Assembly: GCA_019638615.1 (NCBI GenBank)
Contig: JAHBTL010000034.1
Location: 17,417 to 81,416 of the forward strand
DNA: 64,000 nt
Source: Chitinophagaceae bacterium
Lineage (GTDB): Bacteria > Bacteroidota > Bacteroidia > Chitinophagales > Chitinophagaceae
Direction: 5' to 3'
In this document: positions 1 to 64,000 of the stretch, one piece after another
Layout of the letters: each line of letters begins with the position of its first letter
Position numbering within the stretch: position 1 is the stretch's first letter
The notes under the pieces: generated by a model
Seen by the model: only the letters and a program-made list of their open reading frames with translations
What the model was told of the DNA's origin: nothing
Database searches by the model: none
Translations under genes and position numbers: made by a program

Positions 1-390
1 AGAAAATTCCACCAATACAAGATTGTCTTTGATGGTAAGCAAAGGTTCTTTTTTTTCGAGCAGGCTGTCGAAATGATCGTCCAGGAAATATTCAGCAGCC
101 GCCGTAACGGGAATATTGATATTTCTTTTATTCAGCTCTTTCATCAACTTCTCGTACCCGCCCATGATCGTGCTGCGATTGTTAGGGTACAGGTCTATCA
201 TCAGGTGGGGAGTGGTAATAATCTTTTTGTAGCCCAGCTTTATCATTCCTTCTATCAGAGCAACAGATGTATCTACATCGGGCGATCCGTCGTCAATACC
301 CGGGATCAAATGCGAGTGCATGTCGCACACCAACGCACTCAGGTCGCCAGGTTCGGGTATAGGTTTCTTTTTTTTAAACAGCGAAAACAT
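1..390 (-). CDS. CpsB/YwqE-type tyrosine-protein phosphatase (PHP family), C-terminus cut by window edge
   Basis: The first 130 codons of a protein whose 3' end lies beyond the left edge. Near residue 28 the translation shows DMHSHLIPGIDDGS, the metal-binding HxH signature of PHP-family phosphotyrosine phosphatases (CpsB, YwqE, Wzb-replacing enzymes of Gram-positives and Bacteroidota). TTPH near residue 63 and an AAEYF stretch near residue 99 fit the same family. Known members dephosphorylate the BY-kinase that controls polysaccharide export, so the likely partner is the Wzc-type kinase at the other end of this cluster. ATG start at 390; a short lysine-rich N-terminus precedes the domain. It is separated from the glycosyltransferase upstream by 233 bp, so it may have its own promoter. 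Family confident, substrate inferred. Confidence 0.85.
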   Translation of the reverse strand, partial: MFSLFKKKKPIPEPGDLSALVCDMHSHLIPGIDDGSPDVDTSVALIEGMIKLGYKKIITTPHLMIDLYPNNRSTIMGGYEKLMKELNKRNINIPVTAAAEYFLDDHFDSLLEKKEPLLTIKDNLVLVEFS

Positions 391-443
391 ATGGTCAGGA
401 AATAAGCTGATTTAGTATAAAGCTAAATGAAATAGCCATAAAA

Positions 444-465
444 ATATCTTTTATCCAAAAGATAT
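444..465 (-). terminator. AT-rich hairpin followed by T-run, possible end of polysaccharide transcript
   Basis: ATATCTTTT (444-452), loop ATCC, AAAAGATAT (457-465) form a perfect 9-bp stem. On the minus strand the stem is followed by TTTTTATGG, as in an intrinsic terminator. The stem holds only two G-C pairs, so it is weak. The same bases on the minus strand also contain TATCTTTTG, close to a -7 promoter box for the phosphatase gene. The rest of 391-623 shows nothing recognisable. Confidence 0.4.
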
Positions 466-623
466 AATTTCTTATACGCTATTCCTTGTGGCTAAAATCA
501 ATAAAAACCAGCACATGGAAATTCTTTGTATACAGATTTTATTCTTCCAGGGAGAGAAATTTGAGATTATGCACAAACTATTTAAGCCCTTATACTATTC
601 ATGATAGATAGATTTTAAAAAAT

Positions 624-1838
624 TCAATATTCCTCTAAAACCCGGACCATTTCTTTTTTGAGCACATCAGGGTGAAAATATTTATTGGCAAATTGCATAT
701 TATCATTACCAATTTTGTTTTTTTGATTTTCCGATAGCGAGTTGAATTTCATTATTTGTTCGGCAATAAATTCATACTGTCCGTGTTCAGCGCTTATATT
801 GCCATCAACCTTCGTTAAAATATCAATTACATGAGATGGGTCGGGGCCTATATATAAAATGGGTTTACCAATAAACATAGCGCCATATATTTTATTAGGA
901 TGTGTAAATCCAACCTGTCCGCTCCCCATAATCACCACCTGTATATCGGCTGCTGCAAGAGAATTATGAATATTATTCCTTGGCTGGTATGGCAACTGTT
1001 CGATATTGGACAAGCCATGTTTTTGTTTAAATTCACTTACATCTTTTTTTCGCACACCATCTCCTATAAATACAAAAATAAGTTTTGAATGATCTTTTAA
1101 CAATAATGCCACATTCAGGAGCGTATCCAACGGATGTACATACGAATGATTCCCGGAATACATGATAACAGTTTTATCTCCCCAATCATTTGCTACCCTA
1201 AATGGATTTTCTGATCTATTTCCTTCATACAGCTTTTCCATTACCGGCCACACTGGTACAATATGTACTTTTTCTGAGCTTGCCCCCCTTTTTTGAAAGT
1301 AATCTTTCATATAAGTGTCCAGCGCAATAATGTTGTCCGCACTTCTCATAATATAATTACCCATATAAGTCAGGAGCTTACTGGATAACGAGTTTTTTTT
1401 TATAAGCCCCGAGGCAATAGACAATTCGGGCTGCAGATCCATTCCCCAATAAAAAAATTTAATTTTTTTAATCTTGCAAATTAAAACTCCTATGAAAGAA
1501 ATGAGAGGAGGAGAAGTCATTCCTATCATTATATCAAAGCTTCTTTTTTTTACAAAAAGAAGTTTGAAAAAAAGAAGCAGGTTAAACGAAAAAAAGTCCA
1601 GCAGCCTGCCCGACACATGTTTTTTACCAAACCCTGTATTAGAAATACGTTTAATAACAATATTCCTGTACACTTCTGAAGCAGGGAACTTTACAACTGT
1701 ATTTTCATATGCATTCCGGCTTGTGTATACAGTTACATTGTGACCTTTGCCAGTCAGTTCCTCAACGAAGTCATACAGGTGTTGTGCAGTGGATGCTGTA
1801 TCGGGCCAAAAAACCTGGGAAATAGCAATGATTCTCAT
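624..1838 (-). CDS. WbuB/WcaI-like glycosyltransferase, GT4 family
   Basis: 404 residues, cytoplasmic or membrane-associated GT-B fold glycosyltransferase. The N-terminus RIIAISQVFWPDTASTAQHL is typical of the WbuB/WcaI-like group, which transfers an amino sugar or fucose-type residue to a lipid-linked acceptor in O-antigen and colanic-acid synthesis. The C-terminal donor-binding part contains MYSGNHSYVHPLDTLL and HPNKIYGAMFIGKPIL, which replace the classic EX7E segment. Its start overlaps the stop of the epimerase upstream by the ATGA at 1835-1838, so the two are translationally coupled. It is the last gene of the contiguous cluster before the phosphatase. Donor and acceptor cannot be told from sequence. 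Confidence 0.85.
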   Translation of the reverse strand: MRIIAISQVFWPDTASTAQHLYDFVEELTGKGHNVTVYTSRNAYENTVVKFPASEVYRNIVIKRISNTGFGKKHVSGRLLDFFSFNLLLFFKLLFVKKRSFDIMIGMTSPPLISFIGVLICKIKKIKFFYWGMDLQPELSIASGLIKKNSLSSKLLTYMGNYIMRSADNIIALDTYMKDYFQKRGASSEKVHIVPVWPVMEKLYEGNRSENPFRVANDWGDKTVIMYSGNHSYVHPLDTLLNVALLLKDHSKLIFVFIGDGVRKKDVSEFKQKHGLSNIEQLPYQPRNNIHNSLAAADIQVVIMGSGQVGFTHPNKIYGAMFIGKPILYIGPDPSHVIDILTKVDGNISAEHGQYEFIAEQIMKFNSLSENQKNKIGNDNMQFANKYFHPDVLKKEMVRVLEEY

Positions 1839-2824
1839 GAAACTGTTTCCGCCTGTTTTCTTGTCAGCATCACCTGTTCATTGATCCACTTATAAGTTGC
1901 TTCCATTCCCTCACGAAGTGTTTGAACCGGCGCCCAGTTAAGTTTTTCCCTGATCAGCTTATTATCTGAATTTCTACCTCGTACTCCGGTAGGCCCTTTA
2001 ATATTTTTAATGCTCAATTTTTTACCTGATATTTCAATGGCCATTTTTGCAAAGTCATTGATAGCAATCATTTCTTCGGACCCAATGTTCACAGGCCCTG
2101 TAAAATCAGCATCCATCAATCTCCTCACAGCTTCAACACATTCATCTATATATAAGAACGACCTGGTTTGTTTTCCGTCTCCCCATACCTCAATGAAAGA
2201 GCCATCTTCAGCCTCCGCAGCTTTTCTGCACATAGCAGCGGGTGCCTTTTCCTTACCTCCTGTCCATGTTCCCTGCGGCCCAAATATGTTATGAAATCTT
2301 GCAATCCTGACTTCTATTCCATAATTGCGGTAGTAAGAAAGATACAGTCGCTCACTGAAAAGTTTTTCCCACCCATATTCGCTATCCGGTGCAGCGGGAT
2401 AAGCAGAATCTTCAGCGCATTTGGGATTGTCAGGATCAAGCTGGTTATACTCAGGATACATACATGCAGAAGACGAATAGAAGATTTTCCTGATGCCTGC
2501 ATTTTTTACTGCATTCAGCATATTTACATTACACAATACCGAATTATGCATTACATCCGCATCATGCTCTCCCGTAAAGATGTATCCTGCACCACCCATA
2601 TCGGCCGCCAACTGGTATACTTCATCAATTCCTCCCTGAGCCGCCGCTTCACTTATCAAAGGATCTCTAAGATCTCCTATAACAAACTCATCTGCATGAT
2701 TATTACCATATTCATTTTCTTTCAGGTCAATTCCCCTTACCCAGTATCCTTCCTGTTGTAACCGTTTTACTAAGTGCCCGCCGATAAAGCCCCCGGCTCC
2801 GCAGACTAATGCTTTCTTTGACAT
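1835..2824 (-). CDS. GDP-mannose 3,5-epimerase-like short-chain dehydrogenase/epimerase
   Basis: 329 residues, extended SDR with an N-terminal Rossmann motif GAGGFIGGHL (residues 9-18). It carries the whole signature of plant GDP-mannose 3,5-epimerase (GME): LAADMGGAGYI (72-82), SSACMYPE with Cys121 as the likely acid/base, the YGWEK pair Tyr150/Lys154, RFHNIFGPQGTW and GGKEKAPAA with Lys193 as the second acid/base, then GDGKQTRSF and GVRGRNSDN. GME turns GDP-D-mannose into GDP-L-galactose (and GDP-L-gulose). The product would feed the glycosyltransferases of this cluster. Length fits the family. Overlaps the downstream glycosyltransferase by 4 bp and follows the carbamoyltransferase by 29 bp. 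A related GDP- or UDP-sugar epimerase remains possible, but both catalytic acid/base residues are conserved. Confidence 0.85.
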   Translation of the reverse strand: MSKKALVCGAGGFIGGHLVKRLQQEGYWVRGIDLKENEYGNNHADEFVIGDLRDPLISEAAAQGGIDEVYQLAADMGGAGYIFTGEHDADVMHNSVLCNVNMLNAVKNAGIRKIFYSSSACMYPEYNQLDPDNPKCAEDSAYPAAPDSEYGWEKLFSERLYLSYYRNYGIEVRIARFHNIFGPQGTWTGGKEKAPAAMCRKAAEAEDGSFIEVWGDGKQTRSFLYIDECVEAVRRLMDADFTGPVNIGSEEMIAINDFAKMAIEISGKKLSIKNIKGPTGVRGRNSDNKLIREKLNWAPVQTLREGMEATYKWINEQVMLTRKQAETVS

Positions 2825-2853
2825 GTTCTTTTAATTTATACAATGAGAAATCT

Positions 2854-4581
2854 TTATTTTCTTTCAATTACACAATTTTCCAGTACCAGCATGTCCATTT
2901 TTGTTCTTAAAAAGCAATCTAATGCTTCAGCGGGTGTGTTTACAATCGGTTCATTTTCATTGAAGGAGGTATTAACAAGAATTGGTACACCCGTTTTCCG
3001 CCGGAACGCCTCAATTAAACCATAATATCTTGGTGAAACATCCTTATCAACCGTTTGCAATCTGCCGGAGCCATCTACATGAGTTACGGCAGGAATGATG
3101 CTCTGCTTTTCCTTTTTAATAAGAAATACTTTCTCCATAAAAGGGACTTCGGCTGCTTGTGTAAAATATTCGGCAGTATATTCTTTTAAAATGGATGGGG
3201 CAAACGGGCGAAAACTCTCCCGCCTTTTTATTTTAAGATTTAAAAGGTCTTTAGCTTTGGAATTCCGGGGATCGGCAATAATAGACCTGGCACCCAGCGC
3301 CCTAGGGCCAAATTCTGCCCTGCCACTAAACCAACCTACCACACCCGGCTCAATCAATTTGTCTGTCACAACATTAAACAAATCGTCATCCAAAAGCTTT
3401 TTATAGCTGATGTTCCTGCTTTGTAAAAAGGCTTCTATTTCATCATTTGAAAATCTGCTTCCGGTATAAGCAGACCATACTGGCCTGGTTCTGGGTTGTT
3501 CCAGGATATGATTATAAAAATATAAAGCCGACCCCATGGAGATTCCTGCATCATGCCCGGCAGAAGGAATATATACGTTCTTAAAGCGGGTGGCTTCTGC
3601 TATTTTCCCATTGGCTACAGAGTTCTGAGCCACACCTCCGGCAATACAAACATTTTCCAGCCCGGTTTTTTCCCTCAGCTTGTTTAAAATATGAAAAATC
3701 AACTCCTCGGTAACCCTTTGCACTGAAGCCGCCAAATCTTTATGGTATTGTGTAAGCTCCTCCTCTTTATTACGAGGATTTCCAAAATGGTCTATAAATT
3801 TCTGCGAAAAAAGATTGCCGACATAGGGGGTATTATTTATATATTGAAATCCCGCCTTCGTTGGTGGAACAAAATATTCTGATTTCCAGGTGTATAATCC
3901 ATTGGGCAGAAAAGTAAGCACCTCTTTAACTTTATCAAAATACTTTGGCTCACCATAAGGCGCCAATCCCATTACTTTATATTCATCTCCATAATGTGGA
4001 AACCCCAAAAATTGAGTAAATGCCGTATAAAATAGACCGCAGGAAACAGGAAAGTCAACACTATCCAACACTTCAATCTTATTTTTTCTACCGATGCCAA
4101 TCATGGTAGTTGTAAAATCTCCTGATCCGTCAATTGAAAGTAATGCGGCTTCCTCAAATGGTGAAGCAAAAAATGCAGAAGCCAGGTGGCTGCGGTGATG
4201 CTCTATATTCTTTATCTTCTTTTTTAACGTTTTGTAATCAATGGAAGAGTCAATTTCCTTAAACTCATCTTCCAGACTTGTAACTTCTCTTGCATTCTGA
4301 TACCTTTTTATTGCGCCGCCTACTAATGATGGGTTGGCTAAAAGATACCCTACCTTTTTTATAAGCTTTGCATTAGTATCCCTGCCGATGGTTATGTAAT
4401 CCACTTCTTTTAAAGTAATCCCGGCTTCTTTTAAACAAAATTGAATGGCCAATGCAGGAAATCCGGCCCAGTGTTTAACCCGTGTAAAGCGTTCTTCCTC
4501 TGTCGCAGCAATCATTTCGCCGTCTTTAAAAATAGCGGCAGATGAATCTGCGTGGTAAGCGTTTATTCCTAAAATATACAT
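2854..4581 (-). CDS. NodU/CmcH-family O-carbamoyltransferase
   Basis: 575 residues. The N-terminal Kae1-like domain starts ILGINAYHADSSAAIF and has EHHRSHLASAFF near residue 127 and LLSIDGSGD, the metal- and nucleotide-binding parts of the family. The C-terminal YrdC-like domain carries GRAEFGPRALGARSI and NTSFNENEPIVNTP. NodU, CmcH and TobZ transfer a carbamoyl group from carbamoyl phosphate, through carbamoyl-AMP, to a sugar or antibiotic hydroxyl. Here the target is probably a sugar of the repeat unit. The length is that of complete family members. The start lies 1 bp from the stop of the upstream glycosyltransferase, which argues for one operon. Confidence 0.9.
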   Translation of the reverse strand: MYILGINAYHADSSAAIFKDGEMIAATEEERFTRVKHWAGFPALAIQFCLKEAGITLKEVDYITIGRDTNAKLIKKVGYLLANPSLVGGAIKRYQNAREVTSLEDEFKEIDSSIDYKTLKKKIKNIEHHRSHLASAFFASPFEEAALLSIDGSGDFTTTMIGIGRKNKIEVLDSVDFPVSCGLFYTAFTQFLGFPHYGDEYKVMGLAPYGEPKYFDKVKEVLTFLPNGLYTWKSEYFVPPTKAGFQYINNTPYVGNLFSQKFIDHFGNPRNKEEELTQYHKDLAASVQRVTEELIFHILNKLREKTGLENVCIAGGVAQNSVANGKIAEATRFKNVYIPSAGHDAGISMGSALYFYNHILEQPRTRPVWSAYTGSRFSNDEIEAFLQSRNISYKKLLDDDLFNVVTDKLIEPGVVGWFSGRAEFGPRALGARSIIADPRNSKAKDLLNLKIKRRESFRPFAPSILKEYTAEYFTQAAEVPFMEKVFLIKKEKQSIIPAVTHVDGSGRLQTVDKDVSPRYYGLIEAFRRKTGVPILVNTSFNENEPIVNTPAEALDCFLRTKMDMLVLENCVIERK

Positions 4582-4582
4582 C

Positions 4583-5731
4583 TTAACTAAATAATTTTAA
4601 ATACTGACTTTTAAGGTCCGATTTTGTAATATAATCATTTGCCAGTTGCCAGGCGCCTTTACTCCAAACCCTAAATGTCTCTTCATCCATTTCCGCAACC
4701 TTATTTAAAGCATCAACAAAGGCGAAGGGAGCATTTAATGGTAAATCCCAACCGGCTTTTATCTGTGGCAAGTTTCTCCAAGGTGTCTGATCACTGATTA
4801 AAACCGGCCTCCCTACAGAAAGTGCTTCGAAAATAGCATGTCCAAAGTTCTCTCCTTCGGTTGGGAGTGCAAAAATATGATGATCTGCTATAAGATTTCC
4901 TATATCTTCATTAGGAATATCTTTCTTAAATGCAACTCCGATATTTGCCGGGAATGATCTGATTAACTGTTGGCACTTATTCCAATAGGCTTCATCCTCC
5001 ATCGCTCCAACAATAGTAAGCACAATTTCTGCACGTAAATCTTTCAGATACTCCAGTAATAAAGTAAGATTTTTAATAGGATGAATTCGTCCAACAAAAA
5101 TGATTCTTAATACTCCTTTTTGTTTTTTTATATACTTAAAGATCGCTTGCTGAAGTGGGGGGAAATTGGATATCTGGCTGCATTTTGTATTAGAACCAAA
5201 CACTTCCTTAACATCTCCTGTTTCTGTACTGTCGGTTGCATGAAACACAATCTTTTTATGAATGCCCAAAAGTTTGAATATAAGCAGATATACCTTTTTC
5301 CTAGTTGATTTAAACTGAATCGCGGTTTTTTTGAGCATTCCACGCGGAGCAAGAATAACATTCGCGTCCGTTAGCCCCAGCCATTTCATTAATAAAGGAT
5401 ATACAGCAAAATAGTGCGAATACATGCTGTTTATATAAACATAATCAGGTTTTATTTCTTTAAAAAACCTTCTGATATTTTTCCATTTCAGAAATGATGG
5501 AGAAGCATATAAAACAGCTACCCCTTTTCGCATGATCCATTCATCGCATTCAATATTAACATAGGACTGATTTTCGCCAAGATCACGATCTGTAGTAAAT
5601 ACAAAAACATCATAATCCCCGCCCATATTATCCGAAAAATTTACACACGATCTTATAGGCCCTCCGGCTCTGAAACCAGGTTCATACCAGTCTACAAAAA
5701 CGAGAATTCTTTTTCTTTTAGTCAATTCCAT
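4583..5731 (-). CDS. glycosyltransferase, GT4-like
   Basis: 382 residues, GT-B fold. The N-terminus contains GFRAGGPIRSCVNF, the acceptor-side loop seen in many GT4 enzymes. The C-terminal half has IIFVGRIHPIKNLTLLLEYL and FALPTEGENFGHAIFEALSVG, where Glu-x7-Glu spacing marks the nucleotide-sugar site. No membrane segment is evident. Its start lies inside the end of asnB (14 bp overlap) and its end is 1 bp from the carbamoyltransferase start, so it belongs to the same translationally coupled block. Sugar donor unknown. Confidence 0.85.
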   Translation of the reverse strand: MELTKRKRILVFVDWYEPGFRAGGPIRSCVNFSDNMGGDYDVFVFTTDRDLGENQSYVNIECDEWIMRKGVAVLYASPSFLKWKNIRRFFKEIKPDYVYINSMYSHYFAVYPLLMKWLGLTDANVILAPRGMLKKTAIQFKSTRKKVYLLIFKLLGIHKKIVFHATDSTETGDVKEVFGSNTKCSQISNFPPLQQAIFKYIKKQKGVLRIIFVGRIHPIKNLTLLLEYLKDLRAEIVLTIVGAMEDEAYWNKCQQLIRSFPANIGVAFKKDIPNEDIGNLIADHHIFALPTEGENFGHAIFEALSVGRPVLISDQTPWRNLPQIKAGWDLPLNAPFAFVDALNKVAEMDEETFRVWSKGAWQLANDYITKSDLKSQYLKLFS

Positions 5732-7583
5732 TCTTTTCCAACCAAAATTCTAATACAATAAAGAGCCATATATCAGCCCAGCGTATTGCAGGGTCGTTAT
5801 TCAGAAATTTTTGCCAATATAATTTTAACATACCTGGTTTTACATATTCCCTTTCGCTCATGTTATTAATCCTCTCTTCACAAAACGATCTCAACTCCTT
5901 CTTCATCCACAGCTCCCACGGAAATACAAATCCCTGCTTTTTCCTGAATACAATTACATCCGGAAGTAGCGGTTTTACTGATTCAACCAACAGGCTTTTT
6001 GGATAGACCGGTTGTTTAAATTCATCCGGTATACCCAATACATATTCAACCAGGTCGGTATCAAAAAATGGCTCTCTTGCTTCCAGTGCAACGGCCATGC
6101 TCATCTGGTCTGTATCTTTCAGCAATGTATGTTGTGTATACCCCAAATATTCTGCTACAGACACCTGGCTTAATACCGGAAGATCGTGCAAGGCTGATTT
6201 TACAGATGAAAGTTTTTCCTGCAATGTGGTAGTACCTGTTCCCGGAATATCCAGCAATTCATGAATAAGCCTGGGGGATAAAACCTGGCGAAGTATTGGG
6301 TAAATTTCTTCTATGCCGGATGATCGGCAATTTAACAACTGCTGCATCCGGTATTTTTTATTTGAAAATTGCTTACCCGGTATTACCGCCGCTATAATTT
6401 TTCTAAGCAATTTAGTATTGTTCCATATTCCTTTTCTAGAATGCAGTTTTTGAAACTGATTGAAAATAGGATACCCGGCAAATAATTCATCCCCGCCAAT
6501 ACCAGATAGCGCTACTTTAATACCTGCATTTCTGATTGCCTTAGAAACAACAAATGTGTTTATACCGTCCCCGCTTGGCGTATCCATTGCCGATAATGCA
6601 TTTTCCAGCTCATCTAACATTACTGTGGGAGAGAGTTGAATTTTTGTATGACTGGTATTAAATTTTTTTGCGATTATCTCCGCGTAAACCGATTCATCAT
6701 ATTCTTTCTCGCTAAAAGAGATATTGAAAGTTGCGGGTTTGATTTTACATGCCTCGGCCATTAATCCAACAACAGCGCTTGAGTCTATCCCACCAGACAA
6801 AAACGCTGCCACCGGCACATCACTTACCAGCCTACGTTGCACAGATTTTATAAGAAGCCCACGAATAGTATCCTGCACGGCTTTTTTCCCGGAATACTCA
6901 AAACTATTTACGTTGCTTGTTATACTCCAATAATTTTTTTTTATTACAGTGCCATTTTTTATGGTGATATAAGAGCCGGCTTCCAGTTGCCGAACTCCTC
7001 CTACCATAGTAAGCGGATAACTTACAGACTGGTATGAAAAGTATTCAAAAAGTGCTTCTTTACTGATTTTACGATTAACTAATCCACTTGCAAGAATAGA
7101 TCTTACTTCAGAAGCAAACACCAATTTTTCATCGTCTATATAGTAATAAAGTGGTTTAACGCCCATCCTGTCTCTTACAATGCAAAGTTCTTTTTCCTGC
7201 CTGTCCCAGATTGCAAAAGCAAACATTCCTTTAAATTGATGAATGCATTCAATACCCCATTGAGCGTACGCGGCAATAAGCGTTTCTGTATCTCCAGTTG
7301 TCTTAAATGAGTATTTTAACCTGCTCCTTACTTCTTCGTAATTATACAACTCTCCGTTAAAGACCAGAACATAGCGGTCAGAATGATCAATAAAGGGTTG
7401 ATTTGCTGCTGTTGAAAGATCAATTATAGATAATCTTCTATGCCCCAGGAAAATTTCATTTTCAACAAAAAATCCATCTGCGTCCGGCCCTCTGTGAGCC
7501 AGGGCATTGGTCATGTTTGTTATAGAATCAGCCTTACGGGCTGAAGATGCTTTGAAGCATAAAATACCGGTTATACCACACAT
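5718..7583 (-). CDS. asnB: asparagine synthase (glutamine-hydrolysing) homologue, probable sugar amidotransferase
   Basis: 621 residues with the full two-domain AsnB layout. Cys2 after the start Met (MCGITGILCF) is the N-terminal nucleophile that hydrolyses glutamine; AHRGPDADG and FNGELYN follow. The C-terminal synthetase domain has the pyrophosphatase loop LSGGIDSSAVVG near residue 265 and SGIGGDELFAGY. Chain length is that of the class. AsnB homologues inside O-antigen clusters (for example WbpS of Pseudomonas) are thought to amidate a uronic acid carboxylate rather than aspartate. That role is inferred here from the position between glycosyltransferase and transglutaminase-like genes. A hairpin with T-run lies just upstream (7597-7624), so expression may need read-through. 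Confidence 0.88.
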   Translation of the reverse strand: MCGITGILCFKASSARKADSITNMTNALAHRGPDADGFFVENEIFLGHRRLSIIDLSTAANQPFIDHSDRYVLVFNGELYNYEEVRSRLKYSFKTTGDTETLIAAYAQWGIECIHQFKGMFAFAIWDRQEKELCIVRDRMGVKPLYYYIDDEKLVFASEVRSILASGLVNRKISKEALFEYFSYQSVSYPLTMVGGVRQLEAGSYITIKNGTVIKKNYWSITSNVNSFEYSGKKAVQDTIRGLLIKSVQRRLVSDVPVAAFLSGGIDSSAVVGLMAEACKIKPATFNISFSEKEYDESVYAEIIAKKFNTSHTKIQLSPTVMLDELENALSAMDTPSGDGINTFVVSKAIRNAGIKVALSGIGGDELFAGYPIFNQFQKLHSRKGIWNNTKLLRKIIAAVIPGKQFSNKKYRMQQLLNCRSSGIEEIYPILRQVLSPRLIHELLDIPGTGTTTLQEKLSSVKSALHDLPVLSQVSVAEYLGYTQHTLLKDTDQMSMAVALEAREPFFDTDLVEYVLGIPDEFKQPVYPKSLLVESVKPLLPDVIVFRKKQGFVFPWELWMKKELRSFCEERINNMSEREYVKPGMLKLYWQKFLNNDPAIRWADIWLFIVLEFWLEKNGID

Positions 7584-7596
7584 AAATAGTCAAAAA

Positions 7597-7624
7597 GCTG
7601 TTCAGTTAGGAATAACTCAACAGC
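7597..7624 (-). terminator. intrinsic terminator or attenuator ahead of asnB
   Basis: GCTGTT-C-AGTTA, loop GGAA, TAACT-C-AACAGC gives an 11-bp stem with one C-C mismatch. On the minus strand it is followed directly by TTTTTGAC. It sits in the 48 bp between the stop of the transglutaminase-like gene and the asnB start. Inside a long operon that begins with a UpxY antiterminator it could act as an attenuator overcome by the antitermination complex. Confidence 0.7.
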
Positions 7625-7631
7625 ACTAATC

Positions 7632-8561
7632 TTAGTCTTGAGGAGACTCAATTGTATTTTGAGGATTTTTCTTAACAACTCTTATTGCAGTTTTTGAGGG
7701 TGAAGCAATAAGAGACTTATCGTTGAAAACAGCAACTGCATTTCTCAATCTCTGCTTTTTATAGATATAGTAAGCCATATAACCTAAAACACAGAGCAAA
7801 AGAACCAGAGTCGCTGTAAAAAATATATTAAACTTGCGAAGCATAATAGTTCGTAAAGAAAAAGTATCTGCGTTCTCTTTACCCAAAGTCCAATCCAACG
7901 TTTTCTTTAATAAAGGCATAATTACAGGGATTTTTTCCCAATTGGTATACTGCTTATCTTCGTATCTATATTTCATGTCATATCCCTCAGGCACCTGATT
8001 TTTATAATAATTCCAATTTGACTCAACATCATCAAAGCTGGCCAAACTACCATCGGGTCGCTTAAAGTAGAGGTTGTATGAAGGGTCAAACACGGCCCAT
8101 TTATTATTGTATTGTTTTGCTTCAAGTATAATATGTCCACCAAATTCACCATCTACTTTCATTTGTACTAACCTTACATCTACATCTAAATCTTTAAGAA
8201 TTCTTGCCATGATCATAGAATAGCTCCCACAAGCACCCTGCCCTGTCATTAAATCTACTGTTAACGGGTCTATAACATCCGATTTGAATGTATTAATCTT
8301 TCTATCTTGAAATGCCACCCGACTTGAAGCAATGAGTTTATTAACCAACTCAAGGCTGCTTATTAGAACAGCATTACTATCTGTATTGATTTTAGATTGA
8401 GCTGCTTCTTTTGCATTGGCAGATAAAATTCTGAACAAATGTTGTTCATATTTATCTTCGCAATAAAAATAAAAAAGTAGACCGACTAGAAAACCCGAAA
8501 CAAAAAATGAAAGGTAGTGTCTGTTAAAAAATTTATGATATGGTCTAAATTTTCCCGGCAA
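7632..8561 (-). CDS. membrane-anchored transglutaminase-like (papain-fold) protein
   Basis: 309 residues. An N-terminal membrane segment (about 16-34) and a second one (about 250-272) flank a transglutaminase-like domain. The triad is visible: Cys111 in GQGACGSYSM, His143 in FGGHIILEA and Asp159 in WAVFDPSYNLYF. With an N-in orientation the catalytic domain would face the periplasm. Such domains act as proteases, peptide or amide ligases, or processing factors; transglutaminase-like genes are recurrent in Bacteroidota polysaccharide loci but their substrate there is not known. A -7 promoter-like box lies 28 bp upstream and a terminator-like hairpin lies immediately downstream, so the gene could be transcribed on its own. 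Fold likely, function open. Confidence 0.8.
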   Translation of the reverse strand: MPGKFRPYHKFFNRHYLSFFVSGFLVGLLFYFYCEDKYEQHLFRILSANAKEAAQSKINTDSNAVLISSLELVNKLIASSRVAFQDRKINTFKSDVIDPLTVDLMTGQGACGSYSMIMARILKDLDVDVRLVQMKVDGEFGGHIILEAKQYNNKWAVFDPSYNLYFKRPDGSLASFDDVESNWNYYKNQVPEGYDMKYRYEDKQYTNWEKIPVIMPLLKKTLDWTLGKENADTFSLRTIMLRKFNIFFTATLVLLLCVLGYMAYYIYKKQRLRNAVAVFNDKSLIASPSKTAIRVVKKNPQNTIESPQD

Positions 8562-8588
8562 GAAATAAGATATTTTGATTTCAATTCA

Positions 8589-8596
8589 CAAATATA
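8589..8596 (-). promoter_or_regulatory. internal -7 promoter element (TATATTTG) ahead of the transglutaminase-like gene
   Basis: The minus strand reads TATATTTG, a full match to the Bacteroidota -7 consensus TAnnTTTG, 28 bp before the start at 8561. No clear TTG -33 box is seen at the usual distance. Upstream of it lies a 9-bp hairpin, AGGAAATCA / TGATTTCCT (8619-8641), without a T-run. Confidence 0.5.
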
Positions 8597-8662
8597 GTTA
8601 ATAGAACCCGACTATGAAAGGAAATCATCCTTTGATTTCCTATTTCTGATTAAAGAAAAAGC

Positions 8663-9661
8663 TCATAAACTATTGTATTCATAAATTTTTTTATACAATT
8701 GTAAGTACACATCAGCTACAACTGCGGGAGAAAATCGTTTATAATTCTTTTCGCCATTTTGTATCAAAGCCACTCTGTAATTTTCATTATTAATCACATT
8801 TAATATTCCCTGGCGAATATCTTCTTTGCTGTAAGGATCCACGAGGCAGGCACCTTCACCCGCTGTTGCACACATAGGTTCAATATTACTTGTAATCACG
8901 GCTTTTCCTGAGGCCTGAGCTTCAATAATTGGCAGCCCAAAGCCCTCCAAAAGAGATACAAATATTACAAAATCACAATTGTCATATTCTTCTATAATCT
9001 CTTGCCGAGATAAGTCGGTTACATATTCATATTCTATTTTATGTTTTTCAAATGCCTCAATTTGTGTTTTCGAGGGACGACCAATTATTCTTAAAATACA
9101 AGGAATATTTTCGAGGGCAGCGGCAACGCGTTCAATATTTTTATTAGGGGTAACCCCCACCTGCAGAATAACCGGCTTTTTTGCATTAAAATCTTTAGAG
9201 TTGAAAGAGTAGTTCCCTATCAAACAATTAGGAATTACTATTATCTTGCTTGAATTGGTATTTACATACTTTAAGAGATGAACTTTAGTGGCTTGCGAAA
9301 TCACTGTAATGTATTTCAAGCGTTTTACTGGTAAATAAAACCAAAATAACCAAAGGAAAAATTTCTTTAACCCTCTTTGTTTATCAAGTTCTCCGCAGTC
9401 GTGTATGGTGAGTACGGTGTTGTTACGAGGCAAAAAAATGCCCAGGTAGTGGACATCTCCTGTTATATGATTAATTTCTCCTTTATTTTTTAAAGAAAAG
9501 AGTATGTTTTTTGCCCAGCTTATAATTCCGATGCTTTTATTCGGCATATCCTTATTCTGAATTGATATGGAGTCCGAAAGTACCTTCTGAATTGATGCAA
9601 ATAAATCTTCTATGCTGAAAAAGATATTGTTTTTTTTTCTATTAAAGAACCGGACTTCCAT
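8663..9661 (-). CDS. glycosyltransferase, GT4 family
   Basis: 332 residues, a little shorter than usual for GT4. TVLTIHDCGELDKQRG in the N-terminal half and VILQVGVTPNKNIERVAAAL plus FVSLLEGFGLPIIEAQASGK in the C-terminal half are clear GT4 landmarks; EGFGLPIIE is the EX7E motif. This pattern is close to mannosyltransferases of the WbaZ/MtfB type, but the sugar cannot be fixed. It follows the polymerase gene by 33 bp. Downstream, 101 bp separate it from the transglutaminase-like gene, one of the few real gaps in the cluster. Confidence 0.85.
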   Translation of the reverse strand: MEVRFFNRKKNNIFFSIEDLFASIQKVLSDSISIQNKDMPNKSIGIISWAKNILFSLKNKGEINHITGDVHYLGIFLPRNNTVLTIHDCGELDKQRGLKKFFLWLFWFYLPVKRLKYITVISQATKVHLLKYVNTNSSKIIVIPNCLIGNYSFNSKDFNAKKPVILQVGVTPNKNIERVAAALENIPCILRIIGRPSKTQIEAFEKHKIEYEYVTDLSRQEIIEEYDNCDFVIFVSLLEGFGLPIIEAQASGKAVITSNIEPMCATAGEGACLVDPYSKEDIRQGILNVINNENYRVALIQNGEKNYKRFSPAVVADVYLQLYKKIYEYNSL

Positions 9662-9694
9662 TTGCTAGAGAGTTTTCGCCATGCACATCAGTGA

Positions 9695-11065
9695 CTATCT
9701 GCCAAATAACTTTGGAACAAGTTTATATAACATCCATATAAAAAATGCAGATTTAATCAAAGAATTAACAATTTGCAGCGTGTCTGTTTCAGCAGAATAG
9801 GTTACTTGATAGAATATCACGGGGATCCAGAAAATGATTAGGGGGATTCGATTGGAAACAATGAAAATCATTAGGTAGGCTCGCCGAATTAAAAATCCCA
9901 AAAAAACCATAAAAATAATACCTCCCGTCGTGCCAAAACTACCATAGGCTTCACCGAGGGGTCCAATATTGGTAGACCAGCCCTTTATTTTATATCCTGT
10001 ATAAAATTCCATATTAAACTTGCCACCAGCCTCTGGCTTATTAGGCCAAAAAAGCCGCGGAATCCAGGCAGAAGCAAATGAAATAGATAACTGGCTACCG
10101 TAATCGTAGTCTCGAACCTTGGGAATCCTTTTCATCACCAATGCAACGTTGAATCCTTGATTGGCCCTAACATATATAGGAAAAAAAGCATCCACAGAAT
10201 TCCAATTCAAGTTACTTACTTGCTTTTCCATTAGATTTAATAATAATGAAGCTTTATCACCACTGTAATTTTCTTTCCAGGTTATTTTCCTATATTCTGG
10301 TTTGGCCAATTGGAGAACTATTAAAAAAGAAATGCCAGCAAAAAAAATCAATACTTTTTTCCAAAATCGAATTTCATGCCCCAGGAAAAAAAAAGAAAAC
10401 AACGTTAATCCCATGTAGGCGACAACAGTAAACATACCGCTGCTTATTGCATTTACCAGGATAATAAACGAAAAAAAGAGTAGAAAAAAGATCTTTAGGC
10501 GAAACTTGGGTGTGTAATAAACATACAAAAATCCTGCAAAAGCGGCAAAATATAAAAGTATTGACACAAATTGAAAAGCAGCCGGCAGGTATGCCGAGAT
10601 GGTAAACATTATTGTACCAATGGTCATTAAGTATATCCCTGAATACTTTTGCGTCTGAAGCCCTATTTTTGCCTCTGTTAATTTCCTTTTTATAAAATCG
10701 CCTTTGTCAGTAATGTTTTTATCTGACATAGGCCAACACAACGTCAATACAAAACCGCTGATTGCAGGCAGAGCATACCCAAAGTAAATAGACTGCGATA
10801 CAGGCATTGCTTTAACCCAAAGACGTGAGAGGGCATTATTTCCCCCAAAAAATAGATACCCGGCAACAGGCATTACCAGGCAAACAAATACACTATGCAA
10901 TGCAATCGTTTCACGTAAAATAATTCCCTGTCCCAGTTTATCTAACATCATAAAAATAGTTATTAAAAACAGGCAGAGGATTAACGGAATATACCAATCC
11001 GTAACCAGCGACAAAAAAAATATGATGAACTGTAAAAAAGTAAAAGAGTAAAATTTGGACTTCAT
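9695..11065 (-). CDS. Wzy-like O-antigen polymerase / polytopic membrane protein
   Basis: 456 residues with roughly ten to twelve hydrophobic segments spread over the whole length and a long soluble loop around residues 270-345 that contains RANQGFNVALV and FWPNKPEAGGKFN. This layout (many helices and one large periplasmic loop in the second half) is that of Wzy polymerases, which join repeat units on the outer face of the inner membrane. Sequence conservation in this family is low, so the call rests on topology and on its place among transferases with a Wzx in the same cluster. It is the only candidate polymerase in the window. It lies 6 bp from the FkbM gene. Confidence 0.7.
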   Translation of the reverse strand: MKSKFYSFTFLQFIIFFLSLVTDWYIPLILCLFLITIFMMLDKLGQGIILRETIALHSVFVCLVMPVAGYLFFGGNNALSRLWVKAMPVSQSIYFGYALPAISGFVLTLCWPMSDKNITDKGDFIKRKLTEAKIGLQTQKYSGIYLMTIGTIMFTISAYLPAAFQFVSILLYFAAFAGFLYVYYTPKFRLKIFFLLFFSFIILVNAISSGMFTVVAYMGLTLFSFFFLGHEIRFWKKVLIFFAGISFLIVLQLAKPEYRKITWKENYSGDKASLLLNLMEKQVSNLNWNSVDAFFPIYVRANQGFNVALVMKRIPKVRDYDYGSQLSISFASAWIPRLFWPNKPEAGGKFNMEFYTGYKIKGWSTNIGPLGEAYGSFGTTGGIIFMVFLGFLIRRAYLMIFIVSNRIPLIIFWIPVIFYQVTYSAETDTLQIVNSLIKSAFFIWMLYKLVPKLFGR

Positions 11066-11071
11066 TTTATC

Positions 11072-11905
11072 TTACATGAACCTTTGATTAACCTTTGATG
11101 CTAATAACATTTTGCTGCCCTTTAATAAGGGCTTCGGTTGAAAGCGAAATCTTCCGTCTTTTTCTGCACTATATAATTTAAATCCATAACTCATTAAAAT
11201 AGATTGGGCTGACCCAATTTCAAGTCCGGCTTGTTCTTCAGCCCAGTCTTCAAACTCAAAAAATATTACAGGAGGATGCTCGGATTGCAATAACTGCTTT
11301 GCCCCATTAAAAACATGGTATTCGTATCCTTCAACATCTACTTTTATGAAATCAACTTTAGCTATGTTCTGCTGTTCAACCAATGTATCCAATGTCATAG
11401 TTTTAACTTTTACTCCTTCATCAGTAAACACGGGAGAAAGGGATCCCTTTCCAAATTTTTCCCGGGGGGAATAAAAGTTCAACTCTTCCTCATCTTTGCT
11501 GAAAAGTGCTTTATTTACAGAATTAATATTGGTAATATTATTTTGCTTAATATTCTCCTCCAGAAAACTAAACAACCAAGGTGCCGCCTCCACGCAAATT
11601 ATTCTGATATCTTGCCGTTGAACTGCCAGAGGAATAGAAATAGCCCCAATATTAGCGCCAAGATCTAAAAAAACGCCATTTGGCGGGATCCATTTGCGAA
11701 AAAAGTTTGAAGTGCCTTGTTCGTAAATCCCATTAATAAATAACTCGAAGCTAATTGTTTCCCGAAGATTTGGTAACTTATAAAAACAATTATACTTGCC
11801 TTTTATTAATACATTTTCTCTTTGGGAAATAGCATTTTTTAATACAATTCTTGCCAGCCTCGCCTTTCCCTTGAAAGGAGATAATTTTCGTAGCAGCGTG
11901 TCCAT
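11072..11905 (-). CDS. FkbM-family S-adenosylmethionine methyltransferase
   Basis: 277 residues, class I SAM-dependent methyltransferase fold. The SAM-binding motif GVFLDLGANIGAISIPL (near residue 95) and the downstream DFIKVDVEGYEYHVF (near residue 185) are diagnostic of FkbM enzymes. FkbM-type enzymes O-methylate hydroxyl groups of natural products and sugars, so the likely target is a sugar of the polymer. No signal peptide or membrane helix is seen. It sits between wecB and the polymerase with short spacers. Acceptor not predictable. Confidence 0.85.
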   Translation of the reverse strand: MDTLLRKLSPFKGKARLARIVLKNAISQRENVLIKGKYNCFYKLPNLRETISFELFINGIYEQGTSNFFRKWIPPNGVFLDLGANIGAISIPLAVQRQDIRIICVEAAPWLFSFLEENIKQNNITNINSVNKALFSKDEEELNFYSPREKFGKGSLSPVFTDEGVKVKTMTLDTLVEQQNIAKVDFIKVDVEGYEYHVFNGAKQLLQSEHPPVIFFEFEDWAEEQAGLEIGSAQSILMSYGFKLYSAEKDGRFRFQPKPLLKGSKMLLASKVNQRFM

Positions 11906-11925
11906 GCGAAATAACTTTTATGATT

Positions 11926-13047
11926 TTATAAACTGCCAATTAACAATTCCATAATACGATTGGACGCAAAACCATCACCATATGGATTGTCAAAATGCAG
12001 AGGCTTGTAATGCAATGCCCAATCAAATGCACTAATCGTTAATTGTTTATTTGCGCCAACAAGTTTTGCCATCCCCGCCTGTATAGCCTCTGGTCTTTCA
12101 GTTACCTCACGCAACACTATCAGGGGCTTACCAAATGACGGAGCTTCTTCTTGTATTCCACCAGAATCGGTAATTATGATTGAACTATGATTCATTAGCC
12201 GCAATAAATCAAGGTAGTCCAGTGGTTCAATCAATAAAAAATTTTGATATGAAAGCAGGTTTGAGCTTCCTATCATCTTTTTTACATTTGGGTTCGGATG
12301 CCAAACCCAAATGAATTTGAGCTCTCGGTTTATATTAATGAGATATTCGAGTGTCAAAATTATTGAGCGAAGATTCTCTCCATGATTTTCGCGTCTATGG
12401 CAGGTAATAAGAACTGTTCTGTCATCTTCTAGTGTGTTTAGAATTTGATTCTTGTATTTTCCCTCATTAAATTCTTTTGATTTCCTAATAAACTCTAAAG
12501 AATCCACGATAGTGTTTCCAACGATTTTAATAAATTCTTCGTTAATGCCCTCTCGAACCAAATTATTTTTTGCAATTTGGGTAGGTGCTAAGTGAAGGTA
12601 AGTTGCAATGCTTGCCACACGTCTATTAAACTCTTCTGGAAATGGCTGACCAAGGTCGTTACTTCTCAAACCAGCTTCAAGATGGACAAATTTTATTTGG
12701 TTATAAAATGCTACTATTGAAGTAGCCATTACTGTAGTGGTATCGCCCTGTGCTAATATTAGTTTAGGGCAACTCCCAGATTCTTTAAACAACTTTATAA
12801 GGTCATTGAGTTTTATTATAGCTCTTGAAGTTAAACTGGCTAAGTCTTGGCCTGGCGAAATTATGTCAAGTTCAAAGTCGGGGGAAATTCCAAAGACTTT
12901 CCAATACGGAGCCAATAATTCTTTATGCTGTCCGGTGCTGACGACTGTAACTTTATATGAAAAGGCCCTTATTGCATTTATAACAGGTGCAACTTTTATT
13001 AATTCCGGGCGAGTTCCAATAACAAAAACAATATCCCCATCATTCAT
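11926..13047 (-). CDS. wecB: UDP-N-acetylglucosamine 2-epimerase (non-hydrolysing), WecB type
   Basis: 373 residues, the normal length. GTRPELIKVAPVI at the N-terminus, AQGDTTTVMA, HLEAGLRS, CHRRENHG, TDSGGIQEEAPSFGKPL, REVTERPEA and a terminal NPYGDG all match WecB/MnaA. It interconverts UDP-GlcNAc and UDP-ManNAc in the cytoplasm. The related WbpI (diacetamido-uronate epimerase) normally lacks the SGGIQEEAPS and NPYGDG forms seen here, so I favour WecB despite the wbpD-wlbA pair nearby. UDP-ManNAc could be used directly or oxidised by a WecC, which is not in this window. A 73 bp gap separates it from the upstream transferase. Confidence 0.9.
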   Translation of the reverse strand: MNDGDIVFVIGTRPELIKVAPVINAIRAFSYKVTVVSTGQHKELLAPYWKVFGISPDFELDIISPGQDLASLTSRAIIKLNDLIKLFKESGSCPKLILAQGDTTTVMATSIVAFYNQIKFVHLEAGLRSNDLGQPFPEEFNRRVASIATYLHLAPTQIAKNNLVREGINEEFIKIVGNTIVDSLEFIRKSKEFNEGKYKNQILNTLEDDRTVLITCHRRENHGENLRSIILTLEYLININRELKFIWVWHPNPNVKKMIGSSNLLSYQNFLLIEPLDYLDLLRLMNHSSIIITDSGGIQEEAPSFGKPLIVLREVTERPEAIQAGMAKLVGANKQLTISAFDWALHYKPLHFDNPYGDGFASNRIMELLIGSL

Positions 13048-13120
13048 GGCACAACTGAAGTATAAATTTTTGAAATTACTTTATTGATGGTCATATAACT
13101 TGGTGGTGTACAAATCATTT

Positions 13121-14293
13121 TCACAATTGCTGTACAATATCATTATCTGCTTTAAACATCTTGCTAAGATCTTGTAACCCCCTGTGTATATCCATTTTTT
13201 CAGCAAACAACTGTTTTAAATTTTCCCGGTTGGGTATTGCTTCTCCTAAAATATTTCTAATCTCCGTTAGATAATTCATGTTGTCAAAATTTATTAGCTT
13301 CCCTTTTACAGGACTATCAAACAGCTTTTGCAACCCTTTTAAAGGATGGGCTAATACCGGTACCCCATAGCTCCAATATTCATATAGTTTATTCGGCGCA
13401 CAATATTCAAAATTTAAATCAACCCCTTTATAAAGAATAAAACCATAATCAATATATGGGTAAATCGCCGCTAATTTTTCATGTGGCAACTCGCCTAAAA
13501 ATATGAAATTCTTATTCTTTGTCTGCTGAAACCTGTCGATAACTTCTTCTGAGTATCTTCCTGCCACAACAAAGTAGACGTTTTTATACTCCCTACACAA
13601 TTCGATAATTGATAAAAATGCTTCAAAATAATGGTCAGTTCCGACATTGCCAATATGCCCAAATACAATTGCGGAATCCGGAATATGTTTCATAGACGGA
13701 TGTATTGGCTGGCTATTTACTTGTGTTTTGCTTTCGCAAGTATTTTCTAAGAGGATAGTTTTGGGGCTTTTACATTCAAGCTGCTTCAAAAAATATACCT
13801 GTCGGTTTATCTCCGGAAAAATTGCTAAATCAAGCAAATTAGCATTGCCTAAAATATACTTCCATTTTTTCACATCTTTGTTTGATAGTAAATGGCTTTC
13901 TACCATTTCGAACTGGTGATATATTATTTGCCAATTTGAAAAACTAAAACTGCGCTTCAGTCGTATTATATAATATAAAACTTTATAATCCGGCGTATAT
14001 ACCAGGGCTTTTCGACTAAACAAATAGGAAAAGAGCTTATACCAAATAAGAAAATGTTTCCATAATCTAAAGAAGAAAGATTGCTCGTTTAGTTCTTTCG
14101 AATTTTTAAAAGAACCAATAATTGTTTCTTTTTTTACCCGGTTTATATTGTACTGACCTTTAATCTTGCAATGAACAATTTCTACATGAAACCTATCGGC
14201 AAAGAACCCAATAATGAATCGCGTAACGGGTATTGATGCAAAGCTATTAAGTGAAATAAAATATACGCGCCTTGGTTGTAAGATTGGCTCCAT
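13121..14293 (-). CDS. glycosyltransferase, GT-B fold
   Basis: 390 residues. The C-terminal half shows the features of a GT-B transferase: VFGHIGNVGTDHYFEAFL, VVAGRYSEEVIDRF, FLGELPHEKLAAIYPYIDYG and APNKLYEYWSYGVPVLAHP. The last segment is the donor-site region. The N-terminal part (YFISLNSFASIPVTRFI) is less conserved. It overlaps the start-stop junction with the next upstream gene by one base (14293), so the two are translated together. Donor unknown. Confidence 0.8.
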   Translation of the reverse strand: MEPILQPRRVYFISLNSFASIPVTRFIIGFFADRFHVEIVHCKIKGQYNINRVKKETIIGSFKNSKELNEQSFFFRLWKHFLIWYKLFSYLFSRKALVYTPDYKVLYYIIRLKRSFSFSNWQIIYHQFEMVESHLLSNKDVKKWKYILGNANLLDLAIFPEINRQVYFLKQLECKSPKTILLENTCESKTQVNSQPIHPSMKHIPDSAIVFGHIGNVGTDHYFEAFLSIIELCREYKNVYFVVAGRYSEEVIDRFQQTKNKNFIFLGELPHEKLAAIYPYIDYGFILYKGVDLNFEYCAPNKLYEYWSYGVPVLAHPLKGLQKLFDSPVKGKLINFDNMNYLTEIRNILGEAIPNRENLKQLFAEKMDIHRGLQDLSKMFKADNDIVQQL

Positions 14294-15327
14294 TAGGTTA
14301 TTGAAAATAAACTTCTAATTACTGACAATGCTTGATTTGCCCTATCCCTGTATGAATATTTTTTAATGATAGACATTTCTCTTGCTTTACTTCGTATTTT
14401 ATCAGCTTCAGACTTATCCAGAGACAGCACATGCATGATCAAATCTGCACATTCCCTGGCAGATTTATATAAAAAAATGTCTTTGCCTGGCTCAAAAAAA
14501 ATACAATGCTCTTTTGTAAAGGGAGCTAACTGTATTCCGCCTATTCCCGGAATCTCAAAACTTCGCATATTGTGCGAATCTTCATTATGTATACGCATAA
14601 TATTGATCTGAACACGGTATTTTCTCAAGGTCATCCACAAATTTTCTCCATAAACAGGTTTGAATACACGTATATTTTTATTAGTTACAAATTGAGCCCA
14701 ATTGTTGCCGTAAACATCTATATAAATATCGTGAGATGCAACTTCTTCCAAAAAAGATGCTCTTTGAGCATCTGGGTTGCCTAAAAAACACGCCCTGATT
14801 ATTTCAGGTTGAGCAGCACATTTGGCAAATAAACCCTCGTCCACATCAAAACCAAAGGGGAGTATTGCCGTTTTTATGTTATATTTTTTAACGAGTTGCT
14901 CTTCTATATTAAAATTATACGTAAAGTGCAAATCGTATAAAGAGATTGCGTCTGTTATATTTTTATTTCCACTGCCTGTACCTGAAAAAACAAAAGGATT
15001 ATCCGGATTATAATTTACAAGCTTAATCCCCATTTTTTTGGCAAAAATTAAACTCTCAGGAAAAATTTCCATCCCTTTGAAAACCCAGATAATATTTGGC
15101 TGATAAGCTGCAATCATCGTTTCAAATTTCTGATTTATCCTTTTAAATATCGGAGAGAGTCGCATTTTAAAATAAATCTTCCGGAATATACTTCCGCCAT
15201 AATAGTAATCGTAAAATATAGACTGTGCATCAAATCGTTGAACATCAACCCCTGCAAGCCTTAAATAGCGAAAGTAGAAATTCTCAATAGAAAAGATTTT
15301 ATCAGACCCTACGATCAGAATCTTCAT
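14293..15327 (-). CDS. CgeB-like glycosyltransferase family protein
   Basis: 344 residues. KILIVGSDKIFSIENFYFRY at the N-terminus, then PNIIWVFKGMEIFPESL, and in the C-terminal half SHNMRSFEIPGIGGIQLAPF and LYKSARECADLI. This layout matches the CgeB / glycosyl transferase 1_2 group, first seen in Bacillus spore-crust maturation and common in polysaccharide loci. The enzymes have a GT-B fold but no classic EX7E motif. It lies between two GT4-type genes and shares one base with the downstream gene. Acceptor and donor unknown. Confidence 0.8.
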   Translation of the reverse strand: MKILIVGSDKIFSIENFYFRYLRLAGVDVQRFDAQSIFYDYYYGGSIFRKIYFKMRLSPIFKRINQKFETMIAAYQPNIIWVFKGMEIFPESLIFAKKMGIKLVNYNPDNPFVFSGTGSGNKNITDAISLYDLHFTYNFNIEEQLVKKYNIKTAILPFGFDVDEGLFAKCAAQPEIIRACFLGNPDAQRASFLEEVASHDIYIDVYGNNWAQFVTNKNIRVFKPVYGENLWMTLRKYRVQINIMRIHNEDSHNMRSFEIPGIGGIQLAPFTKEHCIFFEPGKDIFLYKSARECADLIMHVLSLDKSEADKIRSKAREMSIIKKYSYRDRANQALSVIRSLFSIT

Positions 15328-15354
15328 TGTATTCTGTTAAATATGTTTTGATGA

Positions 15355-16530
15355 TTATACCTCTTCACATTTTAGCACCGATTGCTCAATCGCTTCTGCA
15401 TCATGCTCGAAAGAGAAAGAAGATATTTTTGTTGTAACTTCTTTTCTAATCTCATGCATATTTTTCTTTTGCTGTATTGCTATTTTCATTATTGTTGTCA
15501 AAGATGACTTGTCGGACCATGGAAAAATAAATCCGGAAACTCCGTTTTCTATAAGATCAATGGCGCCACCACATCTGTCGCTTGCAATGACAGGTCTTCC
15601 TGAGGCCATAGCCTCGTTTATCGACAGTCCCCATGTTTCGCTTTGTGATGGCAAAACAAACCAATCCCCCAATCTATATGCAACCGGCATTATTGATTGA
15701 TTCTGAAAATCGATAAAATGTATATTTTTCTTAGTGCCATAAATTCTTTTAATATCCTCTTCCAACGCTCCATTGCCGATTAGAATAAGATGTACATTCC
15801 TCTCGTTTAAATTTTCAAATGCTTCCAAAAGGATAAATGGGTTTTTATTCCATTCAAGTTTGCCAGCAAACAGGAAGGCAATCTCATTTTCACCAATGCC
15901 CAGCTTACTTCGCCACGATTTTGCGAGCGCTGTGCACTCTTCTTCATCCTTACTAAATCGTTTATTATCAACTGCGTGCGGAACATATATGAGATCTGCA
16001 TTTTTTACTCCATGTGCTATAAAATATTTTTTGTTATTGGTTCCTACGTAAAAGGCTTTGTCTATATAGCTATAAATCCAGTTCAGATATATACGTCTCA
16101 GTATCTTTTTAAAACTTAGCCCGCGAGGCTCATTCAATAATGTAGAATCACCACGAAAATAAATAGGCTTCTTGTTTTTGAAATATTTCATCACCTTAAA
16201 ATGGCTTTTGAAGTTCCAGCCATAAATTAGAATCGCATCTGCATTCGCTTCATTTATCTTGTTAATGATATCTGGATTATCTATCCCGGCAGAATGATGC
16301 GATCCGGGAACAGTAGCAATATTTTCAAGAAATTCATATTCGTATCCTTCCAATAAAGGAATATCCCAACTTATATTTTTACCAAATCCAGGATCGAATT
16401 TATCGGATATTACAGACTTACCCCATGTATAAAAAACTTTTAAAGCAATCTTACGTCTGGCTGCAATTATCTTAAACAACGGGGCGTTGTATTGAATGGG
16501 ATGAGTAGTAATGATTATTAATTTTTTCAT
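15355..16530 (-). CDS. glycosyltransferase, GT4 family
   Basis: 391 residues. IITTHPIQYNAPLFKIIA marks the N-terminal domain; FAGKLEWNKNPFILLEAF and LPSQSETWGLSINEAMASG (EX7E form ETWGLSINE) mark the donor domain. The HPIQYNAPLF start is common in Bacteroidota and proteobacterial polysaccharide transferases. It lies 55 bp downstream of the acyltransferase and 27 bp before the CgeB-like gene. Donor unknown. Confidence 0.86.
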   Translation of the reverse strand: MKKLIIITTHPIQYNAPLFKIIAARRKIALKVFYTWGKSVISDKFDPGFGKNISWDIPLLEGYEYEFLENIATVPGSHHSAGIDNPDIINKINEANADAILIYGWNFKSHFKVMKYFKNKKPIYFRGDSTLLNEPRGLSFKKILRRIYLNWIYSYIDKAFYVGTNNKKYFIAHGVKNADLIYVPHAVDNKRFSKDEEECTALAKSWRSKLGIGENEIAFLFAGKLEWNKNPFILLEAFENLNERNVHLILIGNGALEEDIKRIYGTKKNIHFIDFQNQSIMPVAYRLGDWFVLPSQSETWGLSINEAMASGRPVIASDRCGGAIDLIENGVSGFIFPWSDKSSLTTIMKIAIQQKKNMHEIRKEVTTKISSFSFEHDAEAIEQSVLKCEEV

Positions 16531-16585
16531 CTAATTTAAAGGCCTGAGCTAACTTCCTTCATCCAAATCAGAATTAATTAAACCC

Positions 16586-17716
16586 CTAATATTTAAAGGA
16601 GTGCCCTAAGTTAATTAATGGCTTCTCCAAATATCTAAATGATAGTTTAGACAATGCATAAGTAATAAATAACGAAAGAACCGTTAGTACTACTGCTTGT
16701 AAATTATCTAAAATTGGTTGTTTATGGTTCAAAAAGACCAAGTGGGTCATCCCGTTAATTAGCTGATGGAATAAATAAATAAAATAAGATAGTTTTCCTA
16801 TTTCTAAAAGAATAGGGTTGGTTAATACTTTATATAGGAACCCTTTTTTTATATAAAGAATCACAATAACAACTGAGCCGAAGCATGATGCTATCAAGGT
16901 ATGGTTAAAAATTCCAGGGTCGGAAAAAAAATATATAGCACCGGCAAAAACAAAAAGCGCTGATGAAATTAACTTAACTACCTGTAGGTTGGATTTTACA
17001 AAGTTTCGAAAAAAATCTTTTGAATTCAGATATGCAATTAGCACACCCATTGCAGGAGAGTCTATTCTGGATGATAATAATGTATATTGCTGATACCAAT
17101 TAGTTGACAAATACCGGCTCAACGGAGCGATACAAAAACATAGTGCTATAAAAAAGAGCAGTTGACCAGGCCTAAGCAAATAAATTATTAACGGAATAAT
17201 GATGTAGAATTGTTCTTCAATGGCAAGCGACCAAGTTGGTGTTAGTGCCTCCGCTCCAAAGTGCCCCCAGAAAGACATAAAAAAATTCTGAATAAATAGA
17301 AAATAGTACACTATAGGTATCTCTTTTTCAAAAATATATGCATCCGGGTTATACCAGGATGTGGTTTTACATAGAGTAAATGCAATAAGAAGTAAATAAT
17401 ATGCCGGTATTATCCTGATAAAACGACGGACATAAAATACTTTAAAAAAATTTGACGACTGCTTGTTTTTTAAAAGTATTGATCCAATTAAAAACCCTGA
17501 TAGTACAAAAAACAAGTCAACTCCGCACCAGCCAAAGTACGTTGTTCCCATTAAAAACTTTTGTGCCACCGTAAGTTCGTCAGCATTGAGGGGTTGGAGC
17601 TGGTTATTAATCAGGTGAAATCCGAGCACCATTAATAAGGCAATCGCCCGCAATCCATCCAATTGATGAATTCTATTATCTCCAGTCGCATTTTTCGTTT
17701 TTAGTTGATTAAACAT
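16586..17716 (-). CDS. acyltransferase 3 family membrane protein (OafA/YrhL-like)
   Basis: 376 residues with about ten membrane helices. The family signatures are clear: IHQLDGLRAIALLMVLGFH at the N-terminus (its last His is the likely catalytic residue), LFFVLSGFLIG, and FYVRRFIRIIPAYYLLL. Family members transfer acetyl or other acyl groups across the inner membrane to O-antigen, peptidoglycan or other glycans. The soluble SGNH domain of larger OafA proteins is absent, so this is the membrane-only form. It is the first gene after the 490 bp spacer and may therefore start a transcript, although no strong promoter box was found. Confidence 0.88.
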   Translation of the reverse strand: MFNQLKTKNATGDNRIHQLDGLRAIALLMVLGFHLINNQLQPLNADELTVAQKFLMGTTYFGWCGVDLFFVLSGFLIGSILLKNKQSSNFFKVFYVRRFIRIIPAYYLLLIAFTLCKTTSWYNPDAYIFEKEIPIVYYFLFIQNFFMSFWGHFGAEALTPTWSLAIEEQFYIIIPLIIYLLRPGQLLFFIALCFCIAPLSRYLSTNWYQQYTLLSSRIDSPAMGVLIAYLNSKDFFRNFVKSNLQVVKLISSALFVFAGAIYFFSDPGIFNHTLIASCFGSVVIVILYIKKGFLYKVLTNPILLEIGKLSYFIYLFHQLINGMTHLVFLNHKQPILDNLQAVVLTVLSLFITYALSKLSFRYLEKPLINLGHSFKY

Positions 17717-18206
17717 TTGGCCTTAGTGATTTAAATGTATCCGTTAACTTCTTTGCAATATTTTTCCGATGATAATAAAACCCGTTACTCTTTCCTTCTC
17801 CGGTCTCCATCCATTAACAAATGAAATGTCTATTGAAAAGTCTAGTTTACGATATCTATACTAGGAGTTTGCAGGCCGTTGGTGAGAGGCACCTAATGAA
17901 TGTTGGCAAACCCTGCCCGTTCAAATACAGTCTTGCACTTCTTTATATAATAGTTATATCGACAAGTGGCGCGTTAAAAAATCATGCATTTCCATGTATT
18001 AAGATATCTGGCATAACTATGCTATTCTCATTCGCAGATCCATAATCCTAATGTATGCAAGCGTACATTACTATACACGGGTGTTGAATTTGCGAACAGA
18101 TTATTTCACGATTCATTTTTCTTACCCATTTCCTGTCCTGTAACAATGCATTAGACCTTTTTGCTTAAATCGTCGCATTTTTTATACATTATTTGAGTTT
18201 TAGATA
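17717..18206. other. 490 bp spacer without a recognisable gene
   Basis: The longest gap in the polysaccharide cluster. Reading frames on both strands are short and resemble nothing known, although one on the plus strand (17821-18045) is open for 74 codons. It contains an imperfect palindrome, TGTATGCAAGCGTACA, near 18054-18069. I see no clear promoter, terminator or terminal repeat. It may be a scar of an insertion or a deleted gene. Confidence 0.5.
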
Positions 18207-19343
18207 TTAATTGTTACGCGAGCCCTCGGATAGATTAATTATTGATTCAATTCTTTCAATCTGCCTTACATACTCATTATCCAGCGATAATAGGATTCTT
18301 TCCTTTGCATAGACAATACTGTTATAACTCTCCATATTTTTCAACACCATATTGAAAGTCTGTTCAAAATCTTTGTGCTCATCACACATACAAAATAATT
18401 TATTTTGCTTGTAAAGGGTAATTGGCGTAGAAATGATAACCCTGCCAGTGCTAAGATATTCAATAATCTTATGTGAATTCTCAGCGTGGTAGTTTTTGTT
18501 ATCTGGCTTATACGATAATAAAAATGCATCCATGTTAGCAAACGCAAGCGTTAACTGCGCTGTATTCAGTGAGCCATATAATTTCACATTTTTCGTTTGT
18601 ACGAGAAATTCATACCATTCAGCCTGCCAGGAAATTGTCTTGTCATAATTGGTCGAACCAAAGAAGTGAAATATCACTTCGGGATAGTTAGTTATTATTT
18701 TTTTTAGCGGTTCGGTATAAATAAAGGGTATAAATAAATTTCCAGCATATCCAACATTCAAATTCTCCCCCCTCTGCCATCGTTTCATATTAATCAGCCT
18801 TAATCTGGCAAAGTCTGCAAACTCTTTGCTCAATCCGTGGTTAATAAAATGACAGGTTAACCCCTGTTTGGTAAACTTGGCAACAATATTATTTGATACA
18901 GAGAACGCAAACGCAGACCCTCTCATTGAAGGTTGAAGGTTTTCAAAATCATCTACCGGAAAATATAATTTAAGTTTAGCATTTACAAAATCCGCATTCT
19001 CATATAACAAATAGTTTCCGAAGTCAATACACAAGTCAAATTCAGGCGTTATTTCTCGTAGTCGTTTTGCTACAATTCTTACATTAATTTTCTTATACCA
19101 TGACCTTACGTGAAAAAAGAAGAAATAGGGCAATGGGATACTATATGAAATAATAGAAAGATTAGGATAATCAATTATTTTTTTTATAGAAAAGTGAAAA
19201 CCCCATTTTTTTTCTGGAGCATTAATAAACCACACCTTGTTTCTCAGCGATAACTCTTTAGCATAATGGTGCTTTGAGATATTGTGATGTGTCCAGGGTT
19301 GTGGCGAAATTATCAGTATATTCTTTCCTGCGAATTTAAACAC
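18207..19343 (-). CDS. glycosyltransferase-like protein, GT-B fold
   Basis: 378 residues. NILIISPQPWTHHNISKHHY at the N-terminus and LNVGYAGNLFIPFIYTEPL, FHFFGSTNYDKTI, FANMDAFLLSYKPDNKNYH and SHKIIEYLSTGRVIIST in the second half form the usual order of a GT-B transferase with a GT4-like donor domain. No EX7E motif is seen. It lies 3 bp after the end of wbuX and is the last gene of the central contiguous block. Function inferred from fold and context only. Confidence 0.75.
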   Translation of the reverse strand: MFKFAGKNILIISPQPWTHHNISKHHYAKELSLRNKVWFINAPEKKWGFHFSIKKIIDYPNLSIISYSIPLPYFFFFHVRSWYKKINVRIVAKRLREITPEFDLCIDFGNYLLYENADFVNAKLKLYFPVDDFENLQPSMRGSAFAFSVSNNIVAKFTKQGLTCHFINHGLSKEFADFARLRLINMKRWQRGENLNVGYAGNLFIPFIYTEPLKKIITNYPEVIFHFFGSTNYDKTISWQAEWYEFLVQTKNVKLYGSLNTAQLTLAFANMDAFLLSYKPDNKNYHAENSHKIIEYLSTGRVIISTPITLYKQNKLFCMCDEHKDFEQTFNMVLKNMESYNSIVYAKERILLSLDNEYVRQIERIESIINLSEGSRNN

Positions 19344-19346
19344 AGA

Positions 19347-20522
19347 TTAACGAGTTAGACTGCTAATAAATTTTAATGGTTTCAGCCATGGGTATTTATT
19401 CCAGAAACTATCTTCAACTTTGAATTCACTATGCTCTTTTCTAGGATTATTCATTATCTCTTCAAACTCCTTTTCAGTAAGGTTGAATTTTTTAAGTACA
19501 AATTCATAATCTTCACTAAATTGAGCTGAATCGTATATTGGTTTTTTTAGCTCCTCCATGGCTTCTGCCTTTGATATTTGTCCGGCGAATATCAAATCTG
19601 ACAAGTGAGCTTTTCTTTTATCTACACCGAATTTCACAGGCAGAATATATCCCTGATAAAACCTGGTAAATACAGATTCATAGTGTTTACCACCATAGTC
19701 TTTCCACGACAACTCTGTCGTAATAATATTTTTTACGTCTTTCTTGTTGTAAGGTAGGTAGTTAAGTAAGTAAACACTTGTTATTTTTTTAAGCTTGGTG
19801 TACAATCTTTTTTTTGTGGAATTAAATAATGGATAGGTTTTTAGTTTTATTGTACCATAATGATCATGAATATCTTTTATATTAATATGATCAATTTTAT
19901 TAAATATCCAACTTTTGGGAAGCGTGTTTTCCGTTGTAACGTTGGCACCACTCAATATATATTTAATATTATTCTCTGCAGCAAGTTTATATAAAGTGCC
20001 AATGATTGCATGATCTGTTATTGCTTCAATATCTATTACAGATGCTTTTAGATACGCCAACTGAATATCTTTGAACTCTTCCCAATCTACAACCAGCGTA
20101 TACAAATCGAACCCAAGCCTAGAAATAATGTTTTCAATATTTTTTACTGCCAGTTCCGAATTCCATCCATTGTCAAAATGAACTATTAAAGGCCTGAGCC
20201 CAAGCTTTTTTGCCATATAAGCCAGGTAAGTACTATCAACGCCTCCGCTTACCCCGGTAATGCAATCATATTTGTTGCCTTTGCCGGACTCTTTTATTAA
20301 CTGCACAATTTCAGCAAGTTTCTTTTCTCCTTCAGCACCCTTTAAGACTTCTTGTTTCTCTTTGATAAGGTATTCGTAGTAATAGTTAGAAATACCTTTA
20401 TTATCAAAAGTGATATCCGGATCTGCAATTGTGTCCATCACACTTATCTTGCATTGTTGATATTTCCGTCCATTATTCGCCGCGGTATCTGCCTTCAAAA
20501 GTTCTTCATCATAAAATTTCAT
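19347..20522 (-). CDS. wbuX: N-acetyl sugar amidotransferase WbuX/WbpG
   Basis: 391 residues, normal length. SVMDTIADPDITFDNKG (28-43) and the PP-loop ATP-pyrophosphatase motif SGGVDS (92-97), then ILSGANVTTENTLPKSW, identify the WbuX/WbpG/PseA family. With WbuY and WbuZ, which deliver ammonia, these enzymes turn an N-acetyl group of a nucleotide sugar into an acetamidino group. One oddity: family members usually show four cysteines around the VMD motif (CxxCVMD and a later CNxC). Here only Cys24 remains, and the others read Ile/Ser, Ser and Tyr. A zinc site is therefore probably lost. The adjoining wbuY and wbuZ, with a lyase gene between, support the call. Confidence 0.88.
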   Translation of the reverse strand: MKFYDEELLKADTAANNGRKYQQCKISVMDTIADPDITFDNKGISNYYYEYLIKEKQEVLKGAEGEKKLAEIVQLIKESGKGNKYDCITGVSGGVDSTYLAYMAKKLGLRPLIVHFDNGWNSELAVKNIENIISRLGFDLYTLVVDWEEFKDIQLAYLKASVIDIEAITDHAIIGTLYKLAAENNIKYILSGANVTTENTLPKSWIFNKIDHINIKDIHDHYGTIKLKTYPLFNSTKKRLYTKLKKITSVYLLNYLPYNKKDVKNIITTELSWKDYGGKHYESVFTRFYQGYILPVKFGVDKRKAHLSDLIFAGQISKAEAMEELKKPIYDSAQFSEDYEFVLKKFNLTEKEFEEIMNNPRKEHSEFKVEDSFWNKYPWLKPLKFISSLTR

Positions 20523-20528
20523 ATGTAT

Positions 20529-23500
20529 CTATTTTCTCCGGAAAGTAAATTCTATATACCCTTTTTCCCCATTCAATAAATCTATATCGGAATTAGTATA
20601 TGGCAGGTATACGACTGTTGTTCCGAATTGTAATTCAAACTTAATTGTTGTATCATGTATGTCAAGCTCAAAGGGAACTCTTATTTTCCTTGTACCCGGG
20701 GCTCCTTGTATCTGAATTTTAATACGGTCGCCAGTATATTCCAGTTCCGTATAGCCGCCATCCAGGCTAAACCCTTCAAACTCAATACTTTTATCTGATA
20801 GTAATGTTGCAATTAAGGTGTTGTGCTTTTTTGAAATAAAAAAATCTTTAGATACAATTGTTTTACTATCCTCATAATTAATTGCGATAGAACTATCATC
20901 TATTTGTTCAACAGCACTTTTTTTTCCTCCTTTTTTATAGGGTAGTACAAACGTTAAGAATGGATAATTACTTTCTACCCTGATAATCTGTTGTTCTTCT
21001 ACATATCTTTGCCCATTGGAAATCCTGAATTCGTTTTGTTCTATACTCCTCTGCCAGGTAGTACCCCATTGAGCAAGAGAAAAATTTGATTTTCCTTGAT
21101 TCAACAGATACATATCCCAATTTATTCCTCCACTCGGATGAAGCGACCATAGCTGACCTGTAAAGCTAAATTTATTCAACCCGGAAGAGAGCTTTTGGAA
21201 CGGTATTCCTTCAGGTAGTTCTTTTTTTAAGCTGACATAATCATATATTTTTCTAATTGGAACAATGTTGCCTAATGGAGTAGAAATGGCCCCGTCAGAC
21301 ATCATCATCATGCTCCATATATTAGATTTATTATTTGTAACGCTATCGTAGATAACCAGGATCGGCGATTCTTCTAATACATGAATCAAATTGATTTTAC
21401 GAAACCAGCTTATACTATCCGCATTTTGCATTCTAACTGTTGCAGAGTTGCTGTAGCGTAAATTTGCAAAAGAAATTAATTGAGATTTAGCCCAGGTACG
21501 GTTGGTGAGCGACCGGACGGCTATTGGTTGATCCTTTTTATCCCATTCAGGAAACTGTTGTTCTGGTATAACAACCGTTCTAATTTTGGAATCCGTTGCT
21601 TCCGGATTGTAAAAAGAGCTGCTGCTTACAGATAAGGGAGCCTTTAATGCATAAAAAGCAAATTCCCCTGCATCATCGTTTCTATGGTCATAGAGCTTTT
21701 CTCCGTTTAGCAACCATAATGCTGTTTCCTTTTCAGTATTGAGTCCATATCGAAAATGGGAAAGATAACCGGAATAGTTAGCACTGGTAATATTTAAGGG
21801 AATCTCCGGTTTATCAAATAGTTTTGCGGTTAATCCTATTGGCCCAAACGCAGAAGACATGGCAGGCCCATTAAAATACGCATTCATCAACTCAGAGCTC
21901 AATGTATCATCAATACCTTTTAATCCCGTAGCTAGTAATGCAAACAGAGAAGAACTTTCCTCGGACCCATCTCCGAACGAAATCAGTTTTCGGTTATTTT
22001 CAAATCTTACTGAGGGAGGTGTCAACAATGCTTTATAAAAGTTAGCAAACTTTTTAAGTCGGTCGTTTTCCTTAAATATATTGTAACCTGTTGCCTGTTT
22101 TAGTTGAATAACGGAATATAATACAGGCTCTAAGGCAGGTTGTATATAGTGCGGTGTACCAAAAGATGATCCGTTTTCATAAATTACATTGTTTACTTCA
22201 TTGTTAACAGACTGCTTAATTTGTTGAACTCTTTTTTTATATTTAGGGTCTTCGCTCAACAACAAGGCAAAAAATAACCTTCCATTATTATTATACATTA
22301 CAGGCATATTGGCTGGACCCATATTTACTCCTGAGCTATCAAACATTGGAACGTTATTTTCATCCCAAACCAAATCAGCCATTAACCCTATTAGATCCTC
22401 AAGATCAGATTTTTCAGTTTTAGTAAAGCTAATATCCGGATCAGCAAATAGGGCCGATATTAAAATGGCATATGTTTTAAACCTGTTGGAGCCCGCCCAA
22501 TAACGAAACTGTGCTTCATAAGCCCCTTCTCCATTTATATAGCTTTCTTTTAGTGAATGGGAAAACTCCAATACCATTCTCTTTTTTGAAATAGCTGAAT
22601 CTTTGAACCTCCATGCATCCCAAACGATTTTATATGTTGGATCTACACTGCAAAGTTGTTTATAAACCTGTTCCTCCTTTTTTATTTTTTGGATAATCTC
22701 ATTTATCTCCTTAGAAGGGAGATATATGGAAGCATTGTAAAAAGCTGGAATAATATGAGGCTTATAGTTAGGTGAAGAAACTTTTTGTGGAATACCGGAC
22801 AACCTGTTCATCGCTTTTGCAACAGGCTGTATTTTTTGGGGTTCCAACAAATCAGCTTTGTTACTGATAAATATTCCCCATTCAAAACGCTTATGAGAAA
22901 ACCAGCTATTGTCTGCCCCCCTGCGCTGGATCGTCATTTTTATTCTTGCGTCACCATTTTTTACTGTCTCTAACCTAACCCCAATACCTTTTGCCCCAAT
23001 TAACCTGGATGGTCGCCCTTGAAAAATTGCGAGTAAATTCGATGCCGAAGCAGCTTTACTATTATAAACCTGCCAGTATCTGCCTGTGTTGCGTTCTCCA
23101 CCGGCCGGTTCCCAAAGTGTTAAATACGGATACTGTGTTGGGACAGAATATTTCAGATTTAGCGTTGCATCCATTGGATAGCCTCTTTCATTTTCAGGAC
23201 GGTACACTTTACCGGGCGTTTCGTACCCATACTCTGTTGATGTGGATAACCAACCGCGGTATCTTGCCTGGTCGGGCTTTAACCCATTAAAAATGCTAAA
23301 GCTGTAGCTTACGTCGTAGTCAGAGTCTTCTTCTATTATAACATCTTTTTTATCCTTCTCTAAGGTCACCGTACAACTATAATACCCCTTTCCGGCCTCT
23401 CCTCCTGGGTATCTTTGTTCATAATGACCAAATTCGGGCTTATTAAACTCATACCTGATTTCCACAACAACCTTTGATTTTGTTTTTTGCAGAAATTTTA

Positions 23501-23759
23501 TTCCAAAATTGATTGGCTTAACTGCACTCTGCAGAATATTCAAAGCTGTGTCAGACTTTGAACCATCCAAATAAATTAGGGACTGAATAGGTGCGGGCGG
23601 TTTAGATAAATCAGCGCGCTCATTCGGTATACAAATACCGACCAAACCATTTGTTATCTCATAAACCCCCGCTCTTTTAACTACTAACACACTTTGCGCA
23701 GCTACCTCAACACACCATATTATTCCATAGAAAAGTAATACACTTAATTTTCTCAACAT
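20529..23759 (-). CDS. large secreted heparinase II/III-like polysaccharide lyase (predicted)
   Basis: 1076 residues. A Sec signal peptide (residues 1-21, LSVLLFYGIIWCVEVAAQS) sends it to the periplasm or beyond. The N-terminal 320 residues look like a beta-rich domain. Residues about 350-640 are rich in helices and aromatic residues (FRYWAGSNRFKTYAIL, VMYNNNGRLFFALLL, GTPHYIQPALEP) and fit an alpha/alpha-toroid. WLLNGEKLYDHRNDDAGEF near residue 690 resembles the active-site strand of heparinase II/III-type lyases, and the rest would be the beta-sandwich. Such enzymes cleave uronic-acid glycans by beta-elimination. It sits 17 bp after wbuZ and 6 bp before wbuX, so it is co-expressed with the biosynthetic genes. 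The family call is tentative; a glycoside hydrolase with a similar toroid is possible. Confidence 0.6.
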   Translation of the reverse strand: MLRKLSVLLFYGIIWCVEVAAQSVLVVKRAGVYEITNGLVGICIPNERADLSKPPAPIQSLIYLDGSKSDTALNILQSAVKPINFGIKFLQKTKSKVVVEIRYEFNKPEFGHYEQRYPGGEAGKGYYSCTVTLEKDKKDVIIEEDSDYDVSYSFSIFNGLKPDQARYRGWLSTSTEYGYETPGKVYRPENERGYPMDATLNLKYSVPTQYPYLTLWEPAGGERNTGRYWQVYNSKAASASNLLAIFQGRPSRLIGAKGIGVRLETVKNGDARIKMTIQRRGADNSWFSHKRFEWGIFISNKADLLEPQKIQPVAKAMNRLSGIPQKVSSPNYKPHIIPAFYNASIYLPSKEINEIIQKIKKEEQVYKQLCSVDPTYKIVWDAWRFKDSAISKKRMVLEFSHSLKESYINGEGAYEAQFRYWAGSNRFKTYAILISALFADPDISFTKTEKSDLEDLIGLMADLVWDENNVPMFDSSGVNMGPANMPVMYNNNGRLFFALLLSEDPKYKKRVQQIKQSVNNEVNNVIYENGSSFGTPHYIQPALEPVLYSVIQLKQATGYNIFKENDRLKKFANFYKALLTPPSVRFENNRKLISFGDGSEESSSLFALLATGLKGIDDTLSSELMNAYFNGPAMSSAFGPIGLTAKLFDKPEIPLNITSANYSGYLSHFRYGLNTEKETALWLLNGEKLYDHRNDDAGEFAFYALKAPLSVSSSSFYNPEATDSKIRTVVIPEQQFPEWDKKDQPIAVRSLTNRTWAKSQLISFANLRYSNSATVRMQNADSISWFRKINLIHVLEESPILVIYDSVTNNKSNIWSMMMMSDGAISTPLGNIVPIRKIYDYVSLKKELPEGIPFQKLSSGLNKFSFTGQLWSLHPSGGINWDMYLLNQGKSNFSLAQWGTTWQRSIEQNEFRISNGQRYVEEQQIIRVESNYPFLTFVLPYKKGGKKSAVEQIDDSSIAINYEDSKTIVSKDFFISKKHNTLIATLLSDKSIEFEGFSLDGGYTELEYTGDRIKIQIQGAPGTRKIRVPFELDIHDTTIKFELQFGTTVVYLPYTNSDIDLLNGEKGYIEFTFRRK

Positions 23760-23776
23760 CTTTCCCCGCTGATATG

Positions 23777-24517
23777 CTATTTTAGATTATTAGTATAACT
23801 GATAAGAACGGCGTTATGTGGTCTTTGAAAAACGAACATGCTTCCTGCCGCCGCAGCCGATGCTCCTGCATTTATTGCCTTGCTAAAGTCTTCCGGCGTT
23901 GCAGCGCCGCCTACAGCAACAACGGGTATGTTTACGGTATTGCTTACCAATGAAATGAGTTCAAGATCATACCCTTTGTAGGTGCCGTCTCGTTCTATAC
24001 TATTTAGCAATATTTCTCCGGCACCTAATTGTTCTGCCTTTTTTGCAAACTCGTCAGGAGATAATCCTGTCTTTGATTTTCCATTATTTATAAATACCTC
24101 ATATCCCTTAAATAATACCTTTTTAACATCAATAGAAATTACTACACTCTGGCTTCCAAACCTTGATGCTACTTCCGATACTAAAGCAGGATTATTATGC
24201 ACAACATTGTTTAAAACAACCTTTTCAACTCCATTAAAAAACAAACTCTTTATTTGCTCTAATGTAGTAATACCTCCTCCATAAGCCAACGGCATAAATG
24301 CTTCGCTTGTAATTTCAGTAATTTGCTTTATATCAGGAGCTCTTCCTTCTTTAGTCGCACCAATATCCAAAATCATAATTTCATCCACTTCTTTCTCATT
24401 GAATATTTTAACCGCATTTATAGGGTCTCCAACATATTTATAGTCTTTAAATTTTACAGACTTTACAAGTCCGCGATTGTATAGTAAAAGAGCTGGGATA
24501 ATTCTCGACCTTTTCAA
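23777..24517 (-). CDS. wbuZ: HisF-like glycosyl amidation-associated protein WbuZ
   Basis: 246 residues, TIM barrel of the HisF type. RIIPALLLYNRGLVKSVKF at the N-terminus, VGDPINAVKIFNEKEVDE, LAYGGGI, VVISIDVK and VPVVAVGGAATPEDF are the family landmarks. The Asp that serves as general acid in histidine biosynthesis (Asp11, in the LDV segment of HisF) is replaced by Leu in the LLL segment here, as in WbuZ, while the second Asp (ISIDVK) remains. So the protein most likely channels ammonia from WbuY to WbuX rather than making histidine. It starts right after the wbuY stop (no gap). Confidence 0.9.
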   Translation of the reverse strand: MKRSRIIPALLLYNRGLVKSVKFKDYKYVGDPINAVKIFNEKEVDEIMILDIGATKEGRAPDIKQITEITSEAFMPLAYGGGITTLEQIKSLFFNGVEKVVLNNVVHNNPALVSEVASRFGSQSVVISIDVKKVLFKGYEVFINNGKSKTGLSPDEFAKKAEQLGAGEILLNSIERDGTYKGYDLELISLVSNTVNIPVVAVGGAATPEDFSKAINAGASAAAAGSMFVFQRPHNAVLISYTNNLK

Positions 24518-25138
24518 CTAGAAGTATTTAACAAAATTTTCCAATAGCTTCATTCCGTATTTATGACTTTTTTCGGGATGAAACTGAACTCCGGCAATGT
24601 TATTGTACTCAACGCCTGCCGTAAACTCGTAGCCATATAAAGCTGTGGCCAATACATTTGAACTGTTTGCACAGCACCAATGGTAAGAGTGTACAAAATA
24701 AAATCTGGGATCTTCATACATATTCGAAAAAAGGGCCGACGTCTTTTTAACCTCTATTTCTGACCACCCCATATGCGGTATCTTAAGGTTAAACTCCATC
24801 ATTCTTGCAGAATCAAATTTTTTCACCTCTCCCTTTATCCAGCCAAGGCCTGAAAGAACTCCTTCGTCACTCCGTTCTGCCAACAACTGGGCTCCCAAAC
24901 AAATGCCTAATATTGGAACTTTATTTACTAAAACCTGTTCTTCTAACGCCGAAAAATATGGCATGTCTCTTAAATTACTTATGCCATGGTCAAAAGATCC
25001 TACACCTGGTAAAATAATTTTTTCGGCAGCTAAAACATCCTTCACCTTATTAGTGATAAGTGCGTTTATGCCAACCCGCTTAAGAATGTTTTTGATTGAG
25101 TTAAGATTACCAATGCTGTAGTCCAGAATAACCACCAT
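24518..25138 (-). CDS. wbuY: HisH-like glutamine amidotransferase WbuY
   Basis: 206 residues, class I glutamine amidotransferase. The triad is intact: Cys80 in GICLGAQLL, His187 and Glu189 in GVQFHPEKS. ILPGVGSFDHG near residue 43 is the usual oxyanion-side segment of HisH proteins. It hydrolyses glutamine and passes ammonia to the WbuZ barrel. No other histidine biosynthesis gene is near; direct abutment with wbuZ and the presence of wbuX place it in sugar amidation. It lies 10 bp after the WecF-like gene. Confidence 0.9.
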   Translation of the reverse strand: MVVILDYSIGNLNSIKNILKRVGINALITNKVKDVLAAEKIILPGVGSFDHGISNLRDMPYFSALEEQVLVNKVPILGICLGAQLLAERSDEGVLSGLGWIKGEVKKFDSARMMEFNLKIPHMGWSEIEVKKTSALFSNMYEDPRFYFVHSYHWCCANSSNVLATALYGYEFTAGVEYNNIAGVQFHPEKSHKYGMKLLENFVKYF

Positions 25139-25148
25139 AACTGCAGCT

Positions 25149-26273
25149 TCAGAAATTAAAATTATACATATTTCTTACTGCCTCTTCATTAACTTCAAGT
25201 GCTAATTGCTTTTCAATAACACTTCGGTTGTGAAGAAAGTTTTCCTCTTTTATTTCGGCAATATTTTTTAAATCTTTTGTTTGAGCAAACTTAACCCCCC
25301 AGTCGTTCAAGGTTTTGTAAAGATTACTGGACGAGTTCATAATTACTGCTTTGCCCATGTATAAGGCGCCTAAAACCGTCCCTGCGGCCTGCTGCCTGAT
25401 ATGATTCATCCACACAAAACCACAATTATTCATACGATCATGGTATTCCTCCAATGTCATCCAATTTTCTAAAAAAATTATTTTATGTCCAAAGTATCTT
25501 GTCCCTATTTCCTTTACAACTGCAGCATATTCAGAATTCCCATATGAAATAGGAACAATAATTTCTCCTTCCCACTTCATCGCATGCAAGTCCTGTAGTG
25601 CATCTAAATGATTATTGCTTTCTGTTGCAGAATTGCCCAACCATAAGCGATTGGTGTTTAACGGTTGGTAAGAAATTTTATAAAACCCCAGTTGCTGACA
25701 AGTAAAATATGAATATGACGTCCATTTTAGTGTTGGATTAATATGCCTTATCATTTCATAGTCGTATTTCACCCAGGTGGCACAAACATTCACTCTTTTT
25801 ATTAACCAGCGCGCTTCTTTGCTATTTTGCCAATCTATCCAAGTAAGCTTCACTCGCTTTAGCCAACCTTTTAACCCTTTATTCTTTGACAGACTTTGTC
25901 GGTACTTTTGCGTTATAGGAAGATACCACTGTTTATTATTGATGCTATATTTATATCCATCTCCACCCCAAAAAAGCCAAACTAATTTGGGGTTATTTAG
26001 TTTTTTGAAAAATGAACTTAGGTTAGAAATAAAGAAACTGTGTACTATTATAATATCGTATTGGTTAGCCTCCTTAGATAATTCAGAAAAATTACCTTTA
26101 TTCCAATAAATTCCTTTTACGTATTTTGATTTAACCTTTTTTATCTCTCGTCCATCCTCCTGAACTACCCAATATTTGGCTTCTAACGGAAATAGCCGCT
26201 CAGATTGTTCAATAAAATAGTCAATAAAATCATCATCCACCATCAGGTGCAGCACCTTTCTTTTTCCAGGCAT
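25149..26273 (-). CDS. WecF-like 4-acetamido-4,6-dideoxygalactose (Fuc4NAc) transferase
   Basis: 374 residues. VLHLMVDDDFIDYFIEQ at the N-terminus, WLFWGGDGYKY, RLWLGNSATESNNHLDAL, EIIVPISYGNSEYAAVV and RQQAAGTVLGALYMGKAV match the GT56 family (WecF/RffT), which moves Fuc4NAc from dTDP-Fuc4NAc to the lipid-linked disaccharide of enterobacterial common antigen. A WecE gene two genes upstream, which makes the precursor sugar, supports the specificity. The start overlaps the end of the flippase gene by 41 bp; a start 30 bp later (Met11) is possible but would cut the first beta-strand. Family good, acceptor unknown. Confidence 0.8.
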   Translation of the reverse strand: MPGKRKVLHLMVDDDFIDYFIEQSERLFPLEAKYWVVQEDGREIKKVKSKYVKGIYWNKGNFSELSKEANQYDIIIVHSFFISNLSSFFKKLNNPKLVWLFWGGDGYKYSINNKQWYLPITQKYRQSLSKNKGLKGWLKRVKLTWIDWQNSKEARWLIKRVNVCATWVKYDYEMIRHINPTLKWTSYSYFTCQQLGFYKISYQPLNTNRLWLGNSATESNNHLDALQDLHAMKWEGEIIVPISYGNSEYAAVVKEIGTRYFGHKIIFLENWMTLEEYHDRMNNCGFVWMNHIRQQAAGTVLGALYMGKAVIMNSSSNLYKTLNDWGVKFAQTKDLKNIAEIKEENFLHNRSVIEKQLALEVNEEAVRNMYNFNF

Positions 26274-27720
26274 TTACATTTGATTTAAACGTTATAAAAC
26301 CCAAACTACCCCAATTATACAGTAGGCCTAAATATATTGCTCCAAACATGCAAGCTCCTCCGGTGCACTTTAAAATGTTTTTTACTCCAAGTATATTTTC
26401 TTTACTCACAAAAAAATGTTTGTATGTGGCTGTTAAGATAGCGCATAAAACAGTAACCGCTAACTCAGGAAAAAAAGATAAAATGAAGCTTTGAATATTT
26501 TGATTAAGGGCTTTACATATAAAATACACCTCAACCAAAAAGCCAACCATGCTGGTAATTAAGTAGCCCCAAATCATGCCCATTAAATTACCGGTATACA
26601 ATCCGGTTACAATACCGGTAAGCATTAGAAATCTTGAAACAAGTCCAACTTTAAACATTAAACGTGTTTGAGCAGTTGCATAGTAAATTGGTCCAAATGT
26701 TGACGCCAGCGCCTGAAAGGCCCCCAATAGACAAAGTATCGTAAATACAGGAACAACATCTAACCACAAAGAGCCATAAATCACAGAAATAATTTCCCTT
26801 GAAAAAATGCCCAGCAAGGCCATCATTGGAAAGCATATGAACGCAATAATCCCATTCATTTTAATAAATTGATCCCAAACCGCCTTCTTATTATATTGTA
26901 TTAATGAGAAAGAGGGAAACATTACCCTGTTTAGTGTGTTGGAAATCTGGCTTAAAGGCATTAGCATTAAAGAATAGGCTCTTGTATAGATGCCTAGTAT
27001 TGACGCTCCTAAAACTCTGCCTACTAAAATTTTGTCAAGGTTTCTAACCCAATAATTTATAGAATTATCTGCCAATATAGGCATAGAAAACTTAAGGTGA
27101 TCCTTTAAAAGAGATTTATCAAAAACAAAAGATGGGCGCCATTTTGAAATATTAAAACTAAGTAAAAGCGTTATAAAACTTGAACAAATAATTTGTGCAA
27201 CCAGCGCCCAAACCCCGGCTCCGTTAAACGCCATCCATATACCCAAGGCCCCACCTAAAACAGTAGCAATCAGGTTTAAGAAGAAATACCCTTTGAAGTT
27301 CATTGCTTTCTGAATCAGGGCATCGGGAACTATGAGAAACGAAGTAAATAAAAAATTTAATGCCATTACAGAAATCAACGCTATTAAGGCGGGCTGATTA
27401 AAGAACCTTGCAATAAAGGGTGAAGCAATAAGCAGTATGACTGATAAAGTAACTCCGATAGCCACATTTAGCCAAAAAATTGTTGATTTTTCGCCATCCG
27501 TAATACCTTGCTTTTGAACAATGCTAGCACCCAACCCTACATCTTTAAACACCTGAAAAAAGCCGGTAGCCACTATAACCATTCCTAGCAGTCCATATTC
27601 AGCCGGCGTAACAAGTCTTGACAAAATTCCAGATATCACAAGGCTTACTATTTGCCGCAATATCTGGTCTGCCATAGACCATTTTATACCAGATTTAGTT
27701 TTAGCTATCTGGCTGGTCAA
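26233..27720 (-). CDS. wzx: Wzx-type lipid-linked oligosaccharide flippase (MOP superfamily)
   Basis: 495 residues with twelve or more predicted membrane helices. The N-terminus SGIKWSMADQILRQIVSL followed by ILSRLVTPAEYGLLGMV and VFKDVGLGASIVQK is typical of the WzxC/TuaB branch of polysaccharide flippases. It would move undecaprenyl-linked repeat units to the periplasmic face for the Wzy-like polymerase. It overlaps wecE by 4 bp upstream and the WecF-like gene by 41 bp downstream. It is the only flippase in the window. Confidence 0.9.
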   Translation of the reverse strand: MTSQIAKTKSGIKWSMADQILRQIVSLVISGILSRLVTPAEYGLLGMVIVATGFFQVFKDVGLGASIVQKQGITDGEKSTIFWLNVAIGVTLSVILLIASPFIARFFNQPALIALISVMALNFLFTSFLIVPDALIQKAMNFKGYFFLNLIATVLGGALGIWMAFNGAGVWALVAQIICSSFITLLLSFNISKWRPSFVFDKSLLKDHLKFSMPILADNSINYWVRNLDKILVGRVLGASILGIYTRAYSLMLMPLSQISNTLNRVMFPSFSLIQYNKKAVWDQFIKMNGIIAFICFPMMALLGIFSREIISVIYGSLWLDVVPVFTILCLLGAFQALASTFGPIYYATAQTRLMFKVGLVSRFLMLTGIVTGLYTGNLMGMIWGYLITSMVGFLVEVYFICKALNQNIQSFILSFFPELAVTVLCAILTATYKHFFVSKENILGVKNILKCTGGACMFGAIYLGLLYNWGSLGFITFKSNVNAWKKKGAAPDGG

Positions 27721-28844
27721 TGTGAGAGAATATTAATAATGTTGTCAATTATATAATCCTGGTCGGTGTTCGTTAGTTCGTAGTATAAGGGTAATCTAAC
27801 CAACCGGTCAGTATAAAAATCGCTCCAATACAATTCACCTCCTTTATATTTATGTTTGAAAAACTCACTACTATGAAGGCTGAGATAATGAAAAACAGCC
27901 AGAACGCCAGCTTCTTTTAATAACTTCAAAAGTGTGGTGCGTTGCTGCAAATCTTTGCAAACAAGGTAAAACATATGCGCATTATTGGTAGTCCCTTCAA
28001 TTGTTTTTGGCAGCCTCACTCCCGATGCACATGCAATTTTTTCAAGCCCGGTCCAATACCTTTGCCATAAATAATTTCTCCGTTTCTGAATATCTTCTAA
28101 CTGTTCAAGCTGGGCATATAAAAAAGCCGCAATAATTTCTGAGGGCAGAAAAGATGAACCTATATCGACCCATCCATATTTATTTACATCTCCCCTAAAG
28201 AAAGCTGACCGGTTTGTTCCCTTTTCTCTTATAATTTCAGCTCTTTCTATTAAAGCCGGATCATTCACAACCAGCATTCCCCCTTCCCCTGAAATAATAT
28301 TTTTAGTTTCGTGAAAGGAAAATGCTGCCAGATGACCGATACTTCCCAAGGGCTTATCTTTGTAAAAAGAATCTATAGCCTGGGCAGCATCTTCTATTAC
28401 CCAAAGGGAATACTTATTTGCCAGATCCATTATTTTGTCCATTTGGCAGGCCATACCTGCATAGTGAACAGGAACAATTGCCTTTGTTTTGGGAGTAATA
28501 AGTGCCTCTATGGCATTTACATCTAAGTTCGGACTATCTTCGGAGCTGTCGGCAAACACAATAGCCGCCCCACGTAACACAAATGCATTGGCTGTTGAAA
28601 CAAAAGTATAAGAAGGCATGATAACCTCGTCACCTGGTTGTATATTTATAAGCAAGGCCGCCATTTCCAAAGCATCTGTGCAAGAAGTTGTTAATAAACA
28701 CTTCTTAAATCCATATTTTTCTTCAAAAAAACGGTGGCATTTTTGAGCAAATATTCCGTCTCCGGAAATTTTGCCAGAATTTACTGCATCTCTTATATAC
28801 TCCAATTCTTTACCGCTGAGAAATGGCTTATTGAAAGGGATCAT
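27717..28844 (-). CDS. wecE: dTDP-4-amino-4,6-dideoxygalactose transaminase WecE/RffA
   Basis: 375 residues, the length of E. coli WecE. It follows that protein almost segment by segment: GDEVIMPSYTFVSTANAFVL, VPVHYAGMACQMD, EDAAQAIDSFYK, the PLP lysine Lys181 in FSFHETKN, REKGTNRSAFFRG, DIGSSFLPSEI and NAHMFYL. It converts dTDP-4-keto-6-deoxyglucose plus glutamate to dTDP-4-amino-4,6-dideoxygalactose. The keto sugar needs RmlA and RmlB, which are not here. It overlaps the NeuD-type acetyltransferase by 17 bp, a likely partner that acetylates the new amine. Confidence 0.93.
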   Translation of the reverse strand: MIPFNKPFLSGKELEYIRDAVNSGKISGDGIFAQKCHRFFEEKYGFKKCLLTTSCTDALEMAALLINIQPGDEVIMPSYTFVSTANAFVLRGAAIVFADSSEDSPNLDVNAIEALITPKTKAIVPVHYAGMACQMDKIMDLANKYSLWVIEDAAQAIDSFYKDKPLGSIGHLAAFSFHETKNIISGEGGMLVVNDPALIERAEIIREKGTNRSAFFRGDVNKYGWVDIGSSFLPSEIIAAFLYAQLEQLEDIQKRRNYLWQRYWTGLEKIACASGVRLPKTIEGTTNNAHMFYLVCKDLQQRTTLLKLLKEAGVLAVFHYLSLHSSEFFKHKYKGGELYWSDFYTDRLVRLPLYYELTNTDQDYIIDNIINILSH

Positions 28845-29478
28845 ATCGCTTTTTTAATTTTGCTGGTACACCAACATATAAGCCTCGCTCAGATAAATCT
28901 TGTGTAACGACAGCCCCCCCTCCTGTACGAACATTATCTGCGATGGTAATATTATCAATAACTGTTGTTCCTATACCAAGGTTAACACAAGAGCCTACAT
29001 TAACAAACCCTGCAATAGTTACTGCTGGCGATAAAAATGTATGATCTCCAATTTTGCTATCATGAGCAATAACACAGCCAACATTTAAAATAACATTATA
29101 CTTTATCACACTATTATAGTCAACAATACAACCAGGGTAAATAAAGCTTCCTTCTTCAATTGTAACACTTCTATCAATAATTGAACTTGAATGTATGATG
29201 GTACCAAACGGTATTATAGAATAAAACTTTTTGAAAAGTTGTGCCCGAACGGCAAAGTGGTTATATCCAATAGCAATCATTAATACATCAAAAACCTCCT
29301 TATCAAATACATCAAACACATCTTTCACTCCTCCTAGCACAAGATATCCATTTTTATTTATGCCAGATGGGCAATAATCGTCAAAAAAACCTGCTACATG
29401 ATAATGATTATCTTTAATAGCATGATGAGCCATTTGATGTCCTAAATCACCTGAACCAATAATTGCCAATCTTTTCAT
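28828..29478 (-). CDS. NeuD/PglD-family sugar N- or O-acetyltransferase
   Basis: 216 residues. A Rossmann-like N-terminal domain (KRLAIIGSGDLGHQMAHHA) that binds the sugar nucleotide is followed by a left-handed beta-helix of hexapeptide repeats from about residue 95. His in CVIAHDSKIGDH is the likely catalytic base and the end GVPAKLKKRY is typical. PglD acetylates a 4-amino group of UDP-sugars; NeuD acetylates sialic acid. The gene directly precedes and overlaps wecE, so I infer that it replaces the unrelated WecD and makes dTDP-Fuc4NAc. It shares a base with the ATP-grasp gene upstream. Confidence 0.87.
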   Translation of the reverse strand: MKRLAIIGSGDLGHQMAHHAIKDNHYHVAGFFDDYCPSGINKNGYLVLGGVKDVFDVFDKEVFDVLMIAIGYNHFAVRAQLFKKFYSIIPFGTIIHSSSIIDRSVTIEEGSFIYPGCIVDYNSVIKYNVILNVGCVIAHDSKIGDHTFLSPAVTIAGFVNVGSCVNLGIGTTVIDNITIADNVRTGGGAVVTQDLSERGLYVGVPAKLKKRYDPFQ

Positions 29479-30608
29479 TACCCTGGAATAAACCTTTTAT
29501 TGCCGCAATAAATAAAATAACCTGAACGATCACTGCTTTTTTCTACGGGTATCAAATTTTTGTTTATTAATTCAGCAGAAACGATTTCATCATACAATTC
29601 ATGATTTTCAATAAATGGTAATATTTCGGCAGTTTCCTTCGATAAAAAATATATCCCTGCGTACCCCGTTTCGCTGAGTTCTGGAATGACAAACCGGCCT
29701 AATGAAACATCTATTACCCCTGCCAGATAATCATACCCGGTAGATAACCGCACCAAATTTGAACCTATAAAATCACCTCCCATTCTTGCTCCTACTTCAA
29801 TTATATAAATATCTCCGCGCTCGGTGACCTTTATTTCTGTATGGGCAGCTCCAACTTTCACGCCCAACGCCTTAAGTGCATTATGGGTAATTTGTTTAAT
29901 TCTTTCCCGTAGCTTTTGAGAAAGAACTGCAGGTTGATGATGAGCAAGTTCAACAAAATGAGGCGCTCCTGTTGTATATTTATCTGTATATGCCAGGATA
30001 AAGTGTTCGTAATCCCAGCTTATTGATTCAATACTTAGTTCGCGACCCTCAATAAATTCTTCGATAATTACTTGCTTACAAAAAGAAAACCTCAATGCCT
30101 GCTCCAATGCATTTACTACAGATGTTTCATTTTCTATTTTGTATACCCCTAAGCTTCCAGATCTATCAACAGGCTTAACAATTAAAGGGTACTTTAGCGG
30201 ATCGGTAATCTCCGGGGTTATTTTATCCTTATGAGTTACAAGTTTATATCCTGGAGTTCGCAACCCTCCTGCAACAAGAGCCTGACGCATTTTGTACTTA
30301 TTCGTCACGTTGGCGGTAATAGTATCTGGATTTCCAGGAAGCTCCAGAGCTGCCGTAATATAATTAACAGTACTAACAGCTACGTCTGAAGCGATTGAAG
30401 TGATGCCATCTATATTGATTCTTTTACACTCTTCCAGAATCTGATCTTTTTCAGTAATTGAAATGGGATAGAAAAAACTGGCAATATCTTTACAAACTGC
30501 CCCATCTTCCCAGGAAAAGCAATGGGTCTCAATATCCATTTCCACAGCTTTTTTAACAATAGGTAGCTGTAAATAACTTCCTCCAATAATAGCCAACTTC
30601 TTTCCCAT
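29478..30608 (-). CDS. ATP-grasp ligase (carboxylate-amine/thiol ligase type)
   Basis: 376 residues. KLAIIGGSYLQLPIVKKA forms the N-terminal pre-ATP-grasp domain. The ATP-binding part shows YPLIVKPVDRSGSLGV, IIEEFIEGRELSIES and, as the metal-binding strand, AHTEIKVTERGDIYIIEVGARMGGDFI. Enzymes of this type form an amide from an acyl-phosphate and an amine. Similar genes in O-antigen loci are thought to join an amino acid to an amino sugar. Position directly before neuD and wecE makes the 4-amino sugar a candidate amine, but this is inference. It starts after a 267 bp gap in which no clear promoter was found. Confidence 0.82.
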   Translation of the reverse strand: MGKKLAIIGGSYLQLPIVKKAVEMDIETHCFSWEDGAVCKDIASFFYPISITEKDQILEECKRINIDGITSIASDVAVSTVNYITAALELPGNPDTITANVTNKYKMRQALVAGGLRTPGYKLVTHKDKITPEITDPLKYPLIVKPVDRSGSLGVYKIENETSVVNALEQALRFSFCKQVIIEEFIEGRELSIESISWDYEHFILAYTDKYTTGAPHFVELAHHQPAVLSQKLRERIKQITHNALKALGVKVGAAHTEIKVTERGDIYIIEVGARMGGDFIGSNLVRLSTGYDYLAGVIDVSLGRFVIPELSETGYAGIYFLSKETAEILPFIENHELYDEIVSAELINKNLIPVEKSSDRSGYFIYCGNKRFIPG

Positions 30609-30875
30609 CTGATTCTTATAAAATTAAGCAGGCAATTTAAGTTCGTTCAAATTTTTCAGCCCTGAAGATAAAAAGGTGCAGAAAAGACATAATATTCTCG
30701 CGCAGTTTAAATAACCCTCTAAAAATATCTTCATTATAATCTGACAGTGCCGTCTTTCAGAATCCTGAATTATTTCAAGTATTCGCAAAGACTGAGTTAT
30801 TATTTATCTGTGAACTAATATGCAGAAGTTTAGAAAACGCCGCAGTCATGAAATCCGTTAATTGTATCTCTTGGT

Positions 30876-32879
30876 TTACATTTTCTCAATGTCCATAATA
30901 CTTGCATAAAATTTATTATTGCTCCATTCCACATATCCGGCATCCATCCATGAATGGCTACGTTGTTTTGTTAAAAAGTTTGCCCTCCATTCCTTTGGAT
31001 CCTCAACTTTTTTAACCACCACTTTAAATATTGCCTGTTCTGTGTTTTTTCCGGTACTATTTAACCAGTAGGCCGTAAAATCTCTGATTCCTTTTTCAAG
31101 ATTAGCCTGATTTATTTCCGGGCTATTTACCCTGAAAGTCCATTTTACCCAATTAAACCCCTTTAAGTAACTACCTGGTCGTCCGTCCTTTTCTATTATA
31201 GGCAGCCATTCTTCCTTTCCATTTGTTATATATTTAATGGCAACTATGTGATTATAATTTAAAAAATGACCATCCATAAAAACAGGATGTTGAGTTATTC
31301 CCAAAAAAATCTTTGAGAAAGAGCCTACAGCGGACGACAATGAGTTATAGATATGCCCCGGCAAAGTATTTTCATAATGGCTAAACTCCCGTTTAATAAT
31401 CGGGGCCTGCAAGGTAGAAAGTACTTGTAAAAAGGTTACTGCTAATAAACCGAATGTAATAAAATACACCCGTAATTTTTTTAAGGGTATCCTCCACAAT
31501 AAAAATGTATCGGGGTTTTTGGCTGGTATAGCGGCCACATAGCTAAATTCAACTTTAGTTGGCTTAGCTTTTCTTTTTAGATAATTTACCATAGCCTTAA
31601 TACCGGGGACATAACTTATTACCCCAACTATAATCAAAGATGGAATGTAAAGAAATGCCATTGAGCAGGCATACATACCCAGAGCAACAACTCTTTTTTT
31701 TCTGACGGCAATAAGGCTTTGCGATGCCTGTTGTTGAGAAAACCCAAATAGAGATGCACTCCTCGATGACACAAGGTTGTACTTTCTTACTGTGGCTTTA
31801 GTTAGCGTGTTGTCACCTGCCTTGGCTGCCGGCTTTGTTTTTTCCGCGACCAGTTCTTCTCTCTTAGCACCATCAAAAACACTATGCAAAAAGTGCGTTT
31901 TAAAATAATGTTCAGTACTAATGAAGAGTATGGCATTAAAAACATCTAAATGTTTAACAATAATCCGAATGCTGTTATGCATAGCAGAAGACTCATTGAA
32001 ATAGATAGTAAGTTTTTCTTGTTTAAACGTAAAAAAAGAAGCAACTTTTTTCCATAAGCCGGCAGGCACCAATAACAAATAAATACTAATTACACCTAAA
32101 GCAAAATATGGTATTGGAAATATCGCAAGAATTCCAAGATGAAGTCCTGTTCCAATTAAAAACAAGGGTAGCCAAAGTTTCCTTATGGGAAAAAGAAACA
32201 AAAAAACAAATTCAAATACCAAGGTAAGGTATCCTAAAAAGACAACAATATACTGGTTATTTAATACTGTTGTATAGTCCAAAAACGCTACATGTGGCAC
32301 TGAAGCTGGCAACCATGTTCCAAGTCCGTGTAACCAAAATACGGAATCGACCTTATGAAATATAGAATCGAAATAAACAAATGCAATACCCAGTAAAACA
32401 GGGATATAATAATTTAATACAGATACATTGCGAGTCTGCTTGTAGTCCCCTAATAAATTGGTTAAAGTAGAATACTTCAGTTTTTTCCTTAAAACATCTA
32501 ATGAGTTTACCTGAGAAACACTTACAAACATCAGGAGAAAGTTTATGCCCATATAAACATAAAACATATGATATTCGTAGGTGGATATGGTAGCGATAAA
32601 TACCAAAGAAAAGAGATAATTAATGACAGCTGCCCAACGGGTAAACAGTCCGAGAAGTACCATTAGTATACTTAACATCCAGGCAGCCAGCGCAGGGGTC
32701 AGGTTTACTTCATAGGGTTCAATAAAGGGTATCTTGTCAAATATCAGGTGCCTGAATTTGTAAATCTGCAAAACTTCGAAAAAAAGAACTGCAGCATAGC
32801 AAATTCTAAAAATACTTAGTCCAACTGCATCAACCTTTTTGTCGTATAGCCTTGTTATTATATTAACAAATTTCTTCAT
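30876..32879 (-). CDS. HTTM-domain membrane protein with degenerate DCC (DUF393) domain
   Basis: 667 residues. The first 280 residues form an HTTM domain (the fold shared with vitamin K-dependent gamma-carboxylase): GLSIFRICYAAVLFFEVLQI, EYHMFYVYMGINFLLMF, VYFDSIFHKVDSVFW, and a run of helices up to about 275. From about residue 290 a DCC-like thioredoxin-type domain follows, but the usual DxxCxxC reads FNESSAMH, so both cysteines are gone. After a further helix (about 465-485) comes a ~180-residue tail that probably lies outside the membrane. Gaps of 267 and 349 bp on either side make it a separate unit between the export genes and the sugar genes. Function unknown. Confidence 0.75.
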   Translation of the reverse strand: MKKFVNIITRLYDKKVDAVGLSIFRICYAAVLFFEVLQIYKFRHLIFDKIPFIEPYEVNLTPALAAWMLSILMVLLGLFTRWAAVINYLFSLVFIATISTYEYHMFYVYMGINFLLMFVSVSQVNSLDVLRKKLKYSTLTNLLGDYKQTRNVSVLNYYIPVLLGIAFVYFDSIFHKVDSVFWLHGLGTWLPASVPHVAFLDYTTVLNNQYIVVFLGYLTLVFEFVFLFLFPIRKLWLPLFLIGTGLHLGILAIFPIPYFALGVISIYLLLVPAGLWKKVASFFTFKQEKLTIYFNESSAMHNSIRIIVKHLDVFNAILFISTEHYFKTHFLHSVFDGAKREELVAEKTKPAAKAGDNTLTKATVRKYNLVSSRSASLFGFSQQQASQSLIAVRKKRVVALGMYACSMAFLYIPSLIIVGVISYVPGIKAMVNYLKRKAKPTKVEFSYVAAIPAKNPDTFLLWRIPLKKLRVYFITFGLLAVTFLQVLSTLQAPIIKREFSHYENTLPGHIYNSLSSAVGSFSKIFLGITQHPVFMDGHFLNYNHIVAIKYITNGKEEWLPIIEKDGRPGSYLKGFNWVKWTFRVNSPEINQANLEKGIRDFTAYWLNSTGKNTEQAIFKVVVKKVEDPKEWRANFLTKQRSHSWMDAGYVEWSNNKFYASIMDIEKM

Positions 32880-33228
32880 TGCCGCAGTCGTTATTGTATA
32901 AAAGTAATTATTGTCAACTTAAAAATACTCTCTTTCTTATTTTTTCAATGATTTCGAAAATATTCTCTTCTTATAGCTTCTGAAAGTATTGGTGTTCACT
33001 ATCTTACATTAGAATATTCTATGTATATCTCTGGGTTATGTTATTATAAAGTACTAACATGTACAGATATATTGTCTTCCCGGTGTGCAGAAAAAAAATG
33101 GGATGTTGAGGATGAAACAAAATCACTTTTTACGCAATTCGTGTTGCGTCAGGCTTTTTTGTTTACTATGATAAAAATCGTTGACTGTCATATGTTAATC
33201 CATTTCTTATTCTGAGCGTTTATTATCT
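32880..33228. other. 349 bp spacer between the kinase and the HTTM gene
   Basis: No convincing gene. It contains the hairpin ACGCAA-TTCGTG-TTGCGT (33132-33149); the T-run CAGGCTTTTTT lies on its plus-strand side, so it is not an obvious terminator for the minus-strand kinase gene. No TAnnTTTG box faces the HTTM gene. Confidence 0.5.
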
Positions 33229-35616
33229 TTATCTTTTAAAAATGAACTTCACTAAGCGATCCAACAGTGGCTTGTTTTTTCCTTTTTCTGGTTGAAAATA
33301 TTCTCCTCCATAACCATATCCATAACCATAACTATTAGCATAACCATATCCATAATAGCCTTTATACCGTCCCTGCGTTTTTATATCATTTATTACAAGC
33401 CCCATATTAGGCAGCCTTTTTTGCAGATATACGTTTTCAACCATGGCCAACTGTTTCTTTACAGTATATCCCTGCCTTACAATATATAAACTGGCATCTG
33501 CGAAATTACTAAGAGTAAAGGCATCACTTACAAGCCCAATTGGCGCTGTATCAATAATAATAGTATCAAATCTTTCTTTTAATGAAGTAAATAGCCTTGA
33601 TACCTGTTTGTCTAAAAGTAATTCCGAGGGGTTAGGAGGAATGGGTCCGCAGCCGATTACATACAAATTATCAAACCCAGGAACCTGTTGAATTATTTCA
33701 TCCAACGTTGCATTTCCAATTATGTAGTTGCTCAACCCCTTCGGCGCATGCATGTTAAGTCCCCTCAACAGTTTTGGCTTGCGGATATCAAACTCTAATG
33801 CTATTGTTTTTTTATTTGTAAGGGAAATAACGGCACTATAGTTAGTAGCAACAAAAGATTTTCCTTCGCCACTCACAGAAGAAGCAACAAGTATAACCGG
33901 CTTGTCGATTTTATTAAGAAGGTATTGCACATTGGTTCGCATTATCCGAAATTGCTCTGCAACCACTGTTCTGCTTCCAGATTGCACAATCAAGGTTTCA
34001 TCGGCAGCATGACCTATTTCACCAACAATAGGCGTTTGGGTTTGTTTTGTAATCTCATCCCTGTTTAAAACTTTATCATTTAGCATTTCTATTATCGCAA
34101 TAATTCCCACCGGAATCAGTGCGCCAAGGAAAAGAGCAATTAAATATATATTTCTCTTATTAGGCGCAACGGGGGTTCCTGAGGTAAACGCTTCTTCCAA
34201 TGGAGTTGAGCCTGCTACTGTTGCAGCAGCTGAGATTGCGGATTCTTCTCTTTTTTGCAATAAAAACAAATATAAATCCTGCTTGATCTTTTGTTGGCGT
34301 TCTATATCTAAAAGTGCTTTGGCTTTAATCGGAACGGTTTTGATACTTGTTTGAGATTGATTGATCTGGTCTTGAAGCTTATTAATTGTGATCTTATATG
34401 CCTGTTTTACATTTTTAAGAACCTCTTCAATTTGGTCGCGCAATTTTGCAAGAGCAGCATTCATTTGCAATAAGGACGCATTAGATTCTCCTGTTGTGGC
34501 AGCCAGGTTGTTGCGTTGCAATTGCAATCCATTGTATTGAGCAATTAAAGGGAACAATGATGGTTCCTGTACACCAAGGTCTGTCGGCACCATCTTGTAT
34601 AAGTTAGACGGCGCACTAATGTACGTTATTAAATAGTCAATTATACCAACCTGAACCTGCTGAGTAAATAAATCCTTGTTATTTTCAGAAAAGCTTGAGA
34701 AATATTGCTTTGACTGCTCGGAAAGGTCCACAATATTATTTTTCTCCCGAAACTTCATCAACCCACTTTCAACATCGCCCAATTCACTTTTAATAGTATC
34801 CAGGCGTTCATCGATAAATTGCATCGTTGCTCTCAATACCTCACGCCTTCCTTCCACATTCATTTTTCCATATTCCTTCATTAATTCATTTATCACATCC
34901 TTTCCATAGGTTACGTTATCGGTTTCAATGTAAATATCTAAAATAGTTGCCTGATCGATTGTCTGTACAGTATTAATTGACGAGGCTAAGGCCTTAGTAG
35001 ATATATTTATTGGAGAGTATGTTATGACAAAGATATTACTGCTGAAAGCGCTGAGAGATTGTTCCTTTACTCTCTGCATTCTAAAAACTCCAGCATTATT
35101 TTCAAATTCCTCATTATAATTAATTAAAGATTGTTGATTGCTGAATTTAAAGCCAGACTCTCCAACCTCTATTTCAAAATTGAATGCTCTGGACGAATCT
35201 TTGATCCGGATTATTTCGAGAGCAACCGGATTAGCTTTATAAACGTTAGAAGAGCGCACATTCCCTCTATTGAAATAGCCAACTTCTAATCCCAGATTCT
35301 TTACCACTCTTTGAACTAAACCACTCGATTTTAAGATCTCAAGCTCATTTTTCAGGTTAACATTATCCGAAAAGAGGAACATATCTTCCAGACCCGCAGA
35401 ATTTCTTGAACTATTTTTAGTGTCTTTATTATTAATATACAAAGAGCCTGTAACCTTAAATATTGGTGTACTATACCGTATTTTCACATAAGCAAGCAGC
35501 AATGCGATTGTTAGAAAAATAAATACAAGTGGTAGATATCGGAGATATTTATTAAGAAACTCCTTTAAATTAAATTCATTTACAGTTTTTTCCTGGAATT
35601 CTTTAGTTATCGACAT
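33229..35616 (-). CDS. Wzc-type polysaccharide co-polymerase with BY-kinase domain
   Basis: 795 residues. A Wzz-type N-terminus with the first membrane helix (about 28-46), a periplasmic coiled-coil region (about 270-480) and a second helix (about 492-512, IYLIALFLGALIPVGIIAI) precede the cytoplasmic kinase. There, Walker A is SGEGKS ending at Ser587, Walker A' is ALEFDIRKPK and Walker B is TIIIDTAPIG. Ten tyrosines fall between residues 751 and 773 (YGYGY pattern) and are the likely autophosphorylation sites. It controls chain length and export with the Wza-type protein 5 bp upstream. The PHP phosphatase at the left edge is the probable opposing enzyme. Confidence 0.93.
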   Translation of the reverse strand: MSITKEFQEKTVNEFNLKEFLNKYLRYLPLVFIFLTIALLLAYVKIRYSTPIFKVTGSLYINNKDTKNSSRNSAGLEDMFLFSDNVNLKNELEILKSSGLVQRVVKNLGLEVGYFNRGNVRSSNVYKANPVALEIIRIKDSSRAFNFEIEVGESGFKFSNQQSLINYNEEFENNAGVFRMQRVKEQSLSAFSSNIFVITYSPINISTKALASSINTVQTIDQATILDIYIETDNVTYGKDVINELMKEYGKMNVEGRREVLRATMQFIDERLDTIKSELGDVESGLMKFREKNNIVDLSEQSKQYFSSFSENNKDLFTQQVQVGIIDYLITYISAPSNLYKMVPTDLGVQEPSLFPLIAQYNGLQLQRNNLAATTGESNASLLQMNAALAKLRDQIEEVLKNVKQAYKITINKLQDQINQSQTSIKTVPIKAKALLDIERQQKIKQDLYLFLLQKREESAISAAATVAGSTPLEEAFTSGTPVAPNKRNIYLIALFLGALIPVGIIAIIEMLNDKVLNRDEITKQTQTPIVGEIGHAADETLIVQSGSRTVVAEQFRIMRTNVQYLLNKIDKPVILVASSVSGEGKSFVATNYSAVISLTNKKTIALEFDIRKPKLLRGLNMHAPKGLSNYIIGNATLDEIIQQVPGFDNLYVIGCGPIPPNPSELLLDKQVSRLFTSLKERFDTIIIDTAPIGLVSDAFTLSNFADASLYIVRQGYTVKKQLAMVENVYLQKRLPNMGLVINDIKTQGRYKGYYGYGYANSYGYGYGYGGEYFQPEKGKNKPLLDRLVKFIFKR
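33297..33375. repeat. hexamer-like repeat coding for the tyrosine-rich kinase tail
   Basis: CCATAA/CCATAT units recur on the plus strand; on the coding strand they read as Tyr-Gly pairs. The 6-bp step keeps the reading frame, so gain or loss of units would change the number of tyrosines without a frameshift. Confidence 0.6.
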
Positions 35617-35621
35617 TTATA

Positions 35622-36476
35622 TTATTTTAACAATATGTTTAACAGAACTGTAATTGAAGTTACAATTGTTGCAAAAGTTGCAACCAGTGCGAGGTTCCGG
35701 GCATTAGTTTGTTCAGACACTCCCGGTTTTTTAGGGTTAGATTTTACAAGTACTATATCATTTTGATGCAAATAGTAGTATGGAGACAATAGTACATCGG
35801 GCTTACTTACATCTAATATTCCAAAACTTCTTATGCCATTTTCTTCCCGAATTACCATGATACTGTCTTTTAGGCCATATATTGTCATATCTCCTGCCAT
35901 ACCTAATGCCTCTAATATGCTAATTTTTTCTCCTGGAACGGAGAAGACTCCCTGCTTAGCTACTTCGCCCAAAACAGTAAATTTGTAATTTAAAAACTTA
36001 ATATTACAATAAGGATTTTTAAGATATTGTGTTAACTTCTCCTGTATACTGTTTGCCAGCTCCGTTTTTGTAAGGCCTTCAGCTTTTATCGCTCCTATTG
36101 AATGAAGACGTATATTACCCTGCACGTCCACCAGGTACCCCGGCATATTTTGCCCTGAAACACCAGAAACGCCTGATAGTGCAGCTCCGGTCATACCGGA
36201 CTCTGCAGTTAAAGACCCTGTCATTTGCTGGTTGAAAGCGGCTGAGGCTGCTGCATTGTCGCTAAATACGGATATTCCTATTAAATCTCCTTTCTGAATC
36301 ACCGGCTCAGGAATATTAATCTGACTCAACGCTGCCGTATCAAACGGACCTTGCAGATACTGTACCTGCTTTTGCGTACGGCAGGAAAAAAGCAGGAGAA
36401 GAAAAAGGAGAACAATGCCGGAATAAGCCCTTAAAACAAGGCTATGTGGCTTCAGGGTGGGGGGATGGATTCTCAT
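35622..36476 (-). CDS. Wza-type polysaccharide export lipoprotein (OPX family)
   Basis: 284 residues. A signal sequence with a lipobox-like end, LLLLLFSCRT, gives a lipoprotein with Cys near residue 32. The export domain starts with PEPVIQKGDLIGISVF (poly_export motif), followed by LVDVQGNIRLHSIGAIKAEGLT and an SLBB-type segment, KFTVLGEVAKQGVFSVPG. A last hydrophobic stretch (about 262-282) closes the protein, as in Bacteroidota OPX proteins that carry a C-terminal membrane helix. It forms the outer-membrane or periplasm-spanning channel for the polymer. It lies 5 bp before the kinase and 54 bp after upxY. Confidence 0.92.
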   Translation of the reverse strand: MRIHPPTLKPHSLVLRAYSGIVLLFLLLLFSCRTQKQVQYLQGPFDTAALSQINIPEPVIQKGDLIGISVFSDNAAASAAFNQQMTGSLTAESGMTGAALSGVSGVSGQNMPGYLVDVQGNIRLHSIGAIKAEGLTKTELANSIQEKLTQYLKNPYCNIKFLNYKFTVLGEVAKQGVFSVPGEKISILEALGMAGDMTIYGLKDSIMVIREENGIRSFGILDVSKPDVLLSPYYYLHQNDIVLVKSNPKKPGVSEQTNARNLALVATFATIVTSITVLLNILLK

Positions 36477-36530
36477 GAATGTATTGGTTGGTTTTATTCA
36501 TATGACGTTGTAGTAAATGCTGTATCGCTG

Positions 36531-37028
36531 TTACATTACCTGTATCTCATTCCTGCCCAGGCTGGCAGTGAGTTTAAATCCCAGGCTTTCCAATATGACC
36601 TGAACTTTGTTTTTTTCCGAGCGTACCACGATGCCCTCTTCATTCATTAAAACACCACTCATGATCTTGATCCGTTGATTGGGTATCAGCCTGATTGGCT
36701 CCGCCGTTACGTATTCGTAATCGTTTAAAAATTTACGGATGGTGCTGATCTCCTGCTCAGGTATTACCGCCGGCTTATTGTTCCAGTAAACAAAATTTAC
36801 CACCCCCGGTATCATCCGCACTTTTTTCATTTCATCGCCGCTTACCTGCACAAATACATACGATTTGAAAAGCGGTTCGTTTATGATCTTATACCGGTCG
36901 CTCCATTTTTTGCGCACTTTGTTTAAAGGACAGTACGCGATAATTCCTTTTTCTTCTAACCGGGCAAATATCTTTTTTTCCCATCTCGGTTTGGTGTACA
37001 CCGCATGCCAGTTTCTTGCTTCGTTCAT
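36531..37028 (-). CDS. UpxY/NusG-like transcription antiterminator
   Basis: 165 residues. WHAVYTKPRWEKKIFARLEEKG is the NGN domain start, with PLFKSYVFVQVSGDE and VRMIPGVVNFVYW following. The C-terminal KOW-like part has IRLIPNQRIKIMSGVLMNEEG. Specialised NusG paralogues of this kind stand first in capsule and exopolysaccharide operons of Bacteroidota (UpxY) and let RNA polymerase pass early terminators. Here it is the first gene after the main promoter, and at least one terminator-like hairpin lies within the downstream cluster. Start chosen at the ATG before WHAVYTKP. Confidence 0.92.
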   Translation of the reverse strand: MNEARNWHAVYTKPRWEKKIFARLEEKGIIAYCPLNKVRKKWSDRYKIINEPLFKSYVFVQVSGDEMKKVRMIPGVVNFVYWNNKPAVIPEQEISTIRKFLNDYEYVTAEPIRLIPNQRIKIMSGVLMNEEGIVVRSEKNKVQVILESLGFKLTASLGRNEIQVM

Positions 37029-37304
37029 GCCCTGTAGTTATTAATAAAATATCCGTCAATTGTAAACCATTGTATTTCTCGCACGGCTTCGCCCTCTCAG
37101 TCCCATCTTTCCTGTACTGTTTACCTTTTTTGATTGAGACTATATCCTGCCGCTCCGGAAAAAAGCACATTCTGTTTTAATGCTGGATTTCTGATATTCA
37201 TCTTAAGTCCGGTTTTTCAAATTGTGCCTTTTTACACAGCAGGAACAAGAACTCAAACAAACTCAAGCGTTTATAACAACGCGGGTACTCGTTTTTTCGT
37301 ATGG
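37029..37304 (-). promoter_or_regulatory. ~270 nt untranslated leader of the polysaccharide operon
   Basis: Between the predicted transcription start (about 37298) and the upxY start lies a leader without a convincing gene; an overlapping frame up to 37170 looks like a shadow. In other Bacteroidota, UpxY acts on such leaders. No strong hairpin with T-run was found in it by eye. Confidence 0.45.
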
Positions 37305-37332
37305 CAAATATAGATTTTATAAAGATTCGCAA
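37305..37332 (-). promoter_or_regulatory. main promoter of the polysaccharide cluster
   Basis: On the minus strand TTG (37330-37332), 17 bp, then TATATTTG (37305-37312), an exact TAnnTTTG -7 box of the Bacteroidota primary sigma factor. It is 277 bp ahead of upxY and is the best promoter-like sequence before the cluster. Confidence 0.65.
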
Positions 37333-37421
37333 CCAATACTTAAAGAAAACGATCGCGTATATTTATAAATTGGTGCTGCCGGGGTTTCAACAGAGCGCAT
37401 TCCAGATTTTCGTACCATTTT

Positions 37422-37456
37422 CCTCTCTTCCCGCCCCCATGCGGGATACGGAGAGG
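37422..37456. repeat. GC-rich palindromic repeat fragment
   Basis: CCTCTC (37422-37427), CCCGC (37430-37434), GCGGG (37441-37445) and GAGAGG (37451-37456) form a nested hairpin, followed by GGATGGCAGTGGTGAGG. The right half resembles the palindrome at 63805-63879. It could end the wbpD-wlbA transcript. Apart from this, the 37313-37509 stretch shows no gene. Confidence 0.5.
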
Positions 37457-37509
37457 GGATGGCAGTGGTGAGGTCAACTTAAATAAGCGAAATCCGGAAT
37501 ACGACCGTT

Positions 37510-37737
37510 TCAATAGCCAAATCTTTGTTTTACTATTTCTGCAATTTCCGGGGAAGCTGTACCATTTCCGTACAATGGTTTCCAGGACGAGGTGGGTACA
37601 TTTTTTATTTTAGATGAAATGTCACCTTCCTTTGCTGAAGCAAGTTGATTCCAACGGCCATCAAGCATTTCTACCCACTCTGTTGCGTTGTGCCATATTA
37701 CACATGATTTTTTTGCCCAATAGGTCTCTTTTTGCAA
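37510..37737 (-). pseudogene. unrecognised small reading frame, possibly a gene remnant
   Basis: The frame is open from 37803 to 37510 and ends in EIAEIVKQRFGY. No ATG or GTG occurs in it at the left of the frame; the first possible start is TTG at 37737, giving 75 residues. Upstream of that start the open frame still reads like protein, with KCYFCPSEKA containing a CxxC pair. It may be a 5'-truncated gene or a gene with an unusual start. It resembles no family I know. It lies 79 bp after wlbA on the same strand. Confidence 0.35.
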
Positions 37738-37815
37738 TTGTTTTACGGCTTTTTCAGATGGACAAAAATAACATTTCTGCCAAATAGTCTGTAACGACCC
37801 TGTTTACCTCTTCAT

Positions 37816-38832
37816 TTATTTTTTCAGATTATAAATTCTTTCAATGATCTCCACCACTTTCAATCCTTCCAGGGCATTGGTGGTAATGGGTGAACGTTCC
37901 TTGAGCACATCCACCACATTTTCAAAAATATAATGATGATTGGCCGCCGAACCTTTGTAAGGCCCGTAATCATTGGGCGGGTTGGCAGGAGGAAGCTCCG
38001 GCATTACATAGTCTTTAATATGACAATATTCTACCTCATTCATATACTGCCCTCCCACTTTTACAGAGCCATTTTCCGCGATAACGGTAATGCTGCTTTC
38101 CAGGTTTTTGTTCCAGCAGGACGTGGAATAGGACAGATTCCCTTTTCCGCCGTTCACAAAATCAAATTGCACAAAACCTGAATCTTCAAATTCAATTGAG
38201 TTTTCGTGATTGAAATTGGCAAACCGACCTTCAATATGAGCGATATCGCCAAACAGCCAAAACATAATATCGATAAAGTGCGAAAACTGCGTAAACAAAG
38301 TGCCGCCATCCAGTTTTTGGGTGCCATGCCAGTTGCCGGGCGTATAATATCTTTCGTCCCTGTTCCAGTAGCAATTGATCTGTACTATGAAGACTTTGCC
38401 CAGTATTCCTTTTAAAAGAATATCCTTCAGCCAAACAGCAGTTGGGGAATAGCGGTTTTGCATAATGCAAAACACTTGCTTGTGCTGGTGCAAAGCTTCA
38501 TAAATGATCTTTTCGCAACCCGCTTTGGTTAAGGCCATCGGTTTTTCAATCAGTACATGTTTTCCCGCTTTTAGTCCCAAAAGCGCATGTTCTTCATGAA
38601 ATCCATTGGGAGTTGCAATACTGAGTACGTCAAAATCAACACCCGATTTCAGCATATCCTCCACCGAACAATAATAAGAAACCTTTTGGTCGATCCTCAA
38701 ATCCTCCCAAGGCATAGTGTCACATCCTGCAACCCATTCGCATTCGCTATTTTGAGCAACCATTGCAGCATGGCGTTTACCAATATGCCCCAGTCCTGCA
38801 ATAGCGAACTTAATTTTTCCGCCTTCTTTCAT
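37816..38832 (-). CDS. wlbA: Gfo/Idh/MocA dehydrogenase, WlbA/WbpB type
   Basis: 338 residues. The N-terminal Rossmann motif [14 protein letters not shown] binds NAD(P); [13 protein letters not shown] carries the catalytic Lys region (EKP). The second half holds [28 protein letters not shown] and [14 protein letters not shown], as in WlbA/WbpB, which oxidise C3 of UDP-GlcNAc uronate in the path to UDP-2,3-diacetamido-uronic acids. The overlapping wbpD gene upstream (ATGA, 38829-38832) supports that path. The aminotransferase (WbpE) and 6-dehydrogenase (WbpA) are not nearby. Another nucleotide-sugar dehydrogenase role remains possible. Confidence 0.87.
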
Positions 38833-39401
38833 TTTTCAGCAATTACATTTTGGTCTTTCAATATGTATTTTTCTTTCGTTTCCGGGCAATACGCTATTCC
38901 CTCTGCATTAAACTTTAATTTTTGCCCGTTTTTACTCATCCAGCCAATTTGTTTTGCCGGATTCCCCACCACCAACGCATAGGCCGGGACCGGTTTTGTA
39001 ATCACCGCCCCTGCACCTATAAATGCATACTCGCCTATTTCGTATCCACAAACAACTGTAGCGTTTGCACCAATTGTCGCCCCCTTGCGTACAATGGTTT
39101 TTTTGTATTCATCTTTCCTGGAAACCGCGCTCCGCGGGTTGAAAACATTGGTAAATACCATAGAAGGTCCCAGAAATACATCATCTTCACAAATAACACC
39201 CGTATAAATAGATACGTTATTCTGCACCTTTACATTATTGCCCAATACTACCTGGGGCGACACCACTACATTTTGACCTATATTGCAATTTTCGCCAATC
39301 GAACAGCCTGGCATGATATGAGAAAAATGCCAGATCCTGGTATCGTTTCCTATAGTGCTCCCTTCATCAATAACTGCGGTAGGATGAGCGAAATAAGGCA
39401 T
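38829..39401 (-). CDS. wbpD: UDP-3-amino-sugar N-acetyltransferase, WbpD/WlbB type
   Basis: 190 residues, left-handed beta-helix of hexapeptide repeats. [16 protein letters not shown] opens the helix; [18 protein letters not shown] and [20 protein letters not shown] with the end [12 protein letters not shown] match WbpD/WlbB closely. These enzymes acetylate the 3-amino group of UDP-GlcNAc3NA with acetyl-CoA. It is the first gene of a two-gene operon with wlbA, with a -7 box 72 bp upstream. Length is normal. Confidence 0.9.
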
Positions 39402-39472
39402 AAGTGGTCGCGTTCTCTTTAAAAATTCACATTTTAATCAAACTCAGCAGTTTATAACGGCTTTTTGCAACG

Positions 39473-39480
39473 CAAATGTA
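39473..39480 (-). promoter_or_regulatory. -7 promoter element (TACATTTG) of the wbpD-wlbA operon
   Basis: The minus strand reads TACATTTG, matching TAnnTTTG, 72 bp before the wbpD start. No TTG -33 box is evident. The divergent gene on the plus strand starts at 39593. Confidence 0.45.
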
Positions 39481-39592
39481 TGCGTTAAATGCATTTATTC
39501 TGTAAAAGAGTTTTTCAGGCTTTTTATGAGTTGATCCACTCTCACATTTCAATCTTTTTATCCTAATTTTAATTTCCACCATCACAACCAGT

Positions 39593-39952
39593 ATGTATAC
39601 CGATTTCAGTGAATTCTTAAAAAAGAACAAAACCCTGCTCAAGGAATATATGGAGGTGCGACTGGAGCTGCTCCGGCTGCAGGGGGTGAAGCTGCTGTCC
39701 AAATCACTGAGCCTGTTTATCTGGATCACCATTGTACTTTTCCTCGTTTTTTTTATTTTGCTTTTCCTCGGAATTTTGTTTGCATTGTGGATAGCCGAGA
39801 TCAGTAACAGCAATATTATCGGCTTTGCCAGTGCCGCGGGGGTATTTGTACTATTGCTGGGCATAGTAATTATTTTCAGGAAAAAATTGTTCCAGGAGCC
39901 TGTCAGCCGGCTGATTATCCGGGAAACGCTGGACCAGGAAGATGAAGAATAA
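39593..39952 (+). CDS. holin-X superfamily-like membrane protein
   Basis: 119 residues. A charged N-terminus (FLKKNKTLLKEYMEVRLELL) is followed by two hydrophobic segments (about 42-69 and 74-93) and an acidic tail. This matches the 'putative holin-X' type of small membrane protein common in Bacteroidota and Actinobacteria chromosomes. There is no lysin or other phage gene nearby, so a phage role is unlikely. It is followed 11 bp later by a small helical protein; the two probably form a unit. Function unknown. Confidence 0.7.
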   Translation: MYTDFSEFLKKNKTLLKEYMEVRLELLRLQGVKLLSKSLSLFIWITIVLFLVFFILLFLGILFALWIAEISNSNIIGFASAAGVFVLLLGIVIIFRKKLFQEPVSRLIIRETLDQEDEE

Positions 39953-39963
39953 AAAATTGAACG

Positions 39964-40275
39964 ATGGCAACCAATAAGCCCAATATTTATGATATGAGCT
40001 CGCTCGATGCCGAAATACGGCGACTGAAAACCCGTTGCCGGGAAATGGAGGCGGAGCTTGACAACAACATGGATGCATTGAAGGAAAACTATGGTTCGAT
40101 GGCTTTTAACAGCATCATTGGCAACCGGCTGCGAAGCCTCCCTTTGCTGGGGTCTGTAGCCGGCGCCCTGCTCGGGAACCCCAAAGTACAGGCGGTCATT
40201 CAAGCTTTTTTTGAAAAGGTCTTCAACCGGGGATCAGGCATAGCGGAAAGATGGATAACGAGGGTCTTTAGATAG
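39964..40275 (+). CDS. small hypothetical protein with N-terminal coiled coil
   Basis: 103 residues. The first half has a heptad-like pattern (LDAEIRRLKTRCREMEAELDNNMDAL). The second half carries a glycine-rich hydrophobic stretch (LPLLGSVAGALLGNPKVQ) that could touch the membrane. It starts 11 bp after the holin-X-like gene on the same strand, so the two are likely cotranslated. I recognise no named family. Confidence 0.65.
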   Translation: MATNKPNIYDMSSLDAEIRRLKTRCREMEAELDNNMDALKENYGSMAFNSIIGNRLRSLPLLGSVAGALLGNPKVQAVIQAFFEKVFNRGSGIAERWITRVFR

Positions 40276-40425
40276 TTGCAAGTTACAGGGTGCAGGTGAG
40301 ATTTCCTGATTTCTGGTTTGGCTCCGAACATTCGGAGTCTAATCTGAATAGAAGATGCCGGGTATTAGACACATGGCACTGATAGCTGACTGCTGATAGC
40401 TGATACCTGACAGCTGATAGCTCAC
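40274..40425. repeat. word-like intergenic repeats and a small palindrome
   Basis: Three elements follow the stop at 40275: GTTGCAAGTTACAGGGTGCAGG; a perfect palindrome CTCCGAA-CA-TTCGGAG (40322-40337); and several imperfect copies of CTGATAGCTGA (40376-40425). Similar words occur in other spacers of the window and inside ispG. Confidence 0.6.
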
Positions 40426-40451
40426 ACCCACATTTTCACATTTCCATAGGC

Positions 40452-40479
40452 TTGCTCCCGGTTGAAATGCTTATCTTTA
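40452..40479 (+). promoter_or_regulatory. putative promoter of the DUF4834 gene
   Basis: TTG (40452-40454), 17 bp, TATCTTTA (40472-40479), one mismatch to TAnnTTTG. The start codon follows only 8 bp later, so the transcript would have almost no leader. It supports the ATG at 40488 over earlier starts. Confidence 0.35.
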
Positions 40480-40487
40480 CTTCAATC

Positions 40488-40745
40488 ATGGATATGCTAA
40501 AGTTTATTTTTTATATATTGCTGGGGTATGTTTTGTATCGTTTTATTACCGGATTTGTAATCCCTGTTTTTAAAGCAGGGGGGCAGATCAAAAAACAATT
40601 TAACGAGATGCAGCAACGCATGCAAGACCAGATGGAACGGGAAAATACTTCTGCTTCTTTCCGCTCTCCCTCCTCTCATAATCCCCCAAAATCGACCCAT
40701 AAAGCCGACGAAGGAGAATATATTGATTTTGAAGAAGTGAAATAG
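40488..40745 (+). CDS. DUF4834 family small membrane protein
   Basis: 85 residues from ATG at 40488. One membrane helix (MLKFIFYILLGYVLYRFITGF), then a charged helix QIKKQFNEMQQRMQDQMERE and a low-complexity Ser/Pro stretch, ending EGEYIDFEEVK. This order is characteristic of the DUF4834 family of Bacteroidota. Function unknown. It lies 42 bp before gnd on the same strand. Confidence 0.72.
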   Translation: MDMLKFIFYILLGYVLYRFITGFVIPVFKAGGQIKKQFNEMQQRMQDQMERENTSASFRSPSSHNPPKSTHKADEGEYIDFEEVK

Positions 40746-40787
40746 CGTAAATTCGCTCTCCTTTTTCACCTCATATAATAAAAAAAT

Positions 40788-42200
40788 ATGGCTGATCAAT
40801 TATTCGACTTTGGATTAATAGGGCTGGGCGTAATGGGCCGCAACTTTCTTTTAAATATGGCCGACCATGGCTTCGCGGTAATAGGATACAACAGGAGCCC
40901 GCAAAGGGTTACGGACCTGGAGAATGAAATTGTACCAGGTACTACTATTAAAGGAACTTCAGATCTCTCTTTATTTGTAAAAGAGCTGAAATCGCCCAGG
41001 AAAATCATGATGCTGGTACAGGCCGGTAAAGCTGTTGATGCCGTGCTGGAAGAATTAATTCCCCTGTTGGATAAAGGTGATATTGTAATAGACGGCGGCA
41101 ATTCCCACTATACAGATACTGTACGCAGGGTAAAGTATATGGAAGAAAAAGGCTTTAAGTTCTTTGGAATGGGCGTTTCGGGTGGTGAAGAAGGGGCAAG
41201 AAGAGGGCCAAGCATCATGCCCGGCGGCGACCCGGATGCTTATCCGCACATCAGGCCCATGCTGGAGGCGGTTTCCGCTAAAGTAAATGGCGAACCCTGC
41301 GTAGCCCACCTGGGTAAAGGTGCAGCAGGGCACTACGTAAAAATGGTGCACAATGGCATTGAATATGGCATTATGCAACTGATCAGCGAAGTATACGATG
41401 TGTTACACCGTGGTTACGGATTAACCAACGACGAACTGCATAAAGTATTCAAAGACTGGAATGATGGCGAACTGCAGTCTTTCCTGGTGGAAATTACCAG
41501 GGATATATTCCTGAAAAACGACGATAAAACCGGTAAAAAGCTGGTAGATGTCATCCTGGACAAGGCCGGATCGAAAGGTACGGGCAAATGGACCAGCCAG
41601 GATGCCATGGACCTGGGTATCGCCATCCCTACGATAGACGTAGCGGTAAGCATGCGTAACCTTTCGGCGTTAAAGCAGGAGCGGGTAGAGGCTTCAAAAG
41701 TATATCCTTCCAATATTAAAATAACCGGTGTTTCTAAAGAAGAGATTATTCAGCAGGCCAGGGAAGCGCTTTTCTTTGGCACAATGATCAGCTACGCGCA
41801 GGGGTTAGCGCTGCTGTATGTGGCATCTAAAGAGTACGATATGGAAATTCCGTTACCGCAGGTTGTAAAGATCTGGAGAGGCGGATGTATCATTCGCTCT
41901 ACCTTACTGGAAGTGTTCTACCAGGCGTATGTTTCCAACCCTTCTTTGCCCAACATATTGCTCGACAATAACATAGCAGCGCTGTTGAAAGCAAGGGAGG
42001 CTAATACACGTAAGCTCATTGCCACTGCAGTGCAGGCGGGTATTCCCGTATCGGCCGTTAGCGTGTCGTTAGGCTATTTTGATGCGTACCGCAGCGAAAC
42101 CATGCCCACCAACCTGATACAGGCTCAGCGTGACTTTTTTGGAGCGCATACCTTCCAGCGGGTGGATGAAGAGGGCATATTTCACGCCCACTGGCAATAA
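40788..42200 (+). CDS. gnd: 6-phosphogluconate dehydrogenase (decarboxylating)
   Basis: 470 residues, usual length of the long NADP form. FGLIGLGVMGRNFLLNMADHG binds the cofactor; GGNSHYTDTVRR, MGVSGGEEGARRGPSIMPGG and the catalytic segment GHYVKMVHNGIEYG follow, and the tail RDFFGAHTFQR is typical. It oxidises 6-phosphogluconate to ribulose-5-phosphate with release of CO2. zwf follows after 46 bp and pgl after that, so all three enzymes of the oxidative pentose phosphate branch are together. Confidence 0.98.
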   Translation: MADQLFDFGLIGLGVMGRNFLLNMADHGFAVIGYNRSPQRVTDLENEIVPGTTIKGTSDLSLFVKELKSPRKIMMLVQAGKAVDAVLEELIPLLDKGDIVIDGGNSHYTDTVRRVKYMEEKGFKFFGMGVSGGEEGARRGPSIMPGGDPDAYPHIRPMLEAVSAKVNGEPCVAHLGKGAAGHYVKMVHNGIEYGIMQLISEVYDVLHRGYGLTNDELHKVFKDWNDGELQSFLVEITRDIFLKNDDKTGKKLVDVILDKAGSKGTGKWTSQDAMDLGIAIPTIDVAVSMRNLSALKQERVEASKVYPSNIKITGVSKEEIIQQAREALFFGTMISYAQGLALLYVASKEYDMEIPLPQVVKIWRGGCIIRSTLLEVFYQAYVSNPSLPNILLDNNIAALLKAREANTRKLIATAVQAGIPVSAVSVSLGYFDAYRSETMPTNLIQAQRDFFGAHTFQRVDEEGIFHAHWQ

Positions 42201-42246
42201 CATGATGCTGAATAAATAATATTTCAACGATTTCGAACTTTCAGAT

Positions 42247-43761
42247 ATGCAACAACATAAACGTCCGCCGTCTTCATTGATCTTTATTTTCGGCGGAAGC
42301 GGAGACCTGAATCTCCGTAAGTTAAGCCCTGCTTTATACAATCTTTTTTTGGACGAATGGATGCCGGAAAAATTCGGTATAGTGGGTATTGGCCGCAGTG
42401 AATATTCCGACGAAAAGTACCGGGAACGCCTCCTGGATGGCATAAAAAAATTTTCACGTCGCAAGGAGGAAGACAACGGCAAATGGGCTGAATTTTCGAA
42501 ACATGTTACCTACCTGCAGATGGATGCCGAAGATGCGGGTGCTTATACGGCTATAGCGGATGTTGTGAAGGAAAAAGAAAAAGCGTTCGGCGAACATCCG
42601 AATGTGATTTTCTACCTGGCAGTAGCTCCGCAACTGGTGCCTGATATTGCCGGCAAGCTCGGACCGCTGAACATTTGCGCCGACACCAAATGTACGCGCA
42701 TTGTAGTGGAAAAACCTTTTGGACACGATCTGAAAAGCGCGCAGGAGCTCAATCATCTGCTCAGTACCATGTTCGATGAAAACCAGATCTTCCGCATTGA
42801 TCATTACCTGGGCAAGGAAACCGTTCAGAACATCCTGGCGCTACGCTTTGCGAATGCGCTGTTTGAGCCTATCTGGAACAGGAATTACATCGAAAATGTA
42901 CAGATCACCGCCTCCGAAACGGTAGGATCGGAAAGCCGGGGCGCCTATTATGAACAATCCGGCGCCCTGCGCGATATGGTACAGAACCACATCCTGCAAC
43001 TGGTTTGCATGGTGGCGATGGAAGCCCCTGTATCATTCGATGCGAATGAAATACGGAATAAAAAGGTAGATGTGCTGAATGCTATCCGTAAAATAAAACA
43101 CGAAGAAGTGCAGGATTATGCGGTACGGGGACAGTATTCCGAAGGCTGGATGGAAGGGCAAAAAGTGCCGGGTTACCGCCAGGAAAAAAATGTGGATCCC
43201 CAATCGCCTGTCGACACATTTGCTGCCGTTAAGTTTTACATAGATAACTGGCGCTGGCAGGATGTTCCGTTTTATGTGCGTACCGGAAAACGCATGCAAA
43301 CGAAAAGCACCATTATTACCATACAGTTCCGCCCGGCGCCGAATTATGCTTTTCCGCCGGAAGCAGCCGATACCTGGCGGCCTAACAGGCTTACCATTAG
43401 TATTCAGCCGGAAATGGATATCCGGCTGCGCTTCCAGGCAAAACGCCCGGGCCAAAACCTCGTGTTAAGCCCGGTAGATATGATATTTAAGTATGATGAC
43501 GCCTACGATGAGCATGAGCCGGAAGCATATGAAACCCTGCTGCTGGATGTGATGGAAGGAAATGCTACCCTGTTCATGCGTGCCGACCAGGTAGAAGCCG
43601 CCTGGAAAATCATCATGCCGATCCAGGAAACCTGGGAAAGCCGCGCCCCGGTTGATTTTCCCAACTATACACCGAACTCCTGGGGTCCCGGAGACGCCGA
43701 CGCCCTGATTGCCAGGGATGGCTTTAACTGGGTAACATTGCCGCCGCCACACGAAGAATAG
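42247..43761 (+). CDS. zwf: glucose-6-phosphate 1-dehydrogenase
   Basis: 504 residues, normal length. [21 protein letters not shown] is the NADP-binding start, with Asn at the position where many homologues have Thr-Lys (GDLTKRK). [14 protein letters not shown] contains the substrate-binding RIDHYLGKE signature and VRTGKRM follows later. It makes 6-phosphogluconolactone, the substrate of pgl 173 bp downstream. Start ATG at 42247. Confidence 0.98.
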
Positions 43762-43896
43762 TGAGGTGAATTTGAAAATTGTTCAATTTGAAAATGATAG
43801 GGGAGGAATGCGGGAATTTGAAAAAGCAGGAGAATGAGAAATGAATCTGAAACGTTACGCCTGGAGTTTTCCTGATACCTTATGCCCAACAACCCT

Positions 43897-43924
43897 ACAC
43901 CTTTCACCCTGTACCTTACACCTT
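43897..43924. repeat. word-like intergenic repeat (ACACCTT type)
   Basis: Imperfect repeats of ACACCTT / CACCCTGTACCTT in the zwf-pgl spacer. The same wording recurs at 49346-49370 and 57415-57445. Confidence 0.5.
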
Positions 43925-43934
43925 AAAAAAACAT

Positions 43935-44660
43935 ATGTTCCTTCATATACAAAAAAATGCAGAAGCTGTCAGTCTTGAACTGGCTGAATGGATAACGTCA
44001 GTCATCGAATCCACTTTAAAAAAGCAGGAAAGATTTACGCTTGTCTTAACAGGGGGAAATTCACCAAAGCGTTTATATGAGTTGCTTGCAGCGGCGCCTT
44101 ATAAAGATCGTATTGACTGGAGCCGGCTACATATATTCTGGGGAGATGAGCGGGCTGTTCCATTTGAAGACGAACGCAACAACGCAAAAATGACTTATGA
44201 GCATTTATTGAATAAAGTACCTGTAGTTCCCGAACAGGTACATGTTATGCGCACCGACGTGGAGCCGCATGAATCGGCTGCTGAATATGAAAAAATACTC
44301 AGGGCTTATTTTGATAAGGAAGGGACCAGCTTCGACCTGGTTTTATCCGGCATGGGCGACGACGGGCATACATTGTCTTTGTTTCCCGGCACGCCTGTTG
44401 TTCATGAAAAAAAAGCATGGGTCACCTCTTTTTATCTTAAGCCACAACTCATGTTCCGCATTACGCTTACAGCCCCAGTTGTAAACCGGGCAGCAAAAGT
44501 TGCTTTTCTTACTTTCGGTTCGGGCAAAGCAAAAGCATTAAAGGAAGTGCTGGAAGGCGAACCCAATGCAGACATGTATCCTTCCCAGATCATCCAACCC
44601 ATATCTAAAGAATTACACTGGTTTGTAGATGAAGCGGCAGCGGAGCTATTGAGCAGGTAA
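43935..44660 (+). CDS. pgl: 6-phosphogluconolactonase
   Basis: 241 residues, DevB/SOL family. FTLVLTGGNSPKRLYELL, HIFWGDERAVPFEDERNN, SGMGDDGHTLSLFPG and FGSGKAKALKEVL are the family signatures. It hydrolyses 6-phosphogluconolactone to 6-phosphogluconate, linking Zwf and Gnd. Last gene of the gnd-zwf-pgl group; a spacer with a dispersed repeat follows. Confidence 0.97.
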   Translation: MFLHIQKNAEAVSLELAEWITSVIESTLKKQERFTLVLTGGNSPKRLYELLAAAPYKDRIDWSRLHIFWGDERAVPFEDERNNAKMTYEHLLNKVPVVPEQVHVMRTDVEPHESAAEYEKILRAYFDKEGTSFDLVLSGMGDDGHTLSLFPGTPVVHEKKAWVTSFYLKPQLMFRITLTAPVVNRAAKVAFLTFGSGKAKALKEVLEGEPNADMYPSQIIQPISKELHWFVDEAAAELLSR

Positions 44661-44707
44661 AGGTCAGCGGTCAGCCATCTGCTTTCAGAGCGCGCCGTAA
44701 ATTGCGG

Positions 44708-45059
44708 ACCAGTATTGTCCGGTAAAATAATAAAAGGAAGTCGGCATCGGAAAAATGGCGTTAAGAAAATTGGCTTGGACGGCGTTAAAAGAAAAACATC
44801 ATATGCCACTGTTAGGAAGTGCAATTAGCTCGGAAGTCGCACCACTACTGGGTTTGATTTGCTGCTGGAACTTGTTTTTCTTAGCCGGGAAAGACAATTT
44901 TTAGCCATTTTACCGAAGCCTTGATTTTTTGCTCCACTTTTTTATCAAGAAAAAAGTGGAATACCCAATGGCAAGTAGTTTATGCCGTAAGCTTTAATGA
45001 AATTCGGTACAGCATGGGCTTTGATCATTTCGGTTAACATTTTAACCGGGTAGCAATGA
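44708..45059. mobile_element. copy 1 of a ~350 bp dispersed repeat, probable non-autonomous (MITE-like) element
   Basis: This stretch is repeated in the same orientation at 48900-49250 with a similarity I judge by eye at well over 80 percent. Both copies start ACCAGTATTGTCCGGTAAAA and end near ACATTTTAACCGG; the end read on the other strand (CCGGTTAAAATGT) mirrors the start, so the ends form imperfect inverted repeats. A perfect hairpin, TCCACTTTTTT-ATCAAG-AAAAAAGTGGA (44933-44960), lies inside. There is no open frame of note. A parent transposase is not in the window. It lies in the 492 bp gap between pgl and the Bax-inhibitor gene. Confidence 0.65.
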
Positions 45060-45103
45060 TTGCGGGCGTAATTGTGTATTCCTCCTGGCAGCTGGATTTA
45101 ACA

Positions 45104-45133
45104 AAAGCCGCCCCGGTCAAACCGGAACGGCTT
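45104..45133 (-). terminator. intrinsic terminator of the Bax-inhibitor-family gene
   Basis: AAGCCG (45105-45110) with CGGCTT (45128-45133), and inside it CCGGT-CAA-ACCGG. On the minus strand the stem is followed by TTGTTAAATCC. It lies 20 bp beyond the stop at 45153. Confidence 0.6.
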
Positions 45134-45152
45134 CTATTCTAAAAGGATTTTT

Positions 45153-45908
45153 TTATTTTCTGCTGTTCAATTTAGCCAGTAATCGCAATATTTCAAGATA
45201 CAGCCAAACAATGGTAACCAGCAAACCGAAAGCGCCATACCATTCCATATATTTGGGCGCGCCGGCATCGGAACCTTTTTCTATCATGTCAAAGTCAAGG
45301 ATCAGGTTCAACGCAGCAATGCCTACCACAATCAGCGAAAAAATGATACCGAAAGTAGATCCCTGGTGTACAAAAGGAATATTGATATTAAAAAAGCGCA
45401 ATACGATGGTGATCAGGTAAAAGATCGCAATGCCCGCAGTAGCCGTAATAATTACCGATTTAAAGGTTTCCGTAGCGCGTATAATGCGCATATTGTATAA
45501 TATGAACATAGCAATAGCTACACCAAAAGTCAACCCTACTGCCTGTATTATAATGAAAGGGGCCTTTTCGGCAAAAGCGAAATTGTAATAAGCAGAAATA
45601 GCGCCAACAAACAATCCTTCCAGCAAAGCATATGCAGGAGACAGATACCCTGCCCATGTTTTTTTGAATATGATCACCATGGCTACGATCAGCCCGCCAA
45701 TAGCGCCGGTCCACATATAAGGAGATACATCCACACCCTTATAAAAACTATACCACGAAAAGAAAGCCGAGGCCATTACCATCAGGAACAGGAAGCCGAA
45801 TTTATTCAGCGTTCCCCTTACGGTCATTACATGCTCACGGTCAGCCGTTACGGTAGATTGAAACATTTTTTCTGTAAGGGTAGGATTTCCGGATTTAAAT
45901 AATTCCAT
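45153..45908 (-). CDS. Bax inhibitor-1/YccA family membrane protein
   Basis: 251 residues with about seven membrane helices after a soluble N-terminus (ELFKSGNPTLTEKMF). GTLNKFGFLFLMVMASAFFSWY, SPAYALLEGLFVGAISAYYNF and DFDMIEKGSDAGAPKYMEWYGAFGLL are typical of the Bacteroidota BI-1/YccA proteins; DFDMIE and the later acidic residues form the proposed pH-sensing pair of the fold. Family members leak calcium or modulate membrane protease activity. Divergent from korA across a 251 bp spacer. Confidence 0.92.
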   Translation of the reverse strand: MELFKSGNPTLTEKMFQSTVTADREHVMTVRGTLNKFGFLFLMVMASAFFSWYSFYKGVDVSPYMWTGAIGGLIVAMVIIFKKTWAGYLSPAYALLEGLFVGAISAYYNFAFAEKAPFIIIQAVGLTFGVAIAMFILYNMRIIRATETFKSVIITATAGIAIFYLITIVLRFFNINIPFVHQGSTFGIIFSLIVVGIAALNLILDFDMIEKGSDAGAPKYMEWYGAFGLLVTIVWLYLEILRLLAKLNSRK

Positions 45909-46131
45909 AGTTGATATTTTTAAGGCTTAAAGGTAGCTAATTTTTACCGGCAGAATAGCGTGAGCAACGTTAATTTTCATTCGTATATTTTTAGTTTTTA
46001 TATTGTTGCCGGATGTAACTCCGCATATACATTCCCTTGTGTGAGAAAAATTTATCATGCTCCGTTTCATGTGATAACCCGCCATCAGAACATCCTGGCA
46101 TTCAATTTTCAATTGTACGGGGATGTTGTCC

Positions 46132-46139
46132 TACATTTG
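46132..46139 (+). promoter_or_regulatory. -7 promoter element (TACATTTG) of korA
   Basis: TACATTTG matches TAnnTTTG and has TTG 16 bp upstream (46113-46115). It lies 20 bp before ATG 46160 and so argues against any start further upstream. Confidence 0.55.
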
Positions 46140-46159
46140 CCGTTTTAATAGCAACAACG

Positions 46160-48004
46160 ATGGCTGCCCGTACAGAAGTTTTACAGGAAGTAGTGATTAA
46201 ATTCGCAGGCGACAGCGGGGATGGCATGCAGCTTACAGGCAGCCAGTTTACCAACAATACCGCGCTGCTTGGCAACGACCTGGCCACTTTCCCCGATTTT
46301 CCCGCTGAAATCCGCGCACCCCATGGCACTTTGCCGGGAGTAAGTGGTTACCAGTTGCGTTTTTCAAGCAATATGATATATACCCCCGGAGATGAGTGGG
46401 ATGTACTGGTAGCCATGAACGCCGCAGCCCTTAAAGCGAACCTCAAAAACCTGAAAAAGGGAGGAAAGATCATTGTAAATACAGACGGGTTCGATACCAA
46501 AAACCTCCGGCTGGCAAACTACCCCGAGGGCGTTAATCCACTGGAAGACAACAGCCTGGATAGTTACGAAGTGATTAAAATAGACGTGACCAGGATGACG
46601 CGTGAAGCATTGAAAGACATTTCAATGGGCACCAAGGAAAAAGACAGGGCGAAAAACATGTTCGTACTGGGCTTTTTATACTGGATGTACAACCGGGATA
46701 TATCCGGCACGATCGGTTTTTTAAAGGAAAAGTTTGGAAAGAACCCCGAGATACTCGAAAGCAATATACGCGCATTGCAGGCAGGGTTCAATTATGGAGA
46801 TACCCTTGAGATTTCAGGGGTTACCTACACCGTTGCCAAAGCCCGGATGGAAAGCGGCATCTACCGTTCCATTATGGGTAACCAGGCGCTTTCTTACGGA
46901 CTGATTGCATTCTCTCAAAAAAGCGGCTTACCTCTTTTTCTGGGATCTTACCCTATTACGCCGGCTTCCGACATTTTGCACGAACTAAGCAGGCATAAAG
47001 CCTTCGGAGTACGCACTTTCCAGGCAGAGGATGAAATTGCGGCCGTTACATCTGCCATCGGCGCTTCTTATGGCGGCAGCCTGGGAGTAACCACAACTTC
47101 CGGCCCCGGTATGGCTTTAAAAACCGAAGCGATGGGTTTGGCCGTAATGCTCGAGATCCCGTTGATCATTATAGATGTTCAAAGGGGAGGGCCGTCTACC
47201 GGTTTGCCCACAAAAACCGAACAGAGCGACCTGCTGCAGGCCTACTACGGAAGAAACGGCGAATGCCCCATGCCGGTCATTGCGGCCTGTACTCCCAGCG
47301 ATTGTTTCAGCGCAGTGTATGAAGCCTGCCGCATTTCGGTAGAACACATGACACCGGTCATTTTTCTCAGCGACGGGTACATTGCCAATGGCGCCGAACC
47401 CTGGAAATTCCCCCAAAGCAAAGACCTCCCGATGGTAAAGGCGGAGTTCAAAAAGGACCTGGGCCATGGTGAAGAAAAATTTCAACCTTACCTGCGCGAC
47501 GAGCGGCTGGTACGTCCCTGGGCTATACCGGGTACGCCCGGACTGGAGCACCGCATAGGGGGCATTGAAAAGCAAAACATCACCGGGAACGTGAGCTACG
47601 ACCCTGAAAACCACCAGCTAATGGTAAAGTTGCGCGAGGAAAAAGTAGAAAAGATAGCCGACCATATACCGGAGCAGCATCTTGACAGCGGCCCGGAAAA
47701 GGGAAAGTTACTGGTATTGGGTTGGGGCTCTACCTATGGGGTTATTAAAAGTGCCGTGGCTGAACTTCAATCACAGGGACATGCAGTTTCTCATGCACAC
47801 CTTCGTTATGTGCGTCCTTTTCCGCGTAATTTGGGCGATATCATTAAAAACTTTGAACAGGTATTCATACCGGAGATCAACAACGGGCAGTTAATCAAAA
47901 TTATCCGCGATAAATTTCTGGTAGACGCCAAAGGCTATAACAAAATCATGGGTGTGCCCATTACCAAAAGCGAGCTGGCAGAAGAGATCAGAAAAATGAT
48001 CTGA
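46160..48004 (+). CDS. korA: 2-oxoglutarate (2-oxoacid):ferredoxin oxidoreductase, fused gamma-alpha subunit
   Basis: 614 residues from ATG 46160. The frame is open further upstream, but the -7 box and the conserved start VVIKFAGDSGDGMQLTGSQF place the start here. The gamma domain (1-190) is followed by the alpha domain with FLGSYPITPASDILHEL, FQAEDEIAAVTSAIGASYGG and DVQRGGPSTGLPTKTEQSDL, the last forming the substrate and TPP-side loop. It oxidises 2-oxoglutarate to succinyl-CoA with ferredoxin, together with a KorB beta subunit that binds TPP and an Fe-S cluster. KorB usually follows directly but is not here; the next gene is unrelated. Confidence 0.93.
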   Translation: MAARTEVLQEVVIKFAGDSGDGMQLTGSQFTNNTALLGNDLATFPDFPAEIRAPHGTLPGVSGYQLRFSSNMIYTPGDEWDVLVAMNAAALKANLKNLKKGGKIIVNTDGFDTKNLRLANYPEGVNPLEDNSLDSYEVIKIDVTRMTREALKDISMGTKEKDRAKNMFVLGFLYWMYNRDISGTIGFLKEKFGKNPEILESNIRALQAGFNYGDTLEISGVTYTVAKARMESGIYRSIMGNQALSYGLIAFSQKSGLPLFLGSYPITPASDILHELSRHKAFGVRTFQAEDEIAAVTSAIGASYGGSLGVTTTSGPGMALKTEAMGLAVMLEIPLIIIDVQRGGPSTGLPTKTEQSDLLQAYYGRNGECPMPVIAACTPSDCFSAVYEACRISVEHMTPVIFLSDGYIANGAEPWKFPQSKDLPMVKAEFKKDLGHGEEKFQPYLRDERLVRPWAIPGTPGLEHRIGGIEKQNITGNVSYDPENHQLMVKLREEKVEKIADHIPEQHLDSGPEKGKLLVLGWGSTYGVIKSAVAELQSQGHAVSHAHLRYVRPFPRNLGDIIKNFEQVFIPEINNGQLIKIIRDKFLVDAKGYNKIMGVPITKSELAEEIRKMI

Positions 48005-48091
48005 CAGGAACGCTTGTCTATTGCGTTTTATTTAACAGGTACCACTGCAATAATGTGTATGGAAAACGTTTTTCATGGCATCTAAACCGCC

Positions 48092-48733
48092 ATGAGAAAG
48101 TTTGTATTCACCTTTGTACTGCTGACGGCATTCCTGCTTATTACAGGCGCAACCTGGTATTTTTCAAGATTTCATTCGTCCGGCACAAATGCCGGCAAAG
48201 TCACTGTCTCCGCCGCAGACAGCACTGCCATAAAAAAATTAACAGGGTTCAGCTCTTCCCTTTCTGCCTTTGCAGCAACAAAAAAATACAATACACGAAC
48301 GGGGTTTTTAATTGATATGAGCCTGTCCTCCGGAGAAAACCGCTTTTTTATTATGGATCTTGAAAAAGATTCGGTAGTGAATGCCGGGCTGGTAACGCAT
48401 GGCAGGTGTAATGAAAACTGGCTGAACGGACGCAAATACAGCAACGAAACGGGCAGCGGCTGTACCTCGCTCGGCAGGTACAGGATTGGCGCTTCTTACC
48501 AGGGGCGTTTCGGGCTGGCATATAAGCTGCACGGACTTGATTCTACCAACAGCAATGCATTCAGGCGCTACGTTGTATTGCATTCGCATGATTGTGTCCC
48601 CGACAATGAAACACATCCTTTACTGATTTGTCAGAGCGACGGATGCCCAACCGTTTCTCCCTCATTTCTGAAAAAGCTGCAGCAAATAATCAACGCTTCT
48701 GAAAAACCTGTTGTATTGTGGATACATGAGTAG
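48092..48733 (+). CDS. YkuD_2-family murein L,D-transpeptidase-like protein
   Basis: 213 residues. N-terminal signal sequence (KFVFTFVLLTAFLLITGATW). The catalytic domain shows RTGFLIDMSLSSGENRFF, NETGSGCTSLGRY, VLHSHDCVPD and QSDGCPTVSP; the last, with Cys in SDGCPTVS, is the active-site segment of the YkuD_2 group (murein L,D-transpeptidase catalytic domain family). It would act in the periplasm on peptidoglycan peptides. It lies 87 bp after korA and is probably a separate function. Confidence 0.87.
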   Translation: MRKFVFTFVLLTAFLLITGATWYFSRFHSSGTNAGKVTVSAADSTAIKKLTGFSSSLSAFAATKKYNTRTGFLIDMSLSSGENRFFIMDLEKDSVVNAGLVTHGRCNENWLNGRKYSNETGSGCTSLGRYRIGASYQGRFGLAYKLHGLDSTNSNAFRRYVVLHSHDCVPDNETHPLLICQSDGCPTVSPSFLKKLQQIINASEKPVVLWIHE

Positions 48734-48734
48734 A

Positions 48735-48850
48735 AAGGTTGAAGGTGTATGGTTTAAGGTTGGGGGGTTGGGGTATACGGGTAATGGATGGTGGACAATT
48801 GACAAAGGACAGTTGAAACAGTTGCAAGTTCCAGGTTCCAGGTTGCAAAT
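48735..48850. repeat. word-like intergenic repeats
   Basis: Runs such as AAGGTTGAAGGTGTATGG, GACAATTGACAAAGGACAG and GTTGCAAGTTCCAGGTTCC directly after the YkuD_2 stop. They resemble the spacer words at 40274, 43897 and 49292 and fill the space before repeat copy 2. Confidence 0.55.
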
Positions 48851-48899
48851 AATAAGATGATGCACACACAGGTTTTCAACCATAAACTATAAACTCCAA

Positions 48900-49250
48900 A
48901 CCAGTATTGTCCGGTAAAATATGAAGGGATGTCGGCCTCGGAAAAATGGCGTTAAGAAAATTGGCTTGGACGGCGCCTAAAGAAAAACACCATATGCCAC
49001 AGTTAGGAAGTGCAATTAGCTCAGAAGTCGCACCACTACCGGGTTTGATCTACTGCTGGAACTTGTTTTTCTTAGCCGGGAAAGACAATTTTTAGCCATT
49101 TTTCCACAGCATTGATTTTTTGCTCCACTTTTTTATCAAGAAAAAAGTGGAATACCCAATGGTAAGTGGGTCATGCTGTAAACTTTAATGAAATTCAGTA
49201 CCGCACTGACTTTGGTCGTTTCGGCTAACATTTTAACCGGACAACAATAA
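48900..49250. mobile_element. copy 2 of the ~350 bp dispersed repeat (MITE-like)
   Basis: Same orientation and order as copy 1 at 44708-45059. The terminal inverted repeats are clearer here: TTGTCCGGTAAAAT at the left and ATTTTAACCGGACAA at the right, which differ by one base gap. The internal hairpin TCCACTTTTTT-ATCAAG-AAAAAAGTGGA lies at 49124-49151. No target duplication can be seen with confidence. The element accounts for most of the 628 bp between the YkuD_2 gene and recX. Confidence 0.65.
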
Positions 49251-49291
49251 AGACTACAAACTTCAAACTATAATAAACCACTAACCCTGCG

Positions 49292-49370
49292 CCATGCAAC
49301 TTGCAACGTGCAACCTGTGTCAGTTATCGGGTTTTGTTGCCCCACACCCTTCACCTTCACCTTATACCTT
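49292..49370. repeat. word-like intergenic repeats (TGCAAC and CACCTT types)
   Basis: CATGCAACTTGCAACGTGCA followed by CACCCTTCACCTTCACCTT next to the recX stop; the last bases overlap the recX 3' end. Confidence 0.5.
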
Positions 49371-49841
49371 GTTCAGCCTCTCTATCTGTTCCCTTATCAA
49401 ATCGTATTCAAACCCTTTCTGGAGCAGGTAATCCTGCAATTTCCTCTTCTTTATAAAGCTGTTTTTTTCTCTTTTCAGGGTTTGCCATTTTGCGGCGGCC
49501 TGTTTAGCCAGTGTTTGCAGGTAGTCCGCTTCCGGAATCTGCCTGAGCGCTTTCCTGATACAGTAAGCGCTTACCTGCTTTTCTTTTAACGCCTGCTCTA
49601 TTTTTTTCTTTCCCCAGTGTTTCATCCTGAATTTGCCGCCGGCAAACTGGATGGCAAACCGCTCTTCATTCAGGTAACCCTCCTCTATTAACTGCACTAT
49701 CACCATTTCAACGCCCGGCTTGCGCTGGCCCAGTGAGTACAGCTTTTCTTTCACCTCCAGGTGACTTCTTTCCTGGTAAGCGCAATACTGCTTTAATTTT
49801 TGTAACACCTGCTCTTTAGTTATATACCTGTTTTGCATCAT
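49362..49841 (-). CDS. recX: RecX family regulatory protein
   Basis: 159 residues, three-helix repeat protein. KLKQYCAYQERSHLEVKEKL, VIVQLIEEGYLNEERFAIQF and FRMKHWGKKKIEQALKEK are the family landmarks (the EGYLNDxRFA motif). RecX binds RecA filaments and restrains RecA activity. recA is not adjacent. Divergent from dnaN. Length typical of Bacteroidota RecX. Confidence 0.9.
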   Translation of the reverse strand: MMQNRYITKEQVLQKLKQYCAYQERSHLEVKEKLYSLGQRKPGVEMVIVQLIEEGYLNEERFAIQFAGGKFRMKHWGKKKIEQALKEKQVSAYCIRKALRQIPEADYLQTLAKQAAAKWQTLKREKNSFIKKRKLQDYLLQKGFEYDLIREQIERLNKV

Positions 49842-49929
49842 AAACCACGCGATATACGCTGTTTGGAAAGGTAGTGGATTAGTGGTTGATATCGTTTAAA
49901 AAAATAAGGGTAGATTTATGCCCTTATTC

Positions 49930-49937
49930 TATATTTG
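49930..49937 (+). promoter_or_regulatory. -7 promoter element (TATATTTG) of dnaN
   Basis: An exact TAnnTTTG box 27 bp before ATG 49965. It overlaps any start further upstream and supports the chosen start. Confidence 0.55.
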
Positions 49938-49964
49938 CCCAAATTCAAAACATTTACCGGTATT

Positions 49965-51080
49965 ATGAAATTTATCGTTTCATCTTCAGCATTACTAAAA
50001 CAGTTGCAGCATATCAGCGGAGTAATCAGTGCGAACACAGTATTGCCTATTCTTGAAGATTTCTTATTTGAAATTGAAAAAAACAAACTGACTGTGGTGG
50101 CCACCGACCTGGAAACGGTAATGAAGATACACCTGGAAATTGAAGCCCGTGACAGTGGCAGGATCTGTATCCCGGCCAAAATTCTGATAGACTCTCTAAA
50201 GAATCTGCCGGATCAGCCTCTTACCTTCACCATCGACAAAAGTTTCAGCGTGGAAATTACCAGTGATAATGGTAAGTATAAGGTAATGGGTGAAAACCCC
50301 GATAATTTTCCAAAAGAGCCGGCGGCTAAAGATGCCAATCGGTTCACCCTCACTTCGTCTACGCTGGTAACCGCTATTAATAAAACATTGTTCGCGGTGA
50401 GCAACGACGATCTGCGCCCTGCAATGACCGGGGTGTTTTTTGAGCTGGATAAAAAATCTATCACTTTTGTAGCTACCGACGCGCACCGCCTGGTACGCTA
50501 CCGTAAAACAGATGTAACCTGCCCCGAAAAGCATTCTTTTATTGTGCCTAAAAAGCCATTGAACCTGCTTAAAACGGCATTGCCCGACAACGACGACGAG
50601 CTTACCATTTCGTATAACGACAATCACCTGTTTATAGATCATGGCAAAACAGAATTGGTTTGCCGGCTGATTGACGCCCGTTTTCCTGATTACAAAGTGG
50701 TGATCCCTGCCGAAAATCCATATAAAATGACAGTAAGCCGGACGGATTTCCAGAATGCGTTGAGGCGTGTAAGCGTTTTCAGCAACAAAAGCACCAACCA
50801 GGTGGCTTTAACCATTACCGGCGCCGAACTACAGTTAGCCGCCCAGGATGTGGATTTCAGCTTTGAAGGGAACGAAAGAATGAACTGCCGCTACGAGGGA
50901 GAAGACATACAAATAGCTTTTAATGCCAAATTCCTGGTAGAGCTGCTGGGCGCCACAACAAGCGCGGAAGTAGTAATGGAGCTCTCTACACCTACCAAAG
51001 CCGGTATTATTGTGCCGGTGGAAAAAGGAGAGAATGAAGAGCTGCTGATGCTGGCCATGCCACTCATGCTGAATCAATAG
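49965..51080 (+). CDS. dnaN: DNA polymerase III sliding clamp (beta subunit)
   Basis: 371 residues from ATG 49965, where the conserved MKFIVSSSALLKQLQHISGV begins. NTVLPILEDFLFEI, FVATDAHRLVRYRK, LIDARFPDYKVVIP and the end LLMLAMPLMLNQ match DnaN. The ring dimer holds polymerase III on DNA; the three clamp domains fit the length. dnaA is not next to it, as is common in this phylum. A DUF2007 gene follows after 7 bp. Confidence 0.97.
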   Translation: MKFIVSSSALLKQLQHISGVISANTVLPILEDFLFEIEKNKLTVVATDLETVMKIHLEIEARDSGRICIPAKILIDSLKNLPDQPLTFTIDKSFSVEITSDNGKYKVMGENPDNFPKEPAAKDANRFTLTSSTLVTAINKTLFAVSNDDLRPAMTGVFFELDKKSITFVATDAHRLVRYRKTDVTCPEKHSFIVPKKPLNLLKTALPDNDDELTISYNDNHLFIDHGKTELVCRLIDARFPDYKVVIPAENPYKMTVSRTDFQNALRRVSVFSNKSTNQVALTITGAELQLAAQDVDFSFEGNERMNCRYEGEDIQIAFNAKFLVELLGATTSAEVVMELSTPTKAGIIVPVEKGENEELLMLAMPLMLNQ

Positions 51081-51087
51081 CAGTGAA

Positions 51088-51504
51088 ATGAACTTTGTTA
51101 CTATTGCCAGTTTTGATAACTATATAGAAGCGAATATCGTACTGGGCAAATTACAGAATGAAGGAATGGAAGCCTTCCTGAGGGATGAATATACGGTAAC
51201 CATCGATCCCATTTTAACCAATGCCATAGGGGGAATTAAGCTCACCGTAATGGAGCAGGATGTGGAGGAAGCGCGCCGGCTGATAGAGGCATTTGCTGCT
51301 GAAAAGCGCGGTTTGCTTGAATGCCCGTTTTGCCACTCGCACAATGTGGAATACATCAGCAACCCCACCCGGTCGGGAAACTGGCTGAGCGCCCTGGTAT
51401 CTTTTTTTGTGAGCAACTATGCGGTAAGCATTGAAAAAAACTACCATTGTTTCAATTGCGGGCGCGATTTTAAAGATTTGAAAACCGAGCCTGAACAAGG
51501 GTAA
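51088..51504 (+). CDS. DUF2007 domain protein with zinc-ribbon end
   Basis: 138 residues. VTIASFDNYIEANIVLGKLQ and LTVMEQDVEEARRLIEAF form the DUF2007 (putative signal-transducing, ACT-like) domain. The second half has CPFCHSHN and CFNCGRDF, two CxxC knuckles of a zinc ribbon, separated by a hydrophobic stretch (LSALVSFFVSNY). Downstream of dnaN by 7 bp, so probably cotranscribed. Function unknown. Confidence 0.85.
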   Translation: MNFVTIASFDNYIEANIVLGKLQNEGMEAFLRDEYTVTIDPILTNAIGGIKLTVMEQDVEEARRLIEAFAAEKRGLLECPFCHSHNVEYISNPTRSGNWLSALVSFFVSNYAVSIEKNYHCFNCGRDFKDLKTEPEQG

Positions 51505-51563
51505 GAATAACTTACCCTCCGGAAAAAAAATCTTTGTACCTTTTACATGCAAACCGTTTCCAA

Positions 51564-52382
51564 ATGGACTCATTCATTCAATATTGGGAGCATATTTCCA
51601 GCGCTCACCGGGTACTGATCCTGATGGGTGGAATGATCTTTTTCTGGCTGCTGGAAGGGTATTACCCGCTTTTCCGGTTTACGTTCCAACGCTATAAGCA
51701 TGCCGGCGTTAACCTGGTGTTCCTCACATGTACATTAATCCTTAATGTTATTTTCGGATATACCACTATTAAAATTTGTGCCTGGGTAGAAGAGAATCAC
51801 TTCGGGCTGCTTTATCTTTTTGATATGCCTGTTTGGCTAAAAATTATTGTAATACTCCTTCTGCTGGATTTCTTTGGGCAATATGCTCCACATTACCTGA
51901 TGCATAAGGTAAAATGGATGTGGAAGTTTCATATGATCCACCACAGCGATACCAAGGTGGATGTTACTACCGGAACGCGTCATCACCCCGGCGAATGGCT
52001 TTTCCGGGAAGCCTCTACCATTATCGGGGTATTGGTACTGGGCATCCCCATCGCCTACTATTTCCTGTACCGCAGCGTATCGGGCCTGTTCACACATTTC
52101 AATCATGCCAATATTAGGATGCCCCCGTGGCTCGATAAACCGATAAGCTGGATCTTCATATCGCCCAATATGCACAAAGTGCATCATCATTTCGAACGTC
52201 CTTTAACCGATACAAATTTTGCTAATATATTTTCGCTATGGGACAGGCTGTTCGGCACTTACGCTTATGAAGATCCACGAAAATTAAAATACGGACTGGA
52301 TGTGCTGGATGGTAAAAATGACGAAGACCTTGCCTATCAGTTTAAGCTGCCTTTTGACAAAACGATAAAGACAGATTATTGA
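51564..52382 (+). CDS. sterol desaturase / fatty acid hydroxylase family membrane protein
   Basis: 272 residues from ATG 51564; a TTG 30 bp earlier would add ten residues with no family support. Four or five membrane helices and the di-iron histidine motifs: HYLMHK, HMIHHS, HFNHAN and HKVHHHF. The order and spacing fit the fatty acid hydroxylase superfamily, which hydroxylates lipids using di-iron and oxygen. Substrate unknown; in Bacteroidota sphingolipid or carotenoid modification is possible. kdsB follows after 30 bp. Confidence 0.9.
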   Translation: MDSFIQYWEHISSAHRVLILMGGMIFFWLLEGYYPLFRFTFQRYKHAGVNLVFLTCTLILNVIFGYTTIKICAWVEENHFGLLYLFDMPVWLKIIVILLLLDFFGQYAPHYLMHKVKWMWKFHMIHHSDTKVDVTTGTRHHPGEWLFREASTIIGVLVLGIPIAYYFLYRSVSGLFTHFNHANIRMPPWLDKPISWIFISPNMHKVHHHFERPLTDTNFANIFSLWDRLFGTYAYEDPRKLKYGLDVLDGKNDEDLAYQFKLPFDKTIKTDY

Positions 52383-52391
52383 TCCCAATCC

Positions 52392-52399
52392 TATCTTTG
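52392..52399 (+). promoter_or_regulatory. -7 promoter element (TATCTTTG) of kdsB
   Basis: Exact TAnnTTTG box 13 bp before the kdsB start; no TTG box at the expected distance. Confidence 0.4.
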
Positions 52400-52412
52400 A
52401 AAAAAAATTGCC

Positions 52413-53129
52413 ATGAATGTAGTTGCCATGATTCCCGCCCGCTATGCCGCTTCGCGTTTTCCGGGCAAGCTGATGAAAACGCTGGGCAATAAAAGTGTCA
52501 TCCTGCATACGCATGATAATACACTGGCTACAGGCTTATTTGATGAAGTATGGGTGGTAACGGACAGTGATGTTATTTACAATGAAATCACATCTCATGG
52601 CGGTAAAGCAAAAATGAGTGTAAAAGAGCATGAAAGCGGGAGCGACCGCATTGCAGAAGCTGTGGAGGACATGGACGTTGATATTATTGTAAATGTACAG
52701 GGCGATACCCCCTTTGTTCAAAAACAGGCCCTTAAACAATTGATAGATCTTTTTAAGGACCCAACCGTGCAGGTAGCTTCCATGATGCGGCCTCTGAAAG
52801 AAAAGGAGCTGATAGAAAACCCGAACCTTGTAAAGGTAGTGGTCGATAAAAACATGAATTCCCTGCTTTTCAGCCGGAGCGTTATTCCTTATCCGCGCAA
52901 TACGCAAATCCATATCGTTCATCACGAGCATATAGGCATTTATGCTTTTACAAAAAATGCGTTGCTCAATTTTACCAAATGGCCGCTAACGCCGTTGGAA
53001 GATGCGGAAAAAATTGAATGCCTTCGTTTCCTGGAGCACGGCATACCCCTGCGTATGACGGAGGTGAATTACCAGGGAGTAGGCATTGATACGCCGGAAG
53101 ATTTAAAAAGGGCAGTTGAATTATTATAG
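52413..53129 (+). CDS. kdsB: 3-deoxy-manno-octulosonate cytidylyltransferase (CMP-KDO synthetase)
   Basis: 238 residues. MIPARYAASRFPGKLMKTLG is the nucleotide-binding start, and HESGSDRIAEAV, NVQGDTPFV, HHEHIGIYAFTKNAL and GVGIDTPEDLKRA complete the family pattern. It activates KDO with CTP for lipid A core assembly, so the cell makes KDO-containing lipopolysaccharide. Its last 6 bp overlap the convergent transferase gene. Confidence 0.97.
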   Translation: MNVVAMIPARYAASRFPGKLMKTLGNKSVILHTHDNTLATGLFDEVWVVTDSDVIYNEITSHGGKAKMSVKEHESGSDRIAEAVEDMDVDIIVNVQGDTPFVQKQALKQLIDLFKDPTVQVASMMRPLKEKELIENPNLVKVVVDKNMNSLLFSRSVIPYPRNTQIHIVHHEHIGIYAFTKNALLNFTKWPLTPLEDAEKIECLRFLEHGIPLRMTEVNYQGVGIDTPEDLKRAVELL

Positions 53130-54230
53130 CGCTTCGGCTTTCGCTATTTTTTCTTTTATTGTCTTTGTAAGAAGGGCGATCCGCTCTTTGTAAGCATCCG
53201 CATTTCCCGCAAGCTTTGTAAAATTGAAAGGAAACAATGCGGCTCCGGACAAACCCGACTTGAGTGAAAACTGCTTTTCAGGTACGGCATACAAAACGCC
53301 CCGGCTATGCAAATAACTAGCAAGATATTCCTGCTCCGGCTGGTCCGGCGTGGGCACCAGGATCGCTTTTTTCCGGAGCCTGATCAGGTCCATAACAGAA
53401 GTATACCCGCTCCTGCAAATAATCCATTCCGATTGCTGAATTATCTTATTGAGGTCTTCGGCAGCTAACATATTTTCTACATGGACATTCGGCCGGTGTG
53501 CCACAGGCGGCTTATCTATTACACCCCTTACAAAAAAGGCAGTGCCATTAAAATCATTTAGCTCATGCAGCAACTTATTTTCCCAAATACTCCGGCTGGG
53601 TTCGGGTCCCGACAGCACGATCGCTATATCATATTTTTTTTCGTGTGGCTCAACAGTAAACCGCGACAAGGGACCTATGTAGCTTGCATTGGGAGGGATT
53701 TTGGGAGGATGTGAAAGCTCGCCGGCTATATTGGTTGCCCCTTCCAGATCGGGAATCCAGCATTCATTGAATTGATGAATGTACCTGTAATTCAGCCATT
53801 GAAGCAGCTGGTCGATCCGGGCATGCATGCCGGAGCGGATCGCTAACTGGTGGGTCATAAAAACCGAGTGTACATTTTCAGCATGCAATCCATAGCGGTT
53901 ATCGCTCAGCACGGCATTGAACCGGTGTGTTGTAAGCGCTTGCTGCAGCCAGCGATGTTCATGCCGTATAGCCGCCCATATTTTGGGTATTTGCCGGGCA
54001 ATGGTAAAGCCCAGGTTGCCGGTTGCCGAATGGTAAAAAATATCATATCCTTTTAGTGAAAAGCCGGGCAACCGGGGAAACTCCTTCAAAAGGATGGAAA
54101 GGCTATGCCCGCTGCCCGCAAGCGAAACCTCCCAGCCCTGTATAATCAGCTCATTTACAATAGGAATGCACCTGGCGGCATGTCCCAAACCCCAGTCGAG
54201 CGGAGCTACTAAAATCGAAGGTTTTTGCAT
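53124..54230 (-). CDS. MurG-like glycosyltransferase, GT28-type C-terminus
   Basis: 368 residues from ATG 54230; the frame extends 63 bp upstream to a TTG with no conserved residues. ILVAPLDWGLGHAARCIPIV at the N-terminus and, in the C-terminal half, IAIVLSGPEPSRS, IICRSGYTSVMDLIRL and ILVPTPDQPEQEYLA, which is the GT28-type donor-binding end. Similar Bacteroidota proteins are annotated as UDP-glucuronosyl or predicted glycosyltransferases; the true substrate is not known. Convergent with kdsB. Confidence 0.8.
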   Translation of the reverse strand: MQKPSILVAPLDWGLGHAARCIPIVNELIIQGWEVSLAGSGHSLSILLKEFPRLPGFSLKGYDIFYHSATGNLGFTIARQIPKIWAAIRHEHRWLQQALTTHRFNAVLSDNRYGLHAENVHSVFMTHQLAIRSGMHARIDQLLQWLNYRYIHQFNECWIPDLEGATNIAGELSHPPKIPPNASYIGPLSRFTVEPHEKKYDIAIVLSGPEPSRSIWENKLLHELNDFNGTAFFVRGVIDKPPVAHRPNVHVENMLAAEDLNKIIQQSEWIICRSGYTSVMDLIRLRKKAILVPTPDQPEQEYLASYLHSRGVLYAVPEKQFSLKSGLSGAALFPFNFTKLAGNADAYKERIALLTKTIKEKIAKAEAL

Positions 54231-54343
54231 ACCATCATTCTTTCGGGAATTTTCTAAGGGTAATATTCTGCAAAAACATTCAATTTCTAACAATAATTTA
54301 GAATTAAATTAGTTTAAATTTACAGCTATTAGATTTACATGAT

Positions 54344-54475
54344 ATGAGGAAAAGAGCTTATTCTGTTATTTTGGTATTATGTTTACTGGTAGCCGTTGCT
54401 TCGGGATGCAACGCTTTTAAAGGAGGACAGAAAGGATGTGGATGCCCGAGCAAAAAAGGAATGGTTGGATACTAG
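54344..54475 (+). CDS. 43-residue lipoprotein
   Basis: A short gene: ATG 54344, stop 54475. RAYSVILVLCLLVAVASGCN is a signal peptide with lipobox VASGC, Cys near residue 24. After cleavage only about 20 residues remain, containing KGCGCPSKKG with a CxC pair. Small lipoproteins with such a Cys-Gly-Cys-Pro end occur next to unrelated genes in many Bacteroidota genomes; role unknown. It precedes the 82-residue gene by 37 bp. Confidence 0.65.
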   Translation: MRKRAYSVILVLCLLVAVASGCNAFKGGQKGCGCPSKKGMVGY

Positions 54476-54512
54476 ATGAAATTTCACCGTCATTATTCAA
54501 ATCCTATATAAA

Positions 54513-54761
54513 ATGAAAACTTCCAATCGTGATTTGCTTGTTTTGCTGAAGGATGAATCTATGAGCAACCAGGCCATTGAGCATGAAGTAGAGCAATTGA
54601 ATGAGATCCTGTTCTATGTAGAGTCTGCAGAAAACTTCTGCACGGCGAATGAGCTGATCGACATGAACCGTTATAAGATTCTTCAGGATCAGAAGTCACT
54701 GGTACAGGTAATGCACCAGGAAGAGCTGAAGCCGTTCTTTTTCATCTCCAACAAAAATTAA
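54513..54761 (+). CDS. hypothetical 82-residue protein
   Basis: Soluble and largely helical (LLVLLKDESMSNQAIEHEV, ELIDMNRYKILQDQK). No family recognised. Codon use looks like its neighbours and a terminator follows 42 bp later, so I consider it real. It may be cotranscribed with the 43-residue lipoprotein. Confidence 0.6.
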   Translation: MKTSNRDLLVLLKDESMSNQAIEHEVEQLNEILFYVESAENFCTANELIDMNRYKILQDQKSLVQVMHQEELKPFFFISNKN

Positions 54762-54803
54762 ATTCGGGACGGGGGTTGGTTAACCCTTGTTGTATGTATA
54801 CAA

Positions 54804-54842
54804 AAATGCCGATATGCTTACGCATGCCGGCATTTATTTTTT
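54804..54842. terminator. bidirectional intrinsic terminator
   Basis: AAATGCCG (54804-54811) pairs with CGGCATTT (54828-54835), with an inner ATGC/GCAT pair. The plus side ends in ATTTTTTG and the minus side in TTTTTGTATAC. It lies between two convergent genes and can serve both. Confidence 0.8.
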
Positions 54843-54907
54843 GTGCAAAACGGCGCAGCTGAAATTATATAAGGTGCCCTCCATGCTTCTACAACATTCG
54901 CTGCCGC

Positions 54908-55279
54908 TTATTTTCCTTCCAGCCTGTTGCAATACTGAAGCGAACCAAGACGGAAGCGCAACGGAATGCTGGTCGCTTTTTCAAATTGCCATTCCTTCCT
55001 GCACATAAGCCCCAGTGTTGCTATATAATGATCCGGGCGTAATGATCGCAATATCACCCTCATGCTTTTTAAGGAAGCTGGTGAGTATGGCGAAGGCTCC
55101 CGGGTTAAAGAATAGCCAATAAACCCGCTTTTAATAACACTGCTATCCGTTTTACTATTAACTGTTTTCACTGAAACCCCTTTTGTATTAAAAGCATATT
55201 CCGTTGTGATATGCTGGGCATACGCCTTAGCGAAAAAGCCTGAGCACGCGATAAAGAGGTATAAATAAATCTTACCCAA
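54908..55279 (-). CDS. small secreted protein of unknown function
   Basis: 123 residues. Signal peptide GKIYLYLFIACSGFFAKAYAQ, cleaved near residue 22. The mature part ends QFEKATSIPLRFRLGSLQYC, a C-terminal pattern I associate with small Bacteroidota secreted proteins of unknown role. The only start that fits is TTG at 55279; no ATG is in frame ahead of the signal peptide. It is divergent from the ECF sigma gene and convergent with the 82-residue gene. Confidence 0.7.
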   Translation of the reverse strand: MGKIYLYLFIACSGFFAKAYAQHITTEYAFNTKGVSVKTVNSKTDSSVIKSGFIGYSLTREPSPYSPASLKSMRVILRSLRPDHYIATLGLMCRKEWQFEKATSIPLRFRLGSLQYCNRLEGK

Positions 55280-55331
55280 ACCTGCTTTTTTAGTGTAGTA
55301 AATGTAACAATTTTAAGCGCCCGGCTACTGA

Positions 55332-55339
55332 TATCTTTG
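55332..55339 (+). promoter_or_regulatory. -7 promoter element (TATCTTTG) of the sigma factor operon
   Basis: Exact TAnnTTTG box, 16 bp before the TTG start codon of the sigma factor gene. The leader would be very short. Confidence 0.5.
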
Positions 55340-55355
55340 CAGATATAATATTCGC

Positions 55356-55874
55356 TTGGAAACAGAAGAGCTACAAAGAAAATTCCTGCAGTTTATACAC
55401 GAGAACAAAGGCATTATTCATAAAATATGCCGCCTGTATGGTCGTACCGAAGAAGATAAGCAGGATCTGTTCCAGGAAATAACCATCCAGCTCTGGAAAG
55501 CATATCCCAGGTTCAGGCAGGAATCAAAAATAAGCACCTGGATGTACCGGGTGGCATTGAATACCGCCATTTCAGATCTTAGAAAACAAAACCGGAGGAT
55601 CAATACCATTGCGCTGGAAGGATCGGCCCATGCGGATCTGCACGACGAAGCCGACCATACCGCAAAGGAAAACTGGGCTTTGCTACACAAGTCCATTGAA
55701 AGCCTTACAGAGGTGGAAAAAGCCATGATGATGCTGTACCTGGAGGATAAAAGCTATGAAGAAATGGAAGACATACTGGGGATGACACAAATAAACCTGA
55801 GGGTAAAAATGAGTCGCATAAAAGAAAAGCTGCGTAAAAAGGTGGCGGTTCAACCAGGCACGACCATTGAATGA
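55356..55874 (+). CDS. ECF-type RNA polymerase sigma factor
   Basis: 172 residues. Region 2 is DLFQEITIQLWKAYPRFRQE followed by STWMYRVALNTAISDLRK; region 4 is SLTEVEKAMMMLYLEDKSYEEM with the helix-turn-helix up to MSRIKEKLRKK. The start appears to be TTG at 55356, since no ATG lies before region 2. The stop overlaps an ATG of the next frame (ATGA), so a membrane protein is coupled to it. That neighbour may be its regulator. Target genes unknown; TraB/GumN follows in the same operon. Confidence 0.9.
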   Translation: METEELQRKFLQFIHENKGIIHKICRLYGRTEEDKQDLFQEITIQLWKAYPRFRQESKISTWMYRVALNTAISDLRKQNRRINTIALEGSAHADLHDEADHTAKENWALLHKSIESLTEVEKAMMMLYLEDKSYEEMEDILGMTQINLRVKMSRIKEKLRKKVAVQPGTTIE

Positions 55875-55891
55875 TTTTAAAACAAACGCGC

Positions 55892-56515
55892 ATGGAACTG
55901 GATGAGCTAAAAAAAATATGGATGCAGGCGGAGCATGAAACAGGCTCCGGGTCAGACGCGGCGCTGTTGGGCATGCTGCGGGAACAATCAAAAAGTCCCG
56001 TGACAAAAATGCGCCGGAATCTTTTGATTGAACTGATCGTAGTGTTGATTTCCGTAAGCGCGGTGGCGATCTATTATTTTACCGCCTTTGAGGGAAGGCT
56101 GCAGCAGGAAAGCTGGGCATATATTATCCTCGCGCTCATTTTTGTATGGTACTATTACAGGAAAAACAAATTGCTGAAATCCATGCAGTGTGTGGAATGC
56201 CGGGTAAAATCAAACCTGGAGCTACAGCTTAAAACACTCGAAAAATATATTCGGCTATATATAATTATCGGTACAGCAGTAGTACCGGTGCTTTTCTATT
56301 TTCTTTTTCATGTAGTGGTTCAGCATAATAAGATTCCACTGGAAAACTCATTTGGTCTGAAAGGACATGCCGATACATTCGCTTTGCTTTATCTGCTGAT
56401 TACAATTACTTTCACTGCTGTCCTTTATCTTATAAACAAATGGTATATCTACCTTTTATATGGCAGACATATAAAAAAGCTCAAGTCATTGATCAGTGAA
56501 ATGGAAGAAGGATAA
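55892..56515 (+). CDS. membrane protein, possible anti-sigma partner
   Basis: 207 residues from ATG 55892 (MELDELKKIW, a start common in such Bacteroidota proteins); ATG 55871, overlapping the sigma stop, would add seven residues. A short cytoplasmic N-terminus with acidic and basic helices precedes two pairs of membrane segments (about 45-65, 72-90, 121-141 and 163-183). Directly downstream of an ECF sigma gene, it may hold the sigma factor at the membrane. No classic anti-sigma motif such as a zinc-binding HxxxCxxC is seen, so the role is inferred from position. Confidence 0.65.
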   Translation: MELDELKKIWMQAEHETGSGSDAALLGMLREQSKSPVTKMRRNLLIELIVVLISVSAVAIYYFTAFEGRLQQESWAYIILALIFVWYYYRKNKLLKSMQCVECRVKSNLELQLKTLEKYIRLYIIIGTAVVPVLFYFLFHVVVQHNKIPLENSFGLKGHADTFALLYLLITITFTAVLYLINKWYIYLLYGRHIKKLKSLISEMEEG

Positions 56516-56528
56516 TAACTTTACAATC

Positions 56529-57401
56529 ATGAAGCATTTGTCAATACTGTTCGCCGCTTTTTTCGTACAACAATTGTGTCATTCCAATGCAGCTAACGCT
56601 CAAAACAATGGCAACAATGCTCTGCTTTGGAAAATCTCAGGCAATGGACTCACCAAGCCCTCTTTTGTATACGGAACCATCCATATGATATGCGCTGCCG
56701 ACTTTTCAATAGATGATACGCTGAAACAAAGTTTTAATGCAGCAGAAAAAGTATACCTGGAGGTGGATATGGATGACCCGGCAATGAATATGAAAATGTT
56801 GCAGCTTTCCATACTCCAGGACAAAAAGCTGAGCGACTTCTTCAGCCAGGAAGACTATAACAAGCTAAACGTTTTTTTCAGGGATTCTATCGGTCTGCCG
56901 CTTACAATGCTCAACACAATGAAGCCCTTTGTATTATTCAGTATTCTTACCTTAAAAACACTTCCGTGCTCCCAACAGGAATCTTACGAAATGAGCTTTG
57001 TAAAAATGGCCCGCGAACAAAACAAAGAAGTGATTGGACTTGAAACCATTGAGGAGCAGATGAAAATTTTCGATGACATGCCGGATTCCGTACAGGCACA
57101 AATGCTTTTGCGTTATGTAAACGAGTTCTCCCAGCAGAAAAAAGACTTTTCAAATATGGTGCAGCTCTACAAAAACAAAGATCTTGACGCCCTGTACAGG
57201 CAAATCATGTCTTCTCCGGATATTGCCGGGTCGGAAGAAGCGTTGCTTTTTAACCGCAATAAAAACTGGATCCCGGTTATGGAGGCAGCAATGAAAACAG
57301 GATCGTTGTTTGTTGCTGTAGGGGCGGGGCATTTGGCGGGAGAGCAAGGCATATTGAATTTACTGAAAGAAAAAGGATATACCATTGAGCCAGTAAAATA
57401 A
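56529..57401 (+). CDS. TraB/GumN family protein
   Basis: 290 residues from ATG 56529, which starts a signal peptide (LSILFAAFFVQQLCHSNAAN). ALLWKISGNGLTKPSFVYGT with the GTIHM motif, MKPFVLFSIL, EVIGLETIEEQM and the end FVAVGAGHLAGEQGILNLL are the TraB/PrgY/GumN landmarks; the GTIH and GAGHL residues form the proposed metalloprotease-like site (EreA/ChaN-like, 'TIKI' fold). It would act in the periplasm. Third gene of the sigma operon, 13 bp after the membrane protein; its end meets the convergent amidohydrolase. Confidence 0.88.
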   Translation: MKHLSILFAAFFVQQLCHSNAANAQNNGNNALLWKISGNGLTKPSFVYGTIHMICAADFSIDDTLKQSFNAAEKVYLEVDMDDPAMNMKMLQLSILQDKKLSDFFSQEDYNKLNVFFRDSIGLPLTMLNTMKPFVLFSILTLKTLPCSQQESYEMSFVKMAREQNKEVIGLETIEEQMKIFDDMPDSVQAQMLLRYVNEFSQQKKDFSNMVQLYKNKDLDALYRQIMSSPDIAGSEEALLFNRNKNWIPVMEAAMKTGSLFVAVGAGHLAGEQGILNLLKEKGYTIEPVK

Positions 57402-57414
57402 ACACAGGAGAGTC

Positions 57415-57445
57415 TTCCACCCTTCACCTTCCACCTTATACTTTC
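57415..57445. repeat. word-like intergenic repeat (CACCTT type)
   Basis: CACCCTTCACCTTCCACCTT between the convergent TraB/GumN and amidohydrolase genes, like the stretches at 43897 and 49346. Confidence 0.45.
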
Positions 57446-57446
57446 C

Positions 57447-58817
57447 CTATTGCTTTATTTTCCCTTTCAGTTGCGCCAGCCTTTCATCGATTGCCTGCCT
57501 GCTTAGCCAGCTCGTCCCAGAAAATACACCGGCCATATCGGTTGTATGCGAAATATCTTCCAGCGGGTTGCTGTTTAGCAATACAAGATCCGCAACAGCA
57601 TCTTTCTTTATCACACCCATATTCGGATCGTTGAAATATTTGCCAACATTTGCGGTAGCCGCTTGTAAAACCTGGTATGGGGTTAAGCCGGCATCCACCA
57701 TGTATTTCAACTCCTGGTGAAGAGAAAAACCCGGCACATCAAAAACCTGTGGGGCATCGGAGCCTGCAACGATGCCGACATTATTATCTGCGCAAGCTTT
57801 GATCAGCTTTTTCCTCAGCTCAATTAAAGCCATCACTTTAGCAGAATCGTATAAAGGGGCCGCCATTATATTCTTTTTAGACTGCACCCAACTGTTGAGC
57901 GTTTTTTCATCCATGTATACCATTTCCGGTTCCCTGGCAAACTCCTCTGCTGATTTTACCGGCGTGAACCAGCGCTCCGCCAAAGCCTGTGTCGGCACTA
58001 CCCAGATTTTATTTTGCTGAAGGGACCGGATAAGCGTATCAGCCAGCCTGAAGTCTGCTTTATCAGCGATATATAATCCAAATAAACCTCTTTTATCCTC
58101 CGGTATTTTTTCAATGCCCGGCACGATCGCCTCTACAAATCCGTCAAGATGATCAACAGAAGCATAACCCGCCGCAATAGCATTCCATACACCTACACCT
58201 GCTGATACATGACCCGCAAAAGGAATACCGGCTTCTTTAGCAGTTTTCGCTATCGCGTTAAAGTTTTCAAGCGAAAGCCCGGGCAGGAGCTTTAAAAAAT
58301 CATACCCGTCTTTCTTATATTTTCTAACCAGGCTATCAGCCTCTTTTACTGATTTTACCGTGCCGCCCGATAAGCCCGGAGCCCCTGCATAAAACCTCGG
58401 ACCAATAAAGAAGCCTTTTTTTATTTCATCACGCAGTATTAAATGCTGCGGATGTCCCAGCATTCCTCTTATGGTAGTAACACCGTTCAGCACATACAGC
58501 TCCAGCACTTTTTTTGCTACAGCAGTATCATCCGTGCCCGGCACATGCGCATGCATTTCTGCAAAACCGGGGATTAAAAACTTCCCTGTTCCATCAATAA
58601 CCAACGCATCTTCACCGGCATCCTGTGAGCCAGTATTACCGACATATGTAATCACTCCGTTTGCAATAAACACATCCTGCTGCGGTAATAATACTTTATC
58701 ACTGTCCATTGGAATTACCGATACATTTTTTACAACATATTTACCGGGCGTTACCGTATTGGATGTGTTACAATTTGCAAACACAATAATCAACATCAGG
58801 AGAAAAAGATTTTTCAT
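57447..58817 (-). CDS. amidohydrolase family lipoprotein
   Basis: 456 residues from ATG 58817; the frame is open for 33 more codons but the signal peptide starts here. LLMLIIVFANCNTSN is a lipoprotein signal with Cys in FANCN. The metal sites are all visible: GFAEMHAHVPG (HxH), DFLKLLPG (carboxylated Lys), AGHVSAGVG, SVDHLDGF and VAGSDAPQV (Asp). This is the imidazolonepropionase/prolidase-like branch found with other envelope-bound amidohydrolases. Substrate unknown; it likely faces the periplasm or cell surface. Confidence 0.9.
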   Translation of the reverse strand: MKNLFLLMLIIVFANCNTSNTVTPGKYVVKNVSVIPMDSDKVLLPQQDVFIANGVITYVGNTGSQDAGEDALVIDGTGKFLIPGFAEMHAHVPGTDDTAVAKKVLELYVLNGVTTIRGMLGHPQHLILRDEIKKGFFIGPRFYAGAPGLSGGTVKSVKEADSLVRKYKKDGYDFLKLLPGLSLENFNAIAKTAKEAGIPFAGHVSAGVGVWNAIAAGYASVDHLDGFVEAIVPGIEKIPEDKRGLFGLYIADKADFRLADTLIRSLQQNKIWVVPTQALAERWFTPVKSAEEFAREPEMVYMDEKTLNSWVQSKKNIMAAPLYDSAKVMALIELRKKLIKACADNNVGIVAGSDAPQVFDVPGFSLHQELKYMVDAGLTPYQVLQAATANVGKYFNDPNMGVIKKDAVADLVLLNSNPLEDISHTTDMAGVFSGTSWLSRQAIDERLAQLKGKIKQ

Positions 58818-59026
58818 ATGCGGCTGATTTATGGTGAGGGAATTAAAGATATTAAAAAGCGTTGTATGAAGGAAATAAATCAACCTGCGTATAGCAGCAC
58901 AATTAGTTTTGCACATTTTAAAATTTAGCCCTGTCCGCTGGAGGAGGCGCCCGCCCTGAATAAGAGATCTGGTACGGATTTTATTTAAATGATTTTTGTA
59001 ACTTGATTTATTTTAAAACAGAAAAC

Positions 59027-59482
59027 ATGAAAACGAGTTACACATTAATATTCCTTAGTCTGTTTCTATCATGTAGCCCGGCAGGAAAGGAATCAAAAAA
59101 TAAAGAATCAGCGCATACCAATACAAAGCCGCCTTCAGTGATCAATTGTTATAAATATGAAAGTGTATCGGATACTGTTGTTTTAAAATTAATTCATGTA
59201 GGAAAATCAATTACAGGTACCCTTGTTTATACATTAAAAGAAAAGGATAAGAACATGGGTACTATACAAGGATCAATGAGGGGGAATATACTGGTTGCAG
59301 ATTATATCTTTATGTCAGAAGGAACTCAATCCGTAAGGCAGGTGGCATTTAAGTTGGATGGAAACACTTTTATTGAAGGATATGGAGAGATTTTAGTTGA
59401 AAACGAAAAATCCAGATTCAAAAATCCAGATTCACTAACCTTTGATTCTTCTATAAAACTGTTAGAATACCCTTGTCAATAA
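59027..59482 (+). CDS. hypothetical lipoprotein
   Basis: 151 residues from ATG 59027. LIFLSLFLSCSPAGKES is a lipoprotein signal. The mature part is beta-rich with GTLVYTLKEKDKNMG and GSMRGNILVADYIFMSEG, which reads like a lipocalin-like or 'META'-type small barrel, but I cannot assign it. Convergent with ispG (11 bp apart). Confidence 0.7.
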   Translation: MKTSYTLIFLSLFLSCSPAGKESKNKESAHTNTKPPSVINCYKYESVSDTVVLKLIHVGKSITGTLVYTLKEKDKNMGTIQGSMRGNILVADYIFMSEGTQSVRQVAFKLDGNTFIEGYGEILVENEKSRFKNPDSLTFDSSIKLLEYPCQ

Positions 59483-59493
59483 GCTGTATTGTC

Positions 59494-61581
59494 TTACGGC
59501 TCTACCCACGCATCATTCTCTTTCAGCAGGTTGATCAGCTCTTCCACGGCGATATCACTGTTTACTGATCTTTTCACCACTTCCTTTCCTTTGTATAAAG
59601 TAATTTTTCCGGGACCGCTGCCTACATAACCAAAGTCTGCATCCGCCATTTCGCCGGGGCCGTTCACTATGCAACCCATAATAGCGATTTTAACCCCTTT
59701 GAGGTGATTGGTTACCGCACGGATCTTGGCGGTGGTTTCCTGCAGGTCAAACAACGTTCGGCCGCAGGATGGGCAGGAGATATATTCTGTTTTGGAAATA
59801 CGGGTGCGCGTTGCCTGCAAGACAGAGAACGCTGTATTGTTGATGAACTGCTCTACACTTTTGTTGTTGATATAATTTCTTCCGCTGGCATTTAACTGCG
59901 CGTAGTTGTTGGCAAGCAGGTCATAGCTTGCCTGTTTCATCCCCAGGCAAATTCCGTCACCAAAACCATCTAAAAACAAAGCGCCGGTTTCAGTGGCAAA
60001 ATGGATCAGGTGCTCATCAGGCGTTTGCCAGCTACTGTCGGTTATCAGTATTGCGGGGTTGTCGATCTTCTTTTCTTCTAATTGTACAAACATGCTCCGT
60101 ACAGATTGCATCGCGTTTTTATTGGGGCTGCTCAAACACAATACAACAGTACGATCATTCTTTAGCGCATCTAAACGAGCTTTATCAAAATTATTATTGC
60201 CGTTACAATCCAGCATCACAAAATTCATTGTTTTGCTCTTCACACCTCCTGAAGCAACGATAAACGCTTCCAAAGAAAATACAGGAAAGTATTTTTCCCT
60301 GTCGCTGCAGGAGATCCATTGCGAAGCAGGCACCATTACTTTCAGGGTACCGGGCAGGGCAAAAGGCAATTCGCCGTTTTCAGTATACATATAGTCGGCA
60401 GCCATATCCCCGATATTCCATTTATCCAGTCCTTCATCATAATGATAGCCAATATGCTGAAGAGCTACAGGCGTTACCTCACCTGCTTTGCTCATATCTG
60501 CAACTACCACCGGCACATGATGCCCACCGATATTGCCCACCGGGAAAGTTTCGCGGCGTTGGTATTGGAAAGGGGAATAGGCAATGGGCAATGGGCAATG
60601 GGCAATGGGCGGTGAGCTGTGGGTTATGGGCAATATATCGCCTTCCCTTCCTCCTTCTTCTTTTCTCCCTATTACCGATGGCTGATAGCTCATCGCCCTT
60701 GGCTGATATCTCTTTACAATATCCTTACACACCGGTATTTCAAATTCCGGATCTTCGGTTAGCGATACCCGTATGGTGTCGCCTATGCCATCTTCCAGCA
60801 AAGTGCCGATACCGATAGCTGATTTTATTCTTCCGTCTTCGCCATCGCCAGCCTCGGTTACACCAAGATGCAACGGGTAGTTTTCGCCAAATTCATCCGT
60901 CATCTGCCTTACCAGCAGCCTGTATGCCTGTACCATTACCTGCGGGTTGCTGGACTTCATGCTCAGGATAATATTGTGATAGTCCCCGCCTCTTGCAATA
61001 CGCAAAAACTCCATTGCACTTTCTACCATGCCCATCGGCGTATCGCCATACCTGCTCATGATCCTGTCGCTTAATGAACCGTGATTGGTACCAATGCGCA
61101 TGGCGGTACCATATTCTTTACAAATTTTAACCAATGGCGTAAAGCGATCTCTTATGCGCTCTATCTCCGCATTATATTCTGCATCGGTATATTCAATATG
61201 CTCAAACTTCTTCTTATCAATATAATTACCCGGGTTAACACGAACCTTTTCTACAATGCGGGCCGCTATTTCTGCAGCATTGGGTGTAAAATGTATATCA
61301 GCGATCAATGGAACATTGTACCCCCTTTTGTGCAATTCGTTTTTAATATTCAGTAAGTTTTCCGCTTCTTTTTTGCTGGGAGCGGTAATACGCACCATTT
61401 CCGCGCCGGCTTCAATACAGCGGATCGACTGTTCCACGGTTGCGATGGTGTCCATGGTGTCGGTAGTCGTCATGGTTTGTACCCTGATGGGATGAAAATT
61501 GCCCAGCAGGAGGTCACCGACCTTTACTTCCCTGGTTTTTAACCGTTTATATTCTGTTAAGGACTCACAATACCACTGCAT
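59494..61581 (-). CDS. ispG: 4-hydroxy-3-methylbut-2-enyl diphosphate synthase (long form)
   Basis: 695 residues from ATG 61581. TIM-barrel half: VQTMTTTDTMDT, GAEMVRITAPSKKEAENL and ALHLGVTEAGDGEDGR-type segments (HLGVTEAGDGEDGRIKSA). The middle A* domain found in Bacteroidota, Chlorobi and plants follows, and the Fe-S half ends with SCPSCGRTLFDLQ and GCIVNGPGEMADADFG, which hold the three cluster cysteines. It makes HMBPP in the MEP isoprenoid pathway and should be essential. An in-frame stretch of about 40 residues between the barrel and A* domain (near 60570-60710) is made of repeats like those of the spacers, including a 7-bp tandem repeat. A -7 box lies 30 bp upstream. Confidence 0.96.
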   Translation of the reverse strand: MQWYCESLTEYKRLKTREVKVGDLLLGNFHPIRVQTMTTTDTMDTIATVEQSIRCIEAGAEMVRITAPSKKEAENLLNIKNELHKRGYNVPLIADIHFTPNAAEIAARIVEKVRVNPGNYIDKKKFEHIEYTDAEYNAEIERIRDRFTPLVKICKEYGTAMRIGTNHGSLSDRIMSRYGDTPMGMVESAMEFLRIARGGDYHNIILSMKSSNPQVMVQAYRLLVRQMTDEFGENYPLHLGVTEAGDGEDGRIKSAIGIGTLLEDGIGDTIRVSLTEDPEFEIPVCKDIVKRYQPRAMSYQPSVIGRKEEGGREGDILPITHSSPPIAHCPLPIAYSPFQYQRRETFPVGNIGGHHVPVVVADMSKAGEVTPVALQHIGYHYDEGLDKWNIGDMAADYMYTENGELPFALPGTLKVMVPASQWISCSDREKYFPVFSLEAFIVASGGVKSKTMNFVMLDCNGNNNFDKARLDALKNDRTVVLCLSSPNKNAMQSVRSMFVQLEEKKIDNPAILITDSSWQTPDEHLIHFATETGALFLDGFGDGICLGMKQASYDLLANNYAQLNASGRNYINNKSVEQFINNTAFSVLQATRTRISKTEYISCPSCGRTLFDLQETTAKIRAVTNHLKGVKIAIMGCIVNGPGEMADADFGYVGSGPGKITLYKGKEVVKRSVNSDIAVEELINLLKENDAWVEP
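60580..60607. repeat. four tandem 7-bp units (GGCAATG) inside ispG
   Basis: GGCAATG is repeated four times without error, with GGC starting a fifth unit. On the coding strand it reads ATTGCCC, giving the peptide IAHCPLPIA. Since 7 is not a multiple of 3, loss or gain of one unit would shift the ispG frame. Confidence 0.85.
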
Positions 61582-61610
61582 ATAATCCGTATGATATAAA
61601 AAATGAGTAG

Positions 61611-61618
61611 CAAAGGTA
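61611..61618 (-). promoter_or_regulatory. -7 promoter element (TACCTTTG) of ispG
   Basis: The minus strand reads TACCTTTG, matching TAnnTTTG, 30 bp before the ispG start at 61581 and so favouring that start over an earlier one in the same frame. Confidence 0.5.
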
Positions 61619-61731
61619 AACAAAGCATAGAAAAACCTGTAGGGTTTGCAGCGCGCTCCTTATCCTCAGAAGGGGAATGGCAGCCCTGCAAACCCTGTAA
61701 GCTTAATAACAAACGGAAGGCGCGGCCTGAT

Positions 61732-62532
61732 TTAGTATTCTACATTGTACTCCGCCGCTTCGGGGCGGTTGATTATATCTGTTAGAGTGGTAAAAAATGT
61801 AACGGTTTTTTTATCGGGGGCTACCTCCACATTGTTGCCCTTATATTTTTTGACATTGCCGGGTAAAACAAATACCGTTTTGTAATTCATATCGCCTATC
61901 ATAACCGATAGCTGCTGCATCATTTGCAGCGATGAATCCTGCAATACCTTGTCGTTGAAAAGCTCTTTGTTCACCAGCGTATTGGCAATTTTTCCGGGAG
62001 CTGCAGTAAATGAATAGGCCTCCTGGGCCGGGGTTAATAAGCTTTTATTTGCCGATAAATCATCGGGCATATCTCCCGGGACGCTTTCTTCGCCTTTATT
62101 CAGCTTTTTTGAAACCCCCAGCTTATCAATAGCCGTAATATATGTACTTTTCAGATCCGGCAAATCCGAAACATTTTTAAAGGGGAAACTGAGTATAACC
62201 TTCATTTCCTTTGCTGCTTCATCTACCTTCGTCCGTAGGTTGCCCTCCCGGATCAGCTCTTTTTCTTTGGCGCTAAGCGCTGCAGAGGTATCAACGTAAG
62301 GTTTGAAATATACAATCGTATCCTTTTTCTCCAGCGCTTTTAATGAATCTTTTTGCGCACCGCCCATCTGCTCCATCAGGGCAAGCAGCTTGCTCATATC
62401 CAGCGTAAGCGTATAGATGCCGCTGTTGTTTTTATTGATCACGATCTTTTCTTCTGCGTCAAGGCAGGCTGTCAGCAAAAAAGAACAAAAGACACTTATT
62501 CCGAACAGTATTTTCTTCGTCATATTGAACAT
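61732..62532 (-). CDS. hypothetical lipoprotein
   Basis: 266 residues. ILFGISVFCSFLLTACLD is a lipoprotein signal with lipobox LTAC. The mature part starts EEKIVINKNNSGIYTLTLDM and ends KGNNVEVAPDKKTVTFFTTL, a pattern of alternating beta-strands seen in Bacteroidota proteins of unknown role. Starts at 62532 or nine bases later (MTKK); the signal is complete either way. Not tied to a pathway by its neighbours. Confidence 0.75.
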   Translation of the reverse strand: MFNMTKKILFGISVFCSFLLTACLDAEEKIVINKNNSGIYTLTLDMSKLLALMEQMGGAQKDSLKALEKKDTIVYFKPYVDTSAALSAKEKELIREGNLRTKVDEAAKEMKVILSFPFKNVSDLPDLKSTYITAIDKLGVSKKLNKGEESVPGDMPDDLSANKSLLTPAQEAYSFTAAPGKIANTLVNKELFNDKVLQDSSLQMMQQLSVMIGDMNYKTVFVLPGNVKKYKGNNVEVAPDKKTVTFFTTLTDIINRPEAAEYNVEY

Positions 62533-62599
62533 TTATAGTAAATCAAATGCAAGTTCCGGCTTTTAAAGCAATCTGCTTTACCGGCCATGGAGAATATTT

Positions 62600-63610
62600 T
62601 CAGTATTTCTTCTGCTTTAATAAACTCCAGGTGGCTTCTTCTTCCGCAACAACGGTATTGTGTAAAACGCCGATCCCGTTTATTTTCATTTCAATAAGGT
62701 CTCCGGCTTTCAGCCATTGCTCCTCATGTGCAGGGTTGCTCTGCCTGGCTGTTCCGTTCAGCTCCAAAAAACAACCGGTGCCCACTGTTCCGCTGCCTAT
62801 TACATCACCAGGGTAAAGATCCACCCCATACGAAGCCCTCTCTATTATTTCAGCAAAGGTCCAGTCCATATCACCGATATTGCCTTTGCTTACCGGCACG
62901 CCATTCACGCTGCAGCTCATGGTAAGGTTCCAGCATTTGCCGGTATGATTTTCTTTGGCCGGTATTTCAAAGCTTTCCAGCTCATCCGGTGTAACAAGAA
63001 CAGGCCCTAACGCCGTGGCAAAATCTTTTCCTTTTGCCGGGCCCAGGTTCAGCAGCATTTCTTCCAACTGGAGGGTACGGGCGCTGATGTCATTCATGAT
63101 CATCAACCCGCCGATATAGTGATCCGCGTATTCGGCTTTGATATTCCTTCCATGCCTGCATATTACAACGGCAGCTTCCAGCTCAAAATCCAGCTTTTCA
63201 AAATGGTCGGGCATGCAGCGTATTTCTCCGGGCCCGGTAATGCAATGATGATTGGTAAAATAAAAAACCGGGTACTGGTTAAACTCCTGTATCATAGAGG
63301 CTCCCTTGTTTTTCCGGATGGTTTCTATATGTTTTCTGAAAGCATGCCCGTCGCGGCAGGAAGTTGGGAAAGGAACGGGTGACAATAATGTAACATTTTT
63401 ATACGGTATCCCCCTGTTCTGCAGAAACCGCCCCTCCCGAACAGCTTCTTCCACGCTTTTTGCAAGCGGAAAAGCATCGTCCCAGTAGTTCAGGAACATT
63501 CCCATGCTGCCGGGCAGGTTCGGATGCAGCTCATCCATATTGTATAATAAATCATTTACCAGCAGCGCTAACTGATCCTGCCCCTCGCGGAGGTACGAAA
63601 CTAATTTCAT
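62600..63610 (-). CDS. fumarylacetoacetate hydrolase family protein
   Basis: 336 residues from ATG 63610 (MKLVSYLREGQDQLALLVND); the frame runs 24 bp further upstream without support. FELEAAVVICRHGRNI, YIGGLMIMNDISARTLQ and KDFATALGPVLVTPDEL are the conserved blocks of the FAH fold, with Glu and Asp as metal ligands; GDVIGSGTVGTGC completes the site. The N-terminal extension fits the eukaryote-like FAH branch. It may cleave fumarylacetoacetate in tyrosine degradation, but other acylpyruvate substrates are possible. Confidence 0.9.
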   Translation of the reverse strand: MKLVSYLREGQDQLALLVNDLLYNMDELHPNLPGSMGMFLNYWDDAFPLAKSVEEAVREGRFLQNRGIPYKNVTLLSPVPFPTSCRDGHAFRKHIETIRKNKGASMIQEFNQYPVFYFTNHHCITGPGEIRCMPDHFEKLDFELEAAVVICRHGRNIKAEYADHYIGGLMIMNDISARTLQLEEMLLNLGPAKGKDFATALGPVLVTPDELESFEIPAKENHTGKCWNLTMSCSVNGVPVSKGNIGDMDWTFAEIIERASYGVDLYPGDVIGSGTVGTGCFLELNGTARQSNPAHEEQWLKAGDLIEMKINGIGVLHNTVVAEEEATWSLLKQKKY

Positions 63611-64000
63611 ATTGATTGAAAATTTGATATGCAATATAAATGAATGTTGGCAACCTTAGACTGAAGCGAAATTACTATATACACCTCTTTTGCATATTTC
63701 AAATCAGGCGATACGCTCTTGTTCAAAGATGTAAAACCCTGTCTGCCCGACAGCTACCTTATATGCACACCTTATTTATTCAGACTGCGCTGCACTTGTA
63801 TTATCCCTCACCCCCAATCCCTCTCCGCTGCGCGGAGAGGGGAGCCCAATTCAATTCAGGTCGACGAATTTTGTGAGGGGGAGGTCGAAAATCTAAATGT
63901 GTGACGAATATTTAAACGCTTTGCATGGTTTTGCTTTGCAGCTGACGTGGTAGTTAATATAGTTTGGAGTTATTCTACAGCACCGGGGCTGACCAAAAAG
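63611..64000. other. right-edge spacer, no gene recognised
   Basis: No convincing coding region on either strand in these 390 bp. The main content is the palindromic repeat at 63805-63879. A gene could start beyond the edge. Confidence 0.55.
63805..63879. repeat. GC-rich palindromic repeat (CCCTCTCCGC type)
   Basis: A perfect 10-bp stem, CCCTCTCCGC-TGC-GCGGAGAGGG (63819-63841), is enclosed by CCCTCAC (63805-63811) and GTGAGGG (63873-63879). This is the layout of the REP-like palindromes found scattered in many bacterial genomes. A diverged relative lies at 37422-37456. Confidence 0.7.

Follow-up and report, generated by a model that had tools for sequence, protein, structure and literature searches.

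Heptanucleotide repeats in the reading frame of ispG, at a hypervariable linker behind the TIM barrel, in a Chitinophagaceae bacterium and its relatives

The window analyzed here, a 64,000-nucleotide stretch of the draft genome of a Chitinophagaceae bacterium (G000 in what follows), carries ispG (gcpE; 59494..61581, minus strand), encoding a long-form IspG of approximately 695 amino acids if translation begins at the likely start codon, the ATG at 61581. The open reading frame reaches further, to a TTG at 61623, and is unbroken over 59494-61623, as the preliminary description had stated for the passage of ispG through a stretch of repeats. The assignment is based on profile matches to PF04551 (E 5.1e-121) and TIGR00612 (450.8 bits; cutoff, 280.25), and IspG has a single match in this genome. 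The 343 positions of PF04551 are stretched over residues 15-686 of the protein; according to excerpts of PMC10663253, IspG of Bacteroidota carries an extra domain, A*. A profile of 40 IspG proteins matched four distinct IspG sequences of solved structure. Matches to solved two-domain IspG break off near where the TIM barrel ends, at profile positions 290 and 297 in the two alignments inspected, and in 3noy the aligned barrel part is followed by a second match in the C-terminal part of the profile. The insert described below lies directly after the first aligned block, the barrel, in agreement with its earlier placement between TIM barrel and A* domain.

In an alignment of 131 IspG ORFs, this position falls in a hypervariable linker region, here 55 codons long (60541..60705, minus strand; from after KRY to before VGNIGG), whose last approximately 13 residues (YSPFQYQRRETFP) are conserved in relatives. 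Compared with the 105 distinct array-free genes, in which the median is 31 residues, the gain is approximately 24 residues; the low-complexity expansion that had been put at about 40 residues is present, but its net size is smaller. The region contains a 7-bp array (60569..60635, no strand assigned) with degenerate first units, four perfect GGCAATG units (60580-60607, beginning at 60580, 60587, 60594, and 60601, as had been noticed at the outset), and four further units in register, GGCGGTG, AGCTGTG, GGTTATG, and GGCAATA. A second group, of CTATCAG type, follows at 60679..60712 (likewise without assigned strand; plus-strand TGGCTGATAGCTC and TGGCTGATATCTC, 21 bp apart), and its last bases overlap the codons that precede the linker. 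These two words of TGGCTGATA type are the GATAGCTCA/GGCTGATATC words of the preliminary description, and they do resemble, as proposed there, a CTGATAG/CTATCAG-type array outside predicted ORFs at 40379..40422, detected by TRF and by the period scan.

TRF and the period scan agree on period 7 for the ispG array. Period-7 self-match over 60571-60712 was 0.60, a value reached by none of 2,000 base shuffles, and in the scan of the window period 7 passed only in ispG and at 40379-40422. A shorter scan window added a third period-7 site, at 48819-48848, where an AGGTTGC/AGGTTCC-like heptamer array lies outside predicted ORFs. TRF also reported a hexamer array, CCATAA, in eight imperfect copies at 33308-33355. 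Since three heptamers make 21 bp, a heptamer array is translated as a seven-residue repeat, AHCPLPI in this ispG and SYQLSAI for CTATCAG. From its variability, the linker appears to be disordered, and the insert probably acts as a spacer only. Another reading would place a functional DNA or RNA element, such as a regulator binding site or a structured RNA, in ispG by chance, and heptamer elements have indeed been proposed to be regulatory in Geobacter and Beggiatoaceae (excerpts of PMC2700814 and PMC4679880). However, the sequence is not conserved, no Rfam match at gathering score was found in 59000-62000, and predicted RNA folding of 60542-60706 was not better than that of shuffled sequences (z 0.43), so that we regard such an element as extremely improbable.

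The linker was then compared across relatives. A search of 58 genomes, one for each species and G000 among them, matched ispG in 46, and these matches, 80 named loci of a second collection, whose named relatives place the window in or near Chitinophagaceae, and 20 further stretches gave the 131 aligned ORFs, 122 of them distinct; loci L031-L060, which were pattern hits, were skipped in the linker survey. With an array defined by at least 15 of 21 matches at period 7, the linker contained one in 17 of the 122 distinct genes (12.5 kb), compared with 8 of 122, two of them also among the 17, for the rest of the gene, an approximately 19-fold longer sequence (237 kb). All periods from 4 to 6 and from 8 to 13 together gave one hit in the linker, and the harmonic period 14 gave 15. 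Outside the linker, period 9 gave hits in 44 of the 122 ispG genes. Median linker length was 41 residues with an array (n = 17) versus 31 without (n = 105).

The heptamers seen in linkers, named by eye from printed sequences, were CTATCAG, GCCCATT, GCTCACA, CTCACCA, CGTGAAA, CCAGYAA, CAGTTGA, CAGTCAA, ACAATAG, and AAAGTCC. The ispG linker is hypervariable, and the same site is filled with different heptamers in different lineages; a conserved, nonrepetitive linker common to all relatives was not seen in the alignment. On a tree of IspG with the linker removed, array presence required 11 changes (random labels, 16.2 on average), which indicates that it is partly inherited and partly a repeated event; at a stricter threshold of 16 of 21 (13 positives), 8 changes were needed. 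An assembly or sequencing artifact might be suspected in a draft genome of 87 contigs, short repeats being error-prone, but sister species, each assembled separately, have arrays at this site that differ from the present one and are likewise in frame, and we consider this explanation virtually negligible.

Within the genus, the heptamer of the linker follows the abundance of that heptamer in the genome. Genomes were searched with a pattern of three consecutive units (for CTATCAG with up to three mismatches), and the reversed pattern served as a control. CTATCAG matches numbered 292 in G005, 236 in G002, 212 in G000, 66 in G008, 62 in G004, 52 in G003, 43 in G006, 15 in G009, 4 in G010, 1 in G007, and 0 in G011 and G001; the reversed control gave 0 in all 12 genus genomes. 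CTATCAG units occur in the linker of exactly the five genomes with the highest counts (62 to 292) and in none of the seven with counts of 0 to 52, although the G000 linker has only about two such units. The two genomes with a CTCACCA-type linker, G003 and G006, likewise lead the genus in CTCACCA matches, with 74 and 48 compared with 18 and 17 in the two that follow, counts that rest on comparison between genomes only, as do those for CAGTTGA, since for both heptamers the reversed pattern matches about equally often and is invalid as a control. In the genus tree, the five genomes with CTATCAG linkers fall into one clade and the pair with CTCACCA linkers into a separate one; because the members are related, the match of motif and abundance is suggestive and does not count independent events. 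The perfect units of the window behave differently from CTATCAG: GGCAATG is rare in G000, where GCCCATTGCCCATT was found with at most one mismatch at 10 places, four of them in ispG (reversed control, 2). The earlier reading of an in-frame insertion of intergenic-type repeat DNA is supported, with the correction that the common repeat of this genome is CTATCAG, found at the 212 places given above, and not GGCAATG itself.

Outside the genus, the agreement is partial. G024 has 304 CGTGAAA matches and an ispG linker built of CGTGAAA; G008, with 361 such matches, has a linker without CGTGAAA. CTCACCA is frequent in G058 and G059 (103 and 82 matches, to be read by comparison between genomes), yet their linkers have other motifs. 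CCAGCAA, present in the G059 linker, has eight matches in that genome, three of them at the ispG position, and the 35 matches of G023 accompany a linker without CCAGCAA. For G060, G063, and G062, all with CAGTTGA-type linkers, 6, 7, and 5 CAGTTGA matches compare with 39, 29, 28, and 19 in G064, G018, G059, and G000. Hence, linker motif and abundant heptamer coincide in the genus and in G024, but not generally. Two side observations concern these motifs: in G008, whose linker is of CTATCAG type, a CGTGAAA match (C45:140407-140427, L148) immediately precedes the ispG ORF, and in G000, five CAATTGA/CAGTTGA clusters of alternating orientation are spaced 0.6 to 1.4 kb apart at C1:451441-455361.

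To place arrays relative to genes, ORFs were called by a greedy longest-ORF rule, which is not a gene finder. In 861 kb sampled from G000, 55 period-7 arrays were detected, versus 0 to 6 at each of the periods 4-6 and 8-12. Although approximately 89% of this sequence lies in predicted ORFs, 50 of the 55 arrays were outside them. Five were in ORFs of at least 200 residues, and three of these were in gene bodies, one in ispG and two in a gene for a DEXH helicase (G000:C1:354708-357314; TIGR04121, 1,068 bits). The others, at N-terminal edges, were judged to be upstream of plausible starts and were not counted as coding (two in G000, one in G005, two in G024, and one in G058). Gene orientation around intergenic arrays in G000 showed no clear bias: among gaps of at least 60 bp, 22 tandem, 6 divergent, and 5 convergent ones had arrays, compared with 226, 63, and 60 overall.

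The helicase was matched in 8 of the 12 genus genomes, short array matches elsewhere being set aside. Its DEWH and SAT motifs are 77 (G000) and 63 (G002) residues apart where CTATCAG arrays are present (18 and 19 of 21 matches), and 48 residues apart in G006, with a CACCATT/CACTCAC array (18 of 21). In G003, G004, G005, G007, and G008, the loop has 39 to 41 residues and no array (7 to 10 of 21), and this short form looks like the empty state. In all three array-bearing genomes, the heptamer type of the helicase loop is that of their own ispG linkers.

Unlike the mostly intergenic arrays of G000, those of G024 are mostly coding: among 30 arrays in 728 kb, 24 were in predicted ORFs of at least 90 residues and 19 in ORFs of at least 200. 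With the two N-terminal-edge arrays removed, the remaining 17 of these 19 fall in eight genes; five arrays in ORFs of 90 to 199 residues, four of them in ORFs made of repeats, were left out. Besides ispG (three arrays, in the linker and at a second site), the genes are those for PcrA/UvrD (one array, between UvrD_C and a tudor domain), the E2 component of a 2-oxoacid dehydrogenase (one, between the E3-binding and catalytic domains), a fused pyruvate dehydrogenase (PDH) E1 alpha-beta (two, between the halves), PyrD (one), a VimE-like deacetylase (two), a NadR-like kinase (one), and PdeM (L216:9294-10376, i.e., G024:C98:89294-90376). The pdeM gene has six period-7 arrays of several different heptamers, encoding approximately 140 residues, and TIGR04123 covers residues 11-151, ahead of this stretch. 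In PyrD, residues 138-164 remain unaligned opposite a single residue of 8ofw, and G065, the second genome of the genus of G024, has a different insert at the same site. Elsewhere, 15 arrays in 400 kb of G005 included none in a gene body, 24 arrays in 200 kb of G058 included none inside a plausible gene body (one array in a 90-residue repeat ORF was left out), and 200 kb of G015 contained no array.

Stop codons leave a trace in the coding arrays. In the longest ispG array, that of G024 (L010), 21 units are in register and agree with CGTGAAA at four or more bases. None of the seven units in the stop phase contains TGA, compared with 11 of the 14 units in the other two phases (Fisher p = 0.001). 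The test dropped 15 of 36 in-register units because fewer than four of seven bases matched; two of the dropped units fall inside the array, and neither has TGA. An open frame lacks in-frame stops by definition, and the point of the test is that the array otherwise retains TGA; the G024 ispG array does avoid stops. More generally, pure CTATCAG and CTCACCA arrays can be read without stops in a single orientation, which is the orientation seen in linkers, and pure CGTGAAA, CAGTTGA, or ACAATAG arrays would carry stops, with linkers holding only broken or short versions of them.

These data bear on a proposal of the preliminary description, that ispG might be a contingency locus. At such a phase-variable locus, slippage of the heptamer would act as an on-off switch for IspG or adjust its activity. 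Four perfect tandem units of a length not divisible by three speak for it, and a coding heptanucleotide array of this behavior is known from NeuO of the E. coli CUS-3 prophage, whose poly-psi domain is, as in ispG, a seven-residue repeat encoded by a heptanucleotide array (excerpts of PMC3046976). However, that array, as the same excerpts describe it, is N-terminal, uniform, slipping, phase variable, and activity tuning, whereas the ispG array is internal and degenerate and lies in a probably essential enzyme. In the 46 genomes where ispG was matched, one per species, no listed match contained an internal stop; arrays are degenerate and in mid-gene, 105 of the 122 distinct ispG genes have none, and the stop phase of the L010 array is free of TGA. 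In addition, HMG-CoA reductase had no match in G000, so that the MEP route is probably the sole route there and IspG probably essential. We therefore consider a contingency locus very improbable and retain the second option of the preliminary description, that an enzyme expected to be essential tolerates an expanded linker, as in-frame arrays occur at this hypervariable linker in several lineages. HMG-CoA reductase was found in two of the 12 genus genomes, G009 (C4:36157-37302) and G011 (C159:15536-16615), and the ispG linkers of both are free of arrays. Since ispG is present in these two genomes as well, they may possess the two isoprenoid routes side by side.

We favor the explanation that the insert is dispersed heptanucleotide-repeat DNA that has become part of the ispG frame where a linker joins TIM barrel and A*, and we think this is probably correct. 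Units would spread between loci by some copying process, and arrays would lengthen or shorten by slippage. Most insertions in genes would be lost, and those in disordered linkers would be kept if their length is in frame and their orientation or sequence is stop-free. The alternative of purely local slippage on preexisting linker sequence, with no exchange between loci, has some merit: tandem units can arise by slippage, the linker is hypervariable, heptameric repeats are overrepresented in many bacteria (excerpts of PMC4692102), and outside the genus the linker motif often differs from the abundant heptamer of the genome. Against it stands the finding that, in the CTATCAG clade, this one heptamer fills ispG, the helicase loop (in G000 and G002), and many other places, and that 8-mers of the linkers are shared with other arrays above the level of codon shuffles. 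Among linkers of the CTATCAG clade, 27 to 57% of the 8-mers occurred in other arrays of the G000 sample, versus 3 to 5% for codon shuffles; the G005 linker compared with the smaller array sample of its own genome gave 20% versus 2%, and the G024 linker compared with its own sample without ispG gave 38% versus 3%. Thus, we judge purely local slippage unlikely. Sharing is not strictly lineage bound, and with foreign arrays it can reach the level expected for a linker's own genome, given that the G006 linker has 32 to 34% of its 8-mers in common with G024 and G058 arrays, the G059 linker has 24 to 30% in common with arrays of these two other genomes, and the L092 linker has only 6% in common with sampled arrays of its own genome, G058. 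A link to IS200/REP-type transposases was considered and rejected, as Y1_Tnp matches in the 12 genus genomes (G000, 7; G002, 5; G005, 8; G008, 3; G004, 5; G003, 10; G006, 3; G007, 9; G001, 10; G009, 5; G010, 6; G011, 1) do not follow CTATCAG counts.

Housekeeping genes of Rickettsia carry palindromic elements, dispersed repeats whose insertion keeps the reading frame. Here, too, repeats are inserted in frame in genes of this kind, in ispG and the helicase, and in pyrD, the PDH E1 and E2 genes, pcrA, and others in G024. In contrast to the Rickettsia elements, the present insert consists of tandem heptamers and has no palindromic core; its only inverted pair is of 10 nt, with arms 87 nt apart and one of them outside the linker. 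Palindromic coding elements in Rickettsia housekeeping genes are mentioned in the excerpted text of PMC2996958, which describes PARCEL, likewise dispersed repeats in coding sequence, but with units of 25 residues, dyad symmetry, and a location largely in membrane proteins. Closer in unit length are the TAACTGA heptamers of Beggiatoaceae, Cyanobacteria, and five Bacteroidetes (PMC4679880) and the dispersed heptanucleotide repeats GGGAATC of Xanthomonas and GGGGA(C/T)T of Nostoc (PMC4692102). According to excerpts of these papers, such families resemble ours in their 7-bp, often imperfect units, many sites, and lineage-specific motifs; they are mostly intergenic with few intragenic cases, such as a TAACTGA pair in purC, whereas here arrays lie in frame in linkers of housekeeping genes, repeatedly. 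In Geobacter metallireducens, GGGACCG elements of four units each occupy 49 sites, some inside genes and others between them (excerpts of PMC2700814), and were interpreted there as regulatory. Among the matches listed in our search of mostly open-access literature, no paper dealt with heptamers inserted in frame in IspG, nor with such inserts in Chitinophagaceae.

If the favored explanation is correct, repeats whose unit length is not a multiple of three have repeatedly been turned into protein sequence of core enzymes, and the filters acting on them, reading frame and stop codons, can be seen. The birth of disordered linkers would then be observable across sister species, which would provide a natural map of insertion-tolerant sites. 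A frame-selected linker with an array-free sister state would be a better record of heptamer gain than intergenic DNA, and ispG linkers would offer a handle on how heptamer families arise and spread. It is tempting to speculate, in a generalization that we hold tentatively and lean slightly against, that heptamers in Chitinophagaceae might be spreading coding inserts, copied between loci and into linkers and surface loops of housekeeping enzymes as low-complexity segments of 10 to 150 residues, in dozens of proteins in the most affected genomes. In G024, the eight array genes found in the 0.73 Mb sampled would correspond to roughly 60 if extrapolated to 5.5 Mb.
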